Positions 1 through 64,000 of a stretch of 64,000 nt of DNA are shown here, piece after piece. Every line of letters begins with the position of its first letter. Position 1 is the stretch's first letter. The position numbers and the translations under genes are program-made. Source of the stretch: Planotetraspora silvatica (GTDB lineage: Bacteria > Actinomycetota > Actinomycetes > Streptosporangiales > Streptosporangiaceae); the NCBI RefSeq assembly GCF_016863315.1, contig NZ_BOOQ01000003.1, forward strand, positions 1 to 64,000, written 5' to 3'. The notes below the pieces were generated by a model. The model saw nothing but the letters and a program-made list of their open reading frames with translations, was not told the origin of the DNA and ran no database searches.

Positions 1-242
1 CCCTTCTAATCGAAAATCTGTTTGAATAATTTCACAGGATCGGTCGACCTGGCCATTGCTATTCGCGACAATTTCCCAGGCAAAACCGCCATGAGATATC
101 CGGACATCAACGGCACGTCGTTGTCGGATTCCGCTAGAGGTGGCCAATAGGGCGGACAAATCCAGCCAATTATCGGCAGGTAATTCAATAGGGACCCCGG
201 CCGCGTCATGAGAGGGCTCCCCGCCGGATCGATAGACGCCGT

Positions 243-338
243 GCCAAGAGACCGCCGTGCCAAAGAGACCACCCAGCCAAGAGACGGCCGTCCCAACAGA
301 GACCGCCCAGCCAAGAGACGGCCGCCCCAAAGAGACCC
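243..338. repeat. Degenerate tandem repeat, about 34 bp x 3
   Basis: Three imperfect units begin at 243, 276 and 310, each opening with GCCAAGAGAC and containing a second AGAGACC-type half, so a shorter period of about 17 bp also shows. They lie in the gene-free stretch 1-411 downstream of the histidine kinase. A minus-strand reading frame crosses them, but its protein looks like translated repeat rather than a real product. Apart from this and the duplicated tail at 396-429 I see nothing in 1-411. Confidence 0.7.
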
Positions 339-395
339 ACCGATGCCAATGGGCATCTCACCCCGCACAGCTGGGTGAGGGCGCTCCCGCACGGC

Positions 396-429
396 TAGCC
401 GAGAGAGACGCTTAGCCGAGGGGGACGCT
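396..429. repeat. 17-bp tandem duplication across the stop codon of the GAF histidine kinase
   Basis: Two adjacent 17-bp copies (396-412 and 413-429) differ at two positions. On the minus strand the upstream copy is the last coding bases of the kinase and the next copy starts inside its TAA stop (412-414), so the gene end has been duplicated downstream. Confidence 0.75.
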
Positions 430-2082
430 CCAGGTCAGGCGCGTGCCGCCCTGCTCCGGGGAAACGGCCTCGAAGCGACCGCCGAGCCGTACCGCACGTT
501 CCTCGAGGTTGCGCAGACCGCTGCGCCTGCCGACTTCGGGCAGCCCGACCCCGTTGTCCTTTACGACGAGGGTGAGCCGGCCGTCCGCCACCTCGACGCG
601 GACGTCGGCGCGGCACGCCTTGGCATGGCGGACGATGTTGGACAGAGCTTCTCGCAGCACCGCCGCCGCCTGCTCGGCCAGCTCCTCGGGCACCTGGTTG
701 TCCAGTTGACCGTCCATCCGGAGGCCCGGCATGAAGCCGAGGCGCGTCCCGGCGTCGTCCACGAGAGCGACGATCTGCGATCGGAGACCGATCTCCCCGT
801 ATTCACGCGGCGACTGCAGGGCGAATACGGTCGAGCGGATGTGCCGGATGGTCTCGTCCAGCTCGTCGATGGCGTGGCGGAGACGGCCGGCTCCCTCGGG
901 CCGCTCCATCATCCGCACGGTGCTCGTCAGCATCATGGCGACGGCGAACAGGCGCTGGATGACCACGTCATGAAGGTCCTTGGCGATCCGGTCGCGGTCC
1001 TCGAGCAGCCTCAGCCGCTCCGCGTCCCGCCGGGACTCCGCCAGCTCAAGCGCGATCGCCGCCTGCCCGGCGAAGGCGTGCAACATCCACGACTCCGCCC
1101 TGGTGAACGAGGCGCCGCCGGCCCGCTTGCACACGGAGAGAACGCCACGAACGGCCTCGGCGGTACCGATCGGAACCGCGACGACCGGCCCAGAGGGCAT
1201 CCGCCCCGTGACCACGGCCGGCATGCCCGCCTCGGCGTAGTCGGCGACCATGACGGGCCTGCCGAGGGTGAACGCCCGTCCGCCGAGCGACCCCTCGACC
1301 GGGACCTCCACCTGCGAGATGTGTACGGCCGCCGCGCCGTCGGCGATGACCACCCGCAACATCGTGCGGTCCTCCCCCGGCAGCAGGACGGCCGAGACGT
1401 CGCCGCCTGTCATCTCCCTGGCCCTGCGCGCCATGAGGGCCAGCACGTCATGCGAGGAGACTCCGCACAGCAGATCCGTCGTGACCTGCGAGGACGCCTC
1501 CAGCCAGAGCTCTCTGCGCCTGCTCTCCTCGTACAGCCGCGCGTTCTCAATAGCCACACCGGCCGCTCCGGCCAACGTCATGACCATGGCCTCGTCCTGA
1601 GCGTCGAAGTCGCCGCCGTCCTGCTTGTCGACGAGACAGAGATGGCCGACGACCTCGCCTCGGACGCGGACGGGCACACCCAGGAACGCCCTGGCGGAAC
1701 CGCTGCGCGAGAGCCGTACCGGCCGGTGGTCCGCAGGGAGGACACGCGGCGGTTCGAGGCCGGCGACATCGGCGGCATCCGCGACATCGGCGATACCGGG
1801 GGCATCTGCGGCATCGGGGACATCGGCGCCTTCCGCCGGGATCCACCGCGACGGTGCGCCGTCGACCATGCTCAGAGCTCCGAAGCGGGCGTCGACCAGG
1901 GAGGTGGCCGTCCGCACGATCCGGCACGTCACCGTCTCGGGATCGAGATCGCCGCCGACGGCGAGGAGAGCCTCCAGCAGCGCGTTCACGCGATCACGGG
2001 AGGCCGGCACGATGTCGCGCCGCGCCTGCGGCTCCGACATCGACTCGCCCAGCCGCACCGGGCGACGCTCTCTCTCGCCCAT
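412..2082 (-). CDS. Orphan GAF-GAF sensor histidine kinase (DevS/NarX-type)
   Basis: A 556-residue cytosolic sensor kinase. Two GAF domains lie at about residues 43-183 and 198-348, then a HisKA_3 dimerisation helix with the motif DRIAKDLHDVV (phospho-accepting His about 371), then a HATPase_c domain with the N box ALSNIVRHA and G box DNGVGLP. I chose the ATG at 2082 because AGGTGGG lies about 10 bases upstream; in-frame ATGs at 2133 and 2040 are alternatives. No transmembrane segment is visible, so it senses an internal signal, perhaps redox or gas through GAF as in DevS, which is inference. No response regulator is adjacent, so its partner must be elsewhere. GAF1 carries a low-complexity Asp/Ala stretch encoded by an imperfect 9-bp repeat (about 1765-1830). 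Family assignment is secure, the ligand unknown. Confidence 0.9.
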   Translation of the reverse strand: MGERERRPVRLGESMSEPQARRDIVPASRDRVNALLEALLAVGGDLDPETVTCRIVRTATSLVDARFGALSMVDGAPSRWIPAEGADVPDAADAPGIADVADAADVAGLEPPRVLPADHRPVRLSRSGSARAFLGVPVRVRGEVVGHLCLVDKQDGGDFDAQDEAMVMTLAGAAGVAIENARLYEESRRRELWLEASSQVTTDLLCGVSSHDVLALMARRAREMTGGDVSAVLLPGEDRTMLRVVIADGAAAVHISQVEVPVEGSLGGRAFTLGRPVMVADYAEAGMPAVVTGRMPSGPVVAVPIGTAEAVRGVLSVCKRAGGASFTRAESWMLHAFAGQAAIALELAESRRDAERLRLLEDRDRIAKDLHDVVIQRLFAVAMMLTSTVRMMERPEGAGRLRHAIDELDETIRHIRSTVFALQSPREYGEIGLRSQIVALVDDAGTRLGFMPGLRMDGQLDNQVPEELAEQAAAVLREALSNIVRHAKACRADVRVEVADGRLTLVVKDNGVGLPEVGRRSGLRNLEERAVRLGGRFEAVSPEQGGTRLTWSVPLG

Positions 2083-2192
2083 ATCGTGAATTGTCCCACC
2101 TGCGCAGATCAGCGCCCATCCCAAGGGGGTCATGGCGGCACCGCGCGCTCGCCCACGGCCACGCTCCCTGCGGGGACCGGGATGATGGACCT

Positions 2193-2822
2193 GTGCGCGC
2201 CCGCCCGGTCTCCCCGTCGCTCCTCGTGGAGGAACTCGCCGACCGCATCGCGTCCGCGCCCCGCGACTCGTGGGTGCGGGTCGCCGTCGACGGCGCGCCC
2301 CCCACCCATCCGGAGGGGCTGGCCGACGAACTCGTCACACCGCTGCGCGTCCGCGGGCGCGAGGTCCTGCGGGTGTCGGCCGCCGACTTCCTGCGCCCCG
2401 CCTCCCTCCGGTTCGAGTTCGGCCGTACGGATCCCGACGTGTTCTACGCCGAATGGCTGGACACGGCCGGGCTGACACGGGAGGTCCTCGGTCCGCTCGA
2501 GCCCGGCCGTACGGGCAAGGTCCTTCCAGCGCTGTGGGACAGCAGCAGGGACCGGGCCACCCGCGCCGCCTACGTGACGTTGCCTCCCGGCGGCGTCGCG
2601 CTCGTGGACGGCCCGCTCCTGCTCGCCCACGGACTGCCGTTCGACCTGACCGTGCACCTGTCGCTGTCGCCGGCCGCCCTGCTCCGCCGCACCGCGGCGG
2701 AGGAGCATTGGACGTTACCCGCCTACGACCGGTACGAGCGGGAGGTCGAGCCCGCCCGTGCGGCCGATGTGGTGATCCGCATGGAGGATCCGCGCCATCC
2801 CGCCGTGATCACCCAAGGGTGA
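2193..2822 (+). CDS. Uridine-kinase-like protein with a degenerate P-loop
   Basis: A 209-residue protein resembling actinobacterial uridine kinase/nucleoside-kinase family members: an N-terminal helix, strand VRVAVDGA, and a C-terminal region with VALVDGPLLL and DLTVHLSLSPAALLRRT. In active members the strand is followed by a GxGKT Walker A loop; here residues 34-41 read GAPPTHPE, so the phosphate-binding Lys and Ser/Thr are missing. It may have lost kinase activity or act as a binding protein (inference). Start: GTG at 2193 in the 110-bp gap from the divergent kinase. It contains an in-frame TTA leucine codon at 2715-2717, rare in such GC-rich DNA. Its last 22 bases are duplicated downstream at 2834-2855. 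Confidence 0.75.
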   Translation: MRARPVSPSLLVEELADRIASAPRDSWVRVAVDGAPPTHPEGLADELVTPLRVRGREVLRVSAADFLRPASLRFEFGRTDPDVFYAEWLDTAGLTREVLGPLEPGRTGKVLPALWDSSRDRATRAAYVTLPPGGVALVDGPLLLAHGLPFDLTVHLSLSPAALLRRTAAEEHWTLPAYDRYEREVEPARAADVVIRMEDPRHPAVITQG

Positions 2823-2855
2823 ACGGACCCGGACGCCGTGATCACTCAAGGGTGA
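2801..2855 (+). repeat. 22-bp direct repeat copying the 3' end of the uridine-kinase-like gene
   Basis: Positions 2801-2822 and 2834-2855 match at 21 of 22 bases, 33 bp apart. The first copy is the end of the gene including its TGA; the second carries the same TGA in noncoding DNA. Both include the octamer CGTGATCA, also the start of the 53-bp-period element near 58 kb; with so short a match this may be chance. Confidence 0.8.
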
Positions 2856-2885
2856 GACGGGAACCGCGCGCGGGCCGCGAGGCGG

Positions 2886-4310
2886 TCACATGCCGTACGC
2901 CTCCAGCAGGCGCAGCCACACCTCGCTCACCGTGGGGAACGCGGGGACCGCGTGCCAGAGGTCGTCCAGGGAAACTCCGGCGGTGACGGCGATCGTCGCC
3001 CCGTGCAGCAGATCGGACGCCGCGGGAGCCACGAACGTCACCCCGAGCAACACACGGCGGCGCTCGTCCACCACGGCCTTGGCCCGCCCGCGGTAGCCCT
3101 CGCCCATCAGAGAGCCGCCCGCCACGTCGCCCATCTCGTATTCGACCACCCGGACGTCGAACCCCTCGGACCGCGCCTGGGCCTCGGTCCGGCCCACCGC
3201 GCACACCTGCGGGTCGGTGAAGATCACCTGAGGCGAGCCGATCGGGTCGGCCAGGTCGCGCATGCCGGGGAGATCGTCGGCGGTCCCCTTGGCCCGGGCA
3301 ACGATCACGTCGGAACACACCCTTGCCTGATATTTCCCCATGTGAGTGAGCAGGCTGATGCCGTTCACATCGCCGACCGCGTACAGCCAGCCGTCCTCGA
3401 CGCCCGTGGCCCGCATGCTGTCGTCCACACGCACCGGCCGGTGATCGTCCAGGCCTACCGTGGACAGCCCGATGTCCGCCGTGACGGCGCGGCGCCCGGT
3501 GGCCACGAGGATCTCGTCCACCCGCAGGGTCTCGCCGCCTCCCAGGTGCACGGTGATCTCCCCGCCCGGAACCGGCCGCTCCACCCGCTCCACGGTCTCC
3601 CGCATGAGGACCCGGACCCCCTGCTCGGTCAGGGAGCGGGCCACCGCCTCCCCGGCGTAGGGCTCCACCCGCTCCAGGAGACCGCCGCCACGGACCACAA
3701 GGGTGGTCTCCTTCGCTCCCAGTCCGTGCAGCGCCTGGGCCATCTCGCAGCCCACCACGCCGCCACCGATGACCAGCAGTCGCTGCGGTACGGCACGCAC
3801 CCCGGTGGCCTCCCGGTTGGTCCACGGCCGCGCCTCGGCCAGCCCGGGGATCGGCGGGATCACCGGGCTGCTGCCGGTGGCCACCACCACCGCGTGGCGG
3901 GCGGTCAGCGTCAGGGAGGACGACGAGGAGGATCCCTCACCCGAGAGGACCTCCACCTCGCGAGGCCCCTTCAGCCGGCCCTTTCCACGGAAGAACGCCA
4001 CCCCCGCCGACTCGATCCACTGAACCTGACCGCTGTCGTCGAAGTTGGAGACCATCTCGTCACGCCTGGCCAGCACGTCGTCGACGGCGAGACCGCCCAA
4101 CGTGAGCCCGGGAACCCTCGCGACCTCTCCCGCGAGGTCCAACGGGCGCAGCAGGGCCTTGCTGGGAATGCACGCCCAATACGAGCACTCCCCGCCCGCC
4201 AACTCCTTCTCGATCACCGCGGCGCTCAGGCCGGCGGCCGCGATCCGTCCCGCCGCGACCTCTCCCGCCGGGCCCGCACCGATCACGATCACATCGAAGA
4301 CATCAGGCAT
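2886..4310 (-). CDS. FAD/NAD(P)-dependent disulfide reductase of the dihydrolipoamide dehydrogenase type
   Basis: A 474-residue class I pyridine-nucleotide disulfide reductase: FAD-binding GAGPAGEVAA near the N terminus, redox-active disulfide C42-SYWA-C47 followed by IPSKALLRP, NAD(P)-binding GGGVVGCEMA in the middle, an ATGR motif, and a C-terminal dimerisation domain. The catalytic His of lipoamide and mercuric reductases (HPT in the AHPT-SE motif) is Phe458 here (AFPTVSE), though the paired Glu463 remains. The protein is therefore unlikely to be an ordinary E3 subunit; a quinone reductase or other electron-transfer role is possible (inference). A GGAGGG site precedes the ATG. It diverges from the pirin gene across about 200 bp, and no 2-oxoacid dehydrogenase genes are nearby. 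Confidence 0.88.
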   Translation of the reverse strand: MPDVFDVIVIGAGPAGEVAAGRIAAAGLSAAVIEKELAGGECSYWACIPSKALLRPLDLAGEVARVPGLTLGGLAVDDVLARRDEMVSNFDDSGQVQWIESAGVAFFRGKGRLKGPREVEVLSGEGSSSSSSLTLTARHAVVVATGSSPVIPPIPGLAEARPWTNREATGVRAVPQRLLVIGGGVVGCEMAQALHGLGAKETTLVVRGGGLLERVEPYAGEAVARSLTEQGVRVLMRETVERVERPVPGGEITVHLGGGETLRVDEILVATGRRAVTADIGLSTVGLDDHRPVRVDDSMRATGVEDGWLYAVGDVNGISLLTHMGKYQARVCSDVIVARAKGTADDLPGMRDLADPIGSPQVIFTDPQVCAVGRTEAQARSEGFDVRVVEYEMGDVAGGSLMGEGYRGRAKAVVDERRRVLLGVTFVAPAASDLLHGATIAVTAGVSLDDLWHAVPAFPTVSEVWLRLLEAYGM

Positions 4311-4508
4311 GGTCGCCCTCCACTCCTAGGCATTCACAGGTCATGTCACCGGTCATGTCACAGGCCGTGCCGTACGTTGCCAGTCTGGCGCCACCCGGTG
4401 TCCGAGCCGTCCCACATCCGCCGATCTATCGTGGCGTGTCCATGAGCGACCAGGACCCGGGCCCCACCTCATCGGGCAATGGCCAAGTCAAGGCCGTACA
4501 TTTTGGGC

Positions 4509-5528
4509 ATGAGCAACCTGGAACGGGACCCGCAGGAGACGATTTGCGCCGGGACGGAGGCGGAGGGGCCCGTCGCGGAGCTCCTCACCGGACGCGACGT
4601 CGTGCTCGGCGGCACCCGGGGGATGAAGGTGACCAGGACCCTGCCGAACCGGGACCGCCGGATGGTCGGGGCCTGGTGCTTCATCGACTACTACGGGCCG
4701 GCGACGCATCTCATGAGCGTCCCCCCGCATCCGCACACCGGGCTGCAGACCGTCAGCTGGCTGGTCCAGGGCGAGATCCTGCATCGGGACAGCGTGGGCA
4801 GCGAGCAGCTCATCAAGCCCGGTCAACTCAACCTCATGACGGCGGGCCGGGCGATCTCCCACTCGGAGGAGTCGCTGCGCGAGACCGTCCTGCACGGGGT
4901 GCAGCTGTGGGTCGCGCTTCCCGACTCCCAGCGGAATGTCGCCCCGCACTTCGAGCACCATCAGGCCCTTCCCGTGCTGGGCGGCGCGGACGCGAACGTG
5001 ACGGTCCTCATGGGCGAACTGGACGGCGCGACGTCACCCGCGCAGACCTACACCCCCCTGGTCGGAGCCGAGATCAGCCTGGACGGCGGCGCCGAGATCC
5101 GGATTCCACTGCGCCCGGACTTCGAGCACGCGGTGCTGGCGCTGACCGGCGCCTTCGACGTCGTCTCCGGAACAGGAACAGGAACAGGAACCGGCACCGG
5201 CACCGGCACCGGCATCGGCGATGCGCAGGAGGGCGCGGCGACCTTCCTCGAGCCTGGCCCCCTGCTCTATCTCGGCTCCGACCGGGACCATCTCTCACTG
5301 CGAGCCAGCCGGCCGGGGCGGCTGCTGCTCCTTGGAGGCGAGCCGTTCGACGAAGAGATCATCATGTGGTGGAACTTCGTCGGCCGCACCTCTGAGGAGA
5401 TCGCCGCATACCGCGAGGAGTGGACCACGGGAACGGATTTCGGCACCGTCGACGGCTTCGACGGGGCCCCGCTGCCCGCCCCCGCCCTGCCCGTGACGCC
5501 GATGAAACCGCGCGGCCGGCGCAGGTGA
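4509..5528 (+). CDS. Pirin family protein (bicupin)
   Basis: A 339-residue pirin. The N-terminal cupin holds the metal-binding pattern PPHPHTG (two His) and AISHSEES (His, Glu), all present, so an iron-binding site should be intact. The C-terminal cupin ends with GGEPFDEEIIMWWNFVGR, typical of the family. Characterised pirins include quercetin dioxygenases and transcription cofactors; the substrate here cannot be read from sequence. I chose the ATG at 4509 because homologues begin MSNLE; an ATG at 4479 is also in frame. Residues 221-237 are an uninterrupted Gly-Thr run made by a hexanucleotide repeat, an unusual insertion in a cupin loop. It is divergent from the flavoprotein reductase. Confidence 0.9.
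   Translation: MSNLERDPQETICAGTEAEGPVAELLTGRDVVLGGTRGMKVTRTLPNRDRRMVGAWCFIDYYGPATHLMSVPPHPHTGLQTVSWLVQGEILHRDSVGSEQLIKPGQLNLMTAGRAISHSEESLRETVLHGVQLWVALPDSQRNVAPHFEHHQALPVLGGADANVTVLMGELDGATSPAQTYTPLVGAEISLDGGAEIRIPLRPDFEHAVLALTGAFDVVSGTGTGTGTGTGTGTGIGDAQEGAATFLEPGPLLYLGSDRDHLSLRASRPGRLLLLGGEPFDEEIIMWWNFVGRTSEEIAAYREEWTTGTDFGTVDGFDGAPLPAPALPVTPMKPRGRRR
5169..5219 (+). repeat. In-frame hexanucleotide repeat (GGA-ACA / GGC-ACC, 8 units)
   Basis: Eight consecutive six-base units encode Gly-Thr pairs (last unit Gly-Ile) inside the pirin gene. The first four use GGA ACA/ACC and the rest GGC ACC, so two sub-expansions seem to have occurred. Length changes here would keep the frame and alter only loop length. 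Confidence 0.9.
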
Positions 5529-5597
5529 CCGGGCCTTACGGCAAGGACGGCCTCCCGCCCCGGTGAGACCGCGTCGTACGCGGGTAACGCTGAGGAC

Positions 5598-6311
5598 ATG
5601 ACCACAGAATCGGATCAGCTGGCAGATCTCGACCCGTTCACGATCTTCGATGACGAGGCGCGACGGCTGGACCGCTTCTTCTCGTCACTCGACGAGCAGG
5701 ACTGGGACCGGCCGTCGCGATGTGCGGGATGGACCATCCGTGACGTCCTCGGCCACCTCGCGGGCGAGGAGCTCTACAACCACGCCTGTCTCGACGGGGA
5801 CATCGCCGGATTCTTCGAGATGCTCGGCAGGGAGCGGGTGGGCCGGGGCTTCGATGTCTTCAACGAGTGGTGTGTACGGCGGCGCCAGGGGGTGCCGGTG
5901 GCGGAGGTGGTGCAGGAATGGCGCACCAAGAACGGGGAGACCCGCCGCCGGATGCGGGCCCTCGGCCGCGACGCCATGATCGCGACCTCCGTCGGCCCCT
6001 ACCCCGCCGGTCTACAGGCCTTCCACTACGCCTCGGAGTACGCGACGCATGCCGACGACGTCGGCGCACCCGTGACCGGCGAGGAGGCCGGGGCCCGGCT
6101 GGACTGGCGGACACGGGTCGGCGAGTTCGTGCTCGACGAGGTCGGGTCCGGCGCTCACGTCGAAGCCGGGCCGGGCCGGGTGTCGGTGCGGATCGACAAC
6201 ATGAGCACCCGGCTGGAGCCCGAGGAGTTCGTCGAGGCGACCGTGGGCAGGCTGCCGGACGACCATCCACTCGATCCGCGGGTACGGAGCGCGCTCCGCT
6301 GCCTCGCGTGA
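5598..6311 (+). CDS. Maleylpyruvate isomerase-fold, mycothiol-dependent enzyme family protein
   Basis: A 237-residue protein of the actinobacterial MDMPI/DinB superfamily (TIGR03083 type). The N-terminal four-helix bundle shows the signature LDEQDWDRPSRCAGWTIRDVLGHLAGEE: the W-x-VRDVLxHL helix supplies the first metal-ligand His, and a later helix has FHYASEYATHADDVG with further candidate His ligands. The C-terminal part fits the MDMPI C domain. Members bind a divalent metal and mycothiol; substrates are mostly unknown. It sits alone downstream of pirin with a 69-bp gap and may be co-transcribed with it. The product name should stay at family level. Confidence 0.85.
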   Translation: MTTESDQLADLDPFTIFDDEARRLDRFFSSLDEQDWDRPSRCAGWTIRDVLGHLAGEELYNHACLDGDIAGFFEMLGRERVGRGFDVFNEWCVRRRQGVPVAEVVQEWRTKNGETRRRMRALGRDAMIATSVGPYPAGLQAFHYASEYATHADDVGAPVTGEEAGARLDWRTRVGEFVLDEVGSGAHVEAGPGRVSVRIDNMSTRLEPEEFVEATVGRLPDDHPLDPRVRSALRCLA

Positions 6312-6406
6312 TCTGCCCGAGGTTCAGAACGCGTGCCGGGGAGAGCAGGGTGGAGGAGGTCTCCGCGCCCGCGCCGGCTGCGGAAGAGCCGGGGATGCGG
6401 TGCACC

Positions 6407-6426
6407 GAGGCCGGAATTCCGGCCTC
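6407..6426. promoter_or_regulatory. Perfect 20-bp palindrome
   Basis: GAGGCCGGAATTCCGGCCTC reads identically on both strands. It lies 95 bp past the stop of the MDMPI-fold gene. It could be a terminator hairpin without a loop or a protein-binding palindrome; there is no T-tract. Confidence 0.45.
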
Positions 6427-6727
6427 CGGACGCGGAGACCCAGGTAATAAGGCCGCCAGACAGCACTTGACGGTCTTCACGCCGCCGTCGGCGCCCGCCG
6501 GTCGGGCCGATCGCCGCGCCGCGACCCCTAGGGCCGCCCGCTGAGATCGGCGCGGCTCCCGCCGCGGCCACGCGCGCACCGGTCGATGCGGAGGCCAGTG
6601 CGGTGGCCGGCGCAGGGACAGGTGTCGCGGCGGAGGCCGTCGCGAGGACCGTTGCAGCATCAGCAGCCAGGCCAGCGGCAAAAGCAGGACCGCCGCCACG
6701 GCGAGCACGGACTGCGTGGGCTGCATT

Positions 6728-6754
6728 GACGCCACCGACGCCACCGACGCCACC
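6728..6754. repeat. GACGCCACC x 3
   Basis: Three exact 9-bp units, followed by degenerate GAGGCC-type units, inside the gene-poor region. Confidence 0.7.
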
Positions 6755-7203
6755 GAGGCCGCCGAGGTCACGGTGGACTCGGCCGGCACCGACGGCATCG
6801 ACGAGATCGCCAGGACCGGAGGCGTCGCGGGGATGATCTCCCGCTCACCGCCGGGCCGGGCACCGCGGATGCGGATCGACGGGGTCCCTGGCACCGGACG
6901 GGTCCCCAATGCGACCTGCCGGGGAGCGCCGGGCCGTACGAATGGACGCCGGGCTCGCCGATGTGCGGCGGGCCGCCTGCGACGGTCGTCCGGCCACGAT
7001 CTCCTCGACGGACCGGGGACCCGGCGCAGCGCCGGAGCGGAAATGGCGGGTGCGGCATTCACACCCGATAAGACAGAGTCCATGACTCTGAGTATGAACT
7101 CCTGTTGACATGTCACGCGCACTGATAAATGCCTCATGTGGAATCCCCACGCAAGTCAGCCCGTGGAGGCGGTTTGCCGGGGGGATCCGGACGTGTCGCT
7201 CAT

Positions 7204-7223
7204 CCAATCGTGCAGGCGATTGG
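7204..7223. promoter_or_regulatory. Inverted repeat CCAATCG-N6-CGATTGG
   Basis: Perfect 7-bp arms around a 6-base spacer, about 155 bp past the kdpD stop on its downstream side. Operator or weak terminator; function not determined. Confidence 0.4.
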
Positions 7224-7377
7224 CGGCGTCACGTCAACCATGCACCGAGATCGGCCACAATCGCAATCAGGCGCGCCAGACCCATTCATTTAGCACCCTG
7301 CAGATGATTTATCCCGAAACCTAAGCGGCAAATCCCATATTTCGTGATAACTCGGTGAGGTTCTCTCGCCGTCGTCC

Positions 7378-9966
7378 TCAGCTCTCGTCGATCACGGGCG
7401 CGCCCTCGACGGCCTTCGCCCTCTGTACGGCTTTCGCCCCCGACCAGATCGGCAGGGTGAGGGTCATCGTGGTGCCGCCCCCGGGCGTCTCCTCGGGCAC
7501 GAGGGTCCCGCCCATGGCCTCCGCCAGACCACGCGACAACGCCAGCCCGAGCCCGACGCCGGTGTGGTTGTCGCGGTCGCCGAGCCGCTGGAACGGCATG
7601 AACACCCGGTCGTGGTCCTCCGGCGGGATGCCGGGCCCCCGGTCGATGACCCGGATCTGAACCTGGTCGGCGTACCAGCTCGCGGTGACCAGCGTCCGAT
7701 CGCCATCGGGGCTGTAGCGGACCGCGTTGGACATGACGTTGACGAGGATCCGCTCGAGCAGGGCCGGATCGGCGATCACCTCCGGGAAGTCCGGCGAGAT
7801 CTCGGCCCGGACCCGGTCACTCAGATGACCGAGATCGTCGACGGCCCGGGGGACGACCTCCTCGAGCGCCACCAACTCCGCGGAGACTCCGAGCACTCCG
7901 GCCTGGAGGCGGCTCATGTCGAGCAGGTTCACCACGAGCCGGTTGAGCTTGACCAGGGACTCGTCGGCCGTGGCGAGCAGCTCGGCGCGGTCCTCCGGCG
8001 ACCACTCGATGTCCGTGCTGCGCAGGCTCTCCACAGCGGCCTTGGCCGAGGCCAGCGGCGTCCGGAGGTCGTGACTGACGGCGGCGAGCAGCGCCGTGCG
8101 CATCCTGTCCGCCTCCGCGAGGGGCCTGACCTGCTCGGCCTCCCGCTCCAGCCGTTCCTGTCGCAGGACCACGGCGGCCTCGGCGGCGAAGGCCTCCACC
8201 ACCCTGCGGTCGGAGGCGTCGAGCAGCCGCCCGCGCAGAGCCAGCACGAGATCGTCGGCGATCGGCATCTCGGTGTCGGCGATCCCGGGGCACGTGCAGG
8301 GCACCCCACCGGTGGTGGCGACGATCCGCCACGCCTTCGGCTCGGACTTGTCGCCGACGCTGGGCTCAACGTCGGGCCGCCGTTCGAGCAGGGTGACCGA
8401 GGTGAGGCCGAAGATCTCCCGCAGCCGTGCGAGCAGCGACGGCAGCGCGGCCTCGCCGCGCAGGACGTGCCCGGCGAGCGCCGAGAGGACCTCGGCATCG
8501 GCCCCCGCCCGGGCGGCCTCGCGGGTACGGCGGGCCGCGAGGTCGACGATCCAGCTCACCGAACCCGCCACGAGCACGAACACGATCAGGGCCAGCAGGT
8601 TCTCCGGATTGGCGATCGTCCAGGTGTGAACGGGCGGCGTGAAATACCAGTTGAGCAGGAGGAATCCGCCGACGGCCGCCGTCACGGCCGGCCACATGCC
8701 GCCCACGAGGGCCACCCCGACGACCGCCACCAGGAAGAGCAGGATCTGGCTCGGCAGGGTCAGCTCGCCGCGCAGCGGGAGCAGCGCCGCCGTCAGGGCG
8801 GGCACGCCCAGCAGAGCGAGCGCCCAGCCGGCCAGCCTCCGGTTCCTGGTCAACGAGGCCCGGGAAGGTGCGGGACGCCGTCCCTTGCTGACCTCGTCAT
8901 GTGTGATCATGTGCACGTCGATGGCGCCGGACAGCGTGGTCACGGTGAAGCCGACACCCCGTGAGACCAGCTGGGCCAGGCGGCCGCGCCGGGAGACCCC
9001 CAGCACGAGCTGGGTGGCGTTGACGCCCCGGGCGAAATCGAGCAGCGCGCGCGGAACGTCGCTCCCGACGACCTGGTGATAGGTCCCGCCCATGCTCTCC
9101 ACGAGCGTGCGTTGCGTGGTGAGGCCGACGGGGTCGGTGCCGCTCAGTCCGTCGGCCTGGGTCACGTGCACCGCGAGCAGATCGGCGCCCTTGGTCCTGG
9201 CCGCGATCCGCGCCGCCCGCCTGATCAGGGTGTCGCCCTCGGGGCCTCCGGTCAGGGCGACCACGACCCGCTCGCGTGTCTCCCATGTGCCCGCGATCCC
9301 GTGCTCGGCCCGGTAGCGGTCGAGCTGGTCGTCGACCTTCCCCGCGACCCACAGCAGCGCCAGCTCGCGCAGCGCCGTCAGGTTGCCCACCCGGAAGTAG
9401 TTCGACAGCGCCGCGTCGACCTTCTCGGGGAGGTAGACGTTGCCGTGCGCCATTCGTCGGCGTAACGCCTCCGGAGACATGTCCACCAGCTCGACCTGGT
9501 CGGCGCGCCGCACCACCTCGTCCGGCACGGTCTCCCGCTGCGGAACCCCGGTGATCTGTCTGGCGACGTCGTTGACCGACTCCAGGTGCTGGATGTTCAC
9601 CGTCGAGACGACGTCGATGCCCGCCTCGAGGATCTCCTCGATGTCCTCCCACCGCTTGGCGTTGCGGGAGCCGGGGACGTTGGTGTGCGCCAGTTCGTCG
9701 AGCAGCGCCACCTTGGGACGTCGCTCGATGACCGCGTCCACGTCGAGCTCGGTGAAGGACGTCCCCCGATACAGGACGGTCCGGCGCGGGACGATCTCCA
9801 TCCCCTGGAGGAGTTCGGCCGTGTGCGGGCGGTCATGGGTCTCGACGAAGCCGACGACCACGTCGCGGCCGCGCAGCATCGCCCTGCGGCCTTCGCCCAG
9901 CATGGCGAACGTCTTGCCGACGCCTGGAGCCGCCCCCAGATAGATCCGCAGTCGCCCGCGTGGCAT
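7378..9966 (-). CDS. kdpD: Sensor histidine kinase KdpD, without neighbouring kdpE or kdpFABC
   Basis: An 862-residue full-length KdpD. Order: N-terminal KdpD domain with Walker A GAAPGVGKT (residues 10-17) and Walker B-like VALLDELAHTN; a universal-stress-type domain (about 225-370); four close membrane helices of the DUF4118 type (about 390-500); a GAF-like segment; HisKA with AAVSHDLRTPLAS (His about 632); HATPase with NAVRYSP, DRGPGIPP and GVGLGLALS. It should sense K+ limitation or turgor and, through the N-terminal domain, c-di-AMP in some species (family knowledge). I chose the ATG at 9966 because GGGAGG precedes it by six bases and the protein then begins as KdpDs do. Neither KdpE nor the KdpFABC pump is in the window, so it is an orphan here. 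Confidence 0.93.
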   Translation of the reverse strand: MPRGRLRIYLGAAPGVGKTFAMLGEGRRAMLRGRDVVVGFVETHDRPHTAELLQGMEIVPRRTVLYRGTSFTELDVDAVIERRPKVALLDELAHTNVPGSRNAKRWEDIEEILEAGIDVVSTVNIQHLESVNDVARQITGVPQRETVPDEVVRRADQVELVDMSPEALRRRMAHGNVYLPEKVDAALSNYFRVGNLTALRELALLWVAGKVDDQLDRYRAEHGIAGTWETRERVVVALTGGPEGDTLIRRAARIAARTKGADLLAVHVTQADGLSGTDPVGLTTQRTLVESMGGTYHQVVGSDVPRALLDFARGVNATQLVLGVSRRGRLAQLVSRGVGFTVTTLSGAIDVHMITHDEVSKGRRPAPSRASLTRNRRLAGWALALLGVPALTAALLPLRGELTLPSQILLFLVAVVGVALVGGMWPAVTAAVGGFLLLNWYFTPPVHTWTIANPENLLALIVFVLVAGSVSWIVDLAARRTREAARAGADAEVLSALAGHVLRGEAALPSLLARLREIFGLTSVTLLERRPDVEPSVGDKSEPKAWRIVATTGGVPCTCPGIADTEMPIADDLVLALRGRLLDASDRRVVEAFAAEAAVVLRQERLEREAEQVRPLAEADRMRTALLAAVSHDLRTPLASAKAAVESLRSTDIEWSPEDRAELLATADESLVKLNRLVVNLLDMSRLQAGVLGVSAELVALEEVVPRAVDDLGHLSDRVRAEISPDFPEVIADPALLERILVNVMSNAVRYSPDGDRTLVTASWYADQVQIRVIDRGPGIPPEDHDRVFMPFQRLGDRDNHTGVGLGLALSRGLAEAMGGTLVPEETPGGGTTMTLTLPIWSGAKAVQRAKAVEGAPVIDES

Positions 9967-10221
9967 CCAGACCCTCCCGAGCCTGTAGAGGGCGAGATCG
10001 GGCTCGAAATTCCGACCGTGGGCCCGCCCATGAATCCCCCCGGCCAAATCCCAAGGTACGGCCGGCCGGGCGAGCTCCGACAAGCCGCCTCGCGCCAGCA
10101 AATCGCGGAACGCGTCCCGGCTCGGCGATATTGACGCTCCACATACGCCACTGGGCCCGATTTTTACGGGTTTCTTACACATCATCCCGCTCGTGGCCTT
10201 CGCCTGGCCCGTGGAACACAC

Positions 10222-10263
10222 GCATGGCCGGCCCCGGCCGTACAGGCCCGGGACCGGCCATGC
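10222..10263 (-). terminator. Strong hairpin after the YcnI gene
   Basis: Arms GCATGGCCGG (10222-10231) and CCGGCCATGC (10254-10263) pair perfectly, and after one mismatch five more inner base pairs form. It lies directly past the YcnI stop. No T-tract, common for actinobacterial terminators. The rest of the 303-bp interval between kdpD and YcnI shows nothing I can name. Confidence 0.7.
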
Positions 10264-10270
10264 GGCGACG

Positions 10271-11005
10271 TCAGCTACGCGAGCGGCGCAGGCCGAGGAC
10301 TCCCACCGCGGTGCCGATGAGGCCGACGGCGATGCCGACGGCTCCGATCGCCCGGGCGGTGGAGTCCGAGTCCGTGGCCGACGTCGCGGAGGCGTGCCCG
10401 GCGTCGCCGAGCACCGTGGCCGTGGGCGCCGCGGACGGAGCCGCTCCGTGGGCGTCGTCATCGGTCCCGTCGACCAGCTTGAGCGCGGGAACCGGGTGCT
10501 CTGCCTCGGAGCCGTCGGCCTTGGGCTCGTCGGCCCACTTCACGACCTCGCCGTTGGAGTACGTCTGCGTGGCCGGGAAGTCCAGCTCGTCGACGGTCTT
10601 GGGCAGTGGGCCGACCGACACCTCGAACTCCTGGAACTGACCGGCGTCGATCTTCCCGCCGCTCCAGGTGATCTTCAGGACCGACTCGGTGACCGTGTTC
10701 CCGTCGTCGTCGACGACCGGCTTGGGGAGCTTGCCCTGGGTCACCTTGACGTCCCACCCGGGGATCGGCCGGACCGAGACGAAGGGCAGCGGGTGGTCGG
10801 TCGGGAAGCCGACCTCCACCTTGGTGGTGGACGCGTTGTCGCGTTCGTTCGGCACCCGGAACGCGACCTTGGTCCAGCTGCCCTTCACGGCGGTGCCGGG
10901 GTTGATCGTGACGTGGGCGAGGGCCGGGACGGCCAGGCCGATGGTGAGGGCGAGGGCGCCTGCGGTGACGGCACCGGCACGGCGAAGCGCGGCGTTGAAC
11001 GCCAT
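10271..11005 (-). CDS. YcnI-family copper-binding protein (DUF1775), secreted and membrane-anchored
   Basis: A 244-residue exported protein. A signal peptide (GAVTAGALALTIGLAVPALA) is followed by HVTINPG: the new N-terminal His is the copper ligand of the YcnI family's His-brace. The DUF1775 core spans about residues 35-165, an Ala/Ser/Asp-rich linker follows, and a C-terminal helix (AIGAVGIAVGLIGTAVGVLGL) plus RRSRS anchors it. The ATG at 11005 is preceded by GTGGAG. The usual partners CopC/CopD/YcnJ are absent; the only neighbour on this strand is an unknown membrane protein. Role in copper trafficking is inferred from family. Confidence 0.9.
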   Translation of the reverse strand: MAFNAALRRAGAVTAGALALTIGLAVPALAHVTINPGTAVKGSWTKVAFRVPNERDNASTTKVEVGFPTDHPLPFVSVRPIPGWDVKVTQGKLPKPVVDDDGNTVTESVLKITWSGGKIDAGQFQEFEVSVGPLPKTVDELDFPATQTYSNGEVVKWADEPKADGSEAEHPVPALKLVDGTDDDAHGAAPSAAPTATVLGDAGHASATSATDSDSTARAIGAVGIAVGLIGTAVGVLGLRRSRS

Positions 11006-11110
11006 GGAGATCTCCACTTTCTGGGATACGGGAAGGACGATGACCCGTTCGCGGGAACGGCGACGGCGCGCGAGCCGTACCGGGGGCGTCCCTGAGCAGC
11101 CCTAGACGGA

Positions 11111-11137
11111 GATCACGTGAAGATCACTCGAGGATCA
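11111..11137 (-). repeat. TGATC x 3 at an 11-bp period over a stop codon
   Basis: On the minus strand TGATC occurs three times exactly 11 bp apart, starting with the TGA stop of the upstream membrane-protein gene. Because 11 is not a multiple of three, TGA is presented in all three frames. Confidence 0.6.
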
Positions 11138-11758
11138 GGCGGTGGGTGTCCCGGCGGCGCGCGCGAGGATGCGCGGTGCGGCGGGACGAGGCGGTCCGCG
11201 GCGGGTGACGGCGTGGAGCAGCACCCGGTGCGGACGGACGCGCGAGACGGTGGCCGGGAAGCGGAAGGACCGGGGCAGGATCGGCGCCGGGTCCCGGTAC
11301 AACACCGCGAGAAGGGCGCGCAACGAGCCCGTGGCGCGCGCGCCGGCCCGGCGCAGCAGCGACCACAGCGCGATCTCGCCACGTGCCAGCCACCAACCGG
11401 TGATCAGCGTGGCGGTGAGGTGCGCGATGATCATTCCCAGGTCGACGCCGAGGCCGCCGTGCGCGTGGACGGCGGGAAGCGTCGGGACCACGGCCGGCGT
11501 CGTGCGTTCGAAGAGTTCGTGGAGGGACGCCTGCGCGAGGACCAGCATGACGCTGATCGTGGGGGCGCTCCGCTCTCGTCCGGCCATGCCCGCCGCGATG
11601 GCCAGCACCACGGCTCCGGCCGCGAGCGCCGTCTTCAGCGAGGGGGTGGATCCTCCGCCCAGCCGGTGTGCGACCACGGCCAGCATCACGCACACGATGG
11701 CGAAGAACGCCGATCGGGCGAGACGAAGGGGTAACCGGGCGCGCATAACGCCCCACAT
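11135..11758 (-). CDS. Unknown membrane protein upstream of ycnI
   Basis: A 207-residue protein with about five predicted membrane helices (for example AFFAIVCVMLAVVAHRL, ALAAGAVVLAIAAGMAG, LGVDLGMIIAHLTATLITGWWLA) and a basic C-terminal tail. A His-containing stretch, PAVHAHGGLG, between helices could bind metal. I do not recognise the family. Its position 130 bp upstream of the YcnI-type gene, same strand, suggests a copper-related role, which is guilt by association only. Starts at 11758 and 11746 are both possible. Confidence 0.65.
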   Translation of the reverse strand: MWGVMRARLPLRLARSAFFAIVCVMLAVVAHRLGGGSTPSLKTALAAGAVVLAIAAGMAGRERSAPTISVMLVLAQASLHELFERTTPAVVPTLPAVHAHGGLGVDLGMIIAHLTATLITGWWLARGEIALWSLLRRAGARATGSLRALLAVLYRDPAPILPRSFRFPATVSRVRPHRVLLHAVTRRGPPRPAAPRILARAAGTPTA

Positions 11759-11820
11759 GGTCTCACGTCGGCCTATTGGCGCAAGCCGACTTCGCGAGTT
11801 TCCGGATGGTCAGGTCCCCG

Positions 11821-12630
11821 TCAAGGGAGCCAGGACACCTTGCCGCGGAGCACGCCGTACCCGACGAAGGCCACCGAGTCGATCAGTGTGTGGGCGACGA
11901 CCAGCGGCATGGCCCGGCCCCAGCGCTGGTACAGCCGGCCGAAGACCAGACCCATCGCCACATTTCCGATGAATCCACCGAAGCCCTGATAGAGGTGATA
12001 CGAGCCTCGAAGCAGCGACGCGACGATCACCGAGCGCCAGGGGTTCCAGCCACGCTGAGCGAGCCGGTGCAGGAGATATCCGCTGACCAGCACCTCTTCG
12101 AGCACGCCGTTCTGGGCGGCCTCGAGGAGCAGGATCGGCACCCGCCACCATTCCGGGGGCAGCGACTCGGGAACGACGTTCAGGTTGATCCCGGACTGGA
12201 ACGCCACCAGGTAGAAGGCCAGGCCGGTGCCGCCGATGGCGGCCGCCAGCCCGACGCCCCTGAGCAGGTCCCGTCCCGGTTCGCGCAGGTCGACGCCGAT
12301 CGTCCGGAAGGACTCACCCGACCGGGCCAGCAGGTAGGCGACCAGCCCGACGGGGGCCACGTTCACGGCGATCCCGGCCACCTGGAGAGTGAGGTCCAGC
12401 CAGGGCCTGCCCGGCGCGAGCGACCCGACGAGAACGGCCTGCTGCCCGCTGAGGGACCTGGGGGCGGTCAGCGCGCCGATCAGGCGGATGAGCGCGAACA
12501 GGGCGCTGGCGCCGAGCGACACGGAGAAGACTGCAATGATCTCCGGGCCGATGAGCCGGGGCGTCAGCCCGCGCAGATCGGCCGTCACCTGGGAGCCGGG
12601 CTCGTGCCCGGACTGGGGAGTCGCCGTCAC
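11821..12630 (-). CDS. CPBP family intramembrane glutamic endopeptidase (CAAX protease-like)
   Basis: About 269 residues with seven or eight hydrophobic segments. The abortive-infection/CPBP signature is present: NGVLEEVLVSGYLLHRL (Glu-Glu pair), then RGSYHLYQG (His), then VVAHTLIDS (His), i.e. motifs 1 to 3 of the family, so it should be an active membrane protease. Bacterial members act in bacteriocin immunity or prenyl-type protein processing; no substrate is suggested here. The start is uncertain: I use GTG at 12630, but GTG at 12588 also fits and neither has a strong ribosome site. It stands alone on this strand. Confidence 0.85.
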   Translation of the reverse strand: MTATPQSGHEPGSQVTADLRGLTPRLIGPEIIAVFSVSLGASALFALIRLIGALTAPRSLSGQQAVLVGSLAPGRPWLDLTLQVAGIAVNVAPVGLVAYLLARSGESFRTIGVDLREPGRDLLRGVGLAAAIGGTGLAFYLVAFQSGINLNVVPESLPPEWWRVPILLLEAAQNGVLEEVLVSGYLLHRLAQRGWNPWRSVIVASLLRGSYHLYQGFGGFIGNVAMGLVFGRLYQRWGRAMPLVVAHTLIDSVAFVGYGVLRGKVSWLP

Positions 12631-12766
12631 CGGCCCGAGCCGTCCACGACCGGGCCCTCCGTCGCGGCGGCTACCCTGTGGCGGATGGAGGCGTCGTCGT
12701 CCATGCCCGCAGGCTAGCCGTAGAAGGGCTCCGGTGCTCGGTCGCCCCCGAGGCATCAGGAGACCC

Positions 12767-13495
12767 GTGGACCACACGACGACGCCGTCCGGCACGAGCC
12801 TGGAGGACAAGACAGTGCGAGACGACGACCGATCCGCGAACCTTTCCGCAGGCGTTCCGGCCGGCCTCGCGCGGACGAGGCGGGCGTTGCACGGCGTGGC
12901 CGAGCTGATCATGGCCGGCCCCCAGTACCGGACGAGCGACACCATCCGGCTGCGGGTCGTCGCCGGGGGATTCGCCACCGTGTCGACGCCTGACCTGCGC
13001 GTCGACGGCGATTCACTGGTGACCGAGATCGGAGACGTGCTTCCCCTCCACGGCGTCACCTATGCCGCGCTGGCGGAGGCGGCGGGCGTCACGGCCGGCG
13101 CACCCGAGGGGCTCTACGCTGACGGCTCCGGCGCCGACCCGAGTGAGAGCGTCGATGTCGACGCGGACGCGGCGGCCCATCTGGCGCACTGCCTCGCCAG
13201 GGGCGACACCGAGCTTCGCCGCCTGGCCTCCGCCTCCGGCCAGGAGATGGCCCCCGTGCTCTGGCCGGAGCACTTCGATCTCGGCATCGTCATCGACGAG
13301 GTCAACTACGGCGTCTCCCTCGGCGACTCGGCGATCGGCGAGCCCTACGCCTACGTGGTGCCCTGGCGCCCTCGCGAGGGCGACTTCTGGAACATGCCGT
13401 TCGGCGCCGCCCGCCGGATGGCCGACCTCGGTGAGGCCGGCGATCTGGCGGCGTTCCTCGAGGAGGGCCGCCGCCGGGCGGGCGACGCGGGCTGA
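12767..13495 (+). CDS. Conserved actinobacterial protein of unknown function
   Basis: A 242-residue soluble protein starting at GTG 12767 behind AGGAGA. No signal peptide or membrane helix. Recognisable segments are LHGVTYAALAEAAGV, APVLWPEHFDLGIVIDEVNYGVSLGDS and EPYAYVVPWRPREGDFWNMPFGA. I remember similar unannotated proteins in many actinomycetes but know no function. The acidic loop before AAHLAHCLARGDTELRRLA suggests a two-lobed fold. It converges on the deacetylase gene, with a hairpin between them. Confidence 0.75.
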   Translation: MDHTTTPSGTSLEDKTVRDDDRSANLSAGVPAGLARTRRALHGVAELIMAGPQYRTSDTIRLRVVAGGFATVSTPDLRVDGDSLVTEIGDVLPLHGVTYAALAEAAGVTAGAPEGLYADGSGADPSESVDVDADAAAHLAHCLARGDTELRRLASASGQEMAPVLWPEHFDLGIVIDEVNYGVSLGDSAIGEPYAYVVPWRPREGDFWNMPFGAARRMADLGEAGDLAAFLEEGRRRAGDAG

Positions 13496-13527
13496 CCCGC
13501 CCAGGCCGTGAAGGCCGTACGGGCGGG
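13496..13527. terminator. Hairpin between convergent genes
   Basis: CCCGCCC (13496-13502) pairs with GGGCGGG (13521-13527), directly after the stop of the unknown gene. The loop holds two AGGCCGT-type copies. It could serve both convergent transcripts. Confidence 0.55.
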
Positions 13528-13552
13528 CCAGGCCGGCCGGGTCAGGTCCCGC

Positions 13553-14608
13553 TCAGTACGGCAGAGCCTGGGCGGCGAACGGCGCGGCCACGAAGGGCGC
13601 CTTGAACTTCGGGAAGGCCACGGTGTTGGCGTTGCCGTCGGAGGTGAAGCGGTCGGTGGCGTTGGCGTTCAGCCAGTCCAGCCACGCGGTGGAGCAGAAC
13701 TTCACGCAGTCGCCGACCTTCTCCTTGGACCGGATGCGCGGGATGCCCACCGGGTCGAAGTCCTTGGTGTACGGAGACGGCGCCGGGGTGTAGCCGGCCA
13801 GGAACACGCCGCGGAAGTCGTAGCTCGTGCCCGCCGACGACCCCTTCATGGCCCACTTCTTGTCGTGCGGCTGGTTGCCGTACGGCAGCGCGAGCGTGAC
13901 GGGCGAGAACTTGATCAGCGAGGTGACCATCTTCTGCCCCGAGGCGATCTGCTCCTCCACCTCCTTCTCGGGCTTGCCGAGCAGGTTGAGGTGGTCGTGG
14001 GTGTGGTTGCCGATGTCGAAACCGTGGTCCTTGAGCCACTCGAGGACCTGGGTCTGCTCCTCCGGCTTGGACATGCCGAACAGGTCGCGGATCACGTAGA
14101 AGGTGGCGACGGGCCGGAAGCCCGGGTGCTTCTTCGCCACGTCCATCAGGATGCCGACTGCGGTGTCGGGCTTCGGATTGCCCATGCCGTCCAGGGTGAG
14201 CTGCGACGGCGAGGAGTCGTCGAAGGTCAGCACGACGGGATGCTTGCCGGCGGGGATACCGATCTTGCCGGTGACGTACTCGGCCGCGGTGATGGGGACG
14301 TAGTCCTCCTTCGCCAGCCGCTCCAGCTCGGCGCGGAACTGCTCGGGAGTGCGGTCGTCACCTGGCGGCGGGTTCTTGATGATCCGGTGATACATGATCA
14401 CGGGGATCTGGCCCAGTTCGTTCGCCTTCGCCTTGGCCGCGACCTGCGTCTCGGCCTTCTTCTCCGAAGCCGCGGCGGCCATGTTGCTCGCCTTGGCGCG
14501 AGCCGCGTCGACCTTGGCGTCCTTGTCTCCCCCGGACATGCACGCGGCGGACAGCGCGGCGACGCTCAGCGACGCTACCCCGACGCCGACGGCCCTGAAG
14601 CGTCCCAT
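13553..14608 (-). CDS. Lipoprotein polysaccharide deacetylase (NodB domain)
   Basis: A 351-residue exported lipoprotein. Signal peptide with lipobox LSAAC near residue 23, a charged Ala/Lys-rich helical linker (about 25-65), then a carbohydrate esterase 4 domain. It opens with IPVIMYHRI, has the NodB motif 1 TFDDSSPSQL (catalytic Asp and metal Asp), and metal-ligand motif NHTHDHLN (HxxxH type). It should deacetylate N-acetylated wall or capsule glycans outside the membrane. The ATG at 14608 follows GGAAGGGGAGCC; an upstream in-frame start is less likely. It is alone on this strand. Confidence 0.9.
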   Translation of the reverse strand: MGRFRAVGVGVASLSVAALSAACMSGGDKDAKVDAARAKASNMAAAASEKKAETQVAAKAKANELGQIPVIMYHRIIKNPPPGDDRTPEQFRAELERLAKEDYVPITAAEYVTGKIGIPAGKHPVVLTFDDSSPSQLTLDGMGNPKPDTAVGILMDVAKKHPGFRPVATFYVIRDLFGMSKPEEQTQVLEWLKDHGFDIGNHTHDHLNLLGKPEKEVEEQIASGQKMVTSLIKFSPVTLALPYGNQPHDKKWAMKGSSAGTSYDFRGVFLAGYTPAPSPYTKDFDPVGIPRIRSKEKVGDCVKFCSTAWLDWLNANATDRFTSDGNANTVAFPKFKAPFVAAPFAAQALPY

Positions 14609-14793
14609 GGCTCCCCTTCCAACGGGCACCGGATGACGATGAGTGACTTCCTACCCGAGGTCGTGGCCAGACTCACGGAGAGTAGGACAAACATCACCTA
14701 GCGTGAATCTCCGTGAACGTTACCGGCTGTAACGCTTGAAGGCCAGGCCGAGCAGCCGGAGGACCCGTTCCCCACCTGCGACACAATGGACGC

Positions 14794-15258
14794 ATGCGGA
14801 TGATCGGAGAGCGCGCGAGCCGTTCACGGCGCGTGACCGGCGACGCCCGGACGCTTCTGGTGGTCGCCGTCATCGCGGTGGGCGGCGGCCTGGGCAGCAT
14901 GGCCCGCTATCTGCTGGCGATCTCCCTCCCGAGCGCGCCGCCGCACTTCCCCTGGGCCACGTTCGCCACCAATGTGAGCGGATGCTTCGCGCTCGGCCTG
15001 CTGATGGTGTTCGTGCTCGACGTGTGGCCGCCCCGGCGATACATCCGCCCGTTCCTCGGGATCGGCGTCCTCGGGGGCTATACGACGTTCTCCTCGGTCA
15101 CCGTGGAGACCATCAGGCTCGCTCCGGGCACGGCCGTCGCCTACGCCCTCGGGACGCTCGCGGCATGCCTCGTGGCGGTCTGGTGCGGGATGACCGCGGC
15201 CCGCTTCGCCGCCCGCGTCCCGCTGCGGCGAGGGCGTGCGGGAAGGGAGGCGGGATGA
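14794..15258 (+). CDS. crcB: Fluoride channel subunit CrcB/Fluc, first copy
   Basis: A 154-residue membrane protein with four helices and Fluc signatures: [12 protein letters not shown], the [17 protein letters not shown] helix carrying the pore Asn, and [13 protein letters not shown] with the Phe/Ser/Thr track. A basic N-terminal extension of about 20 residues precedes it. Fluc forms antiparallel dimers; with a second crcB downstream, a heterodimer is likely (inference). Its stop overlaps the next ATG (ATGA). I looked for a fluoride riboswitch upstream (14700-14793) and saw none. Confidence 0.93.
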
Positions 15259-15590
15259 GACTGCACGGGACGGCCCACAGGCTGACGATCTTCATCGACG
15301 AGACGGACCAGTACCGGCACCGGCCCCTGTACTCCGAGATCGTGCACCGCGCCCACGAGAAGGGCCTGGCCGGGGCCAGCGTGTTCCGCGGCGTGGAAGG
15401 GTTCGGCGCCTCCTCGCGGATCCACACGACGAGGCTCCTGTCCCTGAGCGAGGATCTGCCGCTGGCGATCGTGATCGTGGACGACGAGCAGCGCATCACC
15501 GACTTCCTCGCAGACCTGGACGACTTGGCCATCGAGGGGCTGGTCACCGTCGAGCCGGTCGAGGTCTACCGCTACGAGGGCCGTCCGTGA
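15255..15590 (+). CDS. DUF190 protein between the two crcB genes
   Basis: A 111-residue PII/CutA-like ferredoxin-fold protein of the DUF190 family: KLTIF-type first strand ([13 protein letters not shown]), [18 protein letters not shown], a strand ending [15 protein letters not shown], and a C-terminal [14 protein letters not shown]190 proteins are repeatedly linked or fused to CrcB and are thought to modulate export, possibly binding a small ligand; that role is unproven. Translation is coupled to crcB1 by the ATGA overlap. Confidence 0.9.
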
Positions 15591-15603
15591 GCGAGGCGAC
15601 CCG

Positions 15604-15963
15604 GTGACGTTCCTGCTCGTCTTCCTGGGCGGCGCCGTGGGCGCGCCCGCCCGCTACCTGCTCGACCGGTTCATCCAGCGACGGCACGACAGCGTCTTCC
15701 CGTGGGGGACGCTGTCGGTCAACATCATCGGCTCGTTCGTCCTCGGGTTCGTCACCGGCATCCAACCGCCCGGGGTGATCTCGGCACTGGTCGGCACCGG
15801 GTTCTGCGGAGGACTGACGACGTTCAGCACCTTCGGCTTCGAGACCGTCCGCCTGCTGGAGGAGGGCTCCGTGCGGGCTGCGGCGCTCAACGCGCTGGGC
15901 AGCCTCGCGCTCGGCATCCTGTTCGCCCTCGGCGGGTACGGCTTCGCCGTACACCTGGTGTGA
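15604..15963 (+). CDS. crcB: Fluoride channel subunit CrcB/Fluc, second copy
   Basis: A 119-residue Fluc protein: FLGGAVGAPARYLLDR, FPWGTLSVNIIGSFVLG (pore Asn) and FCGGLTTFSTFGFETVRLLEEG. It starts at GTG 15604, 13 bases after the DUF190 stop, completing a crcB-DUF190-crcB operon. The two copies differ clearly (the second lacks the basic N-terminal extension), as in actinobacterial heterodimeric Flucs. Its 3' end lies in a 15-bp tandem repeat. Confidence 0.93.
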   Translation: MTFLLVFLGGAVGAPARYLLDRFIQRRHDSVFPWGTLSVNIIGSFVLGFVTGIQPPGVISALVGTGFCGGLTTFSTFGFETVRLLEEGSVRAAALNALGSLALGILFALGGYGFAVHLV

Positions 15964-16001
15964 GCGCCCGTGGTGTGCGCGCTCCTGGTGTGAGCGTGAA
16001 G
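15957..16001 (+). repeat. 15-bp tandem repeat x 3 spanning the crcB2 stop
   Basis: Units beginning GGTGTG start at 15957, 15972 and 15987. The first contains the crcB2 stop (TGA 15961-15963), the third repeats GGTGTGAGCG exactly, and the second differs. The repeat runs up to the end of the convergent manA. Confidence 0.8.
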
Positions 16002-16015
16002 CTCGTGCTCACACC
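15987..16015. terminator. Hairpin between crcB2 and manA
   Basis: GGTGTGAGC (15987-15995) pairs perfectly with GCTCACACC (16007-16015) around an 11-base loop. The right arm covers the manA stop, so a single hairpin may end both convergent transcripts. Confidence 0.65.
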
Positions 16016-17118
16016 TGAGGTTCGGCGCTGAACACGGTTCCGTCACCGGACAGCTCGACCGGCCCGTCCGACGCGGGCACGAACACCGACTCCCCCGGGT
16101 GCAGCTTCACCTGTGTGGCGTCCGGCCCGGAGACGGCGACGGTCCCCTCGGTGCACACCACGATCCGGGGCACCGCCCGCTCGAGGACGTGGCCGTCGCC
16201 CGGGACGATCCGGCGAAGCAGGAACTCGGGCGCGGGCGGCACGTAGGCGTCGCCCTCCTGGACGACCGGCAGCGGCTGGGCGCCGGCCTCGGTGATCCGC
16301 AGCAGTTCCTCGACGTCGATCCGCTTGCTGGTGAGCCCGGCCCTGAGCACGTTGTCCGACCCGGCCATGATCTCCACGCCGAAGCCGTCGAGATAGCAGT
16401 GGAGCACTCCGGCTCCCAGATAGAGCGCCTGGCCCGGGGCCAGCTCGTGCCGGTGCATCAGCAGCGGCGCCAGCACCGCGGGGTCCTCCGGGTACTGCCG
16501 GGCCAGCCGGCAGACCAGCTCGTAGTCGGCCTGGTGGACCGACGCCGCCGCCCACACGATCGACTCCACCAGCTCACGCTTGGAACCGGGCCACTCCAGC
16601 AGCACGCGCAGGGCGCCGAGCACGTCGTCGGCCGACAGCCGCGACACGACCGGCTGCAGCGCCTCCACCTGCAGCCGCTCGACCAGCATCGCCGACTGGG
16701 TGGAGGGGCGGAATCCGGCCAGACCGGAGAACGGCGTCAGGGCACAGATCATCTCAGGCTTGTGCCATGAGTCGGAGTAGTTGGAGTCTCCCCGCCCGAA
16801 GGCCTCCGCCGCCTGCTCGGAGGTGGGGTGCACCTGGAGCGACAGCGGCTGGTCGACCGCGATCAGCTTCATCAGGTACGGCAGGCGCCGCCCGAACCGG
16901 TCGATGACCGGCTGCCCGAGCGCGGCCTCCGGATCCGCCGCGATCACCTGGTCGAGGGTCACCTCGGAGCCGTCCCGCACCAGGCGCGACGGGCCCGACG
17001 GGTGCGCGCCCAGCCACATCTCGGCCTCGGGGCCGGTGGCCGCCCGGCCGGTCAGGGCGGCGATGGCCGTCCGAGAGCCCCAGGCATAGTCCTTGATCGG
17101 ATTGGAGAGCGGATCCAC
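16009..17118 (-). CDS. manA: Mannose-6-phosphate isomerase, class I
   Basis: A 369-residue type I phosphomannose isomerase interconverting fructose-6-P and mannose-6-P, feeding GDP-mannose for glycans and mannosylated lipids. Zinc-site motifs are visible: PLSLQVHPTSEQA (Gln, His), SWHKPEMICAL (Glu) and GAGVLHCYLDGFGVEIMAGSDNVLRAGLT (His and active-site Arg). The N terminus NPIKDYAWGSRTAI is typical. It is transcribed alone, and the region upstream of its ATG (17119 onward) holds no other gene. Confidence 0.95.
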   Translation of the reverse strand: MDPLSNPIKDYAWGSRTAIAALTGRAATGPEAEMWLGAHPSGPSRLVRDGSEVTLDQVIAADPEAALGQPVIDRFGRRLPYLMKLIAVDQPLSLQVHPTSEQAAEAFGRGDSNYSDSWHKPEMICALTPFSGLAGFRPSTQSAMLVERLQVEALQPVVSRLSADDVLGALRVLLEWPGSKRELVESIVWAAASVHQADYELVCRLARQYPEDPAVLAPLLMHRHELAPGQALYLGAGVLHCYLDGFGVEIMAGSDNVLRAGLTSKRIDVEELLRITEAGAQPLPVVQEGDAYVPPAPEFLLRRIVPGDGHVLERAVPRIVVCTEGTVAVSGPDATQVKLHPGESVFVPASDGPVELSGDGTVFSAEPQV

Positions 17119-17253
17119 GTGCGTCTGTCCCTCATGGCTGGCCGATATGTCCCCTGGCGGGCACGGTGAGGTCCGAGCCTAACAACGCCCGCGGCCATGG
17201 GCGCCCGGCGGCGGGTGAACTCTGGGAACGTCCGCGCCGCCCACCCGCCCCGG

Positions 17254-17281
17254 CCCGTGATTAAGAGCCCGTAATTAAGAG
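17254..17281. repeat. 14-bp tandem duplication, CCCGTRATTAAGAG x 2
   Basis: Two adjacent 14-bp copies with one mismatch, strikingly AT-rich in the core (ATTAAG) compared with the surroundings. It lies 136 bp upstream of the manA start and could hold paired regulatory sites. Confidence 0.7.
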
Positions 17282-17527
17282 AACGACACTCCGCTCACCA
17301 AAGCAGCGAAAAGTCGCCGATCACGAGATCGCGGACGGCTAACGTCATCGCGACTCATCCGTGTCGCATACGAGTCAGGGACGGCTCCCCACACCCTCCG
17401 GAACCGGCAGGCCCGCGTCGGGCCGGCCCTCCCCCACCGCGACGGTCCGGCAGGCGGCAGGCAGGAGTGGCGAGTCGATGGTCGAGCGCACGCGGGGCTC
17501 TGCTCCATGCACGCGTCGCCGGGGACG

Positions 17528-17548
17528 GTCGCCCGAAGGCGACTTCGG
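17528..17548. terminator. Overlapping hairpins
   Basis: GTCGCC-CGAA-GGCGAC (17528-17543) overlaps an alternative CCGAAG-GCGA-CTTCGG (17533-17548). A T-rich stretch follows some 25 bases later. It might end a short transcript or act as a leader attenuator for the LCP gene. Confidence 0.35.
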
Positions 17549-17763
17549 TCCGCGAATCTTCGGACTCCCCGACATTTTTCACAACTTTTCGCCTCTCACT
17601 CGCGTCTACAAAGATGAAGGCGGGGGCTTGATCACCGCTCGCAGCATGCTCGCCGGTGCCTGGAAGCGAATGTTCAGAATCCATCGCTACACTTGCCCCG
17701 GTTTGCCGCGCTGGCTCTCGATTTGGGCGTAAGCCCAGGTCCGAACCTCAGGAGTCAAGAAGA

Positions 17764-19170
17764 GTGGGTCTTGTCGACGTCCGGCCCGCGCCACCAGTGG
17801 AGGACCCCCCGGCGGCGCCTCGCATCGTGCCGAAGTGGCGGACATGGCTGTGGACGGTGCTGGCCGCGGTGCTCGGGGTCGTCGTCGGCGCGTCGACCTT
17901 TCTGATCTCGGGATACTTCAAGCTCAGCGGCAACGTCCGGCACGAGCAGGTGACCCAGCAGGAACTCGGCACGCGGCCGGCGAAGATAAGCAAGGCCCTC
18001 AACGTCCTGATCGTCGGCTCCGACCAGCGCAACGGCGCGAACGCGAAGTACGGCAAGTTCGTCGGGGAGCGGACCGACACCATCATCCTGGCGCACATCT
18101 CCCCGGACAGGGACGGCGCCGTCCTGATCAGTTTCCCGCGCGACTCCCTGGTGCACCTGCCGTCCTGCCCGGCGAAGAAGGGCGTCACCGGGCAGAGCGC
18201 CCACGTCGGGATGATCAACGAGTCGTTCAACTCCGGCGGCATCGCCTGCACCTGGAAGACGATCGAGAACCTGACCGGCATCCACATCGACCATTTCGTC
18301 AAGGTGGACTTCACCGGGTTCAAGTCCATGGTGGACTCGCTGGGCGGCGTGCCCGTGTGCCTCCCGCAGCCGATCAACGACACCAAGGCCCTGCTCCACC
18401 TGACCGCGGGCAAGCACACCCTCCAAGGCGAGCAGGCCCTCGGCTACGTCAGGGCCCGTTACAGCATCGGCGACGGCTCCGACATCGGCCGCATCCAACG
18501 CCAGCAGATGTTCCTCGCCTCCATGGCGAAGAAGGCGATGAGCGGTCAGACGCTGACCAACCCGCAGGCGCTGTTCGGCTTCCTCGACGCGATGACGAAG
18601 TCGATCACCACGGACCCCGACCTCACCGTCGGCGTCCTGAAGGACCTCGCCATGAGCGCCCAGGGCCTGACCGCGGGGCAGATCCGCTTCGTGACCACGC
18701 CCTGGCGATACTCGGTCACGAACCCGGGCCGGGTGGAGTGGGTCCAGCCCCAGGCGGAAACGCTGTTCAAGATGGTCGCGGCCGACCAGATCGCCGACGA
18801 CGTCAAGAGCGGCGAGCAGAAGATCCCCAAGTCGCAGGTCCAGATCATCATCCAGAACGGCTCGGGCAGGCAGGGCCTCGGCACGCAGGTCGCGGCTCAA
18901 CTCGAGCAGCGCGGCTACCACATCGCGAAGGTCGCCTCGGCGAAGAAGCCGGCCGCGAAGACGTTGGTCAAGTACGGGCCCAACGGCGAGAGCAGGGCGC
19001 CGCGTCTCGTCGCCGAGCTGAGGAAGTCGAAGACCCAGGCCGTTCACGACACCGACACGAAGGCGCTCGTCCTCGTCGTCGGAGCGGACTGGAATGGCCT
19101 CAAGTCCCCCAAGTCGCTGGACGATGTGGACGGCTTCGACGCCACCCAGGACACCTGCACGGCCGCCTGA
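17764..19170 (+). CDS. LytR-CpsA-Psr (LCP) family glycopolymer transferase with LytR_C domain
   Basis: A 468-residue type II membrane protein: short Pro-rich cytosolic N terminus, one membrane helix (WTVLAAVLGVVVGASTFLISGYF), an LCP domain with LNVLIVGSDQRNG, GERTDTIILAHI, LISFPRDSLVHLP and VDFTGFKSMVDSLGGVPVCLP, and a C-terminal LytR_C domain (QVQIIIQNGSGRQGLGTQVA). The Asp/Arg residues binding pyrophosphate (GERTDT, FPRDS) are present. LCP enzymes attach teichoic acid-like or arabinogalactan-type polymers to peptidoglycan. Start: GTG 17764 with AGGAG nine bases upstream. A second LCP gene lies 1.3 kb downstream. Confidence 0.93.
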   Translation: MGLVDVRPAPPVEDPPAAPRIVPKWRTWLWTVLAAVLGVVVGASTFLISGYFKLSGNVRHEQVTQQELGTRPAKISKALNVLIVGSDQRNGANAKYGKFVGERTDTIILAHISPDRDGAVLISFPRDSLVHLPSCPAKKGVTGQSAHVGMINESFNSGGIACTWKTIENLTGIHIDHFVKVDFTGFKSMVDSLGGVPVCLPQPINDTKALLHLTAGKHTLQGEQALGYVRARYSIGDGSDIGRIQRQQMFLASMAKKAMSGQTLTNPQALFGFLDAMTKSITTDPDLTVGVLKDLAMSAQGLTAGQIRFVTTPWRYSVTNPGRVEWVQPQAETLFKMVAADQIADDVKSGEQKIPKSQVQIIIQNGSGRQGLGTQVAAQLEQRGYHIAKVASAKKPAAKTLVKYGPNGESRAPRLVAELRKSKTQAVHDTDTKALVLVVGADWNGLKSPKSLDDVDGFDATQDTCTAA

Positions 19171-19198
19171 GGATCACCGGACACCCGAGACGAAGAAC

Positions 19199-19227
19199 GC
19201 CCGGCCGAGCGCGACGCTCGACCGGGC
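19199..19227 (+). terminator. Strong hairpin after the LCP gene
   Basis: GCCCGG (19199-19204) and GAGCG pair with CGCTC and CCGGGC (ending 19227) around a CGA loop and a small internal loop. It starts 28 bases past the stop. Confidence 0.75.
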
Positions 19228-19331
19228 GATTCTCGTTCGGGGCCCTCTCGTACGGAGCCCTCTCGTCCACAGGCACGGCACCTCGGCCCGCTGACGGGCG
19301 CGCGGCCCTTACCCGGGGAACGCGTGCGACC

Positions 19332-20291
19332 TCAGAACAGCCAGCCGAACAGACCGCCGCCGCCGTCATCGCCGGACGGGGTGGGGGTCGGCGTGGCCGT
19401 CCGCGTCGGCTTCGGGGTGGGCGTCGGCTTGGGCGCCGTCGGCGTGGAGGCAGGGGGAACCGTGGCCGTGGCCGTGGTCGTGGGCTTGTGCGAGACCGGG
19501 GCCTTGGTGACGGTGGCGCTCGGGGAGGCCGTCGTGCGAGGGGTGGACGTGGGCGTCGCCGTCGTCACCGGCGTCAGGACGTCACCCGGGTCCGCTTCCT
19601 CCGTCGTGGCGGGATCGTCGACCGGGACCACCGCGACCTTCGAGGAGGCTGCGGGCGCCTTCGCCGTACACCCGCCGGACGGGCAGGGGGTGGCCGACGG
19701 TTGCCCGACCCAGACGGTCAGCGCCCAGATCGCCCCGACCACGACGGCCGCGACAGCGCCGGCGCGGACCAACACGCTCTTGCGCAGGCCTTCGGGGACC
19801 TCGCCCGGGCGTTCCCCGTCCCGCCAGCCCGACCCGAGGAAACCGCTCGGTTCGGTGCCACCGTCCTCGTATGTGGGGCGCCCGCCTCTCTGGGGGTCGT
19901 AGCCGGGCGCGTCCTCACGGTCCCAGTCGGTGGCCTCCCACTCGTCGGTGGCGTCGCGCCTGGCGTCCCAGTCGTCGCGGGAGCCCTCACGATCGCCCCA
20001 CTCGCCGTGGTTCTCGCCGGAGTCGAGCGCAGCGTCGTGGGCGTCGTGCGCGTCGTGCGCGGTTCCGTCCTCACCGCCGATACGTTCGCGATCGGCCTTC
20101 CGTCTCCATTCGTTGGAGAGGAGATCACCGCCACGGTCCTCCAGAGTGTCGGAGCGGCGGTCCGCCGCGTCGTCGAAATCCTCCGACCAGAACTGTTCAC
20201 CCTCTGGTCCGTGCTGTCCGCTTCGTGAGACGTACGGCCGGACGAAAGAGCCGTTCTGCTCCATGGAGTCGTCAGAGCCATGGTCGACCAT
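19332..20291 (-). CDS. Single-pass membrane protein with charged N-terminal and Pro/Thr-rich C-terminal regions
   Basis: A 319-residue protein of unknown function. Residues 1-175 are hydrophilic, rich in Asp/Glu/Arg and low-complexity, with an AHDAHDAHDA repeat and many DW/EW pairs. One membrane helix follows (VLVRAGAVAAVVVGAIWALTVWV), then about 120 residues rich in Pro, Thr and Ser with a Cys pair (PCPSGGC), ending GGGGLFGWLF. The outer part resembles wall-spanning mucin-like linkers. GGAAGG precedes the ATG at good spacing. It lies between two LCP genes on the opposite strand and diverges from the second, so an envelope role is likely but not shown. Confidence 0.75.
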   Translation of the reverse strand: MVDHGSDDSMEQNGSFVRPYVSRSGQHGPEGEQFWSEDFDDAADRRSDTLEDRGGDLLSNEWRRKADRERIGGEDGTAHDAHDAHDAALDSGENHGEWGDREGSRDDWDARRDATDEWEATDWDREDAPGYDPQRGGRPTYEDGGTEPSGFLGSGWRDGERPGEVPEGLRKSVLVRAGAVAAVVVGAIWALTVWVGQPSATPCPSGGCTAKAPAASSKVAVVPVDDPATTEEADPGDVLTPVTTATPTSTPRTTASPSATVTKAPVSHKPTTTATATVPPASTPTAPKPTPTPKPTRTATPTPTPSGDDGGGGLFGWLF

Positions 20292-20513
20292 GACGGTCCT
20301 TCCTTTAGCCAGTCTTGCTCGCGCAACTTCTTAGCATCATCCGACACCAGTTGTACGGAAATTTCACAACTATCACTGTAAACACAGCGGATCACCGGCT
20401 TCCACGACGCTGTTTTCCCAAGGTAGAGCCCAAGATCTCGTTACTCGCCTCTGTAAAGGCCGGAGTGCGGGAACATCCGGCCTGTCGGTCGGCGATCAGG
20501 TCATGGGGTGCGA

Positions 20514-21872
20514 ATGCAAGGCGAGCGGTCGGCCGTCTGCCGGGTGCTGGCGCTCACCCTGGGCTCGGCGGTCCTGTGGGGACTCGCCCACCTGATCGCC
20601 GGGCGGACCCGGGCCGGCCTCGCCCTTGCGACGTTGTACGTGATGGTGCTCGGGACGATCATGACCGCGGTCACCGCGCTGCGCCCGGCCCTGTTCCGTC
20701 TGCTCGTGCAGCCCGAGTGGCTGGGGCGGCTGATCATCGCCGCGCTCTCGGTGGCCGTGCTCTGGTCGGCCGTCGTGGTGCGGTCCTACCTCCTCGTACG
20801 GCCGGCCGGGCTGAGCACGGGCGCCCGCCGGCTCACCAGGGGCGTCGTCGCACTGACATGCGTCGCGCTGATCGCTCCACTCGCCGTCGCGAGCAGGATC
20901 GCCTACGTGTCGCGCGACGTGCTGACCGCCCTCTTCGCGTCCGGCCCCGACCAAGACGGCCTGTGGGACGGGAGGACCAGGCTCAACATCCTGCTCGTCG
21001 GCGCCGATGCGGCCAGGAACCGCCCCGGCGCGCGGACCGACAGCCTGACCGTGGCGAGCGTCGACACCCACACCGGGCAGACCGTGCTGTTGGGGCTGCC
21101 CCGCAATCTGGAGCACGTGCCGCTGCCGCCGGGACCCGCGCACGACATGTTCCCCTGGGGGTTCCCCGGCGGGGGCGCCACCACGCCCGGACTCCTCAAC
21201 GAGGTCTACGAGTGGGGCGCCGACCACCCGGAGACAGGCCCAGGACTGGAACCGCACGACAGAGGGATCGCGCTGCTCAAGGGCACGGTCAGCGAGATAC
21301 TCGGGATCCCCGTCCACTATTACGCCATGGTGGACATGCGGGGCTTCCGCCAGGTCATCGACGCCATGGGAGGCGTGCGGGTCACCATCAGGCAGGACAT
21401 TCCGTACGGGCTGGAGGGCGGAGTGCTCCTCGCGGGGACGCGCCTGCTCGACGGCGAGCAGGCCCTGTGGTTCGGACGCTCGCGGACCGGCAGCGACGAC
21501 TACGTGCGCATGGCACGCCAGAAATGCCTGCTCAACGATGTCGCCAAGCAGGCCGACGCGATGACCGTGCTCCGGGGCTTCGAGCGGATCGCGGACGCGG
21601 CGAAGCGGTACGTCAGGACGGATCTCCCGCAGCGGTTGTTGCCGGCTCTGGTCGAGTTGTCGGCGAAGGTGCGCGCCACCGAGATCCGCAGCCTGTCGTT
21701 CGTGCCCCCGCTGATCAACACGGCCGATCCCGACTGGTGGCTCATCAAGAAGCGGGTCGCCCAGGCGCTCTCCGGGCGGCCACGCCCCTCCCGAACCGCC
21801 GCGCCCGCACCAAGCCCGTCACCTGCGGCGATTCCCGCGACGACCCCGCAGCCCCTCGACGCGATCTGCTAG
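20514..21872 (+). CDS. LCP family protein with a polytopic N terminus
   Basis: About 452 residues. Four hydrophobic helices occupy the first 140 residues (e.g. LALATLYVMVLGTIMTAVTAL, LGRLIIAALSVAVLWSAVVV), then an LCP domain: LNILLVGADAARNRPGARTDSLTVAS, LLGLPRNLEHVPLP, YYAMVDMRGFRQVIDAMGGVRV and LDGEQALWFGRSRTGSDDYVRMARQ. The C terminus is a Pro/Ala/Ser tail without LytR_C. Substrate-binding Arg/Asp residues (GARTDS, LPRN) are retained. The multi-helix N terminus differs from the single helix of the first LCP. The ATG at 20514 follows GGGG; GTG 20508 is possible. The 222 bp shared with the divergent gene probably hold both promoters. Confidence 0.9.
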   Translation: MQGERSAVCRVLALTLGSAVLWGLAHLIAGRTRAGLALATLYVMVLGTIMTAVTALRPALFRLLVQPEWLGRLIIAALSVAVLWSAVVVRSYLLVRPAGLSTGARRLTRGVVALTCVALIAPLAVASRIAYVSRDVLTALFASGPDQDGLWDGRTRLNILLVGADAARNRPGARTDSLTVASVDTHTGQTVLLGLPRNLEHVPLPPGPAHDMFPWGFPGGGATTPGLLNEVYEWGADHPETGPGLEPHDRGIALLKGTVSEILGIPVHYYAMVDMRGFRQVIDAMGGVRVTIRQDIPYGLEGGVLLAGTRLLDGEQALWFGRSRTGSDDYVRMARQKCLLNDVAKQADAMTVLRGFERIADAAKRYVRTDLPQRLLPALVELSAKVRATEIRSLSFVPPLINTADPDWWLIKKRVAQALSGRPRPSRTAAPAPSPSPAAIPATTPQPLDAIC

Positions 21873-21930
21873 ACCCCTCTCTCCCCGCCCACGGGCCGGG
21901 AAACAGCGCGATAACAAAAACCCACTCAAC

Positions 21931-21960
21931 TTGACGGGAATCTACCTGTCGCTCTTTAAT
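21931..21960 (+). promoter_or_regulatory. Predicted promoter of the sulfate uptake operon
   Basis: TTGACG (21931-21936) and TTTAAT (21955-21960), 18 bases apart, match vegetative -35/-10 boxes well. A small inverted repeat, ACTT-ATT-AAGT, at 21974-21984 lies between it and the ribosome site, a possible position for the Rrf2 operator (inference). Confidence 0.5.
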
Positions 21961-22004
21961 TACGACGAAGCCGACTTATTAAGTAGGAATAGAGGGAGAC
22001 GGGC

Positions 22005-23012
22005 ATGAGAGTGCGCAGGCTCGGGGGTATCGCGGCGGCCGCCGTGGCGACCACAACCCTGGTCACCGCCTGCGGGGGAGGCAGCTCTGGCGGGGGGGAC
22101 GGCAAGGTCCAGTTGGCGCTGGTCGCCTACTCCACACCGCAAGCGGCGTTCGAGGACATCATCAAGGCGTACCAGAAGACGCCCGAGGGCAAGAACATCA
22201 CCTTCACCCAGTCGTACGGCGCCTCCGGCGACCAGAGCCGCGCGGTCGCGTCCGGTCTCAAGGCCGACATCGTCGAGTTCTCGCTCGAGACCGACGTCAC
22301 CCGGCTCGTCGACGCGGGCCTCGTCGCCGCCGACTGGAACAAGAACGCCACCAAGGGGTTCCTGACCAAGTCGATCGCCGTCATCGGGACCCGCAAGGGC
22401 AACCCGAAGGGCATCAAGACGTGGGACGACCTCGTCAAGCCCGGCACCGAGGTCATCACGCCGAACCCCTTCACCTCGGGCGGCGCCCGGTGGAACCTGC
22501 TCGCCGGCTACGGCGCCAAGTCGAACAAGGGGGCCGATCAGGCGGCCGGGCTCACCTACATCGACTCGCTCCTCAAGAACGTGCCCGTCCAGGACGACAG
22601 CGGCCGAAAGTCCCTGCAGACCTTCACCGGCGGCAAGGGCGACGCGATCATCACCTACGAGAACGAGGCGATCTTCGCGCAGCAGAACAACCAGCCGATC
22701 GACTACACGGTCCCCGACTCGACCATCCTGATCGAGAACCCGGTGGCCGTGACCAAGGACTCGGCCCACCCCAAGGAGGCGGCCGCCTTCCTGAAGTACC
22801 TCTACTCCAACGAGGCCCAGACGATCTTCGCGAAGAACGGCTACCGGCCGGTGATCGACGGGGTGACCGGGTTCACCTTCCCGACTCCGCCGCAGCTGTT
22901 CACCATCGACGACCTCGGCGGCTGGCCGAAGGTCACCAAGGAGTTCTTCGACTCCAAGACCGGTCTCGTCGCCGACATCGAGCGCAAGCTCGGAGTGGCG
23001 ACGGAGAAGTGA
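22005..23012 (+). CDS. subI: Sulfate-binding lipoprotein of a sulfate ABC importer
   Basis: A 335-residue lipoprotein with lipobox LVTAC followed by a Gly/Ser linker. The mature part matches periplasmic sulfate/thiosulfate-binding proteins: VAYSTPQAAFEDIIKAYQ, SYGASGDQSRAV (anion-binding loop), IVEFSLETDVTRLV, NPFTSGGARWNLL and ITYENEAI. It delivers sulfate to the CysTW permease encoded next. AGGGAG precedes the ATG. It is the first gene of a five-gene run ending with an Rrf2 regulator, and the -35/-10 pair upstream fits an operon start. Confidence 0.95.
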   Translation: MRVRRLGGIAAAAVATTTLVTACGGGSSGGGDGKVQLALVAYSTPQAAFEDIIKAYQKTPEGKNITFTQSYGASGDQSRAVASGLKADIVEFSLETDVTRLVDAGLVAADWNKNATKGFLTKSIAVIGTRKGNPKGIKTWDDLVKPGTEVITPNPFTSGGARWNLLAGYGAKSNKGADQAAGLTYIDSLLKNVPVQDDSGRKSLQTFTGGKGDAIITYENEAIFAQQNNQPIDYTVPDSTILIENPVAVTKDSAHPKEAAAFLKYLYSNEAQTIFAKNGYRPVIDGVTGFTFPTPPQLFTIDDLGGWPKVTKEFFDSKTGLVADIERKLGVATEK

Positions 23013-23019
23013 TCGGCGA

Positions 23020-23880
23020 GTGACCACCGACGTCGCTGTCCCCCCCGCCCTCCCGCCCGGACCTCCGGGCGGGGGGGCGCGGCCGCGTTCGCGCTTCTCA
23101 GTACCCGGAGGCACCGCGCTCGGCGTGGGCTCCGCGGTCCTCTACCTGAGCCTGATCGTGCTGATCCCGCTGGCCGTGGTCGCCTGGCGGTCGGTCGACC
23201 AAGGTCCCGGGTACTTCTGGCGGGCGGTCACCACCCCCGACGCGTGGTCCGCCCTCACGCTCACGGTGGGCGCCTCGATCCTCGTGGCGCTGATCAACCT
23301 CGTCATGGGCACGATCATCGCGTGGGTGCTGGTCCGGGACCGGTTCCCGGGCAAGGCGGTGGTCGACACGCTCATCGACCTGCCGTTCGCCCTTCCGACG
23401 ATCGTCGCCGGCCTCGTGCTCCTCTCGCTCTACGGCCCGGAGAGCCCCCTCGGGCTCAACCTGGCCTACAGCCGGGCCGGCGTCGTGCTCGCGTTGTTGT
23501 TCGTCACGCTTCCGTTCGTCGTCCGCACGGTGCAGCCGGTGCTGCTGGAGCTCGACAAGGAGATGGAGCAGGCCGCGGCCTCACTCGGGGCGAGCCCGTT
23601 CCAGACCTTCCGGCGGATCATCCTGCCCAACCTCGTGCCGGCGATGTTGTCCGGCACCGCGCTGGCGTTCACCCGGTCGATCGCCGAGTTCGGCTCGACC
23701 GTGCTGATCTCCGGCAACCTCCCGTTCAAGACCCAGGTCGCGGCCGTCAACATCTTCAGCCAGATCGAAGGCGACAACACCACGGGGGCGGCGGCGATCT
23801 CGACCGTCCTGCTCGTCGTCGCGCTGGTCGCGCTGGTCTCACTGGACCTCTTACAACGATGGGGGAGCCGTCGTGGCTAA
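23020..23880 (+). CDS. cysT: Sulfate ABC transporter permease CysT (CysU)
   Basis: A 286-residue permease with six membrane helices and the EAA loop MEQAAASLGASPFQTFRRIILP that docks on CysA. A Pro/Gly-rich cytosolic N terminus of about 30 residues precedes the first helix. The family motif LPFALPTIVAGLVLLSLYG is present. It starts at GTG 23020, 7 bases after the binding-protein stop. Its last codons, including an in-frame TTA leucine, overlap the start of cysW. Confidence 0.94.
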   Translation: MTTDVAVPPALPPGPPGGGARPRSRFSVPGGTALGVGSAVLYLSLIVLIPLAVVAWRSVDQGPGYFWRAVTTPDAWSALTLTVGASILVALINLVMGTIIAWVLVRDRFPGKAVVDTLIDLPFALPTIVAGLVLLSLYGPESPLGLNLAYSRAGVVLALLFVTLPFVVRTVQPVLLELDKEMEQAAASLGASPFQTFRRIILPNLVPAMLSGTALAFTRSIAEFGSTVLISGNLPFKTQVAAVNIFSQIEGDNTTGAAAISTVLLVVALVALVSLDLLQRWGSRRG

Positions 23881-24655
23881 GTACGGTCTCCGCACGATCG
23901 CCGTCCTCTACCTGTTCTTCCTGCTGGTCCTGCCGGTCGGGCTGATCATCTGGCGGACGTTCGGCGACGGGCTGGGCCCGTTCGTCGAGGCGCTGACCTC
24001 CGCGTCGGCGGTGCACGCCTTCCAGGTCACGCTCACCGTCGCGCTGTGGGCGGTGGCGGCCAACACGGTCTTCGGCGTCGGCACCGCCGTCCTGCTCGTC
24101 CGGCACAGGTTCCCGGGCAAGCGGCTGCTCAACGCGCTCATCGACCTGCCGATGGCCGTGTCGCCGGTCGTCGTCGGGCTGGCGCTCATCCTGGTGTACG
24201 GCAGGTTCGCACCCGTCGGCGGACTGCTCGAGAGCTGGGGCGTCCAGGTCATCTTCTCCACTCCCGGCATGGTGCTGGCGACGGTGTTCGTGGCGCTGCC
24301 ACTCGTGGTCCGCGCCGTGGTGCCGGTGCTGGAGGAACTCGGCGACGACCAGGAGCAGGCGGCGCACACGCTCGGGGCGAGCCGCCTGCAGGCGTTCATC
24401 CGGATCACCCTCCCCGGCATCCGATGGGCTCTCGCCTACGGCGTCGTATTGTGCCTCGCGCGCTCGCTCGGCGAGTACGGCGCCGTCGCGGTGGTCTCCG
24501 GACGGCTGGTCGACCAGACCCAGACGCTCACCTTGTTCGTCGAGGAGCGTTTCCAGAACTTCGACCAGCCGGCGGCCTTCGCCGCCGCCACGGCTCTCGC
24601 CCTGATCGCGGTGATCACCCTGCTCCTGACCAAGCTCCTGCGCCCGAAGGGTTGA
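23873..24655 (+). CDS. cysW: Sulfate ABC transporter permease CysW
   Basis: A 260-residue six-helix permease, partner of CysT. The EAA loop [23 protein letters not shown] and the motifs [18 protein letters not shown] and [17 protein letters not shown] identify CysW. GTG start at 23873 overlaps the end of cysT by eight bases, so translation is coupled. The segment [22 protein letters not shown] after the EAA loop is typical of sulfate rather than molybdate permeases. Confidence 0.94.
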
Positions 24656-24657
24656 CC

Positions 24658-25623
24658 ATGGCCATCGAAGTACGCGACGTGAACAAGTCGTTCGGGACGA
24701 CGCCCGTCCTTCGCGACGTCTCGATCGACGTCGAGTCCGGGTCGCTCACCGCGCTGCTCGGGCCGAGCGGCGGCGGCAAGTCGACGCTGCTGCGCGTCAT
24801 CGCCGGGCTCGAGCAGCCCGACACCGGCACGGTGCGGATCTCCGGCGTGGACGCCACCCGCCTGGCCCCGCAGCGCCGCAACGTGGGGTTCGTCTTCCAG
24901 CACTACGCGGCCTTCAAGCACCTGACGGTGTTCCGCAACGTGGCCTTCGGCCTGGAGATCCGCAAGCGGCCCAAGGACGAGATCCGCAAGCGCGTGATGG
25001 AGTTGCTCGAACTCGTGCACCTGGAGCAGATGGCCGACCGCTATCCGTCCCAGCTTTCCGGCGGCCAGCGCCAGCGCATGGCCCTGGCCCGGGCGCTGGC
25101 CGTCGAGCCCGAGGTCCTCCTCCTCGACGAGCCGTTCGGCGCGCTGGACGCGCAGGTGCGCAAGGAACTGCGCACCTGGCTCCGGCGTCTGCACGACGAG
25201 GTGCACGTGACCACGGTGTTCGTGACCCATGACCAGGAGGAGGCTATCGAGGTCGCCGACACCATCGTCGTGCTCGCGGACGGCGAGGTGGAGCAGGTCG
25301 GCAGCCCGGCCGAGGTGTACGACAACCCCGCCAACCCGTTCGTGATGCGCTTCCTCGGGCCGGTCACCGAGATCGGCGGCAGCCTGGTCCGCCCGCACGA
25401 CATCGAGATCAGCACCGAACCGGTGGAGGGCGGCACCTCCGCCACGGTCTCCCGGGTCGTGCGGCTCGGCTTCGAGGTGCGGGTCGAGTTGCAGGTCGAA
25501 GGCAGGGACGCGTGGGTCCAGGTGACGCGGGGGTTCGCCGATCAGCTGGCGCTCACGTCAGGCGACGTCGTCAGCGTCCGGCCCGCCCCAGGCGCCCGAT
25601 CGCTGGTCCTGGCCACCGTGTGA
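24658..25623 (+). CDS. cysA: Sulfate ABC transporter ATP-binding protein CysA
   Basis: A 321-residue ATPase with Walker [11 protein letters not shown]-loop [12 protein letters not shown], signature [15 protein letters not shown], Walker [13 protein letters not shown] and H-loop [10 protein letters not shown], then a short TOBE-type regulatory domain (RPHDIEIS onward). It drives sulfate import by CysT/CysW. It begins two bases after the cysW stop and is followed within 17 bases by the Rrf2 gene. Confidence 0.95.
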
Positions 25624-25640
25624 CAAGACGCGTATAACAA

Positions 25641-26033
25641 ATGCGGCTTTCGGCCAGAACGCAGTACGCCCTGCGTGCCGCCGCCGAACTGGCGGCGGCA
25701 CCCCCGGGGCCTGTACCCGCCGAGAAGATCGCGGCGGCCCAGGACATCCCCCGAAGGTTCCTGGACAACATCCTTCTCCAGCTGCGCCGCGCCGGGCTGA
25801 TCAACAGCCAGCGCGGGCCTGACGGCGGCTACTGGCTGGCCCGGCCCGCGGCGGACATCAGCCTGGCCGACATCATCGTCGTGGTGGAGGGGGTCTCCCA
25901 GGACAGCGAGCGTTTTCCCGGGGTGGCGGAGCCGCTCGCGGACGTGTGGGGCGCCCTGCGCGACTACGAGCAGGCGACCCTGTCCGAGATCACTCTTGCG
26001 CATATCGCGAGTGGTTCACTTCCGCCCCTTTAG
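25641..26033 (+). CDS. Rrf2-family regulator without cysteines, last gene of the sulfate operon
   Basis: A 130-residue winged-helix protein of the Rrf2 family: MRLSARTQYALRAAAELA, RRFLDNILLQLRRAGLINS, then the wing RGPDGGYWLARPA. Fe-S Rrf2 proteins such as IscR and NsrR use three Cys; this protein has none, so it cannot bind such a cluster. That resembles CymR, which senses sulfur status through a partner protein. Its place at the end of the sulfate importer operon suggests it represses uptake genes by sulfur availability (inference). Its operator is not proven. Confidence 0.9.
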   Translation: MRLSARTQYALRAAAELAAAPPGPVPAEKIAAAQDIPRRFLDNILLQLRRAGLINSQRGPDGGYWLARPAADISLADIIVVVEGVSQDSERFPGVAEPLADVWGALRDYEQATLSEITLAHIASGSLPPL

Positions 26034-26087
26034 TTATGGAAGACTCCCGCTTGCAGTGATATTTGCCCGTGTGTAGAGGCAGGCGAG

Positions 26088-27557
26088 ATGGGTGCTGCGG
26101 GGCAGCTGATCGTCAAGCGTTATCGGCTGGTACGCGCCCTCGGCCAAGGCAGCATGGGCATCGTCTGGGAGGGGCACGACACCCTCCTCGACCGGGCCGT
26201 CGCCGTCAGGCAGGTGCTACTCCCCCCGGAGTTGCGTGAGGGCCGCAGGGCCGAGCTGACCCAACGACTGGCTCGCGAGGCGCGCCAGGCCGAGCGGCTG
26301 CGCCATCCGCACATCGCCGCCGTCCACGACGTCGCGGAGGAGGACGGCACCCCGTACATCGTCATGGAACTGGTCCGCTCCCGGTCGCTCGACGGCATCG
26401 TCGCGAGCGAGGGGCCGCTCGCCCCCGAGCGGGCCGCGGCGATCGCGCGCAACGTCCTGTCCGCACTGACCTACGCGCACGCGTCGGGCGTACGGCACGG
26501 CGACGTCCGGCCCTCGAACATCCTGATCGGCCATGACGGCCGGGTCCTGCTCGCCGACTTCGGCACCGGCGCCCTGGCAGCCGACCCGGCGTTCGGCCGG
26601 TCGGGTCCCGAGCGGTCACCGGCGCACGGGAACCCCGTCAGCGCCACCCGCGGCCCGTCCGCCTTCCTGGCTCCCGAGCGGGCCGGCGGCGGCGCTCCCA
26701 CGGCCGCCTCCGACCTCTGGTCCCTGGGTGCGACCATCCATCTGGCACTCACGGCGAGGCCGCCCGGCAGCGCTCCGCAGGACGTTCCCGGCCCGCTCGG
26801 GACGGTCATGCGCGGACTGCTGGCGAAGGAGCCGCGCAAACGGCTCTCCCCCGAAGCGGCCGAGCACGCACTCGCGGAACTCCAGGTCGCGGCTCCCGTT
26901 CCTGCGAGCCCTGCCGGCAGAAGCCGTACGAGACTGATCGCGGGGATCGCCGCGGCGGTGCTCGTCGCGGGAGCGGTCGGCGGATGGGCGATCCTGCGTC
27001 CCGGTTCCGGGGCCGCGGTGCCGCGGACCCCGCTCGCGGCCACCGCCTCCCCGTCGGCGTCGCCGTCTCCCTCCGCGTCGAAGAAGCCGGTCAAACCGCT
27101 CGCGCTCAAGTCGTACAAGTCGCCGGCGGGCTGGCGTGCGGCGGCGCCCAGGGCGTGGACCCGCAGGCCCACCGACTCCGGGATCCGTTGGTACGACCCC
27201 CGGAGCGGGGCACAGCTCATCGTCGAGGTGATCGCGCAGGCGGGCACAGATCCGCTGAAAGAGCTCAGTGACGGCCAGGTGAACCTCCGCCCGACCATGA
27301 CGGCGTACCGGAAGATCAGGCTCAAAGAGACCCCCAGCACGTACGGCACGGCCGCCGACTGGGAGTTCACCTGGACGCAGCGAAAGTCGCAGGCCTATCT
27401 CGCCAAGGGCGTGACCTACCACCAGTACCGCAGGATCATCGCCACCGAGTCCACCACGAGCGTGCTGACCTGGACCACGACGGCCGACCAGTGGGACGGG
27501 CTCCGGCCCACGCTCGTCAAGTCGCTCTCCCTCTTCACGCCCCCCGCGATCGGCTGA
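26088..27557 (+). CDS. Transmembrane Ser/Thr kinase homologue with altered catalytic residues
   Basis: A 489-residue PknB-type protein. Kinase domain about 9-270 with Gly loop LGQGSMGIV, alpha-C Glu64 and intact DFG (D157). The nucleotide-binding Lys of VAVK is Arg41 (AVAVRQV), and the catalytic loop reads HGDVRPSN (137-144), so the HRD Arg is Gly and the loop Lys is Arg. The catalytic Asp139 and metal Asn remain. It may be weakly active or a pseudokinase; actinobacteria have related HGD kinases, so loss is not certain. A membrane helix (AGIAAAVLVAGAVGGWAIL) separates it from a Ser/Pro linker and an outer domain of about 150 residues with no recognised fold. Start ATG 26088. Confidence 0.88.
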   Translation: MGAAGQLIVKRYRLVRALGQGSMGIVWEGHDTLLDRAVAVRQVLLPPELREGRRAELTQRLAREARQAERLRHPHIAAVHDVAEEDGTPYIVMELVRSRSLDGIVASEGPLAPERAAAIARNVLSALTYAHASGVRHGDVRPSNILIGHDGRVLLADFGTGALAADPAFGRSGPERSPAHGNPVSATRGPSAFLAPERAGGGAPTAASDLWSLGATIHLALTARPPGSAPQDVPGPLGTVMRGLLAKEPRKRLSPEAAEHALAELQVAAPVPASPAGRSRTRLIAGIAAAVLVAGAVGGWAILRPGSGAAVPRTPLAATASPSASPSPSASKKPVKPLALKSYKSPAGWRAAAPRAWTRRPTDSGIRWYDPRSGAQLIVEVIAQAGTDPLKELSDGQVNLRPTMTAYRKIRLKETPSTYGTAADWEFTWTQRKSQAYLAKGVTYHQYRRIIATESTTSVLTWTTTADQWDGLRPTLVKSLSLFTPPAIG

Positions 27558-27643
27558 CTCCCCTCCTGACGACTGGCGGCCGCCGTCACTCTGTGTCATC
27601 ATTGCCATCGAAGGAACGGTAATGGTTTTCATAGCCAGATTGG

Positions 27644-28585
27644 GTGAGATCCGTGCGGGTGGCGTTCGTCGGCAAGGGCGGGAGCGGCAAGACGACGTTG
27701 TCGTCGCTGTTCGCCAGATATGCGGCACAACGAGGTCCGGTCGTCGCGGTGGACGCCGACATCAACCAGCATCTCGGCCTGGCCCTGGGCGCGACGGCGA
27801 CGCCGAGGCCTCTCGGGAGCATGGTCACCGAGATCAAGGACTACCTCCGCGGCGACAATCCCCTGATCAAGGATGCCGCGTCGATGGTCAAGACGACGCC
27901 GCCCGGCCGCGGATCCCGGCTGGTGCGCCTGGACGACCCCTTCTTCCCCTCCACGCAGGCTGAGGGTCTGTCACTCATGGTGACCGGGCCCTTCGCCGAA
28001 GACGATCTCGGTGTCGCCTGCTACCACTCCAAGGTTGGAGCGGTCGAGCTCTACCTCAACCATCTGGTCGACGGCCAGGGCGAATACGTCGTGGTCGACA
28101 TGACCGCCGGCGCCGATTCCTTCGCGTCGGGGCTGTTCACCCGGTTCGACCTCACGTTCCTGGTCGCCGAACCCACCAGGCAGGGCGTGAGCGTCTACCG
28201 GCAGTACCAGGAGTACGCCGCGGACTTCGACGTCCCCATCGCGGTCGTGGGCAACAAGATCCAGTCTCCGGACGACGTGCGCTTCCTGCGTGACCACGTG
28301 GGCGAGGACCTGCTGACGTGGTTCGAGCACTCCCGGGCCGTCCGCGGCATGGAGCAGGGCAGGCCGTTCACCCTCGGGGACCTCGAACCCGCCAACCGCC
28401 AGGCCCTCGCCACCCTGGCCGACCGGCTCGACGCGCAGCCCAAGGACTGGGAGAAGTTCGGGAGGCAGGCCGCTGAGTTCCACCTGCGTAACGCCTCGGC
28501 GTGGGCGAACCGGGCGACCGGCGAGGACCTCTCCGCCCAGATCGACCACGGCTTCGTGTACGGCCCGGCCGTCGCGGCCCCATGA
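27644..28585 (+). CDS. CooC/MinD-like P-loop ATPase
   Basis: A 313-residue SIMIBI-class ATPase with deviant Walker A GKGGSGKTT and the signature Lys, switch-type DADINQHLGLALG, and VVVDMTAGADSFASG as Walker B. CooC-type proteins mature or load metalloenzymes, MinD/ParA types position cell structures; sequence alone does not choose. A following region has VAEPTRQGVSVYRQY and VVGNKIQSPDD, the guanine/adenine-contact Asn-Lys motif. GTG starts at 27644 and 27653 are both possible. In Streptomyces a similar ATPase neighbours an SCO5389-type gene, as recalled, and here that gene is next. Confidence 0.85.
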   Translation: MRSVRVAFVGKGGSGKTTLSSLFARYAAQRGPVVAVDADINQHLGLALGATATPRPLGSMVTEIKDYLRGDNPLIKDAASMVKTTPPGRGSRLVRLDDPFFPSTQAEGLSLMVTGPFAEDDLGVACYHSKVGAVELYLNHLVDGQGEYVVVDMTAGADSFASGLFTRFDLTFLVAEPTRQGVSVYRQYQEYAADFDVPIAVVGNKIQSPDDVRFLRDHVGEDLLTWFEHSRAVRGMEQGRPFTLGDLEPANRQALATLADRLDAQPKDWEKFGRQAAEFHLRNASAWANRATGEDLSAQIDHGFVYGPAVAAP

Positions 28586-28746
28586 ACTTGTCGCCTTGAG
28601 GCCAGATGGAGGCGCCCTCCGTCCGATCTAGCGTCTCAGTTTGTCGTGCGGTTTCGCATGATCCGCGCGATCCGTGCGATCCGTACGATCGGCGTGGTCG
28701 TCCGGGGCCGTGAGCATCGCGGACCCGGACCGGTCGCCGAGACCGT

Positions 28747-28774
28747 GTTCCTTCCGAGAGGTTCCTTCCGAGAG
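28747..28774 (+). repeat. 14-bp perfect tandem duplication at a ribosome-binding region
   Basis: GTTCCTTCCGAGAG occurs at 28747-28760 and 28761-28774. The second copy runs into the GAGAGGAG ribosome site of the gene starting at 28786, so part of the Shine-Dalgarno region has been duplicated. Confidence 0.8.
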
Positions 28775-28785
28775 GAGAAAGTCTC

Positions 28786-29172
28786 ATGTCGCTGACCGTT
28801 CCGAACGATCTGCTCGACCAGGCCCGCATGGGGGAGGTCGACGACGCGGCGTTCATCGCGTGCGTCCGTGACTCATTGCCCTACGCCTGGACGACGATCA
28901 GCGAACTGGCCGAGCAGCGTGACCGGTCAGGCGCCGAGTTCGCCGACAACCAGGTTCCCCCGCCCGACGAGGCCGCGCGCGGCCAGCTTCTCCGGTGTCT
29001 CGCGAGCGACGCCATGCGCGGCGCCCTCGAACGGCACTTCGGCATCCGGCTCGCATTCCAGAACTGCCACCGGGTGGCCGTCTTCCACCCGGCGGCGACG
29101 GAGGCGTACGAGGACTTCGTGACCCCCCGCGCCCAGATCCTCAACCAGAAGCCCGAACTCGTCGACTGCTGA
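28786..29172 (+). CDS. SCO5389 family protein
   Basis: A 128-residue soluble protein matching, as I recall it, the conserved actinobacterial SCO5389 family: MSLTVPNDLLDQARMGEVDD, FIACVRDSLPYAWTTISEL, GAEFADNQVPPPDEAARGQLLR, FGIRLAFQNCHRVAVF and VTPRAQILNQKPELVDC. No enzymatic motif is recognisable; two Cys (LLRCLAS, QNCHR) are inside conserved blocks. It follows the CooC/MinD-like ATPase by 200 bp on the same strand and may be its partner (inference). GAGAGGAG precedes the ATG. Confidence 0.85.
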   Translation: MSLTVPNDLLDQARMGEVDDAAFIACVRDSLPYAWTTISELAEQRDRSGAEFADNQVPPPDEAARGQLLRCLASDAMRGALERHFGIRLAFQNCHRVAVFHPAATEAYEDFVTPRAQILNQKPELVDC

Positions 29173-29180
29173 CCCCGAGA

Positions 29181-29216
29181 GCTCGGAGCGGCCGACCGGT
29201 TCCGGCCGCTCCGAGC
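29181..29216. terminator. 14-bp perfect hairpin between convergent genes
   Basis: GCTCGGAGCGGCCG (29181-29194) pairs with CGGCCGCTCCGAGC (29203-29216) around an eight-base loop; CTT follows. It lies nine bases past one stop and four before the other, a bidirectional terminator. Confidence 0.88.
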
Positions 29217-29219
29217 CCT

Positions 29220-29873
29220 TCACTCCCCCGACCCCAGGCCGACGCGCCGGGCCCGGACGATGGCCTGGGACCGGTCGTCGACCCGGAGCTTGGCGAAGAT
29301 GCTCGACACGTGGTTGCGCACGGTCTTCTCGCTGAGGAACAGGCGGCGGGCGATCTCGGCGTTGTTCAGGCCGTCGGCGACCAGCCGTAACACCTCCATC
29401 TCGCGGTCCGTCAGCTCGGGGAGCGGGCGGGCGGCGCGGCCGCTCGCCGGCGCCGCCGTGAAGTAGGCGAGGGCACGCTCGGCGATGCCGGTTCCGAACA
29501 CCACCTCGCCCGCGACGACTGCGCGGACGGCGCGCACGATCTGCTCCTGTTCCGCGCCCTTCACGAGGTATCCCCTGGCTCCCGCCCGCATCGCCGTGAA
29601 CAGGGACTCATCGTTGTCGAACATGGTCAGGACCAGCACGGCCACGGAGGGCGCACGGCGGCGCAGCTCGCGGATCGCGTCGATGCCGTTCATCTCCGGC
29701 ATGTCCAAATCCATGAGGACCACGTCGACGCCGAGCTCCTGTGCCTGTGCCGTCGCGGTCCGGCCGTCCGCCGCCTCACCCGCCACCACCAGGTCGTCCA
29801 CGTCGGCGAGTGCGGCACGCAGACCGTACCGGAACATCGGATGGTCGTCGGCGAGGAGCACCTTGATCGGCAT
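29220..29873 (-). CDS. NarL/FixJ-family response regulator
   Basis: A 217-residue regulator: receiver domain with ADDHPMF acidic pair, phospho-acceptor Asp in VVLMDLDMPEMNG, switch Thr in VLVLTMFDN and Lys in GYLVKGA; then a LuxR-type helix-turn-helix, LTDREMEVLRLVADGLNNAEIARRLFLSEKTVRNHVSSI. It is separated by one base from the upstream histidine kinase stop (TGA-C-ATG), so they form a coupled two-component system. Targets are unknown; the operon itself is a usual first candidate. Confidence 0.95.
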   Translation of the reverse strand: MPIKVLLADDHPMFRYGLRAALADVDDLVVAGEAADGRTATAQAQELGVDVVLMDLDMPEMNGIDAIRELRRRAPSVAVLVLTMFDNDESLFTAMRAGARGYLVKGAEQEQIVRAVRAVVAGEVVFGTGIAERALAYFTAAPASGRAARPLPELTDREMEVLRLVADGLNNAEIARRLFLSEKTVRNHVSSIFAKLRVDDRSQAIVRARRVGLGSGE

Positions 29874-29874
29874 G

Positions 29875-31935
29875 TCAGCCCTCCAGCCTCAATGTGGCCT
29901 CGACCAGCGTGCCACCGCCCGGCCGGCGGCGCACCTGGCACGTCCCGCCCAGTTCGGCGGCCCGCTCGGCCATCGAACGAAGGCCGATGCCCGCGGGCAC
30001 GTACGGCTCGACGCCCACGCCGTCGTCGCGTACGGCAAGGCGGAGGTGGTCGGCGTCAGCCCCCAGGTCGACCACGCAGGTGCGGGCCCGTGCGTGTCGT
30101 GCCACGTTCGTCAGCGCCTCGAGAACGATCCGGTAGGCGGCGACCTCGACCACCCGCGCCAGTGGCGGCAGGTCGCCGGCCGTCATCACGTCGATCTTCA
30201 AAGTGCCGCCGGTGCGGCGCGCGAGGCTGTCGGCGTGCCTGCGGAGCGCGGTGACCAGACCGGCGTCCTCCAGACCCGCCGGATGAAGGTCCGCCACGAT
30301 CCTGCGGACGTCCTCCAGGCCGCCCAGCACCTCCGACTCCAGCCGGCCGAGCAGGTCCGCAGGGCCGGGGTCCCCGACGGAACGCCGCGCGGCACCCAGC
30401 CCGAGCGCGACCCCCGCCAGCGTGGGGCCGAGCCCGTCGTGCAGGTCACGGCGGATGCGATGCCGTTCCTCGTCTCTGGCGACCAGCACCCGGTCCCGGG
30501 ACCTGCGCAGATCGAAGGTGAGCCGCACCCCCTCCGCCGCGGCGCCGGCATGCCGGGCGAAGTCGTGCAGGAGTCGTTCGTCGGCGGGGTCGAGCCGGCC
30601 CTGCCCCTCGCGCAGGCCGATCGTCAGGCGGCCCACCTCATGTCCGCCGTGCCGGAGCGGCAGGTCGATGTGCCGCTCCGGCCGCTCGCCGTACTCCGCC
30701 GCCGGAGCGTCCTCACCGCGCAGGGTGACCGCGGCGTACGGCAGGCGCAGGCTGGCGGCGACCGTCCGCGCGATGATCGGCAACACGTCTTCGAGGGCGA
30801 TGGCGGCCGACAACTGCCGTCCCAGATCGGTGAGGACGACGTACGGGTCACGGCTGCGTCCGTAGATGAGACGGTCGACGCCGCGCTGCACGAATGTCCT
30901 CGCCGGTGACAACCCGAGGGCGATCACCACCGCCGCGGCCACCGCGCCCGTGCCCTGGCCGCCGAGGACGTTCGACGCCAGCCCGACGAACAACCCGAAG
31001 ACTCCGGCGACCAGTCCCGTCAGGGCCACGTAGACGAGCGTGCGACTCAGCAGGCGGTCCGCCCCGAACAGGCCGTGGCGGACCATGGCGACGCCCATCC
31101 CCACTGGGAACAACCCCCACGCGGCGGCGGTGACGGCCGGCGAGACCTCCGGGACTTGGGCGAGCACCCCGGGGAGGAAGGAGACGAAGAACCAGCCGAT
31201 GCGGCGGCGCTCGGGCCCCTCGGCACGGCGCATCCGGATCACCAGCCCCAGCACGCCGACGAGGCCGCACGCCGCGGCGCCCGCCACCGCGACCAGGGCG
31301 ACCGCGGCCAGTGCGGGCTCCGCCTCGGCGGGCAGGGCGAGAGGGTTGCGCCACCGCGGGGACGTATCGCGCATCGGTTCGGCCCACAGGAACACGGCGA
31401 GCGTCCCGATCGCGGCGAAAGCGCAGGCCACTCGCACCAGCGGACGCCACCGAGGCAGGACGGGCCCGCCGTCGGGGAACAGCAGAGTGATGACGCCGAT
31501 CCCGAGCATCACTCCAGGAAGCCAGGCGTAGGCTCCGAGGAACGCGCCGCCGCCGGCGAGGGGCAACGGCGGCGTCCGCTGCGCGTACTGCGCGCCGAGG
31601 TTGGACAGCCCCTCGATCTGGCCCTCCGCGACGAAGACCCAGCCGAGCGCGTGGCCCGGGGTCGCGCGTATCACGACCATTCCCACCAGGGCGAATGACA
31701 GGGCGACGACCGCCCCCGTCACCTCGTTCTCCTCGATCAGCCCGTCGAGGCTCTGCCCGTTCACCCCTGCGAGGACGGCCCACAGCGTGACTTCCACGAC
31801 GGCGGCGACGCCGAGCGCGACGGCGATCGCGGGCCGGGCGGCACTGATGCGGGCACGAAGACGGGCACGGCGAGAGGTGACCGCCTGCGCGGCCACCTCC
31901 GCCGGACCGGAAGACGCGGGCTCCGACGATGTCAC
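29875..31935 (-). CDS. Membrane sensor histidine kinase of a NarL-type two-component system
   Basis: A 686-residue protein. The N-terminal half has eight or so hydrophobic helices, with a conserved GHALGWVFVAEG loop seen in actinobacterial 7TM-type kinases. A GAF-like region follows (about 400-480), then HisKA_3 RHRIRRDLHDGLGPTLAG (His acceptor) and HATPase with EALTNVARHARA and DDGVGVEP. It starts at GTG 31935, overlapping the stop of the upstream membrane protein (GTGA), and feeds the response regulator downstream. The multi-helix sensor suggests it detects membrane or lipid-soluble signals. Confidence 0.92.
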   Translation of the reverse strand: MTSSEPASSGPAEVAAQAVTSRRARLRARISAARPAIAVALGVAAVVEVTLWAVLAGVNGQSLDGLIEENEVTGAVVALSFALVGMVVIRATPGHALGWVFVAEGQIEGLSNLGAQYAQRTPPLPLAGGGAFLGAYAWLPGVMLGIGVITLLFPDGGPVLPRWRPLVRVACAFAAIGTLAVFLWAEPMRDTSPRWRNPLALPAEAEPALAAVALVAVAGAAACGLVGVLGLVIRMRRAEGPERRRIGWFFVSFLPGVLAQVPEVSPAVTAAAWGLFPVGMGVAMVRHGLFGADRLLSRTLVYVALTGLVAGVFGLFVGLASNVLGGQGTGAVAAAVVIALGLSPARTFVQRGVDRLIYGRSRDPYVVLTDLGRQLSAAIALEDVLPIIARTVAASLRLPYAAVTLRGEDAPAAEYGERPERHIDLPLRHGGHEVGRLTIGLREGQGRLDPADERLLHDFARHAGAAAEGVRLTFDLRRSRDRVLVARDEERHRIRRDLHDGLGPTLAGVALGLGAARRSVGDPGPADLLGRLESEVLGGLEDVRRIVADLHPAGLEDAGLVTALRRHADSLARRTGGTLKIDVMTAGDLPPLARVVEVAAYRIVLEALTNVARHARARTCVVDLGADADHLRLAVRDDGVGVEPYVPAGIGLRSMAERAAELGGTCQVRRRPGGGTLVEATLRLEG

Positions 31936-32642
31936 GATCGCTCCACCGCGTGGACCCCGCCGCCCATGTCCTCGGCGGGCCGCCCGGCCCGAACGCCTCG
32001 GGCCCGCAGCAGCGAGACGGCCATCCACAGCAGGCCGGCGGCCGCGATCACCGTGGTCGGGAACGGCAGGCTGACGATGTCGGCCGCCTGGAAGGCGACC
32101 AGCAGAAGGACGGCTGCGCGGGGGAGGGCGCGTGAGCGCCACACGGCCACCATCATCACGACGATACCGATGAAGGCGCCGGCGAAGAACATCATCGTGA
32201 AGACGGTTCCTGGCAACGAGGCGTCCGGCCCGTCCCCGATGGCCGCGCTGAACGCGGCGGCGTCGACCTTCCCGCTCTGCGCGACCATGTACGCCGTCAG
32301 CCCGACACCGGTGATGACGGCCTGACCGGTCAGGCCGAAGACCAGCAGGACCGCCCCCGTCCAGGCGAGCCGCGGTGAGCGCGCCCGGGCCAGGAGCAAC
32401 CACAGCGCCGTGGCACCGGCGAGGAAGGGAGTGGCGAGCATGTCGGCCGTGAGCGCGACTCCCGCGGGACCCGGATTCTCGGCGATCCAGGTCTGTGAGG
32501 CCACGCCTTCCAGCGACGGCTCCACGAGGTCGGCCAGGAGCCAGAGCAGACCGGCGAGGGCGAGCGTGAGCGCGCCGGCCGCGCGGGCCCCTCGGCTCCA
32601 TGACGTGGCGGGCGATGCGGTACGGGTGGCTGGTGTCGTCAT
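31932..32642 (-). CDS. Polytopic membrane protein, first gene of the two-component operon
   Basis: A 236-residue protein with six predicted helices (e.g. GALTLALAGLLWLLADLV, GAVLLVFGLTGQAVITGVGL, VFTMMFFAGAFIGIVVMMVAVW). No known domain recognised. It overlaps the kinase start by four bases and is preceded by GGAGAG, so it is probably co-produced with the kinase and may be an accessory sensor or the thing sensed. That role is inference from the overlap. Confidence 0.78.
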   Translation of the reverse strand: MTTPATRTASPATSWSRGARAAGALTLALAGLLWLLADLVEPSLEGVASQTWIAENPGPAGVALTADMLATPFLAGATALWLLLARARSPRLAWTGAVLLVFGLTGQAVITGVGLTAYMVAQSGKVDAAAFSAAIGDGPDASLPGTVFTMMFFAGAFIGIVVMMVAVWRSRALPRAAVLLLVAFQAADIVSLPFPTTVIAAAGLLWMAVSLLRARGVRAGRPAEDMGGGVHAVERS

Positions 32643-32784
32643 CGGACTCTCCGTTCGTGGGGGTGTCCACAGAACGGTCCACCGGGACATGTCCCGGCCG
32701 CATCCGCCCGGTGTCCCGGCCACGACCGGGCGGGTCATCGGGGAGCCGCACCCGCCCGGGGCGCCGAAACCCGGGCGGGACGCG

Positions 32785-33774
32785 TCAGACGGCCGCCAGT
32801 GCGGGGAGCACTTCGGAGCCCAGACGGGCGATGTTCTCCAGCGTCCGGGCATGGTCGCCGCCGCCCTCGACCAGGAGGATGAGATGACGCAGCCCGGTCC
32901 GCTCCACCGTGGCCCGGATCGTCTCCACGCAGTGCTCGGGCGATCCGACCGGATGAATCCGGCACAACTTATCCACATACTTGTGGATATCTCGGCGCGG
33001 TCGTGGCCGGTCGTCCACAGGCCGGTAGCCGGCGAGCCCCGGACCGAGCCACCGGGGCAGGGACTCCTTCATCTCCCGTACGGCCAGAGCCGTCGAATCC
33101 GCCACGTGACCGACGGCCGCCGCGACGTGCCCCTGGACGTTGGAGTCGGGTGACGAGGCCCGGTAGTCGTCGAGCATGGCGGCCTTCTCCTCGTCGTCGA
33201 CGTGCATGCCGAGGAGCATCGGCAGCCCCCGGTCGGCCGCGAGCCTGACACCGGCGGCCGATGTGCACGCCACGACGGGCGACATCCGCACGGCCGGGAC
33301 GAAGGGGACCTCACGGAAGCGGAAGAAGGTCCCGTCCGCCGCGACCGAGTCGCCCCCGAGCGCCGCGCACAGCAGGTCGAGCGACTCGCCGAAGCCGGAC
33401 TCGAACCGGTCCAGGCCCGTGCCGAAGACCTCGAGGTCGACCCAGGGCCCGCCCCGGCCGACGCCGAGGCGGAACCTCCCGCCCGACACGTGCCCGAGGA
33501 TCGCCGCCTGCTCCGCGAGCGCGACGGGGTGCCATGTCGACAGGACGCTCACCGCCGTCCCCACGGTGATCCGTGTCGTACGGCCGAGCGCGACGGCCGC
33601 GAGCGTGGTGGCCGAGGGGCATACGCCGTACGACATGAAGTGGTGCTCGGCGATCCACGCGTCGGCGAACCCGGCACGCTCGGCGGCCACGACGGCCTCG
33701 ACCGTGTTCCGGAGGACCTCGCCCGGCGCCATGCCGGGGAAGCCCGCGGCGACGAGGAAGACACCGACGCGCAC
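32785..33774 (-). CDS. LLM-class flavin-dependent oxidoreductase
   Basis: A 329-residue TIM-barrel luciferase-like monooxygenase: DAWIAEHHFMSYGVCPS, ITVGTAVSVLSTWHPVALAEQAA, GRFRLGVGRGGPW and VVACTSAAGVRLAADRG. The AEHHF motif is that of FMN-type bacterial luciferase relatives; whether FMN or F420 is used cannot be settled. It lies 17 bases downstream of a FabG-type reductase on the same strand, so the pair may act on one carbonyl or acyl substrate (inference). Confidence 0.88.
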   Translation of the reverse strand: MRVGVFLVAAGFPGMAPGEVLRNTVEAVVAAERAGFADAWIAEHHFMSYGVCPSATTLAAVALGRTTRITVGTAVSVLSTWHPVALAEQAAILGHVSGGRFRLGVGRGGPWVDLEVFGTGLDRFESGFGESLDLLCAALGGDSVAADGTFFRFREVPFVPAVRMSPVVACTSAAGVRLAADRGLPMLLGMHVDDEEKAAMLDDYRASSPDSNVQGHVAAAVGHVADSTALAVREMKESLPRWLGPGLAGYRPVDDRPRPRRDIHKYVDKLCRIHPVGSPEHCVETIRATVERTGLRHLILLVEGGGDHARTLENIARLGSEVLPALAAV

Positions 33775-33791
33775 CCCGCGCCCCTGCCCGG

Positions 33792-34550
33792 TCAGCGGCC
33801 CCCGCCGTTCACGTAGAGGGTCTGGCCGCTGACGTACGACGCGTCGTCGGAGGCGAAGAAGGCCACGACGGAGGCGATCTCGTCCGGCTGGGCCACCCGC
33901 CGCAGCGGGATGACCGAGGAGGCGGCGGCCTGGTGCTCGTCAGGCGTGGATCCCACGCGGAAGGCGGTGGCCTCGGTCATCGCGGTCGCGACGTAGCCGG
34001 GCGCCACGGCGTTGACCCGGATGCCGAACGGCCCGAGTTCGAGCGCCAGGGTCGCGGTCAGCCCCTGGATCCCCGCCTTGGCCGCCGCGTAGTTGGCCTG
34101 ACCGCGGTTGCCCAGGGCCGAGCGGCTCGACAGGTTCACCACGGCACCCGACCTCTGGTCGACCATGTGCTTCTGCACGGCCCGCGTGAGCAGGAAGACA
34201 CTTTTGAGGTTGACGTCGAGCACCTGGTCCCAGTCGTCCTCCGACATGCGGAACAACAGGTTGTCCCTGGTCATCCCGGCGTTGTTCACGAGCACGTCGA
34301 CGCGGCCGAACTCGCCGACCACCTGCGGAACGAGGGCCTCGACCGCCGGGCCGCTCAAAACGTCGCAGCCGAACGCGACGGCCGTGCCGCCCGCGAGAGT
34401 GATCTCATCGACCGTCGAGGCGCAGCGGTCGGCCGTGTAGTCGACACAGGCCACGACCGCGCCCTCCGATGCGAGCCGTCGCGCGACGGCGGCGCCGATG
34501 CCCTGGGCGGCGCCTGTCACGATCGCGTACTTACCGATAAATCTCGACAT
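33792..34550 (-). CDS. fabG: 3-oxoacyl-ACP reductase-type short-chain dehydrogenase
   Basis: A 252-residue classical SDR of FabG type: cofactor loop TGAAQGIGAAVA, NNAG, active site Ser in VVNLSSRSALGN, YAAAK (Tyr/Lys), and the Rossmann Asp in VVACVDYT, which favours NAD(H) over NADP(H). GAGG precedes the double ATG; the second ATG at 34550 has better spacing. The gene is first in a two-gene unit with the LLM oxidoreductase. As it is not in a fatty-acid cluster, an accessory carbonyl reductase role is as likely as fatty acid synthesis. Confidence 0.87.
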   Translation of the reverse strand: MSRFIGKYAIVTGAAQGIGAAVARRLASEGAVVACVDYTADRCASTVDEITLAGGTAVAFGCDVLSGPAVEALVPQVVGEFGRVDVLVNNAGMTRDNLLFRMSEDDWDQVLDVNLKSVFLLTRAVQKHMVDQRSGAVVNLSSRSALGNRGQANYAAAKAGIQGLTATLALELGPFGIRVNAVAPGYVATAMTEATAFRVGSTPDEHQAAASSVIPLRRVAQPDEIASVVAFFASDDASYVSGQTLYVNGGGR

Positions 34551-34663
34551 CATCGTCCTCTACGTCAGGGATACGTCGGTGCGGGTAGTGCCGGATGACT
34601 GGTTCGGCGGGGACAGGGGGCCGGAGGAATCCGTCACAGCAACGTACTCCGCCCGGCGATCCG

Positions 34664-35665
34664 TCACAGGGGTGCTCCTCCGGCGCCGTCCGGAGGGCTG
34701 CGGCGCGAGGGGCCGCGGTCCGGGTCGTCGCCGTCCCGGTGTCCACGCAGGTGTCCGAGGTCGGTCACCAGGAAGCGCGCGGCGACGTGGATCGCCCGGA
34801 GCGTCGCGGCGACGGACGGCCGGTGCACGCTCGACTCCCTCGCCACCGCGTAGACGTGCCGCTCGATGGGTTCACCGGGAAGGTCCCTGACGGCGACCCC
34901 CCTGACGCCCGCGGCGAGCGCCAGGGCGGGCACGGCGGCGATCCCGATCCCCCTGGCCACGAGGCTCAGAATGGTCCCGAGCCCCTCGAACTCCCACGCG
35001 ACGGGAGCCGCTCCGCCCGCGGCGGCCAGCAGACGGTCGACGGCGGTGCGGGACGGCTCGCCCTCCGGCGTGGCCATCCACGGCTCCTCCCTGAGGGCGG
35101 CCAGGTCGATGGGCACCTCGGGATCGGCCATCGGGTGCCGCCGGGGCACCACGAGGACCAGGGGATCCACCAGCAGCGGGAACGTCCGCACCGAGGTGTC
35201 GCGGCGCACCCGCCCCCACCAGTCGTCGATCAGGGCGATGTCGACCTCGCCCGACTCCACTTCGCGCATGCCGCGCCCGGACCGGCTCTGCCGCAGCCGC
35301 AGCGACAACTCCCGGTGGCGCCGCAGCGAGCGGGCGAGCGCGGGCGCGAAGGCCACGGCCGCGGTGGGGAACGCGGTGACCACCACGCGCCCTGACGGCG
35401 TGGCCGTGTGCGCCGACAGGTCCGACTCGGCCGTCTCCACCATCGCGAGGATCCGCTGAGCGTGGTCGACGAGACGCCATCCCGCGTCGGTGAGTTCCGC
35501 GCTCCTGGACGTCCGGTCGAGCAGGGCCGCGCCGGCCTCCCTTTCGAGCGCGGCGAGTTGCTGGGAGACCGCCGAGGCGCTGTATCCGAGCGATGAGGCC
35601 GTCGCCGCGATGCTCCCGCGCCGGGCGAATTCGCAGATCAGGATCAACCGGCGCAGATCGAGCAT
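34664..35665 (-). CDS. LysR-family transcriptional regulator
   Basis: A 333-residue regulator: winged helix at residues 1-65 (MLDLRRLILICEFARRGSIA, LGYSASAVSQQLAALEREAG) and a two-lobed effector domain (GRVVVTAFPTAAVAFAPAL to VSLVARGIGIAAVPALAL). It is transcribed divergently from the aminotransferase gene with 94 bp between, the usual arrangement for a LysR regulator and its target; an amino acid or keto acid effector is likely. The C-terminal tail is Arg/Asp/Pro-rich and probably disordered. Confidence 0.93.
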   Translation of the reverse strand: MLDLRRLILICEFARRGSIAATASSLGYSASAVSQQLAALEREAGAALLDRTSRSAELTDAGWRLVDHAQRILAMVETAESDLSAHTATPSGRVVVTAFPTAAVAFAPALARSLRRHRELSLRLRQSRSGRGMREVESGEVDIALIDDWWGRVRRDTSVRTFPLLVDPLVLVVPRRHPMADPEVPIDLAALREEPWMATPEGEPSRTAVDRLLAAAGGAAPVAWEFEGLGTILSLVARGIGIAAVPALALAAGVRGVAVRDLPGEPIERHVYAVARESSVHRPSVAATLRAIHVAARFLVTDLGHLRGHRDGDDPDRGPSRRSPPDGAGGAPL

Positions 35666-35759
35666 CGGTCTTCCTTACTCCCGGCACCTGAAAGCCTCGC
35701 TTGTGCTGATGCCTATACCCCGAGACCCTGGGAACGTTCCGCCAATATCTGGAGGCATA

Positions 35760-37034
35760 GTGAATGTCATCCTTTCAGCGACATTGGCGGCGAACGAGGA
35801 CATCGTCCGAAGGCGCCGCGCTGGGCACCGCGTCCTCAACCTCGCCTTCGGGGAAGCGGGCCTGCCCGTGCACCCGGCACTGCGGAACAGGCTCTCCGAG
35901 GCCAGCGGGAACAACGGCTACGGCCAGGTCGCGGGGTCTGCCGCACTGAGGGAGTCGGCCGCCGGCTACTGGGGGCGGCGCGGCCTGCCCACGGACCCCG
36001 ACCTGGTGGTGTGCGGCCCCGGCAGCAAGGCCCTGCTGTTCGGCCTGCTCCTCGCTCTCGGCGGCGACGTCGTCCTCCCGATGCCGAGCTGGGTGAGCTA
36101 CGCCGCCCAGGCCGAGATCGTCGGCGTGCGGCCCATCCTGCTGCCCCCGCCCCCGGGCGAGGGAGGCGTTCCGGACCCGGACCTGCTCGGCCCGGCCGTG
36201 TCCGAGGCCAGGTCGCGAGGCCGTGCCGTCAGATCGGTGCTGGTCACCCTGCCCGACAACCCCACAGGCCGGCTCGCGAGACCGGAGACCGTCCGGAGGC
36301 TGGCCGTCCTGGCACGGGAGCTGGACCTGATCATCATCTCGGACGAGATCTACCGGGACCTCGTGCACGATCCCGCTGCCGTGTTCGCCAGCCCGGCCGA
36401 TTTCGCCCCCGAGCGCACGGTCATCACGACCGGGCTCAGCAAGAGCCTCGCGCTCGGCGGCTGGCGGACCGGGACGGCCCGGCTGCCCGGGGCCGGCCTC
36501 CGCGACCGGCTGCTCGCGCTGGCCAGCGAGATCTGGTCGACCTCGCCCGCCCCGGTGCAGCAGGCCGCCGCGTACGCGTTCGGCGAGCCGGCCGAACTGG
36601 TGCGCCGGGTGGCCGACAGCCGGCGGCTGCACGGAATCGTGGTCCGCGCCGTCGCCGACCGCTTTGCCCGATCAGGCGCCCGCGTGGAGCCACCCCAAGG
36701 CGGCTTCTACATTTACCCCGAAATATCGTCGTTCGCGTCGTCGACAGAACTCGCCGCCGAACTGATCGAGAGACACGGCGTCGCCGTCCTGCCCGGCACG
36801 GCCTTCGGCGACCATCCGCACACGAACAGGATCAGGGTCGCCACCAGTCTGCTGTACGGCGAGACGGCCGAGCAGCGGCTCGCGGCCCTGCACGCGGACG
36901 ACCCGCTGCGACTGCCCTGGATCGACGCCTCCCTCAGGCATCTGGAGGAGGCGCTCGAAGGGCTCGGCAGGTGTGGCGGCGAGCGTTCGACAGGCGCCGC
37001 GCGCACCGGGACGGCTGCCGTGACACGCCTCTGA
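35760..37034 (+). CDS. Class I/II PLP-dependent aminotransferase
   Basis: A 424-residue fold-type I aminotransferase: substrate loop FGEAGLPVHPAL, NGYGQVAGSAALRES, PLP contacts SDEIYRDLV (Asp, Tyr) and DNPTGRLARPETV (Asn), Schiff-base Lys in TTGLSKSLALGGWRTG, and carboxylate-binding Arg in NRIRVATSLLYG. The GTG at 35760 has GGAGG at close spacing. About 30 residues at the C terminus are extra. Substrate unknown; aspartate- or valine-type enzymes share these motifs. Probably controlled by the divergent LysR protein. Confidence 0.92.
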   Translation: MNVILSATLAANEDIVRRRRAGHRVLNLAFGEAGLPVHPALRNRLSEASGNNGYGQVAGSAALRESAAGYWGRRGLPTDPDLVVCGPGSKALLFGLLLALGGDVVLPMPSWVSYAAQAEIVGVRPILLPPPPGEGGVPDPDLLGPAVSEARSRGRAVRSVLVTLPDNPTGRLARPETVRRLAVLARELDLIIISDEIYRDLVHDPAAVFASPADFAPERTVITTGLSKSLALGGWRTGTARLPGAGLRDRLLALASEIWSTSPAPVQQAAAYAFGEPAELVRRVADSRRLHGIVVRAVADRFARSGARVEPPQGGFYIYPEISSFASSTELAAELIERHGVAVLPGTAFGDHPHTNRIRVATSLLYGETAEQRLAALHADDPLRLPWIDASLRHLEEALEGLGRCGGERSTGAARTGTAAVTRL

Positions 37035-37241
37035 CGGGCCACGCAGGCCCCTTCCTCGAGGCGCCTCGGTGAAGTACGCGATCTTTGCCCAAATCTTTAC
37101 CTGGGACCCCCGTCTGGACGGCCCGAATTCGCCCGCCTGACCTGCGGTTTTACCATCCATCCCGGGGCTTAACCTGAGCCACCACAAGATGTCTCGTGTC
37201 ATTTAGCACCAGGCATCTTCCCAAGCCCTCATCATGTGCTC

Positions 37242-37907
37242 ATGCCCGCTTTTGTCACCCTGTCCGGGCGCTCCGTGCGCCTGGAACCGCTCAGCCTGGC
37301 GGTGATCGACGAGCTCGTCGCCGCTGCGAATGAAGACCGCTCCACGTACGCCTTCACTCGCGTTCCCGCAGGCCGGGACGAGATGGTCTCCTACGTGGAG
37401 GCCGCTCTGGCTGAGCACGCGGAGGGCCGCACGATGCCCTTCGCCATTCGGTGGCTGCACACCGACCGCATCGTCGGTGCCACCCGTCTGATGAACCTCG
37501 AGTACTGGCAGGGCCCCATGCCCTGGCCTCCGGGCGCCAAGGGGAATATCGGCGAGGTCCCGTCCGTGGCGGACATCGGTTACACCTGGCTCGCGGCCGC
37601 GGCCCAGGGAACCGGCGTCAACCGGGAGAGCAAGTTCCTGATGCTCTCGCACGCCTTCGAGACCTGGCAGGTTCACCGGATCACCCTCAAGGCCGACGTA
37701 CGCAACACCCGATCCCGGGCCGCCATCGAAGCCCTCGGCGCACAACTTGACGGTGTGCGACGGGCGGACAGCCGAGGCGCCGACGACACGGTCCGAGATA
37801 CGGCGTACTACTCCATTCTCGACCTCGAATGGCCCGCCGTTCGAGAACGGCTCCTCACGAGGCTCGGCCTCGTGCAAGAGGTGGAAGAGGAAGTGGAAGC
37901 GGCCTGA
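37242..37907 (+). CDS. GNAT family N-acetyltransferase (RimJ/RimL-like)
   Basis: A 221-residue acetyltransferase with the RimJ/L layout: LSGRSVRLEPLSL, PFAIRWLHTDRIVGATRLMNLEYW, IGYTWLAAAAQGTGVNRESKFLML as the acetyl-CoA loop (Q-x-x-G-x-G/A variant) and LKADVRNTRSRAAIEALGAQLDG. It likely acetylates a protein N terminus or small amine. GTG at 37236 is an alternative to the ATG at 37242, and neither has a good ribosome site. A strong hairpin follows. Confidence 0.87.
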   Translation: MPAFVTLSGRSVRLEPLSLAVIDELVAAANEDRSTYAFTRVPAGRDEMVSYVEAALAEHAEGRTMPFAIRWLHTDRIVGATRLMNLEYWQGPMPWPPGAKGNIGEVPSVADIGYTWLAAAAQGTGVNRESKFLMLSHAFETWQVHRITLKADVRNTRSRAAIEALGAQLDGVRRADSRGADDTVRDTAYYSILDLEWPAVRERLLTRLGLVQEVEEEVEAA

Positions 37908-37995
37908 TCTCCGGCCCTGCGAATCGGCGCGGCTCCGCTGGAAAGGGGCGGGCCGCGCCGCACCCGGGCGACATCCGCCCTTCCATATCAGCTGC

Positions 37996-38034
37996 GTGAG
38001 GCGGTGGCCGCCCCCGCAGGGGCCACCGCCTCAC
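37996..38034 (+). terminator. 14-bp perfect hairpin after the GNAT gene
   Basis: GTGAGGCGGTGGCC (37996-38009) pairs with GGCCACCGCCTCAC (38021-38034) around an 11-base C/G-rich loop, without a T-tract. It separates the acetyltransferase from the SARP regulator. Confidence 0.88.
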
Positions 38035-38175
38035 GGTCACAACATCCCAATCAGGGCTCAACGCCCGATTGACGGTGAATCAACGCTTCGGTTAACGAGA
38101 GCCCCCCTCACTATTGGACAAGCCCTCCAGGATCTATCATTTGGACGGAAAATTGTTATTGGGAGACAAGGGCAC

Positions 38176-41169
38176 ATGCCAGGTGACGCCACCGAGAACG
38201 GCCTTCGCTTCGCCGTGCTCGGACCCGTCCTCGCCTGGCGTGACGGCGTCGAGCTCGACCTGGGAACGCCCTTGCAACGCTCCATCCTCGCGATGCTGCT
38301 TCTCCGGGAGGGCAGGGCGGCCACACCGGGCGAGCTGATCGACGCGGTCTGGGGAGAGGACGCTCCCCCGCGGGCGCTCGGCGCCCTGCGCACCTACGTC
38401 TCGCGCCTTCGCACGGTCCTCGAGCCCGACCGGTCCCGTCGCACCCGCCCTGAGCTGCTCACCTCCGTCGGGCGCGGCTACGCCCTGCGCGTCGAGCCCG
38501 CGTGGCTCGACCTCGGCGTCTTCCAGCGGGAGACCTCAGCGGCCGAGGCCGCCCGCCGTTCGGGGAAGGCCGGCCACGCAGCCGAGCTCCTGCGCGGCGC
38601 GCTCGGGCTGTGGTCGGGCGAGCCGCTCGCCGGGGCGGTCGGACCGTACGCCGAGCAGCAGCGCGACCGGCTCATCGAGCGCCGCATCGGCACCGTCGAG
38701 GCGTTGATGGAGCTCGACCTGGAGCTCGGCAGGCACGCCGACGTGGTGTCGGAACTGATCGCCCTCACCGCGCAACATCCGCTCCGTGAGCGGTTACGGG
38801 CCCAGCTCATGCTCGCCTACTACCGGTGCGGGCGGCAGGCGGAGGCGCTGTCCGTCTTCACCGACACCCGGAACGCGCTGATCGATGAGCTCGGCATCGA
38901 GCCGGGGACCGAGCTGACGGACCTGCACCGCCGCATCCTGGCGGCCGACCCGTCGCTGGCGCCCGCGAAACCGGCCGAGCCCGTACGGCAGGCCCCGGCC
39001 GAGCCGTCGGAAGAGGACCAGGCCGAGGCGGAGCCGGTCGTCGAGATGCCCAAGCCCGCCCAGCTTCCCGCCGCCGTCACAGACTTCACCGGCCGCAAGA
39101 GCCTGGTCAACCGGCTGCTGACGCTTCTCGGCGGCGGAGAGGGCGTGCCGGTCGCCGCGGTGTCCGGCATAGGCGGCGTCGGCAAGACCACGCTCGCCGT
39201 CCACGTGGCCCACCTGGCCGAGGATCTGTTCCCCGACGGCCAGCTCTACGCCGACCTGCGGGGATACGGCAACGAGCCCACGCCGCCCGAGACCGCGCTG
39301 GTGGCCTTCCTGCGCGCCCTCGGCATCCCGGTCGACGTCATACCCGACGGTCTGGCCGAGCGGTCGGCGCTGTTCCGCTCGCTGCTGGCCGACCGCCGCA
39401 TGCTGGTGCTGCTCGACAACGCCCGCGACGCCGAGCAGGTCGAGCACCTGCTGCCCGGCTCGACCGGCTGCGCGGCGATCGTGACAGGCCGCGGCAAGCT
39501 GGCCGACCTGCCCGCGGCCCGGCTCATCGACCTCGACGTGATGGAGCCCGACGAGGCGCTCTCGCTGCTGTCTGCGGTCGCGGGGCCCGACCGGGTGGCC
39601 GCGGAGCGTGCCCCCGCCATGGACGTGGTCGCCGCGTGCGGCTTCCTGCCGCTGGCGGTGCGGATCGTGGCGTCCCGGCTCGCGGCGCGCCCGTCCTGGA
39701 CGGTGGCGTCCCTGGTCCCCCGGCTGGCCGACGAGCGCCGCAGGCTCGACGAGATGAAGATCGGCAACCTTGCGGTCTCCGCCACCTTCGCCCTGGGATA
39801 CGGCCAGCTCGACCCCCACCAGGCCCGCGCGTTCCGCCTGCTGTCGTTGCCGAACGGATCGGACATCTCCGTGTTCGCCGCGGCGGCCGTCCTCGACCTC
39901 AGCCCGTTCGAGGCCGAGGACCTGCTCGAGTCGCTCGTCGACGCCAGCCTGCTCGAGGCGCCGGCCCCCGGCCGCTATCGCTTCCACGACCTGCTCAAGC
40001 TCTTCGCGCGCCGCAAGGCCGAGGAGACCGACACTCCGGCCGAGCGGACACTGGCCCTGCGGCGGCTTCTCGGGTTCTACCTGGCGTCCTCCAGGTCGGC
40101 GCACCGCCTGGCCTACGAGGGCAGCGCGATCGCCGACAGCCTGGTCGACGTCGGCGTCCGGGGCCACACGTTCGCGTCGGCTGACGAGGCGGTGGCCTGG
40201 TTGTCGGCGGAGGCCGAGGACCTGTTCGCCGCCATCGGCCACGCCGCGGAGTCCGCCGGCTCGGCGGACGGCCTGCTGCCCGCCGCCGACCTGCTGCTCG
40301 CCTTGGAGCCGCTGCTGGAGTCGGGGACCAACCAGCGCGAGTTCGAGCAGCGGGGAGCGCTCATGCTGGCCGCCGCACAGCGGGTCGGCGACCGCCACAG
40401 CGAGATGCGCTGCGCGTACGTGCTCGGCCGTGTGCTCTTCGGGGCGAACCGGCTCGACGACGCCGAGCACCGCTTCCTCGGCGCGCGGACGATCGGCGAG
40501 GAGACCGGGGACCACATCGTGCTCGGGGAGACCTGCAACGCCCTGGCCGTCGTGGCCGGACGGCAGCGCCGCCACGTCGAGGCCCTCGAATGGTTCGACC
40601 GCGCGACCACGGTCTACCGGCAGGTCGGCAACCCGGCGGGTGAGGCCCTCGCCCTGAGCTACTCGGCGCGTGACCACCTCGGCCTGGGACGCCCGGACGA
40701 CGCCATCGCGGTCTCCGAGCGCGGCCTCGCCATGTTCACCGAGATCGGGAGCGGCGCCGGGATCGCCCGCGCCCGCTATCACCTCGGCATCGTCCTGTCC
40801 TACGTCGGCCGGCTCAACGAGGCCGTCGTCCATCACGCCGAGTGCCTGTCCTTCTTCCGCGCCAGCAACCAGCGCGTCTGGGAGCAGCGGGTGTGCTACC
40901 GCCTCGCGGCGACCTTCATCTCCGCGGGCCGGTTCGCCGAGGCTGCGCGCCACGCGGAGCAGGCGCTGATCGTCAGCCGGGAGATCACTCACCCGTACGG
41001 CGAGGCGCAGTCGCTGACCGCGCTGGGGAAGGCCCTGCGCGGCGCGGGCGAGTTGCCGCGCGGCAGGGACGCGCTAACCAAGGCCCTCGACATCTTCAGC
41101 CGGCTCCGATCCCCGGAGGCCGAGGACATCCGGATCCTCCTGCGGGAGTTCGACCAGGTCGAGACGTAA
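38176..41169 (+). CDS. SARP-NB-ARC-TPR transcriptional regulator (AfsR-like)
   Basis: A 997-residue regulator. An OmpR-type winged helix (LRFAVLGPVLAWRDGVELDLG, GALRTYVSRLRTVLEP, GRGYALRV) and a bacterial transcriptional activation domain fill about 1-255; then an acidic linker, an NB-ARC/STAND ATPase (about 300-600) with P-loop VSGIGGVGKTTLAVH, Walker B MLVLLDNARDAEQV and FLPLAVRIVA, and TPR-type helices to the end (e.g. ALSYSARDHLGLGRPDDAIA). SARPs switch on antibiotic clusters or, as AfsR, act globally. No biosynthetic cluster is in the window, so it may act remotely. An in-frame TTA leucine codon at 38794-38796 could tie it to bldA. GGGAG precedes the ATG. Confidence 0.93.
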   Translation: MPGDATENGLRFAVLGPVLAWRDGVELDLGTPLQRSILAMLLLREGRAATPGELIDAVWGEDAPPRALGALRTYVSRLRTVLEPDRSRRTRPELLTSVGRGYALRVEPAWLDLGVFQRETSAAEAARRSGKAGHAAELLRGALGLWSGEPLAGAVGPYAEQQRDRLIERRIGTVEALMELDLELGRHADVVSELIALTAQHPLRERLRAQLMLAYYRCGRQAEALSVFTDTRNALIDELGIEPGTELTDLHRRILAADPSLAPAKPAEPVRQAPAEPSEEDQAEAEPVVEMPKPAQLPAAVTDFTGRKSLVNRLLTLLGGGEGVPVAAVSGIGGVGKTTLAVHVAHLAEDLFPDGQLYADLRGYGNEPTPPETALVAFLRALGIPVDVIPDGLAERSALFRSLLADRRMLVLLDNARDAEQVEHLLPGSTGCAAIVTGRGKLADLPAARLIDLDVMEPDEALSLLSAVAGPDRVAAERAPAMDVVAACGFLPLAVRIVASRLAARPSWTVASLVPRLADERRRLDEMKIGNLAVSATFALGYGQLDPHQARAFRLLSLPNGSDISVFAAAAVLDLSPFEAEDLLESLVDASLLEAPAPGRYRFHDLLKLFARRKAEETDTPAERTLALRRLLGFYLASSRSAHRLAYEGSAIADSLVDVGVRGHTFASADEAVAWLSAEAEDLFAAIGHAAESAGSADGLLPAADLLLALEPLLESGTNQREFEQRGALMLAAAQRVGDRHSEMRCAYVLGRVLFGANRLDDAEHRFLGARTIGEETGDHIVLGETCNALAVVAGRQRRHVEALEWFDRATTVYRQVGNPAGEALALSYSARDHLGLGRPDDAIAVSERGLAMFTEIGSGAGIARARYHLGIVLSYVGRLNEAVVHHAECLSFFRASNQRVWEQRVCYRLAATFISAGRFAEAARHAEQALIVSREITHPYGEAQSLTALGKALRGAGELPRGRDALTKALDIFSRLRSPEAEDIRILLREFDQVET

Positions 41170-41231
41170 GTCGTCGTCCAAGCGCGTCATCCGGATGTGG
41201 TTGATCACCGTGGTCTCCGCTTCCGGCGTCC

Positions 41232-41257
41232 GCGCGGGCCCGTTCCGGAGCCCGCGC
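41232..41257. terminator. Hairpin between convergent SARP and methyltransferase genes
   Basis: GCGCGGGC (41232-41239) pairs with GCCCGCGC (41250-41257) around ten bases. It lies about 60 bp past the SARP stop. Nothing else is visible in 41170-41441. Confidence 0.65.
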
Positions 41258-41441
41258 TGGGGGTGGGGGGATCGCCCGGCCGGTCGTCCGACCGTCACCG
41301 GACGACAGGGGCCCGGTTGTGTCCGGAGCGCCCGGTGACGGCCAGCCGCCTCGCATGACGACCGGCCGGGCTTGGCCCGGATCTCGTTGCCCCCCAGACC
41401 CGTGCCCACCACCAGAGTCGGCCGCGGTGGTCAACGTCTGA

Positions 41442-42920
41442 TCAACGCGTGTTTGCAACCCTGAGGAAGCCCTCGGCGACGAGCGTGCGCAGCGCACCGG
41501 GCGCGCGTTCCAGCAGTTCGGCGGGGTCGGCGTCGATGATCTCCGCGATGGCGGCGAGCAGCGGCCGTACGGGCAGGTCGCCGTCGCAGGCTCCGGCGAG
41601 GGCCGCCTCCACCGTCCCGACCGTCGCCGTACGGCACAGCCCCCGGGTCTGCCGCAGGACGATCCGTGACGGGTCCTCGGCCCCCGGCACCCCGGTGCGC
41701 TCCTCGACGAGCTCCCCGGCCACCGTGAGGTAGGCGTCGAGCAGGTCCTCATCCGAGATCCGATGACCGGTCCCGATCGCGCCGAGCACGTCGTCCACGT
41801 ACTCCCCCACGGGAAGCTCGACCCGATGGGTCAGCTCCTCCACCCGCACCACGGGGTCCATCGAGCCCGAGTCGTGCAGGGCGATCCAGCCGAAGCCGAT
41901 GCCGGTGACGTCCAGCGACTCGAACCACGACAGCCACTCGTCGTAGCGCTCCCGATAGGCCGCGGTGCCCTGCTCGGCCGAGTCGCGCAGCCACAGCTCC
42001 ACGTATTCGGCCGGATCCTGCACGTCACGCTGTACGGCCCAGCCGTCGCAGCCGGTCTCGGTCAGCCAGCCGCCCACCCTGTCGCGCCAGTCCTCCCCTT
42101 TGACGTGCAGCCAGTTGGCCAGGAACCGGCCATGGCCGTCCTGGGCGAGGTGGCGGGGCGTGCGCCGGACGAGATCACGGCAGAAGTCGTCGCCCTGGAA
42201 ACCCGACTCGCGATAGGAGAACCGGCCCGCCGGCGAGATCACGAAAGGCGGGTTCGAGACGACGAGGTCGAACAGCTCCCCGTCGACCGGGTCGTACATC
42301 GAGCCCTCACGGGCGTCGACCCCGCAGACGCCGGACAGCAGCCAGCTCAGCCGGGCCAGCTCGAGGGCCCTGCCGTTCACGTCGGTCGCGACGATCTCGT
42401 CGGCCCGTCCGGCGAGGTGCAGCACCTGCACGCCGCATCCGGTGCCGAGGTCGAGCGCCCTGCCGGCACGCCCGCCGGCCGCGAACTGGGCGAGGTTGGC
42501 CGAGGCGCCGCCCGCCCCGACGACGTGGTCGGGCCGCAGCGCCGGATCCCCCGGCCTGACCTTCCGGTCGGAGACGACCCAGGCGAGGTCGCCGGTGCCG
42601 GTGTCCCACGGCTGCAGGTGGACTCCGGCGCGCACGGTGTCGCCCAGCCGTACGATCAGGCCCGCCTCGGCCAGGCCGTCCAGCGGCAAGCCCGCCGATT
42701 CCGCCGCTGACGCCTCGACCGGCGCGCCGAGCCACCACAGCCGGATGAGCGTGGCGAGCGAATCGCCGTCCCTCGTGGCCCGCAGGGCGGGGACGGTCTC
42801 CTCACGTGCCAGTGCGCCCGCGGCCACGTCGCCGAGCCGCTCGCGCACACCGTCGATCGTGTAACCGGCCTCGGCGAACCCGTCGCGGAGCCGCAGGACC
42901 AGGTCAGATGGGGGAAGCAC
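41442..42920 (-). CDS. Class I SAM-dependent methyltransferase with HemK-like NPPF motif
   Basis: A 492-residue protein. The N-terminal 130 residues form a helical domain usual in actinobacterial members (DUF7059 type, as recalled). The methyltransferase core has ALDLGTGCGVQVLHLA as SAM-binding motif I, IVATDVNGRALELARL, and LVVSNPPFVIS, the NPP[FY] motif of enzymes that methylate amide or exocyclic amino nitrogens. A third C-terminal helical domain follows. Target unknown: rRNA, protein Gln or another N-methyl acceptor. It is upstream of no obvious operon partner; the 2-hydroxyacid dehydrogenase homologue ends 24 bases before it on the same strand. Confidence 0.87.
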   Translation of the reverse strand: MLPPSDLVLRLRDGFAEAGYTIDGVRERLGDVAAGALAREETVPALRATRDGDSLATLIRLWWLGAPVEASAAESAGLPLDGLAEAGLIVRLGDTVRAGVHLQPWDTGTGDLAWVVSDRKVRPGDPALRPDHVVGAGGASANLAQFAAGGRAGRALDLGTGCGVQVLHLAGRADEIVATDVNGRALELARLSWLLSGVCGVDAREGSMYDPVDGELFDLVVSNPPFVISPAGRFSYRESGFQGDDFCRDLVRRTPRHLAQDGHGRFLANWLHVKGEDWRDRVGGWLTETGCDGWAVQRDVQDPAEYVELWLRDSAEQGTAAYRERYDEWLSWFESLDVTGIGFGWIALHDSGSMDPVVRVEELTHRVELPVGEYVDDVLGAIGTGHRISDEDLLDAYLTVAGELVEERTGVPGAEDPSRIVLRQTRGLCRTATVGTVEAALAGACDGDLPVRPLLAAIAEIIDADPAELLERAPGALRTLVAEGFLRVANTR

Positions 42921-42944
42921 GGAAAGAAATCTATCGCGGCCGCA

Positions 42945-43931
42945 TCAGCCCATCGCCGGCCAGCAGGCGTGCAGCGGCGCCTCCCCGCGCAGCAGCCTGG
43001 CGATGTCGTCGACCAGCAACTCGGCCTGACTGAGCTCGGTCTCGTCGGTGGCCTCGCCGAGGTGCGGCGTCAGCACGACGTTCGGCAGGCGCATGATCGG
43101 GTGCCCCGGCTCCAGCCATTCCCGCTCGAAGTGGTCGAGGCCCGCACCGCCCAGGTGCCCCCAGTGGAGCGCGTCGACCAGCGCGGCCAGGTCGTTGACG
43201 GCCGCCGTCGAGGTGTTCAGATAGATGGCGCCCTTCTTCATCAGGGCGAACTCGCTGGGGCCGATGAAGGTCCGCGTCTCCCCCGTGACGGGGACGTGCA
43301 GGGACACGACATCGGCCTCGCGCAGCAGGTCCCGCAGGTCGTGGGTGGCCTCCGGCATGAAGGGGTCGGCGGCGATGACCCGCATCCCCAGCCCTTCCGC
43401 CCGCCACCGCACGGCCCGGCCGACCCGGCCCAGGCCGACGATGCCGAACGTGCAGCCCGCCATCCGCCGGCCGCGGAGCCGGTGACGGGGGGTCACGCCG
43501 CCCCTGAAGACCTCGCCGCTCCGGATCTCCCTGTCGGCGGCGGCGATGTGCCTGCTCACGGCGAACAACAGGCCGATGGTCAGCTCGGCCACCGCGTCCG
43601 CGTCGCGCTCCGGGGCCCACAGGACGGGGACGCCGCGCCGCTCGGCCAGGCGCAGGTCCACTCCGGCCGCCGTCCCGACGCAGGCGACGACGGTCAGCGG
43701 CAGGTCCAGCACCGGGGCCGTCACCTCGTCTCCCGCGACGACCAGGATCGACGCCTCCGACGCGACGATCAGGTCGGCCAGGTCCTCGCCGGCGAACCCG
43801 CGGCCCGGCCGGCCCGCGCCTCCGGATTCCTCCACGATGTCGGCGATCTCACGTAGGTGGGCGAGGGCACGCTCGGGAAGTTCGGCCAGGACGAGCGCCC
43901 GTGGCCGTCCGAGATCATGTCCAAATACCAC
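42945..43931 (-). CDS. 2-hydroxyacid dehydrogenase homologue lacking the catalytic arginine
   Basis: A 328-residue protein with the D-2-hydroxyacid dehydrogenase fold: NAD-binding GIVGLGRVGRAVRWRAEGLG, then DVVSLHVPVTGETRTFIG, catalytic-base His290 in LTPHLGEAT and Glu269 in DHFERE. The usual NTARG motif, whose Arg binds substrate carboxylate, is NTSTAAVND (239-247), with Thr242 instead of Arg. All fold residues are kept, so this looks like altered chemistry rather than decay. GTG start at 43931 has no clear ribosome site. It lies next to a TetR gene. Confidence 0.85.
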   Translation of the reverse strand: MVFGHDLGRPRALVLAELPERALAHLREIADIVEESGGAGRPGRGFAGEDLADLIVASEASILVVAGDEVTAPVLDLPLTVVACVGTAAGVDLRLAERRGVPVLWAPERDADAVAELTIGLLFAVSRHIAAADREIRSGEVFRGGVTPRHRLRGRRMAGCTFGIVGLGRVGRAVRWRAEGLGMRVIAADPFMPEATHDLRDLLREADVVSLHVPVTGETRTFIGPSEFALMKKGAIYLNTSTAAVNDLAALVDALHWGHLGGAGLDHFEREWLEPGHPIMRLPNVVLTPHLGEATDETELSQAELLVDDIARLLRGEAPLHACWPAMG

Positions 43932-43983
43932 AATCGAGACGATATCCGGTCACCACCGGCATCACTTCGGGGTGGTCCGGCCG

Positions 43984-44574
43984 TCAGGTCATCCGGAGGC
44001 TGTTCCAGGCCGCCTCGCCGAGCCCGCGGATCTCTTCGTCCGTGGGCTGGTGGGCTCCCGCGAACCACAGGCGGCACATCTCCTGGGCCGGCCCGAGCCA
44101 CAGGACGTAACACATCGTCGGGTGGACCGGCTGGAGGAGCCCCTCCTTCATGTGGGGCCTCCACCAGTCGGCGACCTGACGGAAGAACGCCCGCCGCGCG
44201 TCGTTGACCTCCGGGCCGCCCGGTTCCTCACGCTTGGGCGGCCGCTCGCTGATCAGCAGCCGCGCCCGCTCCGGATGATCGCCGCACCAGGCCATGTGGA
44301 GCGCGACGATGGCCTCGATCCCGCTCCGGGCGTCGTCGTGACGGGTCAGTTCGCCGATGAAAGCCTCCTGGTACGCCTGGAGGATCTCGGCGTACAGCAC
44401 CCCGAAGACGTGTTCCTTGCTCGCGAAGTGGTGGTAGAAACTTCCCACGCTGACGCCGCTCTCCTCGCGGAGGCTGGCGAGCGTCGTGGCGGACACACCG
44501 TCCTGGCTGAACCTGCGCAGCGCACCCTCGATGATCCTGGTGCGGCCGTCCCGGCCGTGCTTCGCGCTCTTCAC
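43984..44574 (-). CDS. TetR-family regulator
   Basis: A 196-residue repressor: N-terminal helix-turn-helix TRIIEGALRRFSQDGVSATTLASLREESGVSVGSFYHHFASKEH, then a helical ligand domain. It lies 52 bp upstream of the dehydrogenase homologue on the same strand and diverges from the HxlR gene; either could be its target. Starts at GTG 44574. Confidence 0.9.
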   Translation of the reverse strand: MKSAKHGRDGRTRIIEGALRRFSQDGVSATTLASLREESGVSVGSFYHHFASKEHVFGVLYAEILQAYQEAFIGELTRHDDARSGIEAIVALHMAWCGDHPERARLLISERPPKREEPGGPEVNDARRAFFRQVADWWRPHMKEGLLQPVHPTMCYVLWLGPAQEMCRLWFAGAHQPTDEEIRGLGEAAWNSLRMT

Positions 44575-44788
44575 AGGGTCAATGGTGACCTAACAGAACC
44601 TTATTCTGCAAATGTGGTCGGGATTTCGGGTCTCGACCCGCCGCGCGACCCCTGCCATTGTCGCAGTCATCAGACTTCCCCGACACCCCGCCCTCCGCCC
44701 CGAACGGCCGCGTGGGCCGCGGATACCGGAGGGTCGCCATCTGGGTCTTCCAAGTAGACTTAGATGACGGGAAGGCAGTGGAATTACG

Positions 44789-45262
44789 ATGCGTGACATG
44801 CAGCACATTCGAGTGGACAACTGCTCGATCGAGCGGACGCTCGCCGTCATCGGCGAGAAGTGGACGCTGCTGGTCCTGCGCGAGGCCTTCAACGGGGTCC
44901 GGAGATTCGCCGACCTCCAGGCCCGAACCGGCGCGCCCCGGCAGGTGCTCAGCGCCCGGCTCGCCGGGCTCGTCACTGAGGGCCTGCTGCGGAAGGAGCC
45001 CTACCAGGAGCCCGGGCAGCGGCAGCGCGACGAGTACCGGCTCACCCAGAAGGGCCTCGACCTCTACCCGATCATGATCGCGCTGACCCAGTGGGGCGAC
45101 CGCTACGTCGCCGACCCGGAGGGCCCCGCGGTCGTCGTCACACACCGCGACTGCGGCGAACCCGTCGAGGTCAGACTGCAGTGCGCCAAGGGACACGAGG
45201 TCGGCGGCGCGCGCGAGGCCACCGCACGGCCGGGCCCAGGCCTCCGGCTCCGCTCCGCCTAG
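44789..45262 (+). CDS. HxlR-family regulator with a short Cys/His tail
   Basis: A 157-residue winged-helix protein: VDNCSIERTLAVIGEKWTLLVLREAF (with the conserved N-terminal Cys), RFADLQARTGAPRQVLSARLAGLVTEGLL and YRLTQKGLDLYPIMIALTQWGDRY. About 45 extra residues follow, with HRDCGEPVEVRLQCAKGHEV, a Cys-Cys-His pattern that could bind zinc (inference). HxlR proteins respond to electrophiles or oxidants. It is upstream of SURF1 by 70 bp on the same strand. Confidence 0.9.
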   Translation: MRDMQHIRVDNCSIERTLAVIGEKWTLLVLREAFNGVRRFADLQARTGAPRQVLSARLAGLVTEGLLRKEPYQEPGQRQRDEYRLTQKGLDLYPIMIALTQWGDRYVADPEGPAVVVTHRDCGEPVEVRLQCAKGHEVGGAREATARPGPGLRLRSA

Positions 45263-45332
45263 AGGCGATCCGCCGAGGGGCCCGACCCGGGCTGAGGGCG
45301 GGACCGCGCGGCGGGCTGCCTACGCTGGTCAC

Positions 45333-46118
45333 GTGTACCGGTTCCTCCTCACACCGCGCTGGCTCGGGCTTCACGTGCTCGTGCTGGTGCTCATCCCCGC
45401 CTTCGTCTTCCTCGGCCGATGGCAGTACGGACGGTTCGAGGAGAAATCAGCCGCCGGCGACCTGATCACCGCCAACCTGAACAGCGCGGCGGTGCCCCTG
45501 GCGACCCTGGACCGGGTGGGCGGAGCCGTCCCGAACACGGTGAAGTACCGCTCGGTCACCGCCGCCGGGCACTACGACACCGCCCACGAACTGGTGGTGA
45601 GGCGGCGAACCCAGAACAGCGTCCTGGGCTTCTACGTGATCACGCCTCTCGTGACCCCCCAGGGAACCGTCCTGGTGAACCGGGGCTGGGTGAAGGCGGG
45701 GGCGACCGCCGACGCGCCTCCCGAGGTGCCCCCTCCGCCGCCCGGCGACGTCACGGTCACGGGACGGCTGAGGCCCACCGAGACCGAGGACTCCAGCGGC
45801 ATCAGGAACCGCGCCGGACTGCCCGCCGGTCAGGTCCTGCTCATCAACACGGCCGACATCGGCAAGTCGCTGCCCGATCCGCTGTTCGGGGGCTTCGTCG
45901 AGCTGACCGGGCAGTCGCCGCAGACGGCGACGGCGCCCGAACCGGTCCCCCAGCCTGACGTGAGCGAGGGCGGCGGGCTCAACCTCGCCTACGCCGTCCA
46001 GTGGTGGTTGTTCATCGGCGTGGCCGTGGGCGGGTGGGCCCTGCTGATGCGCCGCGAGGCACACGACCTGCAGGCCGCCGCCGACGATCCCGCCCGCGAG
46101 GGCGCCCCGACTCCGTAG
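45333..46118 (+). CDS. SURF1-family cytochrome oxidase assembly protein
   Basis: A 261-residue protein with the two-helix SURF1 layout: N-terminal helix GLHVLVLVLIPAFVFLGRWQYGRFEEK, an outer domain with YRSVTAAGHYDTAHELVVRRR, FYVITPLVTPQGTVLVNRGWV and VTVTGRLRPTE, and a C-terminal helix AYAVQWWLFIGVAVGGWALLMRR preceded by the family's NLAYAVQWW. It helps assemble the aa3 oxidase. GTG start 45333. No oxidase genes are in the window. Confidence 0.92.
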   Translation: MYRFLLTPRWLGLHVLVLVLIPAFVFLGRWQYGRFEEKSAAGDLITANLNSAAVPLATLDRVGGAVPNTVKYRSVTAAGHYDTAHELVVRRRTQNSVLGFYVITPLVTPQGTVLVNRGWVKAGATADAPPEVPPPPPGDVTVTGRLRPTETEDSSGIRNRAGLPAGQVLLINTADIGKSLPDPLFGGFVELTGQSPQTATAPEPVPQPDVSEGGGLNLAYAVQWWLFIGVAVGGWALLMRREAHDLQAAADDPAREGAPTP

Positions 46119-46159
46119 GGTTGGACGGAGAGGCACTCTCCCCGAGTTTCGGAGGCCCG

Positions 46160-46336
46160 ATGCGCTCCCTCGTCTGGATGAAAGACGCAGGCGCCGATTA
46201 CGCGGAAGTCGACTTCGCCGAAGGATTGGCGGCGACGGGCACGGCGGTATGCGCCGACCACCTTGACGGAGCCCTTGACTGCGACGCCGGCGGCCTCGTG
46301 ATCGACTACCCCGGACCGGCCCGTGCCGTACGGTGA
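46160..46336 (+). CDS. 58-residue ORF resembling the start of a glycolipid-binding-domain protein
   Basis: Starts at ATG 46160 with an excellent GGAGG five bases upstream and ends at TGA 46334-46336. The peptide opens RSLVWMKDAGADYAEVDFAE and GLAATGTAV, a pattern I associate with the N terminus of putative glycolipid-binding proteins (PF06475), which are about 180 residues long. The rest of that domain does not appear downstream in any frame, so it is either a genuine short gene or a truncated relic. Three Cys and a net negative charge. The family link is tentative. Confidence 0.5.
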   Translation: MRSLVWMKDAGADYAEVDFAEGLAATGTAVCADHLDGALDCDAGGLVIDYPGPARAVR

Positions 46337-46441
46337 CCGCCCAGGTGGGGGCATGAGGACATCGCCGGGTGAACGAACGGATACCAACCGGAGACCTTGC
46401 AGCTTGTTCGGTGTTATCCCATGGCCTTACGGTTTACTACC

Positions 46442-47641
46442 GTGACTACGCCGCAAACCGACACCGACCCGGAGCCGAGGAAGCGGAACTACGTGATCAT
46501 ATCGGCCGATGATCATCTCATCGAGCCGGCCGATCTCTTCGAGGACCGGCTACCCGACAAGTACAAGGACCTCGCGCCCAAGGTCGTCGAGACGGACGCG
46601 GGTCACCAGGTGTGGCGGTACGGCGGGGCGACCTACCCCTGCGCAGGGCTCGACGTGGGCGCCGGCCTGCCCAAGGAGCAGTGGACGCTCGACCCCGTCC
46701 GCTTCGAGGACATGCGCCCGGGCTGCTACGACATCGAGGCGCGCGTCGCGGACATGGACCGCGCCGGGATCTGGGCGGCCCTGTCCTTCCCCGGGATGCT
46801 GGCGACCCAGGCGGGCATGCCCTTCGCCAGGACCCGCGACCAGGACCTCGGCCTGGCCCTCGTCAAGGCCTGGAACGACTGGCACGTGGACGTCTGGGCC
46901 GGGACCTACCCCGAGCGCATGATCGCGCTTCAGCTCCCCTGGCTGCCCGACCCGGAGATCGCAGCCAAGGAGATCAAGGCCAACGCCGCACGCGGGTTCA
47001 AGGCCGTGGTGTTCCCCGAGTTCCCCACCCGGTTGCGGCTCCCGTCGATCCACAGCGGCCACTGGGACCCGTTCTTCGCGGCCTGCGAGGAGACCGGCAC
47101 GGTCGTCTGCCTCCACACGGGCGGGTCGTCCTGGGCGCCGGTGCCCTCGCCGGACACCCCGATCGAGGCGATCACGACACTGATCCCGGCGAGCGCGATG
47201 TTCGCCTGCGCCGACTGGCTCTGGTCCGGCGTGCCCCTGCGCTTCCCCGGCCTGCGCATCCTGATCGCGGAGGGGGGCGTCGGCTGGCTGCCGATGTTGT
47301 CCGAGCGGGCCGACTACGCGCTCGACCATCCGGTCGCGGCCGAGACGACCTGGGAGGGCGGCCTCAAGCCCAGCGAGGTGCTCCGGCGCAACTTCTTCTT
47401 CGGGACGCTCGACGACAACGCGCTCGGCGGCGTTCGGATGGCGGTCGGCATGGAGCACGTCCTGCTGGAGAGCGGTTATCCCCGCGCCGAGTCCACCTGG
47501 CCCGACACTCAGAAGACGGTGGCCCAGAACCTCGGCATCCTGCCCCCCGCCGACGTCGCCAGGGTGGCGTACGGCAACGCCGCACGCCTGTTCGGGCATC
47601 CCCTGCCGTCCCGGGCCTGGCTCCGGATGGAGGAGCTCTAG
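46442..47641 (+). CDS. Amidohydrolase family protein (PF04909, ACMSD-like)
   Basis: About 399 residues with the TIM-barrel metal-hydrolase layout: YVIISADDHLIEPADLFEDRLP (strand 1 metal Asp/His), DMDRAGIWAALSFPG, PERMIALQLPWLPD, a His in VVCLHTGGSSWAP, and LRILIAEGGVGWLPMLSERADYAL. Relatives decarboxylate or hydrolyse ring-cleavage or related acids; substrate unknown. The start is uncertain: GTG 46442 gives the usual N terminus, while TTG 46397 has a better ribosome site (GGAG). Its last four bases overlap the end of the convergent ABC operon. Confidence 0.88.
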   Translation: MTTPQTDTDPEPRKRNYVIISADDHLIEPADLFEDRLPDKYKDLAPKVVETDAGHQVWRYGGATYPCAGLDVGAGLPKEQWTLDPVRFEDMRPGCYDIEARVADMDRAGIWAALSFPGMLATQAGMPFARTRDQDLGLALVKAWNDWHVDVWAGTYPERMIALQLPWLPDPEIAAKEIKANAARGFKAVVFPEFPTRLRLPSIHSGHWDPFFAACEETGTVVCLHTGGSSWAPVPSPDTPIEAITTLIPASAMFACADWLWSGVPLRFPGLRILIAEGGVGWLPMLSERADYALDHPVAAETTWEGGLKPSEVLRRNFFFGTLDDNALGGVRMAVGMEHVLLESGYPRAESTWPDTQKTVAQNLGILPPADVARVAYGNAARLFGHPLPSRAWLRMEEL

Positions 47642-48438
47642 GAGCTCTGGGAGGGCCTGGCGGGCAGCCGGGGCACGCTCCGGACCAGCCGCCGCGTGTA
47701 GGGGTGGCGGGGAGAGCCGAGCACGGCGGCGGTGTCGCCCTGCTCCACGACGCGTCCCCGCTCCAGCACGGCCACCTGCGGGCACAACGCCGCCACCACG
47801 GCGAGGTCGTGCGACACCATCACGACCGTCAGACCACGGGTCTCCCGCAACTCGGCCAGCAGGTCGACGATGCGCACACGCGTCGAGACGTCGAGCGCGC
47901 TGACCGGCTCGTCCGCCAGCAGGACACGCGGCTCGCACACGATGGCGCGCGCGATGGCGACCCGCTGCCGCTGCCCCCCGGAGAACTCGTGGGGATATCG
48001 GCCCGCGGCGTCCCCGGGCAACCCGACCGCATGGAGCGCGGCGGCGACGCGCTCACCGGCCGCGGCCCTCCTGGCCGGGCGCGGCAGATCCTTCAGCAGG
48101 CCGAGCGAGCGGAGCGGCTCGGAGACGATCCTCGCGACGCTCTGACGCGGGTCGAGCGAGGAGTAGGGGTCCTGGAAGACCGTCTGGACGCCGCGCCGGA
48201 AGCTCCGCATCCGTGCCCTGTCGCCGAGTTCGAGCGCCGTGCCGTCGAAGAGGATCCGCCCGGCGGTCGGGCGCGTCAGCCCGAGCAGCAGGCGCAACAA
48301 CGTGGTCTTGCCGGCCCCCGACTCGCCGACCAGGGCCACGCCCCTCCCGGGCGTGATGCCGACCGACACGTCCGTGAGCACGGCGGCCGACCGTCGATAG
48401 GCGAAGCCCACCTCCCGGGCCTCGATGATCGGGGTCAT
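47638..48438 (-). CDS. Peptide/nickel ABC transporter ATP-binding protein (DppF/OppF type)
   Basis: A 266-residue ATPase: Walker A GESGAGKTT, Q-loop VFQDPYSSLDPRQSV, signature FSGGQRQRVAIARAI, Walker B VLLADEPVSALD, H-loop VMVSHDLAVV and the C-terminal HPYTRRLVRSVP motif of Opp/Dpp ATPases. It is the last gene of the operon and overlaps the DppD-type gene by four bases. Confidence 0.93.
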   Translation of the reverse strand: MTPIIEAREVGFAYRRSAAVLTDVSVGITPGRGVALVGESGAGKTTLLRLLLGLTRPTAGRILFDGTALELGDRARMRSFRRGVQTVFQDPYSSLDPRQSVARIVSEPLRSLGLLKDLPRPARRAAAGERVAAALHAVGLPGDAAGRYPHEFSGGQRQRVAIARAIVCEPRVLLADEPVSALDVSTRVRIVDLLAELRETRGLTVVMVSHDLAVVAALCPQVAVLERGRVVEQGDTAAVLGSPRHPYTRRLVRSVPRLPARPSQSS

Positions 48439-49265
48439 CGTGTCCCCCCGTCCGTCGCGTTCAGCCCGTCCAGCGCGGCGTCGAGTTCCCTCGCGCTGTC
48501 CACCAACTCCCGGGCGTACGGGTGACGTGGCCCGTTCACGACGTCGAGGACGGCGCCCGACTCCACCGCGACGCCGTCCTTGAGGATGAGGACGTGGTCG
48601 GTGATCCCCGAGACGACCGCCAGGTCGTGGCTGATGAACAGCAGCGCCATCGAGTGGGCGGAGACCAGCCCGTCGAGCAGGGCGAGGACCTCGGCCTGCA
48701 CCGTCACGTCGAGGGCAGTGGTCGGCTCGTCGGCGATCAGCAGCGCGGGGCGGCAGGCGATCGCCATGGCGATCGCCACCCGCTGACGCTGGCCGCCGGA
48801 GATCTCATGCGGGTACGCCTTCGCGATCCGGCCGGGCTCGGCCAGCCGCACCTCCTCGAGCGCGGCCGTGACGGCCTCCCGCAGAGCCCGGCCGCGCAGC
48901 CCCTGGATGCGCCTGAGCGGCCCGGCCACCTGGTGGCCGATCCTCATCAGCGGATCCAGGGCCGTGAGCGGCTCCTGGAAGACCACGCTCGCGGCCCGTC
49001 CGCGCAGACGGTTCAGCCGCCGCTCGCCCGCTCCGACGATCTCCGTCCGGCCCATGCCGGGGACGTCGAGGGTCACGCTGCCCGACGCGGTCATCCCCGG
49101 CGGCAGGAGGCCCATGATCGTCAGAGCCGTCAGCGACTTCCCCGACCCCGACTCCCCGATCAGGCCGAACCGCCCGCCCGCGTCCACCGTGAAGGACAGG
49201 TCCGAGATCAGGTCACGGCCGTCCCCCGGGCGCACGCGCAACCCGGCGACCTCCAGCAGGCTCAT
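48435..49265 (-). CDS. Peptide/nickel ABC transporter ATP-binding protein (DppD/OppD type)
   Basis: A 276-residue ATPase: Walker A GESGSGKSL, VVFQEPLTALDPLMRIG, signature ISGGQRQRVAIAMAI, Walker B LLIADEPTTALD, LFISHDLAVVSG and HPYARELVDSAREL near the end. The Cys cluster of [4Fe-4S] OppD proteins is not seen. ATG 49265 overlaps the permease stop, giving translational coupling. Confidence 0.93.
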   Translation of the reverse strand: MSLLEVAGLRVRPGDGRDLISDLSFTVDAGGRFGLIGESGSGKSLTALTIMGLLPPGMTASGSVTLDVPGMGRTEIVGAGERRLNRLRGRAASVVFQEPLTALDPLMRIGHQVAGPLRRIQGLRGRALREAVTAALEEVRLAEPGRIAKAYPHEISGGQRQRVAIAMAIACRPALLIADEPTTALDVTVQAEVLALLDGLVSAHSMALLFISHDLAVVSGITDHVLILKDGVAVESGAVLDVVNGPRHPYARELVDSARELDAALDGLNATDGGTR

Positions 49266-50140
49266 CGGCGCCTCCTCCTGGTGGGGTCGGCCACGTCGCG
49301 GAAGCCGTCCGCGATCAGGTTCACCCCGATGACGAGCACGACGATGAGGACGCCGGGGGCGATCACGCCGACCGGGGCGATGAAGACGCTCGCCTGCGCC
49401 TCCTGCAACATGCGGCCCCAGGACGCGTTCGGCGGCGGAGCGCCGAGCCCCAGGTAGGACAGGCTCGCCTCGGCGAGTACGGCCAGGCCGAACTGGAGCG
49501 CCAGATTGACCGACAGCGTGGGCCAGATGTTCGGCAGCACGTGCTCGATGACCACGCGCGGCCAGGACGTCCCCGACGTGCGCGAGGCCGTGATGAAGTC
49601 CTGGGCGAGCACACGCTTGACGAGCACGCGGGTCAGCCGGGCGACGATCGCCGACATGGCCAGCCCGATCGCCACGATCGCCGAAGTGAGGGACGCCGCC
49701 TGCGTCGCGGCGACGAGCATCGCCAGCAGCAGCGTGGGGAACGCGATGAGGATGTCCAGGAGCGCCGAGACGACGTCGTCCAGCCACCGGGTGGCGAACC
49801 CGGCCGCCAGTCCCGCGGCGATCCCGATGACGCCGCCGAGCAGGACCGATCCCGCCCCCGCCGCGAGGGCGATCCGCGCGCCGATCATCAGCTGGGTCAG
49901 CAGGTCGCGCCCGAGCTTGTCGGTCCCGAGCAGGTGCGGCAGGCCGGGAGGCATGAGCCGTCGGCCCGAGGTGTCCTCAGGGGCGAACGGCACCCAGAAC
50001 AGCGAGACGACCGCGACGAGCACGATCACGCCGACGAGCACGCAGCCGATCGTGAGCGTCACGGATCTGGACACGTGGCGAGGCGTGGTCTTCGCGCCGT
50101 CTTCCTCGGGGGCGCCGATGACGGCCTGCTCGACGCTCAT
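49262..50140 (-). CDS. Peptide/nickel ABC transporter permease (DppC type)
   Basis: A 292-residue permease with the OppC-type N-terminal extension, first helix TIGCVLVGVIVLVAVVSLF, the HLLGTDKLGRDLLTQLMIGAR motif diagnostic of DppC, and an EAA loop around DFITASRTSGTSWPRVVIEHVLPN. C-terminal SYLGLGAPPPNASWGRML is typical. It overlaps DppB-type and DppD-type genes by four bases each. Confidence 0.93.
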   Translation of the reverse strand: MSVEQAVIGAPEEDGAKTTPRHVSRSVTLTIGCVLVGVIVLVAVVSLFWVPFAPEDTSGRRLMPPGLPHLLGTDKLGRDLLTQLMIGARIALAAGAGSVLLGGVIGIAAGLAAGFATRWLDDVVSALLDILIAFPTLLLAMLVAATQAASLTSAIVAIGLAMSAIVARLTRVLVKRVLAQDFITASRTSGTSWPRVVIEHVLPNIWPTLSVNLALQFGLAVLAEASLSYLGLGAPPPNASWGRMLQEAQASVFIAPVGVIAPGVLIVVLVIGVNLIADGFRDVADPTRRRRR

Positions 50141-51102
50141 CGGGCGTTCCTGGCGAGGGAGTGGCGCAGCCTCGGGTCGATGAGGCGCTGGACGAGGTCG
50201 GCGACGAACCCGATGACCAGCACCACGAGCGTGCTGACGAACAGGATGCCCTGGATGACCGGATAGTCATGCTGGGCCAGCCCCTTCACCAGCATGCCGC
50301 CGAGCCCCGGCAGGGCGAAGACGCTCTCCACGACCACCGCTCCCAGGAAGGTGCTCGCCAATTCGATGCCCAGGATCGAGATGACGGGCACGACCGCGTT
50401 GCGCAGGCCGTGGCGCCACATCGCCCGGGCGAAGGAGGAACCGAGCGCCCGGGAGGTCCGCAGATAGTCGCTGCCGAGCACGTCCAGCGTGGCCGAGCGC
50501 ACGTAGCGGATCAGCGAGGCCGACATGACCAGCGCGACCGTGACGACCGGCAGCGTCAGCGAGGTGAGCGCCTTCACCGGGTCGGCCCAGTCGTCCTGGG
50601 GGAACCCCCCGGCCGGCAACACCCGGAGGGAGAGCGAGAACACGGTGATCAGCAACATCCCGACCCAGAAGACCGGTACGGCGATCCCCAGTTGCGACAC
50701 CCCGCTGAGGATCGAGCCGTACCAGGTGTTCGCCTTGTGCGCGGCGACGAACCCGACCGGCACGGCCACGACGACGGCGAGCACGAAGGACAGCAGGGTC
50801 AGGGGGACCGTGACGACGAGTCGCGCGGCGATCTCCGGGCCCACCGGGAGCGTGCTCACGAACGACTCGCCCAGGTCGAAGGTGGCCAGTTGCCCCAACC
50901 AGGAGACGAACTGCTCCGGCAGCGGGCGATCGGTGCCGATCTGGTGGCGGGCGGCCTCGATCTGGTCCGGAGTGGCGCCCACGGAGAGCAGCGAGTTCGC
51001 CGGATCGCCCGGCAGGAGCCGGAGCAAAAGGAACAACACCGCCGCCGCCAGCAACAACGAGACGACGAGGAACGCCGTCCGGCGCAACAGGTAGGCGGTC
51101 AT
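50137..51102 (-). CDS. Peptide/nickel ABC transporter permease (DppB type)
   Basis: A 321-residue permease: LLLRLLPGDPANSLL near the N terminus, QLGIAVPVFWVGMLLITVFS, EAA loop GSDYLRTSRALGSSFARAMWRHGLRNA, and VVVESVFALPGLGGMLVKGLAQHDYP, all standard for DppB. It lies 76 bases downstream of the binding protein on the same strand. Confidence 0.93.
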   Translation of the reverse strand: MTAYLLRRTAFLVVSLLLAAAVLFLLLRLLPGDPANSLLSVGATPDQIEAARHQIGTDRPLPEQFVSWLGQLATFDLGESFVSTLPVGPEIAARLVVTVPLTLLSFVLAVVVAVPVGFVAAHKANTWYGSILSGVSQLGIAVPVFWVGMLLITVFSLSLRVLPAGGFPQDDWADPVKALTSLTLPVVTVALVMSASLIRYVRSATLDVLGSDYLRTSRALGSSFARAMWRHGLRNAVVPVISILGIELASTFLGAVVVESVFALPGLGGMLVKGLAQHDYPVIQGILFVSTLVVLVIGFVADLVQRLIDPRLRHSLARNAR

Positions 51103-51178
51103 GGAGGTCCGATCGTGGTGCGGGCGGTGACGGGCCCGCCCCGGCCTGCCGTACGGGACGGCGGCCGGGGCGGGATCG

Positions 51179-52705
51179 TCAGGCGCTCTTCTTGATGCCG
51201 TAGGCGTAGAACTGCGAGTTGAGCCCGTTGAGCGGGTAGCCCGACAGCGACGAGGACGCCACGACGATCTGCGGATAGAGGTAGAGCCAGTCGCTGGCCG
51301 CGTCGGCGGCGATCTGCTCGTTGACCTTCTTGAGCAGGGCCGTCTGCTGGTCGGCGGTGTCCGACTCCTCCGCCTGCTTCACCCAATCGGTCACCTGGGG
51401 GTTGTCGTATCCCCAGTAGAAGTCGGGATCGCCGTACCAGACGACGTCGCGATCGTTGACGTGCTCCTGCATCGTGGCGGCGAAGTCCCGGTTCTTGTAG
51501 ACCTTCGTGTACCACTGGTCGGCGGTGATGATGTTGATCTTCACCGTGATCCCGACCTTGGCCAGCTCCGACTTGATGAACGTCGCCGCCGTGGGGTGCG
51601 GGTCGTAGTTCGGGGTGTCGAGGGTGAACTCGAACCCGTTGGGGTAGCCCGCGTCGGTCAGTTCCTTCTTGGCGAGGGTCAGGTCGTACGGATTGACCTT
51701 CGTCAGGTCCTCGTACCACGGGTCGGTGGGCGGAACCATCGACCCGATCAGAGTGCCGTACTCGCCCCAGATGGAGTCGAGCAGCTTCTTGTTGTCGATC
51801 GCCGAGGTGATCGCCTTGCGGACGAGCGGCTTGTCGAACGGCGCCTTCCTGTCGTTGAAGGCGAGCAGGAGCTTGGTCGTCGAGTGCCCGTTGTTGACCT
51901 TGTAGTTCTGGTTGCCGCTGAACTGGGCCAGCGCGTCGGGGCTCTGCTCGCTGGTCACGACGTCGACGGCGTCGGTCAGCAGGGCGTTGTTGAGCGCGGT
52001 CGCGTCGGTGAAGTAGTGGAACACGACCTGCTTGTTGGCCGGCGCCGTGCCCCAGTAGCCCGCGAACCGGTCCAGGCTCAGCGTGGAGCCGCGCTTCCAC
52101 GTCCCCAGCTTGTACGGCCCGGTGCCGTCCTCCGAGGTCGTGAGGCTCTTCGCCTGGTCGTTGATGATCCAGACGTAGCTGAGGTTGTAGACGAACGAGA
52201 TCGACTTGCTCGCCAGCGTGACGGTGACCGTGTGGTCGTCCGGGGTCTCGATCTTCTTGATCCCGGCGAAGCTGCTCTTGCGGGCCGACTGCGAGTCGGG
52301 CGCGATGACCTTCTCGATGCTGTACTTCACGTCGGCCGACGTCAGCGCCTTGCCGGAGTGGAACTTCACGCCGTCGCGCAGGGTGAAGGTGTAGGTGAGG
52401 CCGTCCGAGCCGACCTTGTAGTCCTGCGCGAGGAGGTTGTCGACCTTGCCGTCGTCGGTCAGCCGGAACAGGCCCTCGTAGACGTTCCCGTTGAACGCCT
52501 CGGTGACGCCCTGTCCTCCGCCCTCGGTGTTGTCGAGGTTCTGCGGCTCGTAGAGGGACCCGACCTGAATCGTCGCGTCCTTGTCGTACGCGCCGGCGGT
52601 CGCGCCGCCACTACTGGAACTCGTCGAGCCCGTCCCGCCGCAGGCGGTGAGGGCGAGGGCGAGCGCCGCGGCGGCGCCGATGAGCGACGTCGTCTTCCTG
52701 TTCAC
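51179..52705 (-). CDS. Extracellular solute-binding lipoprotein, family 5
   Basis: A 508-residue lipoprotein with lipobox LALTAC followed by a Ser/Gly-rich spacer. The SBP_bac_5 fold shows LYEPQNLDNTEG, NVYEGLFRLTDDG, YTFTLRDGVKFHSGKALTSADVKYSIEKV and GTGPYKLGTWKRGSTLSL. It captures oligopeptides or similar solutes for the four genes downstream; the ligand cannot be read. First gene of the operon; its ATG follows GGAGAA. Confidence 0.93.
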   Translation of the reverse strand: MNRKTTSLIGAAAALALALTACGGTGSTSSSSGGATAGAYDKDATIQVGSLYEPQNLDNTEGGGQGVTEAFNGNVYEGLFRLTDDGKVDNLLAQDYKVGSDGLTYTFTLRDGVKFHSGKALTSADVKYSIEKVIAPDSQSARKSSFAGIKKIETPDDHTVTVTLASKSISFVYNLSYVWIINDQAKSLTTSEDGTGPYKLGTWKRGSTLSLDRFAGYWGTAPANKQVVFHYFTDATALNNALLTDAVDVVTSEQSPDALAQFSGNQNYKVNNGHSTTKLLLAFNDRKAPFDKPLVRKAITSAIDNKKLLDSIWGEYGTLIGSMVPPTDPWYEDLTKVNPYDLTLAKKELTDAGYPNGFEFTLDTPNYDPHPTAATFIKSELAKVGITVKINIITADQWYTKVYKNRDFAATMQEHVNDRDVVWYGDPDFYWGYDNPQVTDWVKQAEESDTADQQTALLKKVNEQIAADAASDWLYLYPQIVVASSSLSGYPLNGLNSQFYAYGIKKSA

Positions 52706-52777
52706 TGTTTCTCCTGGTGGCGGCCGTGCGGCCGCCTGCCGTGCGGGTGGTGCGAGGAAATGCGGGGGCGGTCTTCC

Positions 52778-53503
52778 TCAGTGCGGAAGGAAGCCACCGG
52801 TGAAGACGGGGAGCTTCTCGCCGGCCTCGACGGGAACGTCGAAGCGGTTCTGTGCCGGGGGAAGGGGACAGTTGTAATGGATCGAGAAGCCACACGGAGG
52901 CACGTAGGCCTGGTTGAAGTCGAGGACGACCGTGTCGGCTCCCGGTTCTCTGGGCACCTGGAGGAACCGGCCGCCTCCGTAGGTGACCCGCCCGTTGGTC
53001 GGATCGCCGAAGACCAGCAGCAACGTCCCGTCGTCGTCGAAGGCGCTCAGGTTGTGGAAGGCGCCGTTCAGAGTGAAGGTGATGTCGCCGGGGACCACCA
53101 GGTCACGGGTGCCGCCGTTGTCGCGGATGTGCTCGAAGGGCACCGCGCGCGCCTCGGACACCGGCGTGAAGGTCGCCTCGATCACCCATTCGGGCGCGAA
53201 CGGGAAGACGTCGACGGTGTCGAAGTGGCGGATCGCCGGGGAGTCCGCGTCCCAGAGGCGGACGCCCTGCTCGGGCTCGCCGGTCCCGATGTGCCTGCGC
53301 TTCAGTCGCGTGGCCGTCACGCTGTCCGGCCGCCCGTCGAGCGCCTCCTCGAGGGAGACCTCCGTACCGGGCGGCAGCCAGCGGGTCTCGACCAGAGCCA
53401 GGTTGCCCGTGGGCGCGGTCACCGAGGCGAGCCTGGAGGCTCGCCAGGCGTCCCAGCCGGCACGCGCGGATTCGATGGTGGATGCCGAGGCGAGTGCGGG
53501 CAT
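52778..53503 (-). CDS. DUF1684 domain-containing protein
   Basis: A 241-residue soluble protein. The DUF1684 signature sits at the C terminus: VVLDFNQAYVPPCGFSIHYNCPLPPAQNRFDVPVEAGEK, a motif shared by bacterial and archaeal members, with two conserved Cys. The N-terminal half has W-containing helix GWDAWRASRLASVTAPTG and a beta-rich middle. Function is unknown. It is transcribed toward the ABC operon, 72 bp upstream of the binding-protein gene. Confidence 0.88.
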   Translation of the reverse strand: MPALASASTIESARAGWDAWRASRLASVTAPTGNLALVETRWLPPGTEVSLEEALDGRPDSVTATRLKRRHIGTGEPEQGVRLWDADSPAIRHFDTVDVFPFAPEWVIEATFTPVSEARAVPFEHIRDNGGTRDLVVPGDITFTLNGAFHNLSAFDDDGTLLLVFGDPTNGRVTYGGGRFLQVPREPGADTVVLDFNQAYVPPCGFSIHYNCPLPPAQNRFDVPVEAGEKLPVFTGGFLPH

Positions 53504-53608
53504 GGCGGGAACGGCTCACTTCGATCGGGGGCGGGCAACTCTCGCCACCGATGCCGCAAATGCACCAATAGCGAGGTTTACGAGAATACCCGACCCGGAA
53601 AGTGGGTT

Positions 53609-54115
53609 TTAGCGGACCCCCCGGCGGCCCTTCCCCTTGGTCGTCTCCTGGGCGGGCACACCGTGGCCGGGCAGTCCCTGGTCGGGCATGCCGTGGCCAG
53701 GCAGACTCTGGCCAGGCAGTCCCTGACCGTGCACGCTCTGGCCATGCACGCTCTGGCCGTGCACGCCGCCCTGGGGCGTGCCGCCGGCCCTGGACATGCG
53801 GCTCCTCTCCCACTGGACGTACTGACCGCTCGCGCCGAGCAGCGAGGTCATCAGCCAGAGGAAGACGCCGAAGTCGTCCACGATGCCGATGCCGATGAAG
53901 AAGTCGGGGATCGCGTCGACCGGGGAGATGATGTAGGCCACCGCCAGGCCGAGCATGCCCAGCTTGCTCCGGGAGAGCCCGGGGTAGTCGCCCCTCATCG
54001 AACCGCGGATCATCCTGGGCAGCGCCCTGACCCGCGTCATCAGGCCGGGCGAACCGGGCCGGGACACCTCCTGATACGCGCGCCACGTCGCCGCCGCACG
54101 TCCCGCCTTCGCCAT
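53609..54115 (-). CDS. YkvA-family (DUF1232) membrane protein with a pentapeptide-repeat tail
   Basis: A 168-residue protein. The DUF1232 core is at about 50-95: KLGMLGLAVAYIISPVDAIPDFFIGIGIVDD, then FGVFLWLMTSLL as a second membrane segment. From residue 118 to 157 the chain is eight tandem pentapeptides (VHGQS, VHGQG, LPGQS, LPGHG, MPDQG and similar), then a basic end, KGKGRRGVR. Typical YkvA proteins stop soon after the core. GGAGG precedes the ATG. The role of the family is not known. Confidence 0.88.
   Translation of the reverse strand: MAKAGRAAATWRAYQEVSRPGSPGLMTRVRALPRMIRGSMRGDYPGLSRSKLGMLGLAVAYIISPVDAIPDFFIGIGIVDDFGVFLWLMTSLLGASGQYVQWERSRMSRAGGTPQGGVHGQSVHGQSVHGQGLPGQSLPGHGMPDQGLPGHGVPAQETTKGKGRRGVR
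53645..53764 (-). repeat. 15-bp tandem repeat encoding the YkvA tail
   Basis: Eight imperfect 15-bp units encode pentapeptides of the form [VLM][HP][GD][QH][SG]. The units nearest the N terminus are almost identical (VHGQS twice, then VHGQG); the rest diverge, so the array seems to have grown at that end. Confidence 0.85.
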
Positions 54116-54181
54116 GCCGCCACCTCCAGGAGATGAACTGCCCCCTTTGCCATCCCTTTAACGTCGCGGGTGTTCGCGCGG

Positions 54182-54258
54182 TTCCGCAGGCCCGGCGCTT
54201 CGCGGGATGCCGGGTTCGCACGGCTTCCGCAGGCCTAGCGCTTCGCGGGATGCCGGGT
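54182..54258. repeat. 34-bp direct repeat duplicating the 3' end of the depolymerase-like gene
   Basis: Copies at 54182-54215 and 54225-54258 differ at two adjacent bases. Those two bases decide whether the minus strand reads TAG (the real stop, 54235-54237) or CGG in the downstream copy. Confidence 0.85.
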
Positions 54259-55242
54259 GAAGGTTTGCAGGATGAGCCCGGTCGCGTCGAGACGCGTGGT
54301 CTTCCCGAGACTCGCCAGCGGAATGCCCCCGGGCCAGGTGTGACCGCCGCCCTCGACGACGTACGCCTCGACGGTCGCGCCGCCGGCGCAGCGGAACGTC
54401 CGCAGGACGGCGTCACCGGCGGGCTCGCTCCGCGTTGCCTGGCCGCAGCCCATCGACGCGGTCCAGCGGTCGACGGTCGTGTCGAACGACGGCAGGCGCG
54501 CCTCCCGCAGCCACGCGGGCACCTCGACGCCGCCGATCCGGGTGGGCAGGCCCACCTGCCCGCCGTCGAACGGCACGACCCGATCGGCCGTCCCGTGGAA
54601 GGTGATGATCGTGGTGGGAGTGGGGCGGGCACAGGGCCTCGCGATCGTGATGCCGCTGACCGGCGCGACCGCCGCGAGCCGTCCATGGAGGCCGCAGACG
54701 AGCGCGGCGGCCATCCCCGCGCCGTTCGACATCCCGGCGGCGAACTCCCGCGTACGGTCGACGCACAGGCTCGCCTCGATGTGGTCGAGCAGCGCCGCGG
54801 CCGCCTTCACCTCGATCTCCTGGTCACCCGGCCGGGCCCCGGCGGCCCCGCCGAAGCCTGGGATGATCCAGCCCGCCAGGCCGGACGCGGTCTCGGGGGT
54901 CACGACGACATAGCCCAGGTTCGCTCCGGCGATCGACAGGCGTGTGTAGGCGTTCTCCTGCGCCGCGTCGCTTCCCAGCCCGTGGAAGTCGAGGATGACG
55001 GGCGCCGGCGCCGTGTTGGTGAAGCCCGCAGGCATGCTCAGCAGGTAGTCGAGCCGCGTCCCGTGGACGGTCACCTGGTTTCTGCCGCCGGTGGGCGGCG
55101 GTTTTCCACAGCCTGTGGACGGCCGGCCCGCGACGGATCGCGTCGCCTGCACGGGTGAGGCCTCCGGCCGTTCGGGAGCGGGCGGCGAGCACGCGGTCAT
55201 CGCGACGCCCACCGCCACCAGGAGGGCCGAGATCCTCCGCAT
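54235..55242 (-). CDS. Lipoprotein alpha/beta hydrolase of the PHB depolymerase/feruloyl esterase type
   Basis: A 335-residue exported lipoprotein with lipobox MTAC. The hydrolase fold has ILDFHGLGSDA (oxyanion region), nucleophile elbow GMSNGAGMA (Ser), acid Asp in HGTADRVVPFDGG and His in GGGHTWPGG, a complete triad. It belongs with LpqC/polyhydroxybutyrate depolymerase family esterases. The Cys pair CGKPPP and SLCVDRTREFAAG is typical. It likely cleaves ester bonds outside the cell. GGAGG precedes the ATG. Confidence 0.9.
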   Translation of the reverse strand: MRRISALLVAVGVAMTACSPPAPERPEASPVQATRSVAGRPSTGCGKPPPTGGRNQVTVHGTRLDYLLSMPAGFTNTAPAPVILDFHGLGSDAAQENAYTRLSIAGANLGYVVVTPETASGLAGWIIPGFGGAAGARPGDQEIEVKAAAALLDHIEASLCVDRTREFAAGMSNGAGMAAALVCGLHGRLAAVAPVSGITIARPCARPTPTTIITFHGTADRVVPFDGGQVGLPTRIGGVEVPAWLREARLPSFDTTVDRWTASMGCGQATRSEPAGDAVLRTFRCAGGATVEAYVVEGGGHTWPGGIPLASLGKTTRLDATGLILQTFTRHPAKR

Positions 55243-55309
55243 CCCTGCCTCCCTGTCTCGTCGGGGTCCCCGGATCGGGGCTCACGTGTGGCTCTCCAGC
55301 GGTGGTGCG

Positions 55310-56269
55310 CTACTCCAGCGTCGGGGCCAGTTCCCGTACCGCCTGGTCGAGCGGGACGTCTCCACCGGAAAGCGGCGCGAGGACGGGGGTGTCCAGGCCG
55401 TTGGCCACATACTCCCTGATGCGGGCCCGGCAGGTGGCCGCGTCGCCGTGCACGATCAGGTCGTCGACGACCTCGTCGGGGATCGCCTTCACCGCGGCCT
55501 GCCGGTCACCGGCCGCCCACGCTTCGTGCATCGGCCGCAACACCTCGCCCCTGCCGAGCCATTCGTGGAAGGCGGCGTACACCGGGACGGTGAGGTAGCC
55601 CGCGAGCATGCGCCGTGCGACCTCCCGCACTCTGGCGGCATCCTCGCTGACCATCACGAACAGGCGCGCGATCAGCTCGGTCCGCTCTCCGAGCTCGGCC
55701 CGGACCTTCCGTACGTCCTGGGGCGAGACCCAATTGGTGATCGCGCCGTCCGCCTCCCGGGCGGCCAGGCGCAACATGCCGGGACGCAGCGCGGCCAGCA
55801 CGATCTTCGGTGGCACCGCCGGCGCCCGCTCGAGCCGGAATCCCTTCACCTCGAAGGTCTCGTAGCGCTCGGAGACCTTCTCCCCCGCCAGCGCGGCACG
55901 CAGGAACCGCAGCGTGTCACGGGTCCGCGCGTATGGCTTGGCGAACACGCCGGCGTTCCAGCGCTCCACGATCGCGGGCGACGACGCCCCGATTCCGAGG
56001 ACGAACCGCCCGGGTGCCAGATCGGCGATCGTCGCCGCGGACATGGCGAGCAGGCCGGGTCCTCGCGTCGACACCGGCACGATGGCACTGCCCAGGCGGA
56101 GGGCGGGCGCCCATTCCGCGGCCAGGGCGAGCGGGACGAATCCGTCGGCGCCGTTCACCTCGGCCGACCACGCGTCGGTGTAACCCAGCTCGGGCAACTC
56201 CGCGATGAGGGACCTGGACTCGTTCAGCGTCTCGTCGAAGAAAGGAATCGTGATGCCCCAGCGGTCCAC
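55310..56269 (-). CDS. LLM-class F420-dependent-type oxidoreductase
   Basis: About 319 residues, TIM barrel: WGITIPFFDETLNESRSLIAELPELGYTDAW, LRLGSAIVPVSTRGPGLLAMSAATIADLAPGRFVLGIGASSP and ERAPAVPPKIVLAALRPGMLRLAAREADGAI, as in actinobacterial F420-linked members (TIGR03620-like groups). Cofactor choice is inferred. GTG 56269 follows GAGG; GTG 56275 is also in frame. The TetR gene next upstream on the same strand probably controls it. Confidence 0.87.
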   Translation of the reverse strand: MDRWGITIPFFDETLNESRSLIAELPELGYTDAWSAEVNGADGFVPLALAAEWAPALRLGSAIVPVSTRGPGLLAMSAATIADLAPGRFVLGIGASSPAIVERWNAGVFAKPYARTRDTLRFLRAALAGEKVSERYETFEVKGFRLERAPAVPPKIVLAALRPGMLRLAAREADGAITNWVSPQDVRKVRAELGERTELIARLFVMVSEDAARVREVARRMLAGYLTVPVYAAFHEWLGRGEVLRPMHEAWAAGDRQAAVKAIPDEVVDDLIVHGDAATCRARIREYVANGLDTPVLAPLSGGDVPLDQAVRELAPTLE

Positions 56270-56331
56270 GGCCACCTCTTTACCGAGTCGTTTTCACCCG
56301 ACCTTACCAACCGGCCGGTATGCCTGGAGGA

Positions 56332-56979
56332 TCATGCCCGCAGCTCTCGGACAACGTCGATGAAGTCCCTGGTCACCCCCCGGATACCGGGCAGGTACGA
56401 CAAGGCGACGAGCCTGTCCACCAGGGAGACCGTACGGTCGATCAGCCGGTAGGTGCGCTCGCACTCGGGCGAGGTGTCGTGGACCCAGAAGAGCACGATG
56501 CCCATCGACAACAACCAGAGCAACTCGGGCAACTCTTCGCCCAGCGCCGAGTCGATGCGGTTCTCCGACCCGTCGACCACCTGGCGGTAGATGCCGATCG
56601 CCGACTCGCGCGCGGGCGCCGACTCCGGGCTGAAGGGGCTCAGCGGGTTGGTGGGCTCGGCCGCGTGCTTGAAGAACTTCACGGCGAACTCGTGGTAGGG
56701 CTCCGAGATCCGCACCCATTCCCGGAGCACGCCGCCGAGCCGTCCGGCGAACGACTGTTCAGCCGCCAGCACCTCGCAGCAGGCCGCCTCGTGTTCCGCC
56801 TGGGCCCGGTCGTAGTAGGCCTGGATGAGCTGTTCCTTGGACGCGAAGTAGTAGTAGGCGTTTCCCACGGATATGCCGGCTTCTGCGGCGATCGCACGCA
56901 TGGTCGTCGCCTCGAAACCGCGCTCCTTGAACAGCCGAAGGGCCGTATCGACGATCAGCTGGCGTGTCTTCTCGGCCAC
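56332..56979 (-). CDS. TetR-family regulator
   Basis: A 215-residue repressor: TRQLIVDTALRLFKERGFEATTMRAIAAEAGISVGNAYYYFASKEQ is a classic TetR DNA-binding domain, followed by a helical effector domain with an unusual CC pair (AACCEVLAAE). It is 62 bp upstream of the LLM oxidoreductase gene on the same strand and diverges from the secreted peptidase-like gene across 167 bp. Confidence 0.91.
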   Translation of the reverse strand: MAEKTRQLIVDTALRLFKERGFEATTMRAIAAEAGISVGNAYYYFASKEQLIQAYYDRAQAEHEAACCEVLAAEQSFAGRLGGVLREWVRISEPYHEFAVKFFKHAAEPTNPLSPFSPESAPARESAIGIYRQVVDGSENRIDSALGEELPELLWLLSMGIVLFWVHDTSPECERTYRLIDRTVSLVDRLVALSYLPGIRGVTRDFIDVVRELRA

Positions 56980-57146
56980 TTCGTCACTGTACGGCTTTCA
57001 CCCGTGTCCGGTCATGGACCATCCACATGATCGACGGTCGCCGGCAAATTCCGGCCCCTGGCAGGAATGATCGCGCGCGGAACGTGGCATCGATCACCAT
57101 GGCGAACTCCCCCGCCACGAACAGGCGAACAGCCATCGGGGAGCAC

Positions 57147-57833
57147 ATGGGCATACATCCGTCATGGTCGGTCCTGGCAGGTGCGGCATGCACCTTCGCG
57201 CTGCTGCTGCTCGCACGACCGAGTGAGGCCACACCTGTTTCTCGAACGCCGGCGCCCCAGGCCAGCTCGGTGCCTCTCGCGGCGGGCGCCCCCCGGTCGA
57301 CCGCCGAGGCGCCGCAACCTCCGTCACTGCCTCTCGGAGCCGATCCACCGGCCGTCGCCGAGCCGCTGGTGGGCACGTTCAGCGCGACGATCCGGACCTG
57401 GGACACCTCCGTCACGGCCGTGCGGATGGATCAGGCGGAGGCCATGCACGACCTCCTGTCCGCCGGCCTCGGCTGGAAGTCGAGCGGGCACTGCGTGGAC
57501 GCCGACCGGCGCACCTGCACGTCACTGGACGACATCAGGTACGGCACGCTCATGCAGGCCATCGATCTGAAGCGCTCGAGCGGATGCCCGATCATCGTGA
57601 CCGGAGGGACGGAGAAGGGCCACGCGGGGGGCTATTTCAGCCACAGGAACGGCTTCAAGGTCGACATCGCGCACAACGCGTGCGTCGACTCCTACATCAC
57701 CAAGACGTACCGCTTCTGGAAGGTCAGAGGAGACGGAGCCGACCTCTACCGCCCGCCCCCGGCCCCCGGTCCCCCCTCAGACCCAGACGTCTACGCCGAC
57801 GAACCCACCCACTGGGACATCCTCTTCCACTAA
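57147..57833 (+). CDS. Secreted M15/DD-peptidase-fold protein
   Basis: A 228-residue exported protein: signal peptide (WSVLAGAACTFALLLLARPSEA), a Pro/Ala-rich linker to about residue 75, then a compact domain. Zinc-peptidase features of family M15 are visible: S165-H166-RNG-FKV-D173 fits SxHxxGxAxD-type spacing (His and Asp ligands), and E219-PT-H222-W fits the ExxHW motif (catalytic Glu, third ligand). TGGTEKGHAGG before them is shared with similar secreted proteins. Likely a peptidoglycan-stem D,D- or L,D-peptidase, inferred from motif only. ATG 57147 follows GGGGAG. Its 3' flank carries the 53-bp-period array. Confidence 0.8.
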   Translation: MGIHPSWSVLAGAACTFALLLLARPSEATPVSRTPAPQASSVPLAAGAPRSTAEAPQPPSLPLGADPPAVAEPLVGTFSATIRTWDTSVTAVRMDQAEAMHDLLSAGLGWKSSGHCVDADRRTCTSLDDIRYGTLMQAIDLKRSSGCPIIVTGGTEKGHAGGYFSHRNGFKVDIAHNACVDSYITKTYRFWKVRGDGADLYRPPPAPGPPSDPDVYADEPTHWDILFH

Positions 57834-57850
57834 CCCCCCAACCAACCCGC

Positions 57851-58029
57851 CGTGATCATGCACAGGTTCGGGGATTGTGCTCGTACGCTGCACAAACACA
57901 ATTCGTGATCATGCACAGGTTCGCCTATCACTGAGCCGACCAGGCAAGACGACGAGCGTGATCATGCACAGATTCGGCGAATGCCCACCCGAGCTGGGCA
58001 CACACGCTCCGTGATCATGCACTGACGGC
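57851..58029 (+). repeat. Forward block of a 53-bp-period element array (4 copies)
   Basis: Copies of CGTGATCATGCACAGGTTCG start at 57851, 57904, 57957 and 58010, exactly 53 bp apart, leaving 33-bp intervals. The first two are identical, the third has one change, the fourth keeps only its first 13 bases. The block begins 18 bases past the M15-like gene's stop. A loose TGACCTGC-like octamer (five of eight matching) occupies positions 14-21 of each interval. Confidence 0.95.
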
Positions 58030-58042
58030 GCCTCAAGGCGCC
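58027..58042. other. Central perfect hairpin of the array
   Basis: GGCGCC-TCAA-GGCGCC: six perfect G-C pairs and a tetraloop, in the 60-bp gap where the two repeat blocks meet head to head. Confidence 0.75.
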
Positions 58043-58089
58043 CGTACGGCCCGAGCGCGCACAATCAGATCTCGCACGCATCACCAACC

Positions 58090-58374
58090 CAGGAGCGTGC
58101 ATGATCGCGCACGACATTCACCCTGATCCGCGCAAGCATCCAGGAAAGCGTGCATGATCACGCGGGGCATTTCCCCAGGCCATCCAGGCAATCCACGAAC
58201 CTATGCATGATCACGGATCGCGTTCGCGCAGGTCAACCACTCACCGGCCGAACCTGTGCATGATCACGGCCGATGTCGCCGCAGGTCAGGCGCAATCTCT
58301 CCGAACCTATGCATGATCACGCGCGGGGGGTGTGCAGGTCACACCCACCGCGCACGAACTTGTGCATGATCACG
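58090..58374 (-). repeat. Inverted block of the 53-bp-period array (6 copies), ending in the asd stop codon
   Basis: The same element, on the minus strand, starts (left edge) at 58090, 58143, 58196, 58249, 58302 and 58355, again 53 bp apart. The copy at 58249 is an exact reverse complement of the forward copies; 58196, 58302 and 58355 have one change each; 58143 and 58090 are decayed. In the intervals after 58196, 58249 and 58302 the octamer GCAGGTCA is exact and always at positions 13-20; it is 6/8 and 4/8 in the two preceding intervals. The last copy overlaps the asd TGA (58370-58372). Confidence 0.95.
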
Positions 58375-59440
58375 CCGAGAATTCGGTGGCTACCAGGGCG
58401 GCGATTTCGGCTGTGTTGAGGGCTGCGCCCTTGCGGAGGTTGTCACCGCACACGAACAGGTCCAGGGTGTTCGGGAAGTCGAGCGCCTGACGGATCCGGC
58501 CGACGTAGGTCGGGTCGGTCCCCACGACATCGGCGGGAGTCGGGAAGACGCCGTTCGCCGGATCGTCGAGCACCACCACGGTCGGCGCGGCCTCGAGGAC
58601 CGAACGGGCTCCCTCGACCGTGACCTCCTTCTCGAACGTCGCGTGGACGGCCAGAGAGTGGGTGGTCACGACCGGGACGCGGACGCAGGTCGCCGACACC
58701 TTGAGATCGGGGATGCCGAGGATCTTGCGCGACTCGTTGCGGACCTTGAGCTCCTCCGACGACCAGCCGCCGTCCTTGAGGGAGCCCGCCCACGGCACCA
58801 CGTTGAGCGCCAGCGGAGCGGGGAACGGCGACCCTGCCAGGTCGGGCACGGCCTTGCGCACGTCGCCCGCGACGGTGCCCATCGTCCGGTCTCCGGCGAC
58901 GGCCTCGATCTCGTCGTACAGCCGCTCGGGGCCGACCATTCCGGCGCCGGAGACCGCCTGGTACGAGGCGACCACCAGTTCGCGCAGGCCGTACTGGCGG
59001 TGCAGCGCGCCCATGGCGGCCATCATCGACAACGTCGTGCAGTTGGGATTCGCGATGATGCCCTTGGGCCGCTCCAGCGCCTTCTCCGGGTTGCACTCGG
59101 GGACCACGAGCGGCACGTCGGGGTCCATCCGGAACGCGCCGGAGTTGTCCACCGCCACCGCGCCCCGAGAGGCGGCGATCGGCGCCCATTCGGCCGACAC
59201 CTCGTCGGGCACGTCGAACATCACGATGTCGACGCCGTCGAACGCCTCGGGGGCCAGCGCCTGGACGACGGCGTCCTCGCCGCGAACCTGGAGCACCTTT
59301 CCGGCCGACCGAGGAGAGGCGATCAGCCGGATCTCCCCGTACGCCTCGGAGAGGTCGGGCCGGTTGGTCAGGATGTCGAGCATGACGGTGCCGACGGCTC
59401 CGGTCGCACCGACCACGGCCAGCGTGGGCTTGCGGCTCAT
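58370..59440 (-). CDS. asd: Aspartate-semialdehyde dehydrogenase
   Basis: A 356-residue enzyme reducing aspartyl phosphate to aspartate semialdehyde for lysine, threonine, methionine and diaminopimelate. NADP-binding [16 protein letters not shown], catalytic Cys in [12 protein letters not shown], substrate residues in [15 protein letters not shown] and catalytic His in [15 protein letters not shown]. The ATG overlaps the ask stop by four bases (ATGA), so the two are coupled. Its stop codon lies inside the last copy of the 53-bp array. Confidence 0.96.
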
Positions 59441-59958
59441 CGTCCGGTACCTCCGTAAACGACGGCCTCGACCTGGTCGGAGTCGAGGTCGAATGCCCGG
59501 TGCGCGGCGTTGACGGCCGCGTCCACGTCGTTCTGCCCCACGACGACGGAGATGCGGATCTCGGAGGTTGAGATCATCTCGATGTTCACCCCGGCGTCGG
59601 CCAGCGCGCCGAAGAACTTGGCGGTCACGCCCGGGTGCGACCGCATCCCGGCGCCGATCAGCGAGACCTTGCCGATCTGGTCGTCGTAGAGCAGCTTCTC
59701 GAAGCCGACCCGGCTCTGCATCTTGTTCAGCGCGGTGAGCGCCGTCTGGCTGTCGTTGGTCGGCAGCGTGAACGAGATGTCCGTCCGCCCGGTGGCGGCG
59801 GCCGAGACGTTCTGGACGATCATGTCGATGTTGATCTCGGCGTCGGCCAGCGTGCGGAAGATGGCCGCAGCCTCGCCGACCTTGTCCGGCACGCCGACCA
59901 CAGTGATCTTGGCCTCGCTCCGGTCATGTGCGACGCCGGAGATGATGGGCTGCTCCAT
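59437..59958 (-). CDS. Aspartate kinase beta chain from an internal start (predicted)
   Basis: An in-frame ATG at 59958 ([10 protein letters not shown]) inside the aspartate kinase gene is preceded by AAGGA about six bases upstream. Starting there gives a 173-residue product comprising the two ACT domains, the size of the beta subunit known from Corynebacterium and Bacillus aspartokinases. The prediction rests on spacing and family knowledge. Confidence 0.6.
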
Positions 59959-60711
59959 CTCGGTTCCTTCGATCTTGGGGTCGGAGACGACCCACGTGCC
60001 TTCCCGGGTGCTGAACGAGCTTCTGACGTGGATCGGCAGGCCGAACCTCCGCGCGTACTCCACGCAGCGCAGGTGGAGGATCTTGGCGCCGCAGGCGGCC
60101 ATCTCCAGCGTCTCCTCGTAGGAGATCCGCGGGATCTGGCGGGCCGTCCGGACGATGCGCGGGTCGGCGGTGAAGATGCCGTCCACGTCGGTGTAGATCT
60201 CACAGACGTCCGCGCCGAGCGCGGCGGCCAGGGCGACGGCGGTGGTGTCCGAGCCGCCCCGGCCCAGCGTCGTGATGTCCTTGGTGTCCTGGGACACGCC
60301 CTGGAAACCGGCCACGATCGCGATCTGCCCGGCGTCGAGGGCCCCCCTGATCCGGCCGGGCGTCACGTCGATGATGCGCGCCTTGCCGTGCGAGGAGTCG
60401 GTGATGACCCCCGCCTGCGAGCCGGTGAAGCTGCGCGCCTCCTGGCCCAGGTTGGCGATCGCCATCGCCAGCAGCGCCATCGAGATCCGCTCGCCGGAGG
60501 TGAGCAGCATGTCGAGCTCGCGGCCCGGAGGCAGCGGAGACACCTGCTGGGCCAGTTCGAGGAGTTCGTCCGTGGTGTCGCCCATCGCCGAAACGATCAC
60601 CACGACCTCGTTGCCGGCTTTTTTCGTCGCCACGATCCGTTGGGCGACCCGCTTGATGCAGGCGGCGTCGGCGACGGAGGAACCACCGTATTTCTGGACA
60701 ACGAGCGCCAC
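59437..60711 (-). CDS. lysC: Aspartate kinase, alpha chain
   Basis: A 424-residue aspartokinase: [17 protein letters not shown] at the N terminus, [36 protein letters not shown], and two ACT domains with [28 protein letters not shown] and [36 protein letters not shown], which bind Lys/Thr for feedback control. GTG start at 60711 follows GGAG. As in other actinobacteria it should also produce a shorter beta chain from an internal start (next entry). Confidence 0.96.
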
Positions 60712-60798
60712 AGGAATCTCCGAACGAATCAGGACGTGGAGCTCACAGTGTACTTGGGGCGCCCAAAGCCCAACTGGCCTAGATCAGCATGTGGACGA

Positions 60799-61329
60799 TC
60801 AGACGACCGTGCTCTCCTCGACGACGTCGAGACGGGTGTGCGCGACCAGGGCGTGCAGTGCGCGCAGCGCCGCGCCGGCGTGGTTCCCCCACGTGTTGAA
60901 GTAGGAGTACTGCCACCACCACAGCGCCTCGAGCGGCCGGCCGGCCCAGTAGTGCCGCAGCCCGTGGATCAGGTCGGCCGCGACCGCGGACAGGTCGTCC
61001 GACAGCCGGTACGGTGTGACCCCCGTGTCCTTGTACGGGTCGAACACCTCGGCGTAGTCGTCCACCGGCCCGAGGCGGGCGGCGAGAGCCGTACGGAGCG
61101 GGTCGATGTCGGGGTCGTCGCTCAGCGCGGGCTCGACGTTGCCCCTGAGGATCACGTCCTCCATCGCTCCGAGCTGAGTGCCCGCGAGGCTGACCTGCGC
61201 CACCTCCACCAGGAGCAGGGGCAAGATGGCGTCGCCGCCCTCGCCGCCCGCCAGGCGGGTCAGCCCGTCGATGTAGTTCTGGGCGTGTCCGGCAACCCGT
61301 TCGGCCAGGTTGTTCAGCTCTTCAGACAT
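60799..61329 (-). CDS. DUF5063 family protein
   Basis: A 176-residue soluble protein, mostly helical, matching the actinobacterial DUF5063 family: [61 protein letters not shown] and [28 protein letters not shown]. Function unknown. The ATG at 61329 follows GGAGG and overlaps the end of recR by eight bases, so it is translated with recR. The order ask-DUF5063-recR-ybaB recurs in actinobacteria. Confidence 0.87.
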
Positions 61330-61921
61330 CCAGCAGCCTCCGTCCTTCGAAAGCGCGGCCCAAGGTGACCTCGTCGGCGTACTCGAGGTCACCGCCTACA
61401 GGCAGACCGCTGGCCAGTCGTGTCACTTTCAGCCCCAACGGCTTGACGAGCCTGGCCAGATAGGTGGCCGTCGCCTCACCCTCGAGGTTCGGGTCGGTCG
61501 CGAGGATCAGCTCCGTGACCTGGCCGTCGGCCAGGCGTGCCATCAGCTCGCGAATTTTCAGATCATCGGGACCCACACCGTCGATCGGGCTGATCGCCCC
61601 GCCGAGAACGTGGTAGCGACCACGGAACTCGCGGGTCTTCTCGATCGCCACGACGTCCTTCGACTCCTCGACGACACAGATCACTTGCGGGTCGCGCCGC
61701 TGGTCCCGGCAGATCCGGCACTCCGCCTCCGCGGCGACGTTGCCGCAGATCCGGCAGAAGCGGACCTTCTCCTTGACCTCGAGCAGCGCGTGCGCCAGCC
61801 GCTTCACATCCGCGGGCTCGGCGGCGAGCAGATGGAAGGCGATGCGCTGCGCGCTCTTGGGACCGACGCCGGGCAGCAGCCCGAGTTCGTCGATCAGATT
61901 CTGGACGACCCCTTCGTACAT
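61322..61921 (-). CDS. recR: Recombination mediator RecR
   Basis: A 199-residue RecR: helix-hairpin-helix [24 protein letters not shown], zinc finger [16 protein letters not shown] with four Cys, and a Toprim domain ([60 protein letters not shown]). It loads RecA with RecF/RecO at gaps. It begins five bases after ybaB and overlaps DUF5063. Confidence 0.96.
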
Positions 61922-61926
61922 GGCTT

Positions 61927-62274
61927 CTAGAACCCCGGCAGCTGACCGAGGCCGCCGCCGAGACCCTGCGCGAGCGGGCCGAGTTTCTCCTGCTGCAGCT
62001 CCGCGGCGGCGCGAACGGCGTCCCGCACGGCGGCGAGCACGAGGTCGGCGATCGTCTCGGCGGTCTCCTGCGGGTCGCCCGCGTCGATGGCGTTCGGGCT
62101 GATCTCGAGTTCGAGCAGCTCTCCGCTGCCGTTCACGGTCGCGACCACGAGGCCGCCCCCCGCGCTTCCCTCGACCTCCGCATCGCTGAGCTCCTGCTGC
62201 GCGGAGACGAGCTGCTGCTGCATCAGCTGAGCCTGCTCCAGCAACTGCTGGAGGTTGACATCCCCTGGGTTCAC
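61927..62274 (-). CDS. ybaB: YbaB/EbfC nucleoid-associated protein
   Basis: A 115-residue DNA-binding protein: [80 protein letters not shown] is the family fold (helix, three strands, helix); the C-terminal tail is Gly/Gln-rich. GTG at 62274 follows GAGGAG; upstream in-frame ATG 62394 would add a non-homologous segment. In most bacteria ybaB follows dnaX, which is not here. Confidence 0.92.
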
Positions 62275-62518
62275 AATCGTGCGCTCCTCAGCGTCCAGCG
62301 ACGTGTTCGTCGCGACGAGCCTACGGGGTTCGCGGCTGTTCTGGCACTGGCGCGCCTGCGTGTTCCCCGCAATCGGCAGCACAATCACAAACAACGGTCA
62401 AGAGCCGTAGGCGCAGGCAGGAGGACGCAACACTCGTGCCAACCGGGCCTCTCGGCAGCCTCAGCCCACTCGTTCGATGAACGGGAAAAGAGGCATTAAC
62501 CGGAAATGACGTAAGGAA

Positions 62519-62565
62519 CCGCACGGATGGGGACCGCGCTACCCCCACAGTCCCCATCCATGCGG
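62519..62565. terminator. Hairpin 1 of the divergent region
   Basis: GGATGGGGAC (62525-62534) pairs perfectly with GTCCCCATCC (62550-62559) around 15 bases; outside a small internal loop CCGC pairs with GCGG. Very stable; terminator or structured RNA. Confidence 0.65.
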
Positions 62566-62576
62566 AATCCTGGACC

Positions 62577-62616
62577 GGACGGTTCCCGTCCCCCCTCCAG
62601 CGGCAGGGAACCGTCC
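62577..62616. terminator. Hairpin 2 of the divergent region
   Basis: GGACGGTTCCC (62577-62587) pairs perfectly with GGGAACCGTCC (62606-62616) around 18 bases, only 11 bases from hairpin 1. Double hairpins of this kind often end stable RNAs. Confidence 0.65.
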
Positions 62617-62658
62617 CTTCCATCACGCCTGGTCGTTGCCGTCCGGTGTGACGAGAGA

Positions 62659-62678
62659 AACGTAACCGGCCTTACGTT
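62659..62678. promoter_or_regulatory. Inverted repeat AACGTAA-N6-TTACGTT
   Basis: Perfect 7-bp arms around CCGGCC, about 120 bp upstream of the GAF-domain regulator; likely an operator for it or for a regulator of ybaB-recR. A partial match (TTAACCGG...CGTAAGG) occurs near 62500. Confidence 0.5.
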
Positions 62679-62796
62679 GCATACAGGTTGCGATCAATTG
62701 GTTACTCCTGGAGATTGGCAAATGCCGTCTCGGATGTTAGGCAGTTGTCGAGAGACGTCCTCTATACGCTTCACCCGACGGACCCGGGGGTGCTGG

Positions 62797-64000
62797 ATGC
62801 CGGACCTGTCAGTCCGTCGGCTACATGAGGCGGCGATGAGGGGAGACCGCACCGGCGACGGTGGGCCACGCAAGGTCATCTGGGAGTCGTGGTGCCGGTC
62901 CCTCGACGCCGGCATCGATCCCGAGTGGCATGCCGCCCCGCTGGTCTACGACACCGACGAGATCGACGACGCGCGGGCGAGCCATCCGATGAGCCGGCTC
63001 CTTCCGATGCTCCGCCACACTCTGCTGCAGATCGCCGACGAGGCCGCGCACATCATGGTGATCACCGATGCCGACGGCCGCGTCCTCTGGCGAGAGGGGA
63101 ACCACCAGGTCCGCAAGCGGGCGGACGCGATCGGCCTCGCCGACGGCTTCCAGTGGTCCGAGCAGGTGGTCGGCACCAACGGGATCGGCACGGCCCTGGC
63201 CATGAAGAAGCCGACCCATGTGTACGCGGCCGAGCATCTCGCCCTCGCACTGCACGACTGGTCCTGCGCCGGCGCGCCCGTCGTCGACCCGGACTCGGGC
63301 GGCGTGCTCGGCTGCCTCGACATCACCGGCACCTCACGCGCCCTCCATCCCGCCTCCGTGGCCCTGATCGCCGCGGCGGCCCGGCTGGCGGAGAGCCACC
63401 TCATGTTGTGGATGCGCGAGCACGACGAGCGGCTGCGCGCGCGCCACCACCGCCCGGGCCGTTCCGGCACCCTCGTCACCCTGACCGGCCGGATCATCGC
63501 CGGCGACCGGCGGCTCGGCGCGCGGGTCCGCCTCCCCGACAACGGCGACCGGATGGTGCTGCCGGACGGCCGCGTCGTCCTCCTCGAACCCCTCGGCGAC
63601 GCCTACCGGCTCCACACGCTGGACTCGTTCCCCGTTCCCCGGCTCACGCTGAACCTGCTCGGGGCCGACCACCCGTTCGCCTACCTCGATGGCGTCCGGG
63701 TCCCGTTATCCCTCAGGCACGCGGAGATCCTCACCCTGCTGGCCTCCCACCCGCGCGGACTGACCGCCGAGAGGCTCTCCTTCCTCCTGTACGGCGACGA
63801 CGGCAACCCGGTGACCATCCGCGCCGAGATCCACCGTCTACGGGCCCAGTTGACCCGGACCATCGCCGCCAAGCCGTACCGGCTGACCTGCGAGGTCTCC
63901 GGTGACTTCCTCGCCGTACGGCAGGCACTCGCGGCCGGTGACCTCGCGAGCGTCGCCCGCCACTACCAGGGTCCGCTGCTTCCCCGCTCGGAGGCTCCGG
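62797..64000 (+). CDS. GAF-domain transcriptional regulator (AcoR-like without the AAA domain), cut by the window end
   Basis: 401 codons are visible and the frame is open at 64000. The N-terminal part WESWCRSLDAGIDPEWHAAP and ILMVITDADGRVLWREGN (here HIMVITDADGRVLWREGN) is followed by a GAF domain with GTNGIGTALAMKKPTHVYAAEHL, as in NifA/AcoR-type sensors. From about residue 300 a winged-helix-like region (SLRHAEILTLLASHPRGLTAERLS, VTIRAEIHRLRAQL) replaces the AAA module. Such proteins regulate alcohol or aldehyde oxidation genes in actinobacteria; the target should lie past 64 kb. It has an in-frame TTA codon at 63706-63708. ATG 62836 with GAGG is an equally good start. Confidence 0.85.
   Translation, partial: MPDLSVRRLHEAAMRGDRTGDGGPRKVIWESWCRSLDAGIDPEWHAAPLVYDTDEIDDARASHPMSRLLPMLRHTLLQIADEAAHIMVITDADGRVLWREGNHQVRKRADAIGLADGFQWSEQVVGTNGIGTALAMKKPTHVYAAEHLALALHDWSCAGAPVVDPDSGGVLGCLDITGTSRALHPASVALIAAAARLAESHLMLWMREHDERLRARHHRPGRSGTLVTLTGRIIAGDRRLGARVRLPDNGDRMVLPDGRVVLLEPLGDAYRLHTLDSFPVPRLTLNLLGADHPFAYLDGVRVPLSLRHAEILTLLASHPRGLTAERLSFLLYGDDGNPVTIRAEIHRLRAQLTRTIAAKPYRLTCEVSGDFLAVRQALAAGDLASVARHYQGPLLPRSEAP

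Follow-up and report, generated by a model that had tools for sequence, protein, structure and literature searches.

What does an array of ten evenly spaced copies of one short word do in the gap between two convergent genes of Planotetraspora silvatica, and is it peculiar to this place? The window, i.e. the whole stretch of DNA analysed (64,000 nucleotides), had been described in an earlier note as containing ten copies of a 20-bp element in two facing blocks of four and six, with a period of 53 bp. A copy of the core is present at all ten positions, and the period is exact in eight of eight spacings within the blocks. The equality of the ten elements could be upheld only in part. The 20-mer was found seven times in the window with up to three mismatches, compared with 0.01 expected copies, and none of 100 shuffled sequences reached seven. 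The copy at 58143 differs by four mismatches, and in the innermost copies at 58010 (+) and 58090 (-) the match is limited to the first 13 bases, exactly in the former and with one mismatch in its minus counterpart. Since only these 13 bases match, the two facing blocks are made up of three full units plus a bare core on the plus strand and of five full units plus a bare core on the minus strand, instead of four and six equal elements (Table 1).

Table 1. Features of the array and of its neighbouring genes in the window
Feature	Position	Strand	Remark
C-rich leader, between left gene's stop codon and plus block	57834..57850	+	
Full unit 1, plus block	57851..57903	+	
Full unit 2, plus block	57904..57956	+	
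Full unit 3, plus block	57957..58009	+	
Terminal bare 13-bp core, plus block	58010..58022	+	
Terminal bare core, minus block	58097..58109	-	1 mismatch in 13
Full unit 5 (innermost), minus block	58110..58162	-	4 mismatches to 20-mer
Full unit 4, minus block	58163..58215	-	
Full unit 3, minus block	58216..58268	-	
Full unit 2, minus block	58269..58321	-	
Full unit 1, minus block	58322..58374	-	asd stop codon inside its CG-TGA
Left neighbour gene	56964..57833	+	start uncertain; other candidate start 57270
asd, aspartate-semialdehyde dehydrogenase	58370..59440	-	Pfam PF01118, PF02774

The terminal cores of the facing pair lie 74 bp apart, and the minus block opens on the stop codon of asd (CG-TGA at 58374-58370). 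The identity of this neighbour was confirmed by Pfam; its protein shares 98% identity with that of Planotetraspora mira, 93-96% with those of other Planotetraspora and 90-93% with those of Microbispora. The label "M15-like" given to the left gene remained unconfirmed, as the scanned 187-aa part (57270-57830) gave no hit in Pfam at E 0.001. A scan of 56900-59500 against Rfam yielded no match up to E 1. Further tandem repeats with periods of 15 bp and 45 bp, together with a 43-bp unit present twice, were detected at 53647-53766 and 54172-54258 of the window.

The array is not peculiar to this gap. In the whole 8.66-Mb genome (G000) the 20-mer has 735 copies with up to three mismatches (375 + 360), while the reversed control has none, and the counts in four further Planotetraspora genomes are 663, 717, 259 and 744. 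The chain search accepted spacings of 51-55 bp, so that blocks with larger spacing shifts would escape detection, and revealed 71 chains in 1.264 Mb of the genome, 62 of which comprise three to five cores. The spacing between cores is 53 bp in 195 of 204 cases, 52 bp in eight and 55 bp in one. According to the earlier note, an element absent or unphased in close relatives, or single copies with random spacing elsewhere, would have made the period an accident of one recent amplification; the arrays of the close relatives are in phase and solitary chains account for 7 of the 71. The array is real and represents one of roughly 270 such elements in the genome, a number extrapolated from 39 elements in 1.26 Mb.

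A strict set compiled from seven genomes contains 146 blocks, and 94 elements have called genes on both sides, 39 of them in G000. For this set a block was dropped when a better block on the opposite strand overlapped it (172 reduced to 146), because the near-palindromic core read on both strands gives false outward pairs such as "-+". The facing pairs are directed inward in 47 of 47 cases, a count that depends on this filter. In 16 of these pairs the terminal cores are separated by 10 or 11 bp, and in the others the distance ranges from 0 to 138 bp. The unit follows the formula CGTGATCATGCAC-N3-TTCG-N13-TGACCTGC-N12, and the consensus of 320 Planotetraspora units reads CGTGATCATGCACAGgTTCGg.ga.a.gcCc.CtGACCTGCgc..AC.Cc. 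Every block closes at its inner end with a bare core that lacks both TTCG and the TGACCTGC box. The intervals between the elements, which had been called divergent, do indeed differ, but throughout the family they have in common a TTCG at positions 17-20 of the unit and letters resembling TGACCTGC at positions 34-41. Outside the first core the 5' flank is rich in C (50-73% at -15 to -6 in 100 blocks).

The units of a block are not equivalent. Mismatches to the 20-mer increase in G000 from 0.92 in the first full unit to 2.21 in the last one (63 blocks, p 3e-7), and the same trend was observed in G001 and G002 taken together (37 blocks, p 4e-4) as well as in G062 (20 blocks, p 0.02). The exchange of A for G at core position 12 occurs in 37% of the last full units and in 4% of the outer units, with a p value of 1e-14 that is optimistic because orthologous blocks of three species were pooled; in G000 alone, position 12 is a G in 41-50% of the last full units of blocks with three, four or five cores compared to 0-10% further out. 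Matches to TGACCTGC are roughly even along the blocks with four and five cores (50-64%) and drop to 0% in the terminal core.

The gene context was assessed with genes called by a purpose-written script, orthologous elements being counted once per species. The counts, pooled over G000, G001 and G002 and therefore mutually dependent, place 32 of the 94 elements in convergent, 58 in tandem and four in divergent gaps, with 159, 525 and 218 such gaps of at least 100 bp being available (13, 23 and three elements, respectively, in G000 alone). Thus, the description as an element between convergent genes fits about a third of the cases and is too narrow. Divergent gaps are avoided (4/218 versus 90/684 others, p 8e-8).

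Convergent gaps are somewhat enriched over tandem ones (32/159 versus 58/525, p 0.005), as might be expected if the element acted as RNA at the 3' ends of transcripts, i.e. as a C-rich 3'-UTR element bound by a protein or by Rho, with the central inverted repeat serving as a two-way terminator. The C-rich 5' flank on the strand of the unit agrees with this explanation. So does the overlap with stop codons: among 99 blocks that lie close to the end of a gene on their own strand, 21 have a first core whose TGA also terminates that gene, and the same applies to six of 20 loci from other genomes (L208, L212, L221, L222, L225, L226), two of which belong to other families. Furthermore, the centres of facing pairs fold strongly (z below -2 in 27 of 29). 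However, this folding is explained by the two inverted cores alone, the inverted repeat being limited to the centre of facing pairs, and the inner end of a single block shows no unusual structure (z below -2 in 7 of 32, compared with 29% of 117 control stretches); a terminator hairpin as the common block end therefore holds for facing pairs and fails for single blocks. A high C content of the flank was observed with upstream genes on either strand (17 and 24 flanks), which led us to reject a Rho-type signal as the main cause. Single blocks in tandem gaps run along transcription in 19 cases and against it in 13 (p 0.38), and since they point either way the element fits better to DNA than to a sense transcript. 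An RNA fold of the unit was rejected, as no Watson-Crick covariation was detected among the 320 units (highest z 2.8 for any pair of columns), the unit having no covarying stem. Taking furthermore into account the empty Rfam scan, it seems unlikely that the arrays act as RNA.

Other candidate explanations drawn from the surroundings of the arrays were rejected as well. A passenger gene common to the facing blocks was not found, L207 containing an ordinary 234-aa ORF and L227 a DUF309 gene; the latter is enclosed by a pair of facing blocks in two species (L227 855-1762, L228 633-1552), and two units belonging to opposite blocks are nearly identical. Among 216 array-side proteins six cross-genus pairs of homologous neighbours were detected, with no recurring candidate. 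A phage origin was dismissed too: the seven predicted viral stretches, none of which shows more than two cores among the matches listed, were treated as chance.

The comparison with sister species allowed us to distinguish what is kept in the arrays from what is not. In G002, the genes of which are 97.5% identical, 10 of the 11 orthologous gaps that could be tested contain an array, and the eleventh (62898) also has one that was masked by a false small gene. In G001 (genes 92% identical) an array was found at 10 of 11 testable gaps, the exception being 27031; the array at 346756 has the opposite sign there, and 62898 is outside the testable set. These stable positions speak against the mobile repeat which the earlier note had offered as an option. 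Orthologous 13-mers are changed at 2.7% (G002) and 3.4% (G001) of their positions, mostly at position 12, the spacers at 13-15% and 35-36%, and array-less orthologous gaps at 4.5% and 11.9% (110 and 112 gaps). Hence, the spacers evolve faster than ordinary gaps, while core and length change far more slowly. Orthologous units are of different length in 1 of 42 pairs (G002) and in 0 of 29 (G001), or 1 of 71 overall, whereas array-less gaps accumulate 0.0084 and 0.0219 indels per bp, rates that predict about 14 and 25 length changes in equal lengths of spacer. The selection on geometry postulated from the window is supported by these figures, which make the argument for selected length strong but not closed, because exchange between units also keeps length and the chain search misses large shifts.

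That such exchange takes place follows from the fast spacers together with the likeness of units of equal index in facing blocks, whose similarity exceeds that of other units (0.505 versus 0.448) and which reach an identity of at least 70% in 8.4% of the cases compared with 1.2%. The likeness thus suggests that sequence is exchanged between the two blocks. Moreover, the number of units differs by whole units between orthologous arrays (e.g. 5, 5, 3), and one array in G001 contains two identical adjacent units. The likeness, the changing number of units and the identical neighbours would also be expected of a selfish or recombination-driven repeat resembling REP, MIRU or minisatellites that is tolerated in promoter-free gaps and owes its sameness to copying and conversion. 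The avoidance of divergent gaps would suit such a repeat, and insertion at stop codons would yield the -4 overlap. However, conversion would homogenise whole units, and the parts kept here are the core and the boxes only; neither the ordered unit types nor the same positions in three species are readily explained in this way. In addition, the Y1 transposase family (Y1_Tnp, PF01797) has no match in G000 and is absent from 7 of the 12 array-bearing genomes scanned, G000 included, and present in five.

The distribution beyond the sister species bears on the same question. Within the order, the two-core pattern is matched by 15 of 345 genomes, which belong to the genera g1 (5/5), g59 (1/1), g34 (2/2), g65 (5/15, including one genome that matches just once), g51 and g46 (one genome each), the match in g46 probably being due to chance. 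At class level, the pattern occurs in 6 of 394 genomes, and at least 20 copies of the 12-bp core were counted in 7 of 256 (G000, G373, G432, G371, G491, G414, G120), all others having at most six. This patchy spread is in favour of a selfish repeat. On the other hand, some loci are shared across genera. For four of 30 elements from other genera, the sample contained a neighbour gene suitable for comparison, and two of these four adjoin a Planotetraspora array; the shared junctions are supported by both neighbours in G120 and by one in G168, against a background of about 3% of gaps that carry an array. The asd gap contains arrays in P. kaengkrachanensis and P. thailandica, a collapsed copy in P. 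phitsanulokensis and, in Sphaerimonospora mesophila, an array in a CTTGCA dialect, the last of which again argues against a selfish repeat. The sequence of P. mira stops at the contig end in this gap, the asd gap of Planotetraspora sp. A-T 1434 contains no array, and none was seen at the other 74 asd loci. Overall, we regard a selfish origin as improbable, slightly more so than an action as RNA.

In the asd gap of P. phitsanulokensis (L099, about 5066-5134) one unit is left, which is closed by an inverted half core and contains an inner hairpin around GACCAGC. Unrelated tandem repeats were detected in the asd gap of other genera, such as 49-bp near-identical units in the 3' region of asd in Nonomuraea typhae (L126, about 5065-5220), as well as in L113, L116 and L077, with 30-bp steps in L077 and L113. 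The side of asd thus seems to be prone to lineage-specific repeats.

The matching genera retain the 53-bp unit and the GACCTG box at the same offsets, whereas their cores differ in dialect, e.g. TTCC in G062 and CGTGATCTTGCA...TCGCA in G086 and G168. Spacings are looser in G062 (53 bp in 42 of 59, 52 bp in 15 and 51 bp in two; lax block set), and in the distant families of G373, G432 and G491 facing C-rich arrays have spacings of about 30-55 bp. Since 52 bp is common in G062 and the distant families are loose, a fixed distance of 53 bp is not needed everywhere. The earlier assumption that all elements of a block face the same side of the helix is not supported by this variation or by the information profile of the unit, in which the 10.5-bp signal of a helical period of 10-11 bp is not significant (permutation p 0.053). 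In one other genus (G053 and G092) pairs also point outward. At one locus of G053 (L217 199-806), nine cores are crowded into 600 bp and alternate strictly in orientation, the pairs being separated by about 57-60 bp, and G091 has isolated perfect palindromes of 41 bp, CGTGATCATGCAATCGTTCG-N-CGAACGATTGCATGATCACG, at L215 9329-9370 and L216 258-299.

A short word in hundreds of copies, with dialects by lineage and inverted pairs in gaps, is also characteristic of the uptake sequences of Neisseriaceae, for which inverted pairs and an association with terminators have been reported (PMC3630211). A self-recognition word for DNA import is nevertheless highly improbable here, given that the copies sit in ordered multi-unit arrays and are nearly absent from coding sequence in the sample, five of the seven solitary chains being flagged inside genes.

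Word, spacing and order look preserved by selection, which suggests that some component of the cell probably reads the arrays. The core, the boxes, the length, the order and the place are kept, while the spacers, any base pairing and the strand relative to the genes are not, and this combination fits best to DNA bound by protein. We therefore favour, with a probability of roughly 0.55, the reading that each block is an ordered DNA-binding array for one putative sequence-specific protein. Such a protein would bind the core CGTGATCATGCA and, within this bacterial family, presumably also the TGACCTGC box, which lies 31 bp more inward, with adjacent protomers touching each other across the 53 bp. 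The complex may begin at the C-rich outer edge and be capped by the bare inner core; in facing pairs two complexes would meet at the inverted repeat. Once assembled, it might serve as a mark or an insulator between transcription units, in the form of a boundary, a roadblock or a nucleoid-anchoring site, and the reader protein would be expected to co-evolve with the core word.

Each element would then contain outer, middle, penultimate and terminal sites in this order and consist of one block or of two inward-facing blocks. We tentatively propose that ordered polar nucleoprotein arrays of this kind form a new class of chromosome element, possibly inherited at fixed loci in hundreds of gaps, with dialects shifting along with the putative reader and with looser cousins across several actinobacterial families; this wider proposal is rather less secure than the protein-bound array itself. 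Should a protein read the arrays, these bacteria would possess several hundred polar intergenic sites of fixed geometry that are candidates for boundary, nucleoid or transcription-control sites in Actinomycetes. The dialects offer a direct route to the reader, which should be present where the word is and should change where the word changes.

Several known systems resemble the arrays in part. REP elements and BIMEs are intergenic, present in hundreds of copies, arranged in inverted pairs and avoid promoters. The arrays share these features, but they are direct-repeat blocks of fixed period, and their unit has neither a covarying hairpin nor a palindromic stem; an identity with REP sequences mobilised by RAYT was rejected for this genome due to the lack of a Y1 transposase. 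The mycobacterial MIRU include a 53-bp class and overlap with stop codons. By description, the arrays differ from them in their facing blocks and in a conservation limited to the core. A CRISPR array was rejected because the spacers are not unrelated foreign sequence and carry TTCG and TGACCTGC at fixed positions, and a known RNA family or intrinsic terminator because of the missing Rfam matches up to E 1 and of single-block ends no more folded than controls. The DUS of Neisseriaceae likewise combine a high-copy short word with lineage dialects and inverted pairs in gaps (PMC3630211), whereas the word described here is placed in arrays of fixed period.

The earlier note knew of no described family of this form, and no matching description was found in titles and abstracts among the literature matches listed, subscription literature being outside the scope of the search; the STAR repeats of Staphylococcus aureus are anatomically close, however, and represent the nearest known kind. 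According to PMC3532100, STAR elements are intergenic direct repeats of a 14-bp motif, T(G/A/T)TGTTG(G/T)GGCCC(C/A), separated by spacers of 40-44 bp, with one to seven copies per locus and a repeat number that varies between strains. The same source reports 62-90 motifs at 32-39 loci, mostly with a single motif, and no locus common to two species, and the words "inverted", "orientation" and "convergent" are absent from that paper. The arrays described here are likewise direct intergenic repeats, consisting of a 13-bp core followed by 40 bp, with the corresponding spacing of 53 bp in 195 of 204 cases. However, their consensus CGTGATCATGCAC does not fit the printed STAR motif when compared by eye. 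They differ furthermore in their 735 copies, in the usual three to five copies per block, in the inward-facing pairs, the fixed 53 bp and the second internal box, as well as in the ordered unit types and in loci common to three species and, for some, across genera. The facing pairs, the ordered unit types, the second box and the loci shared between species set the element apart from both STAR and DUS. The arrays of Planotetraspora provide a sharper relative to the STAR repeats, the function of which is reported as unknown (PMC3532100).
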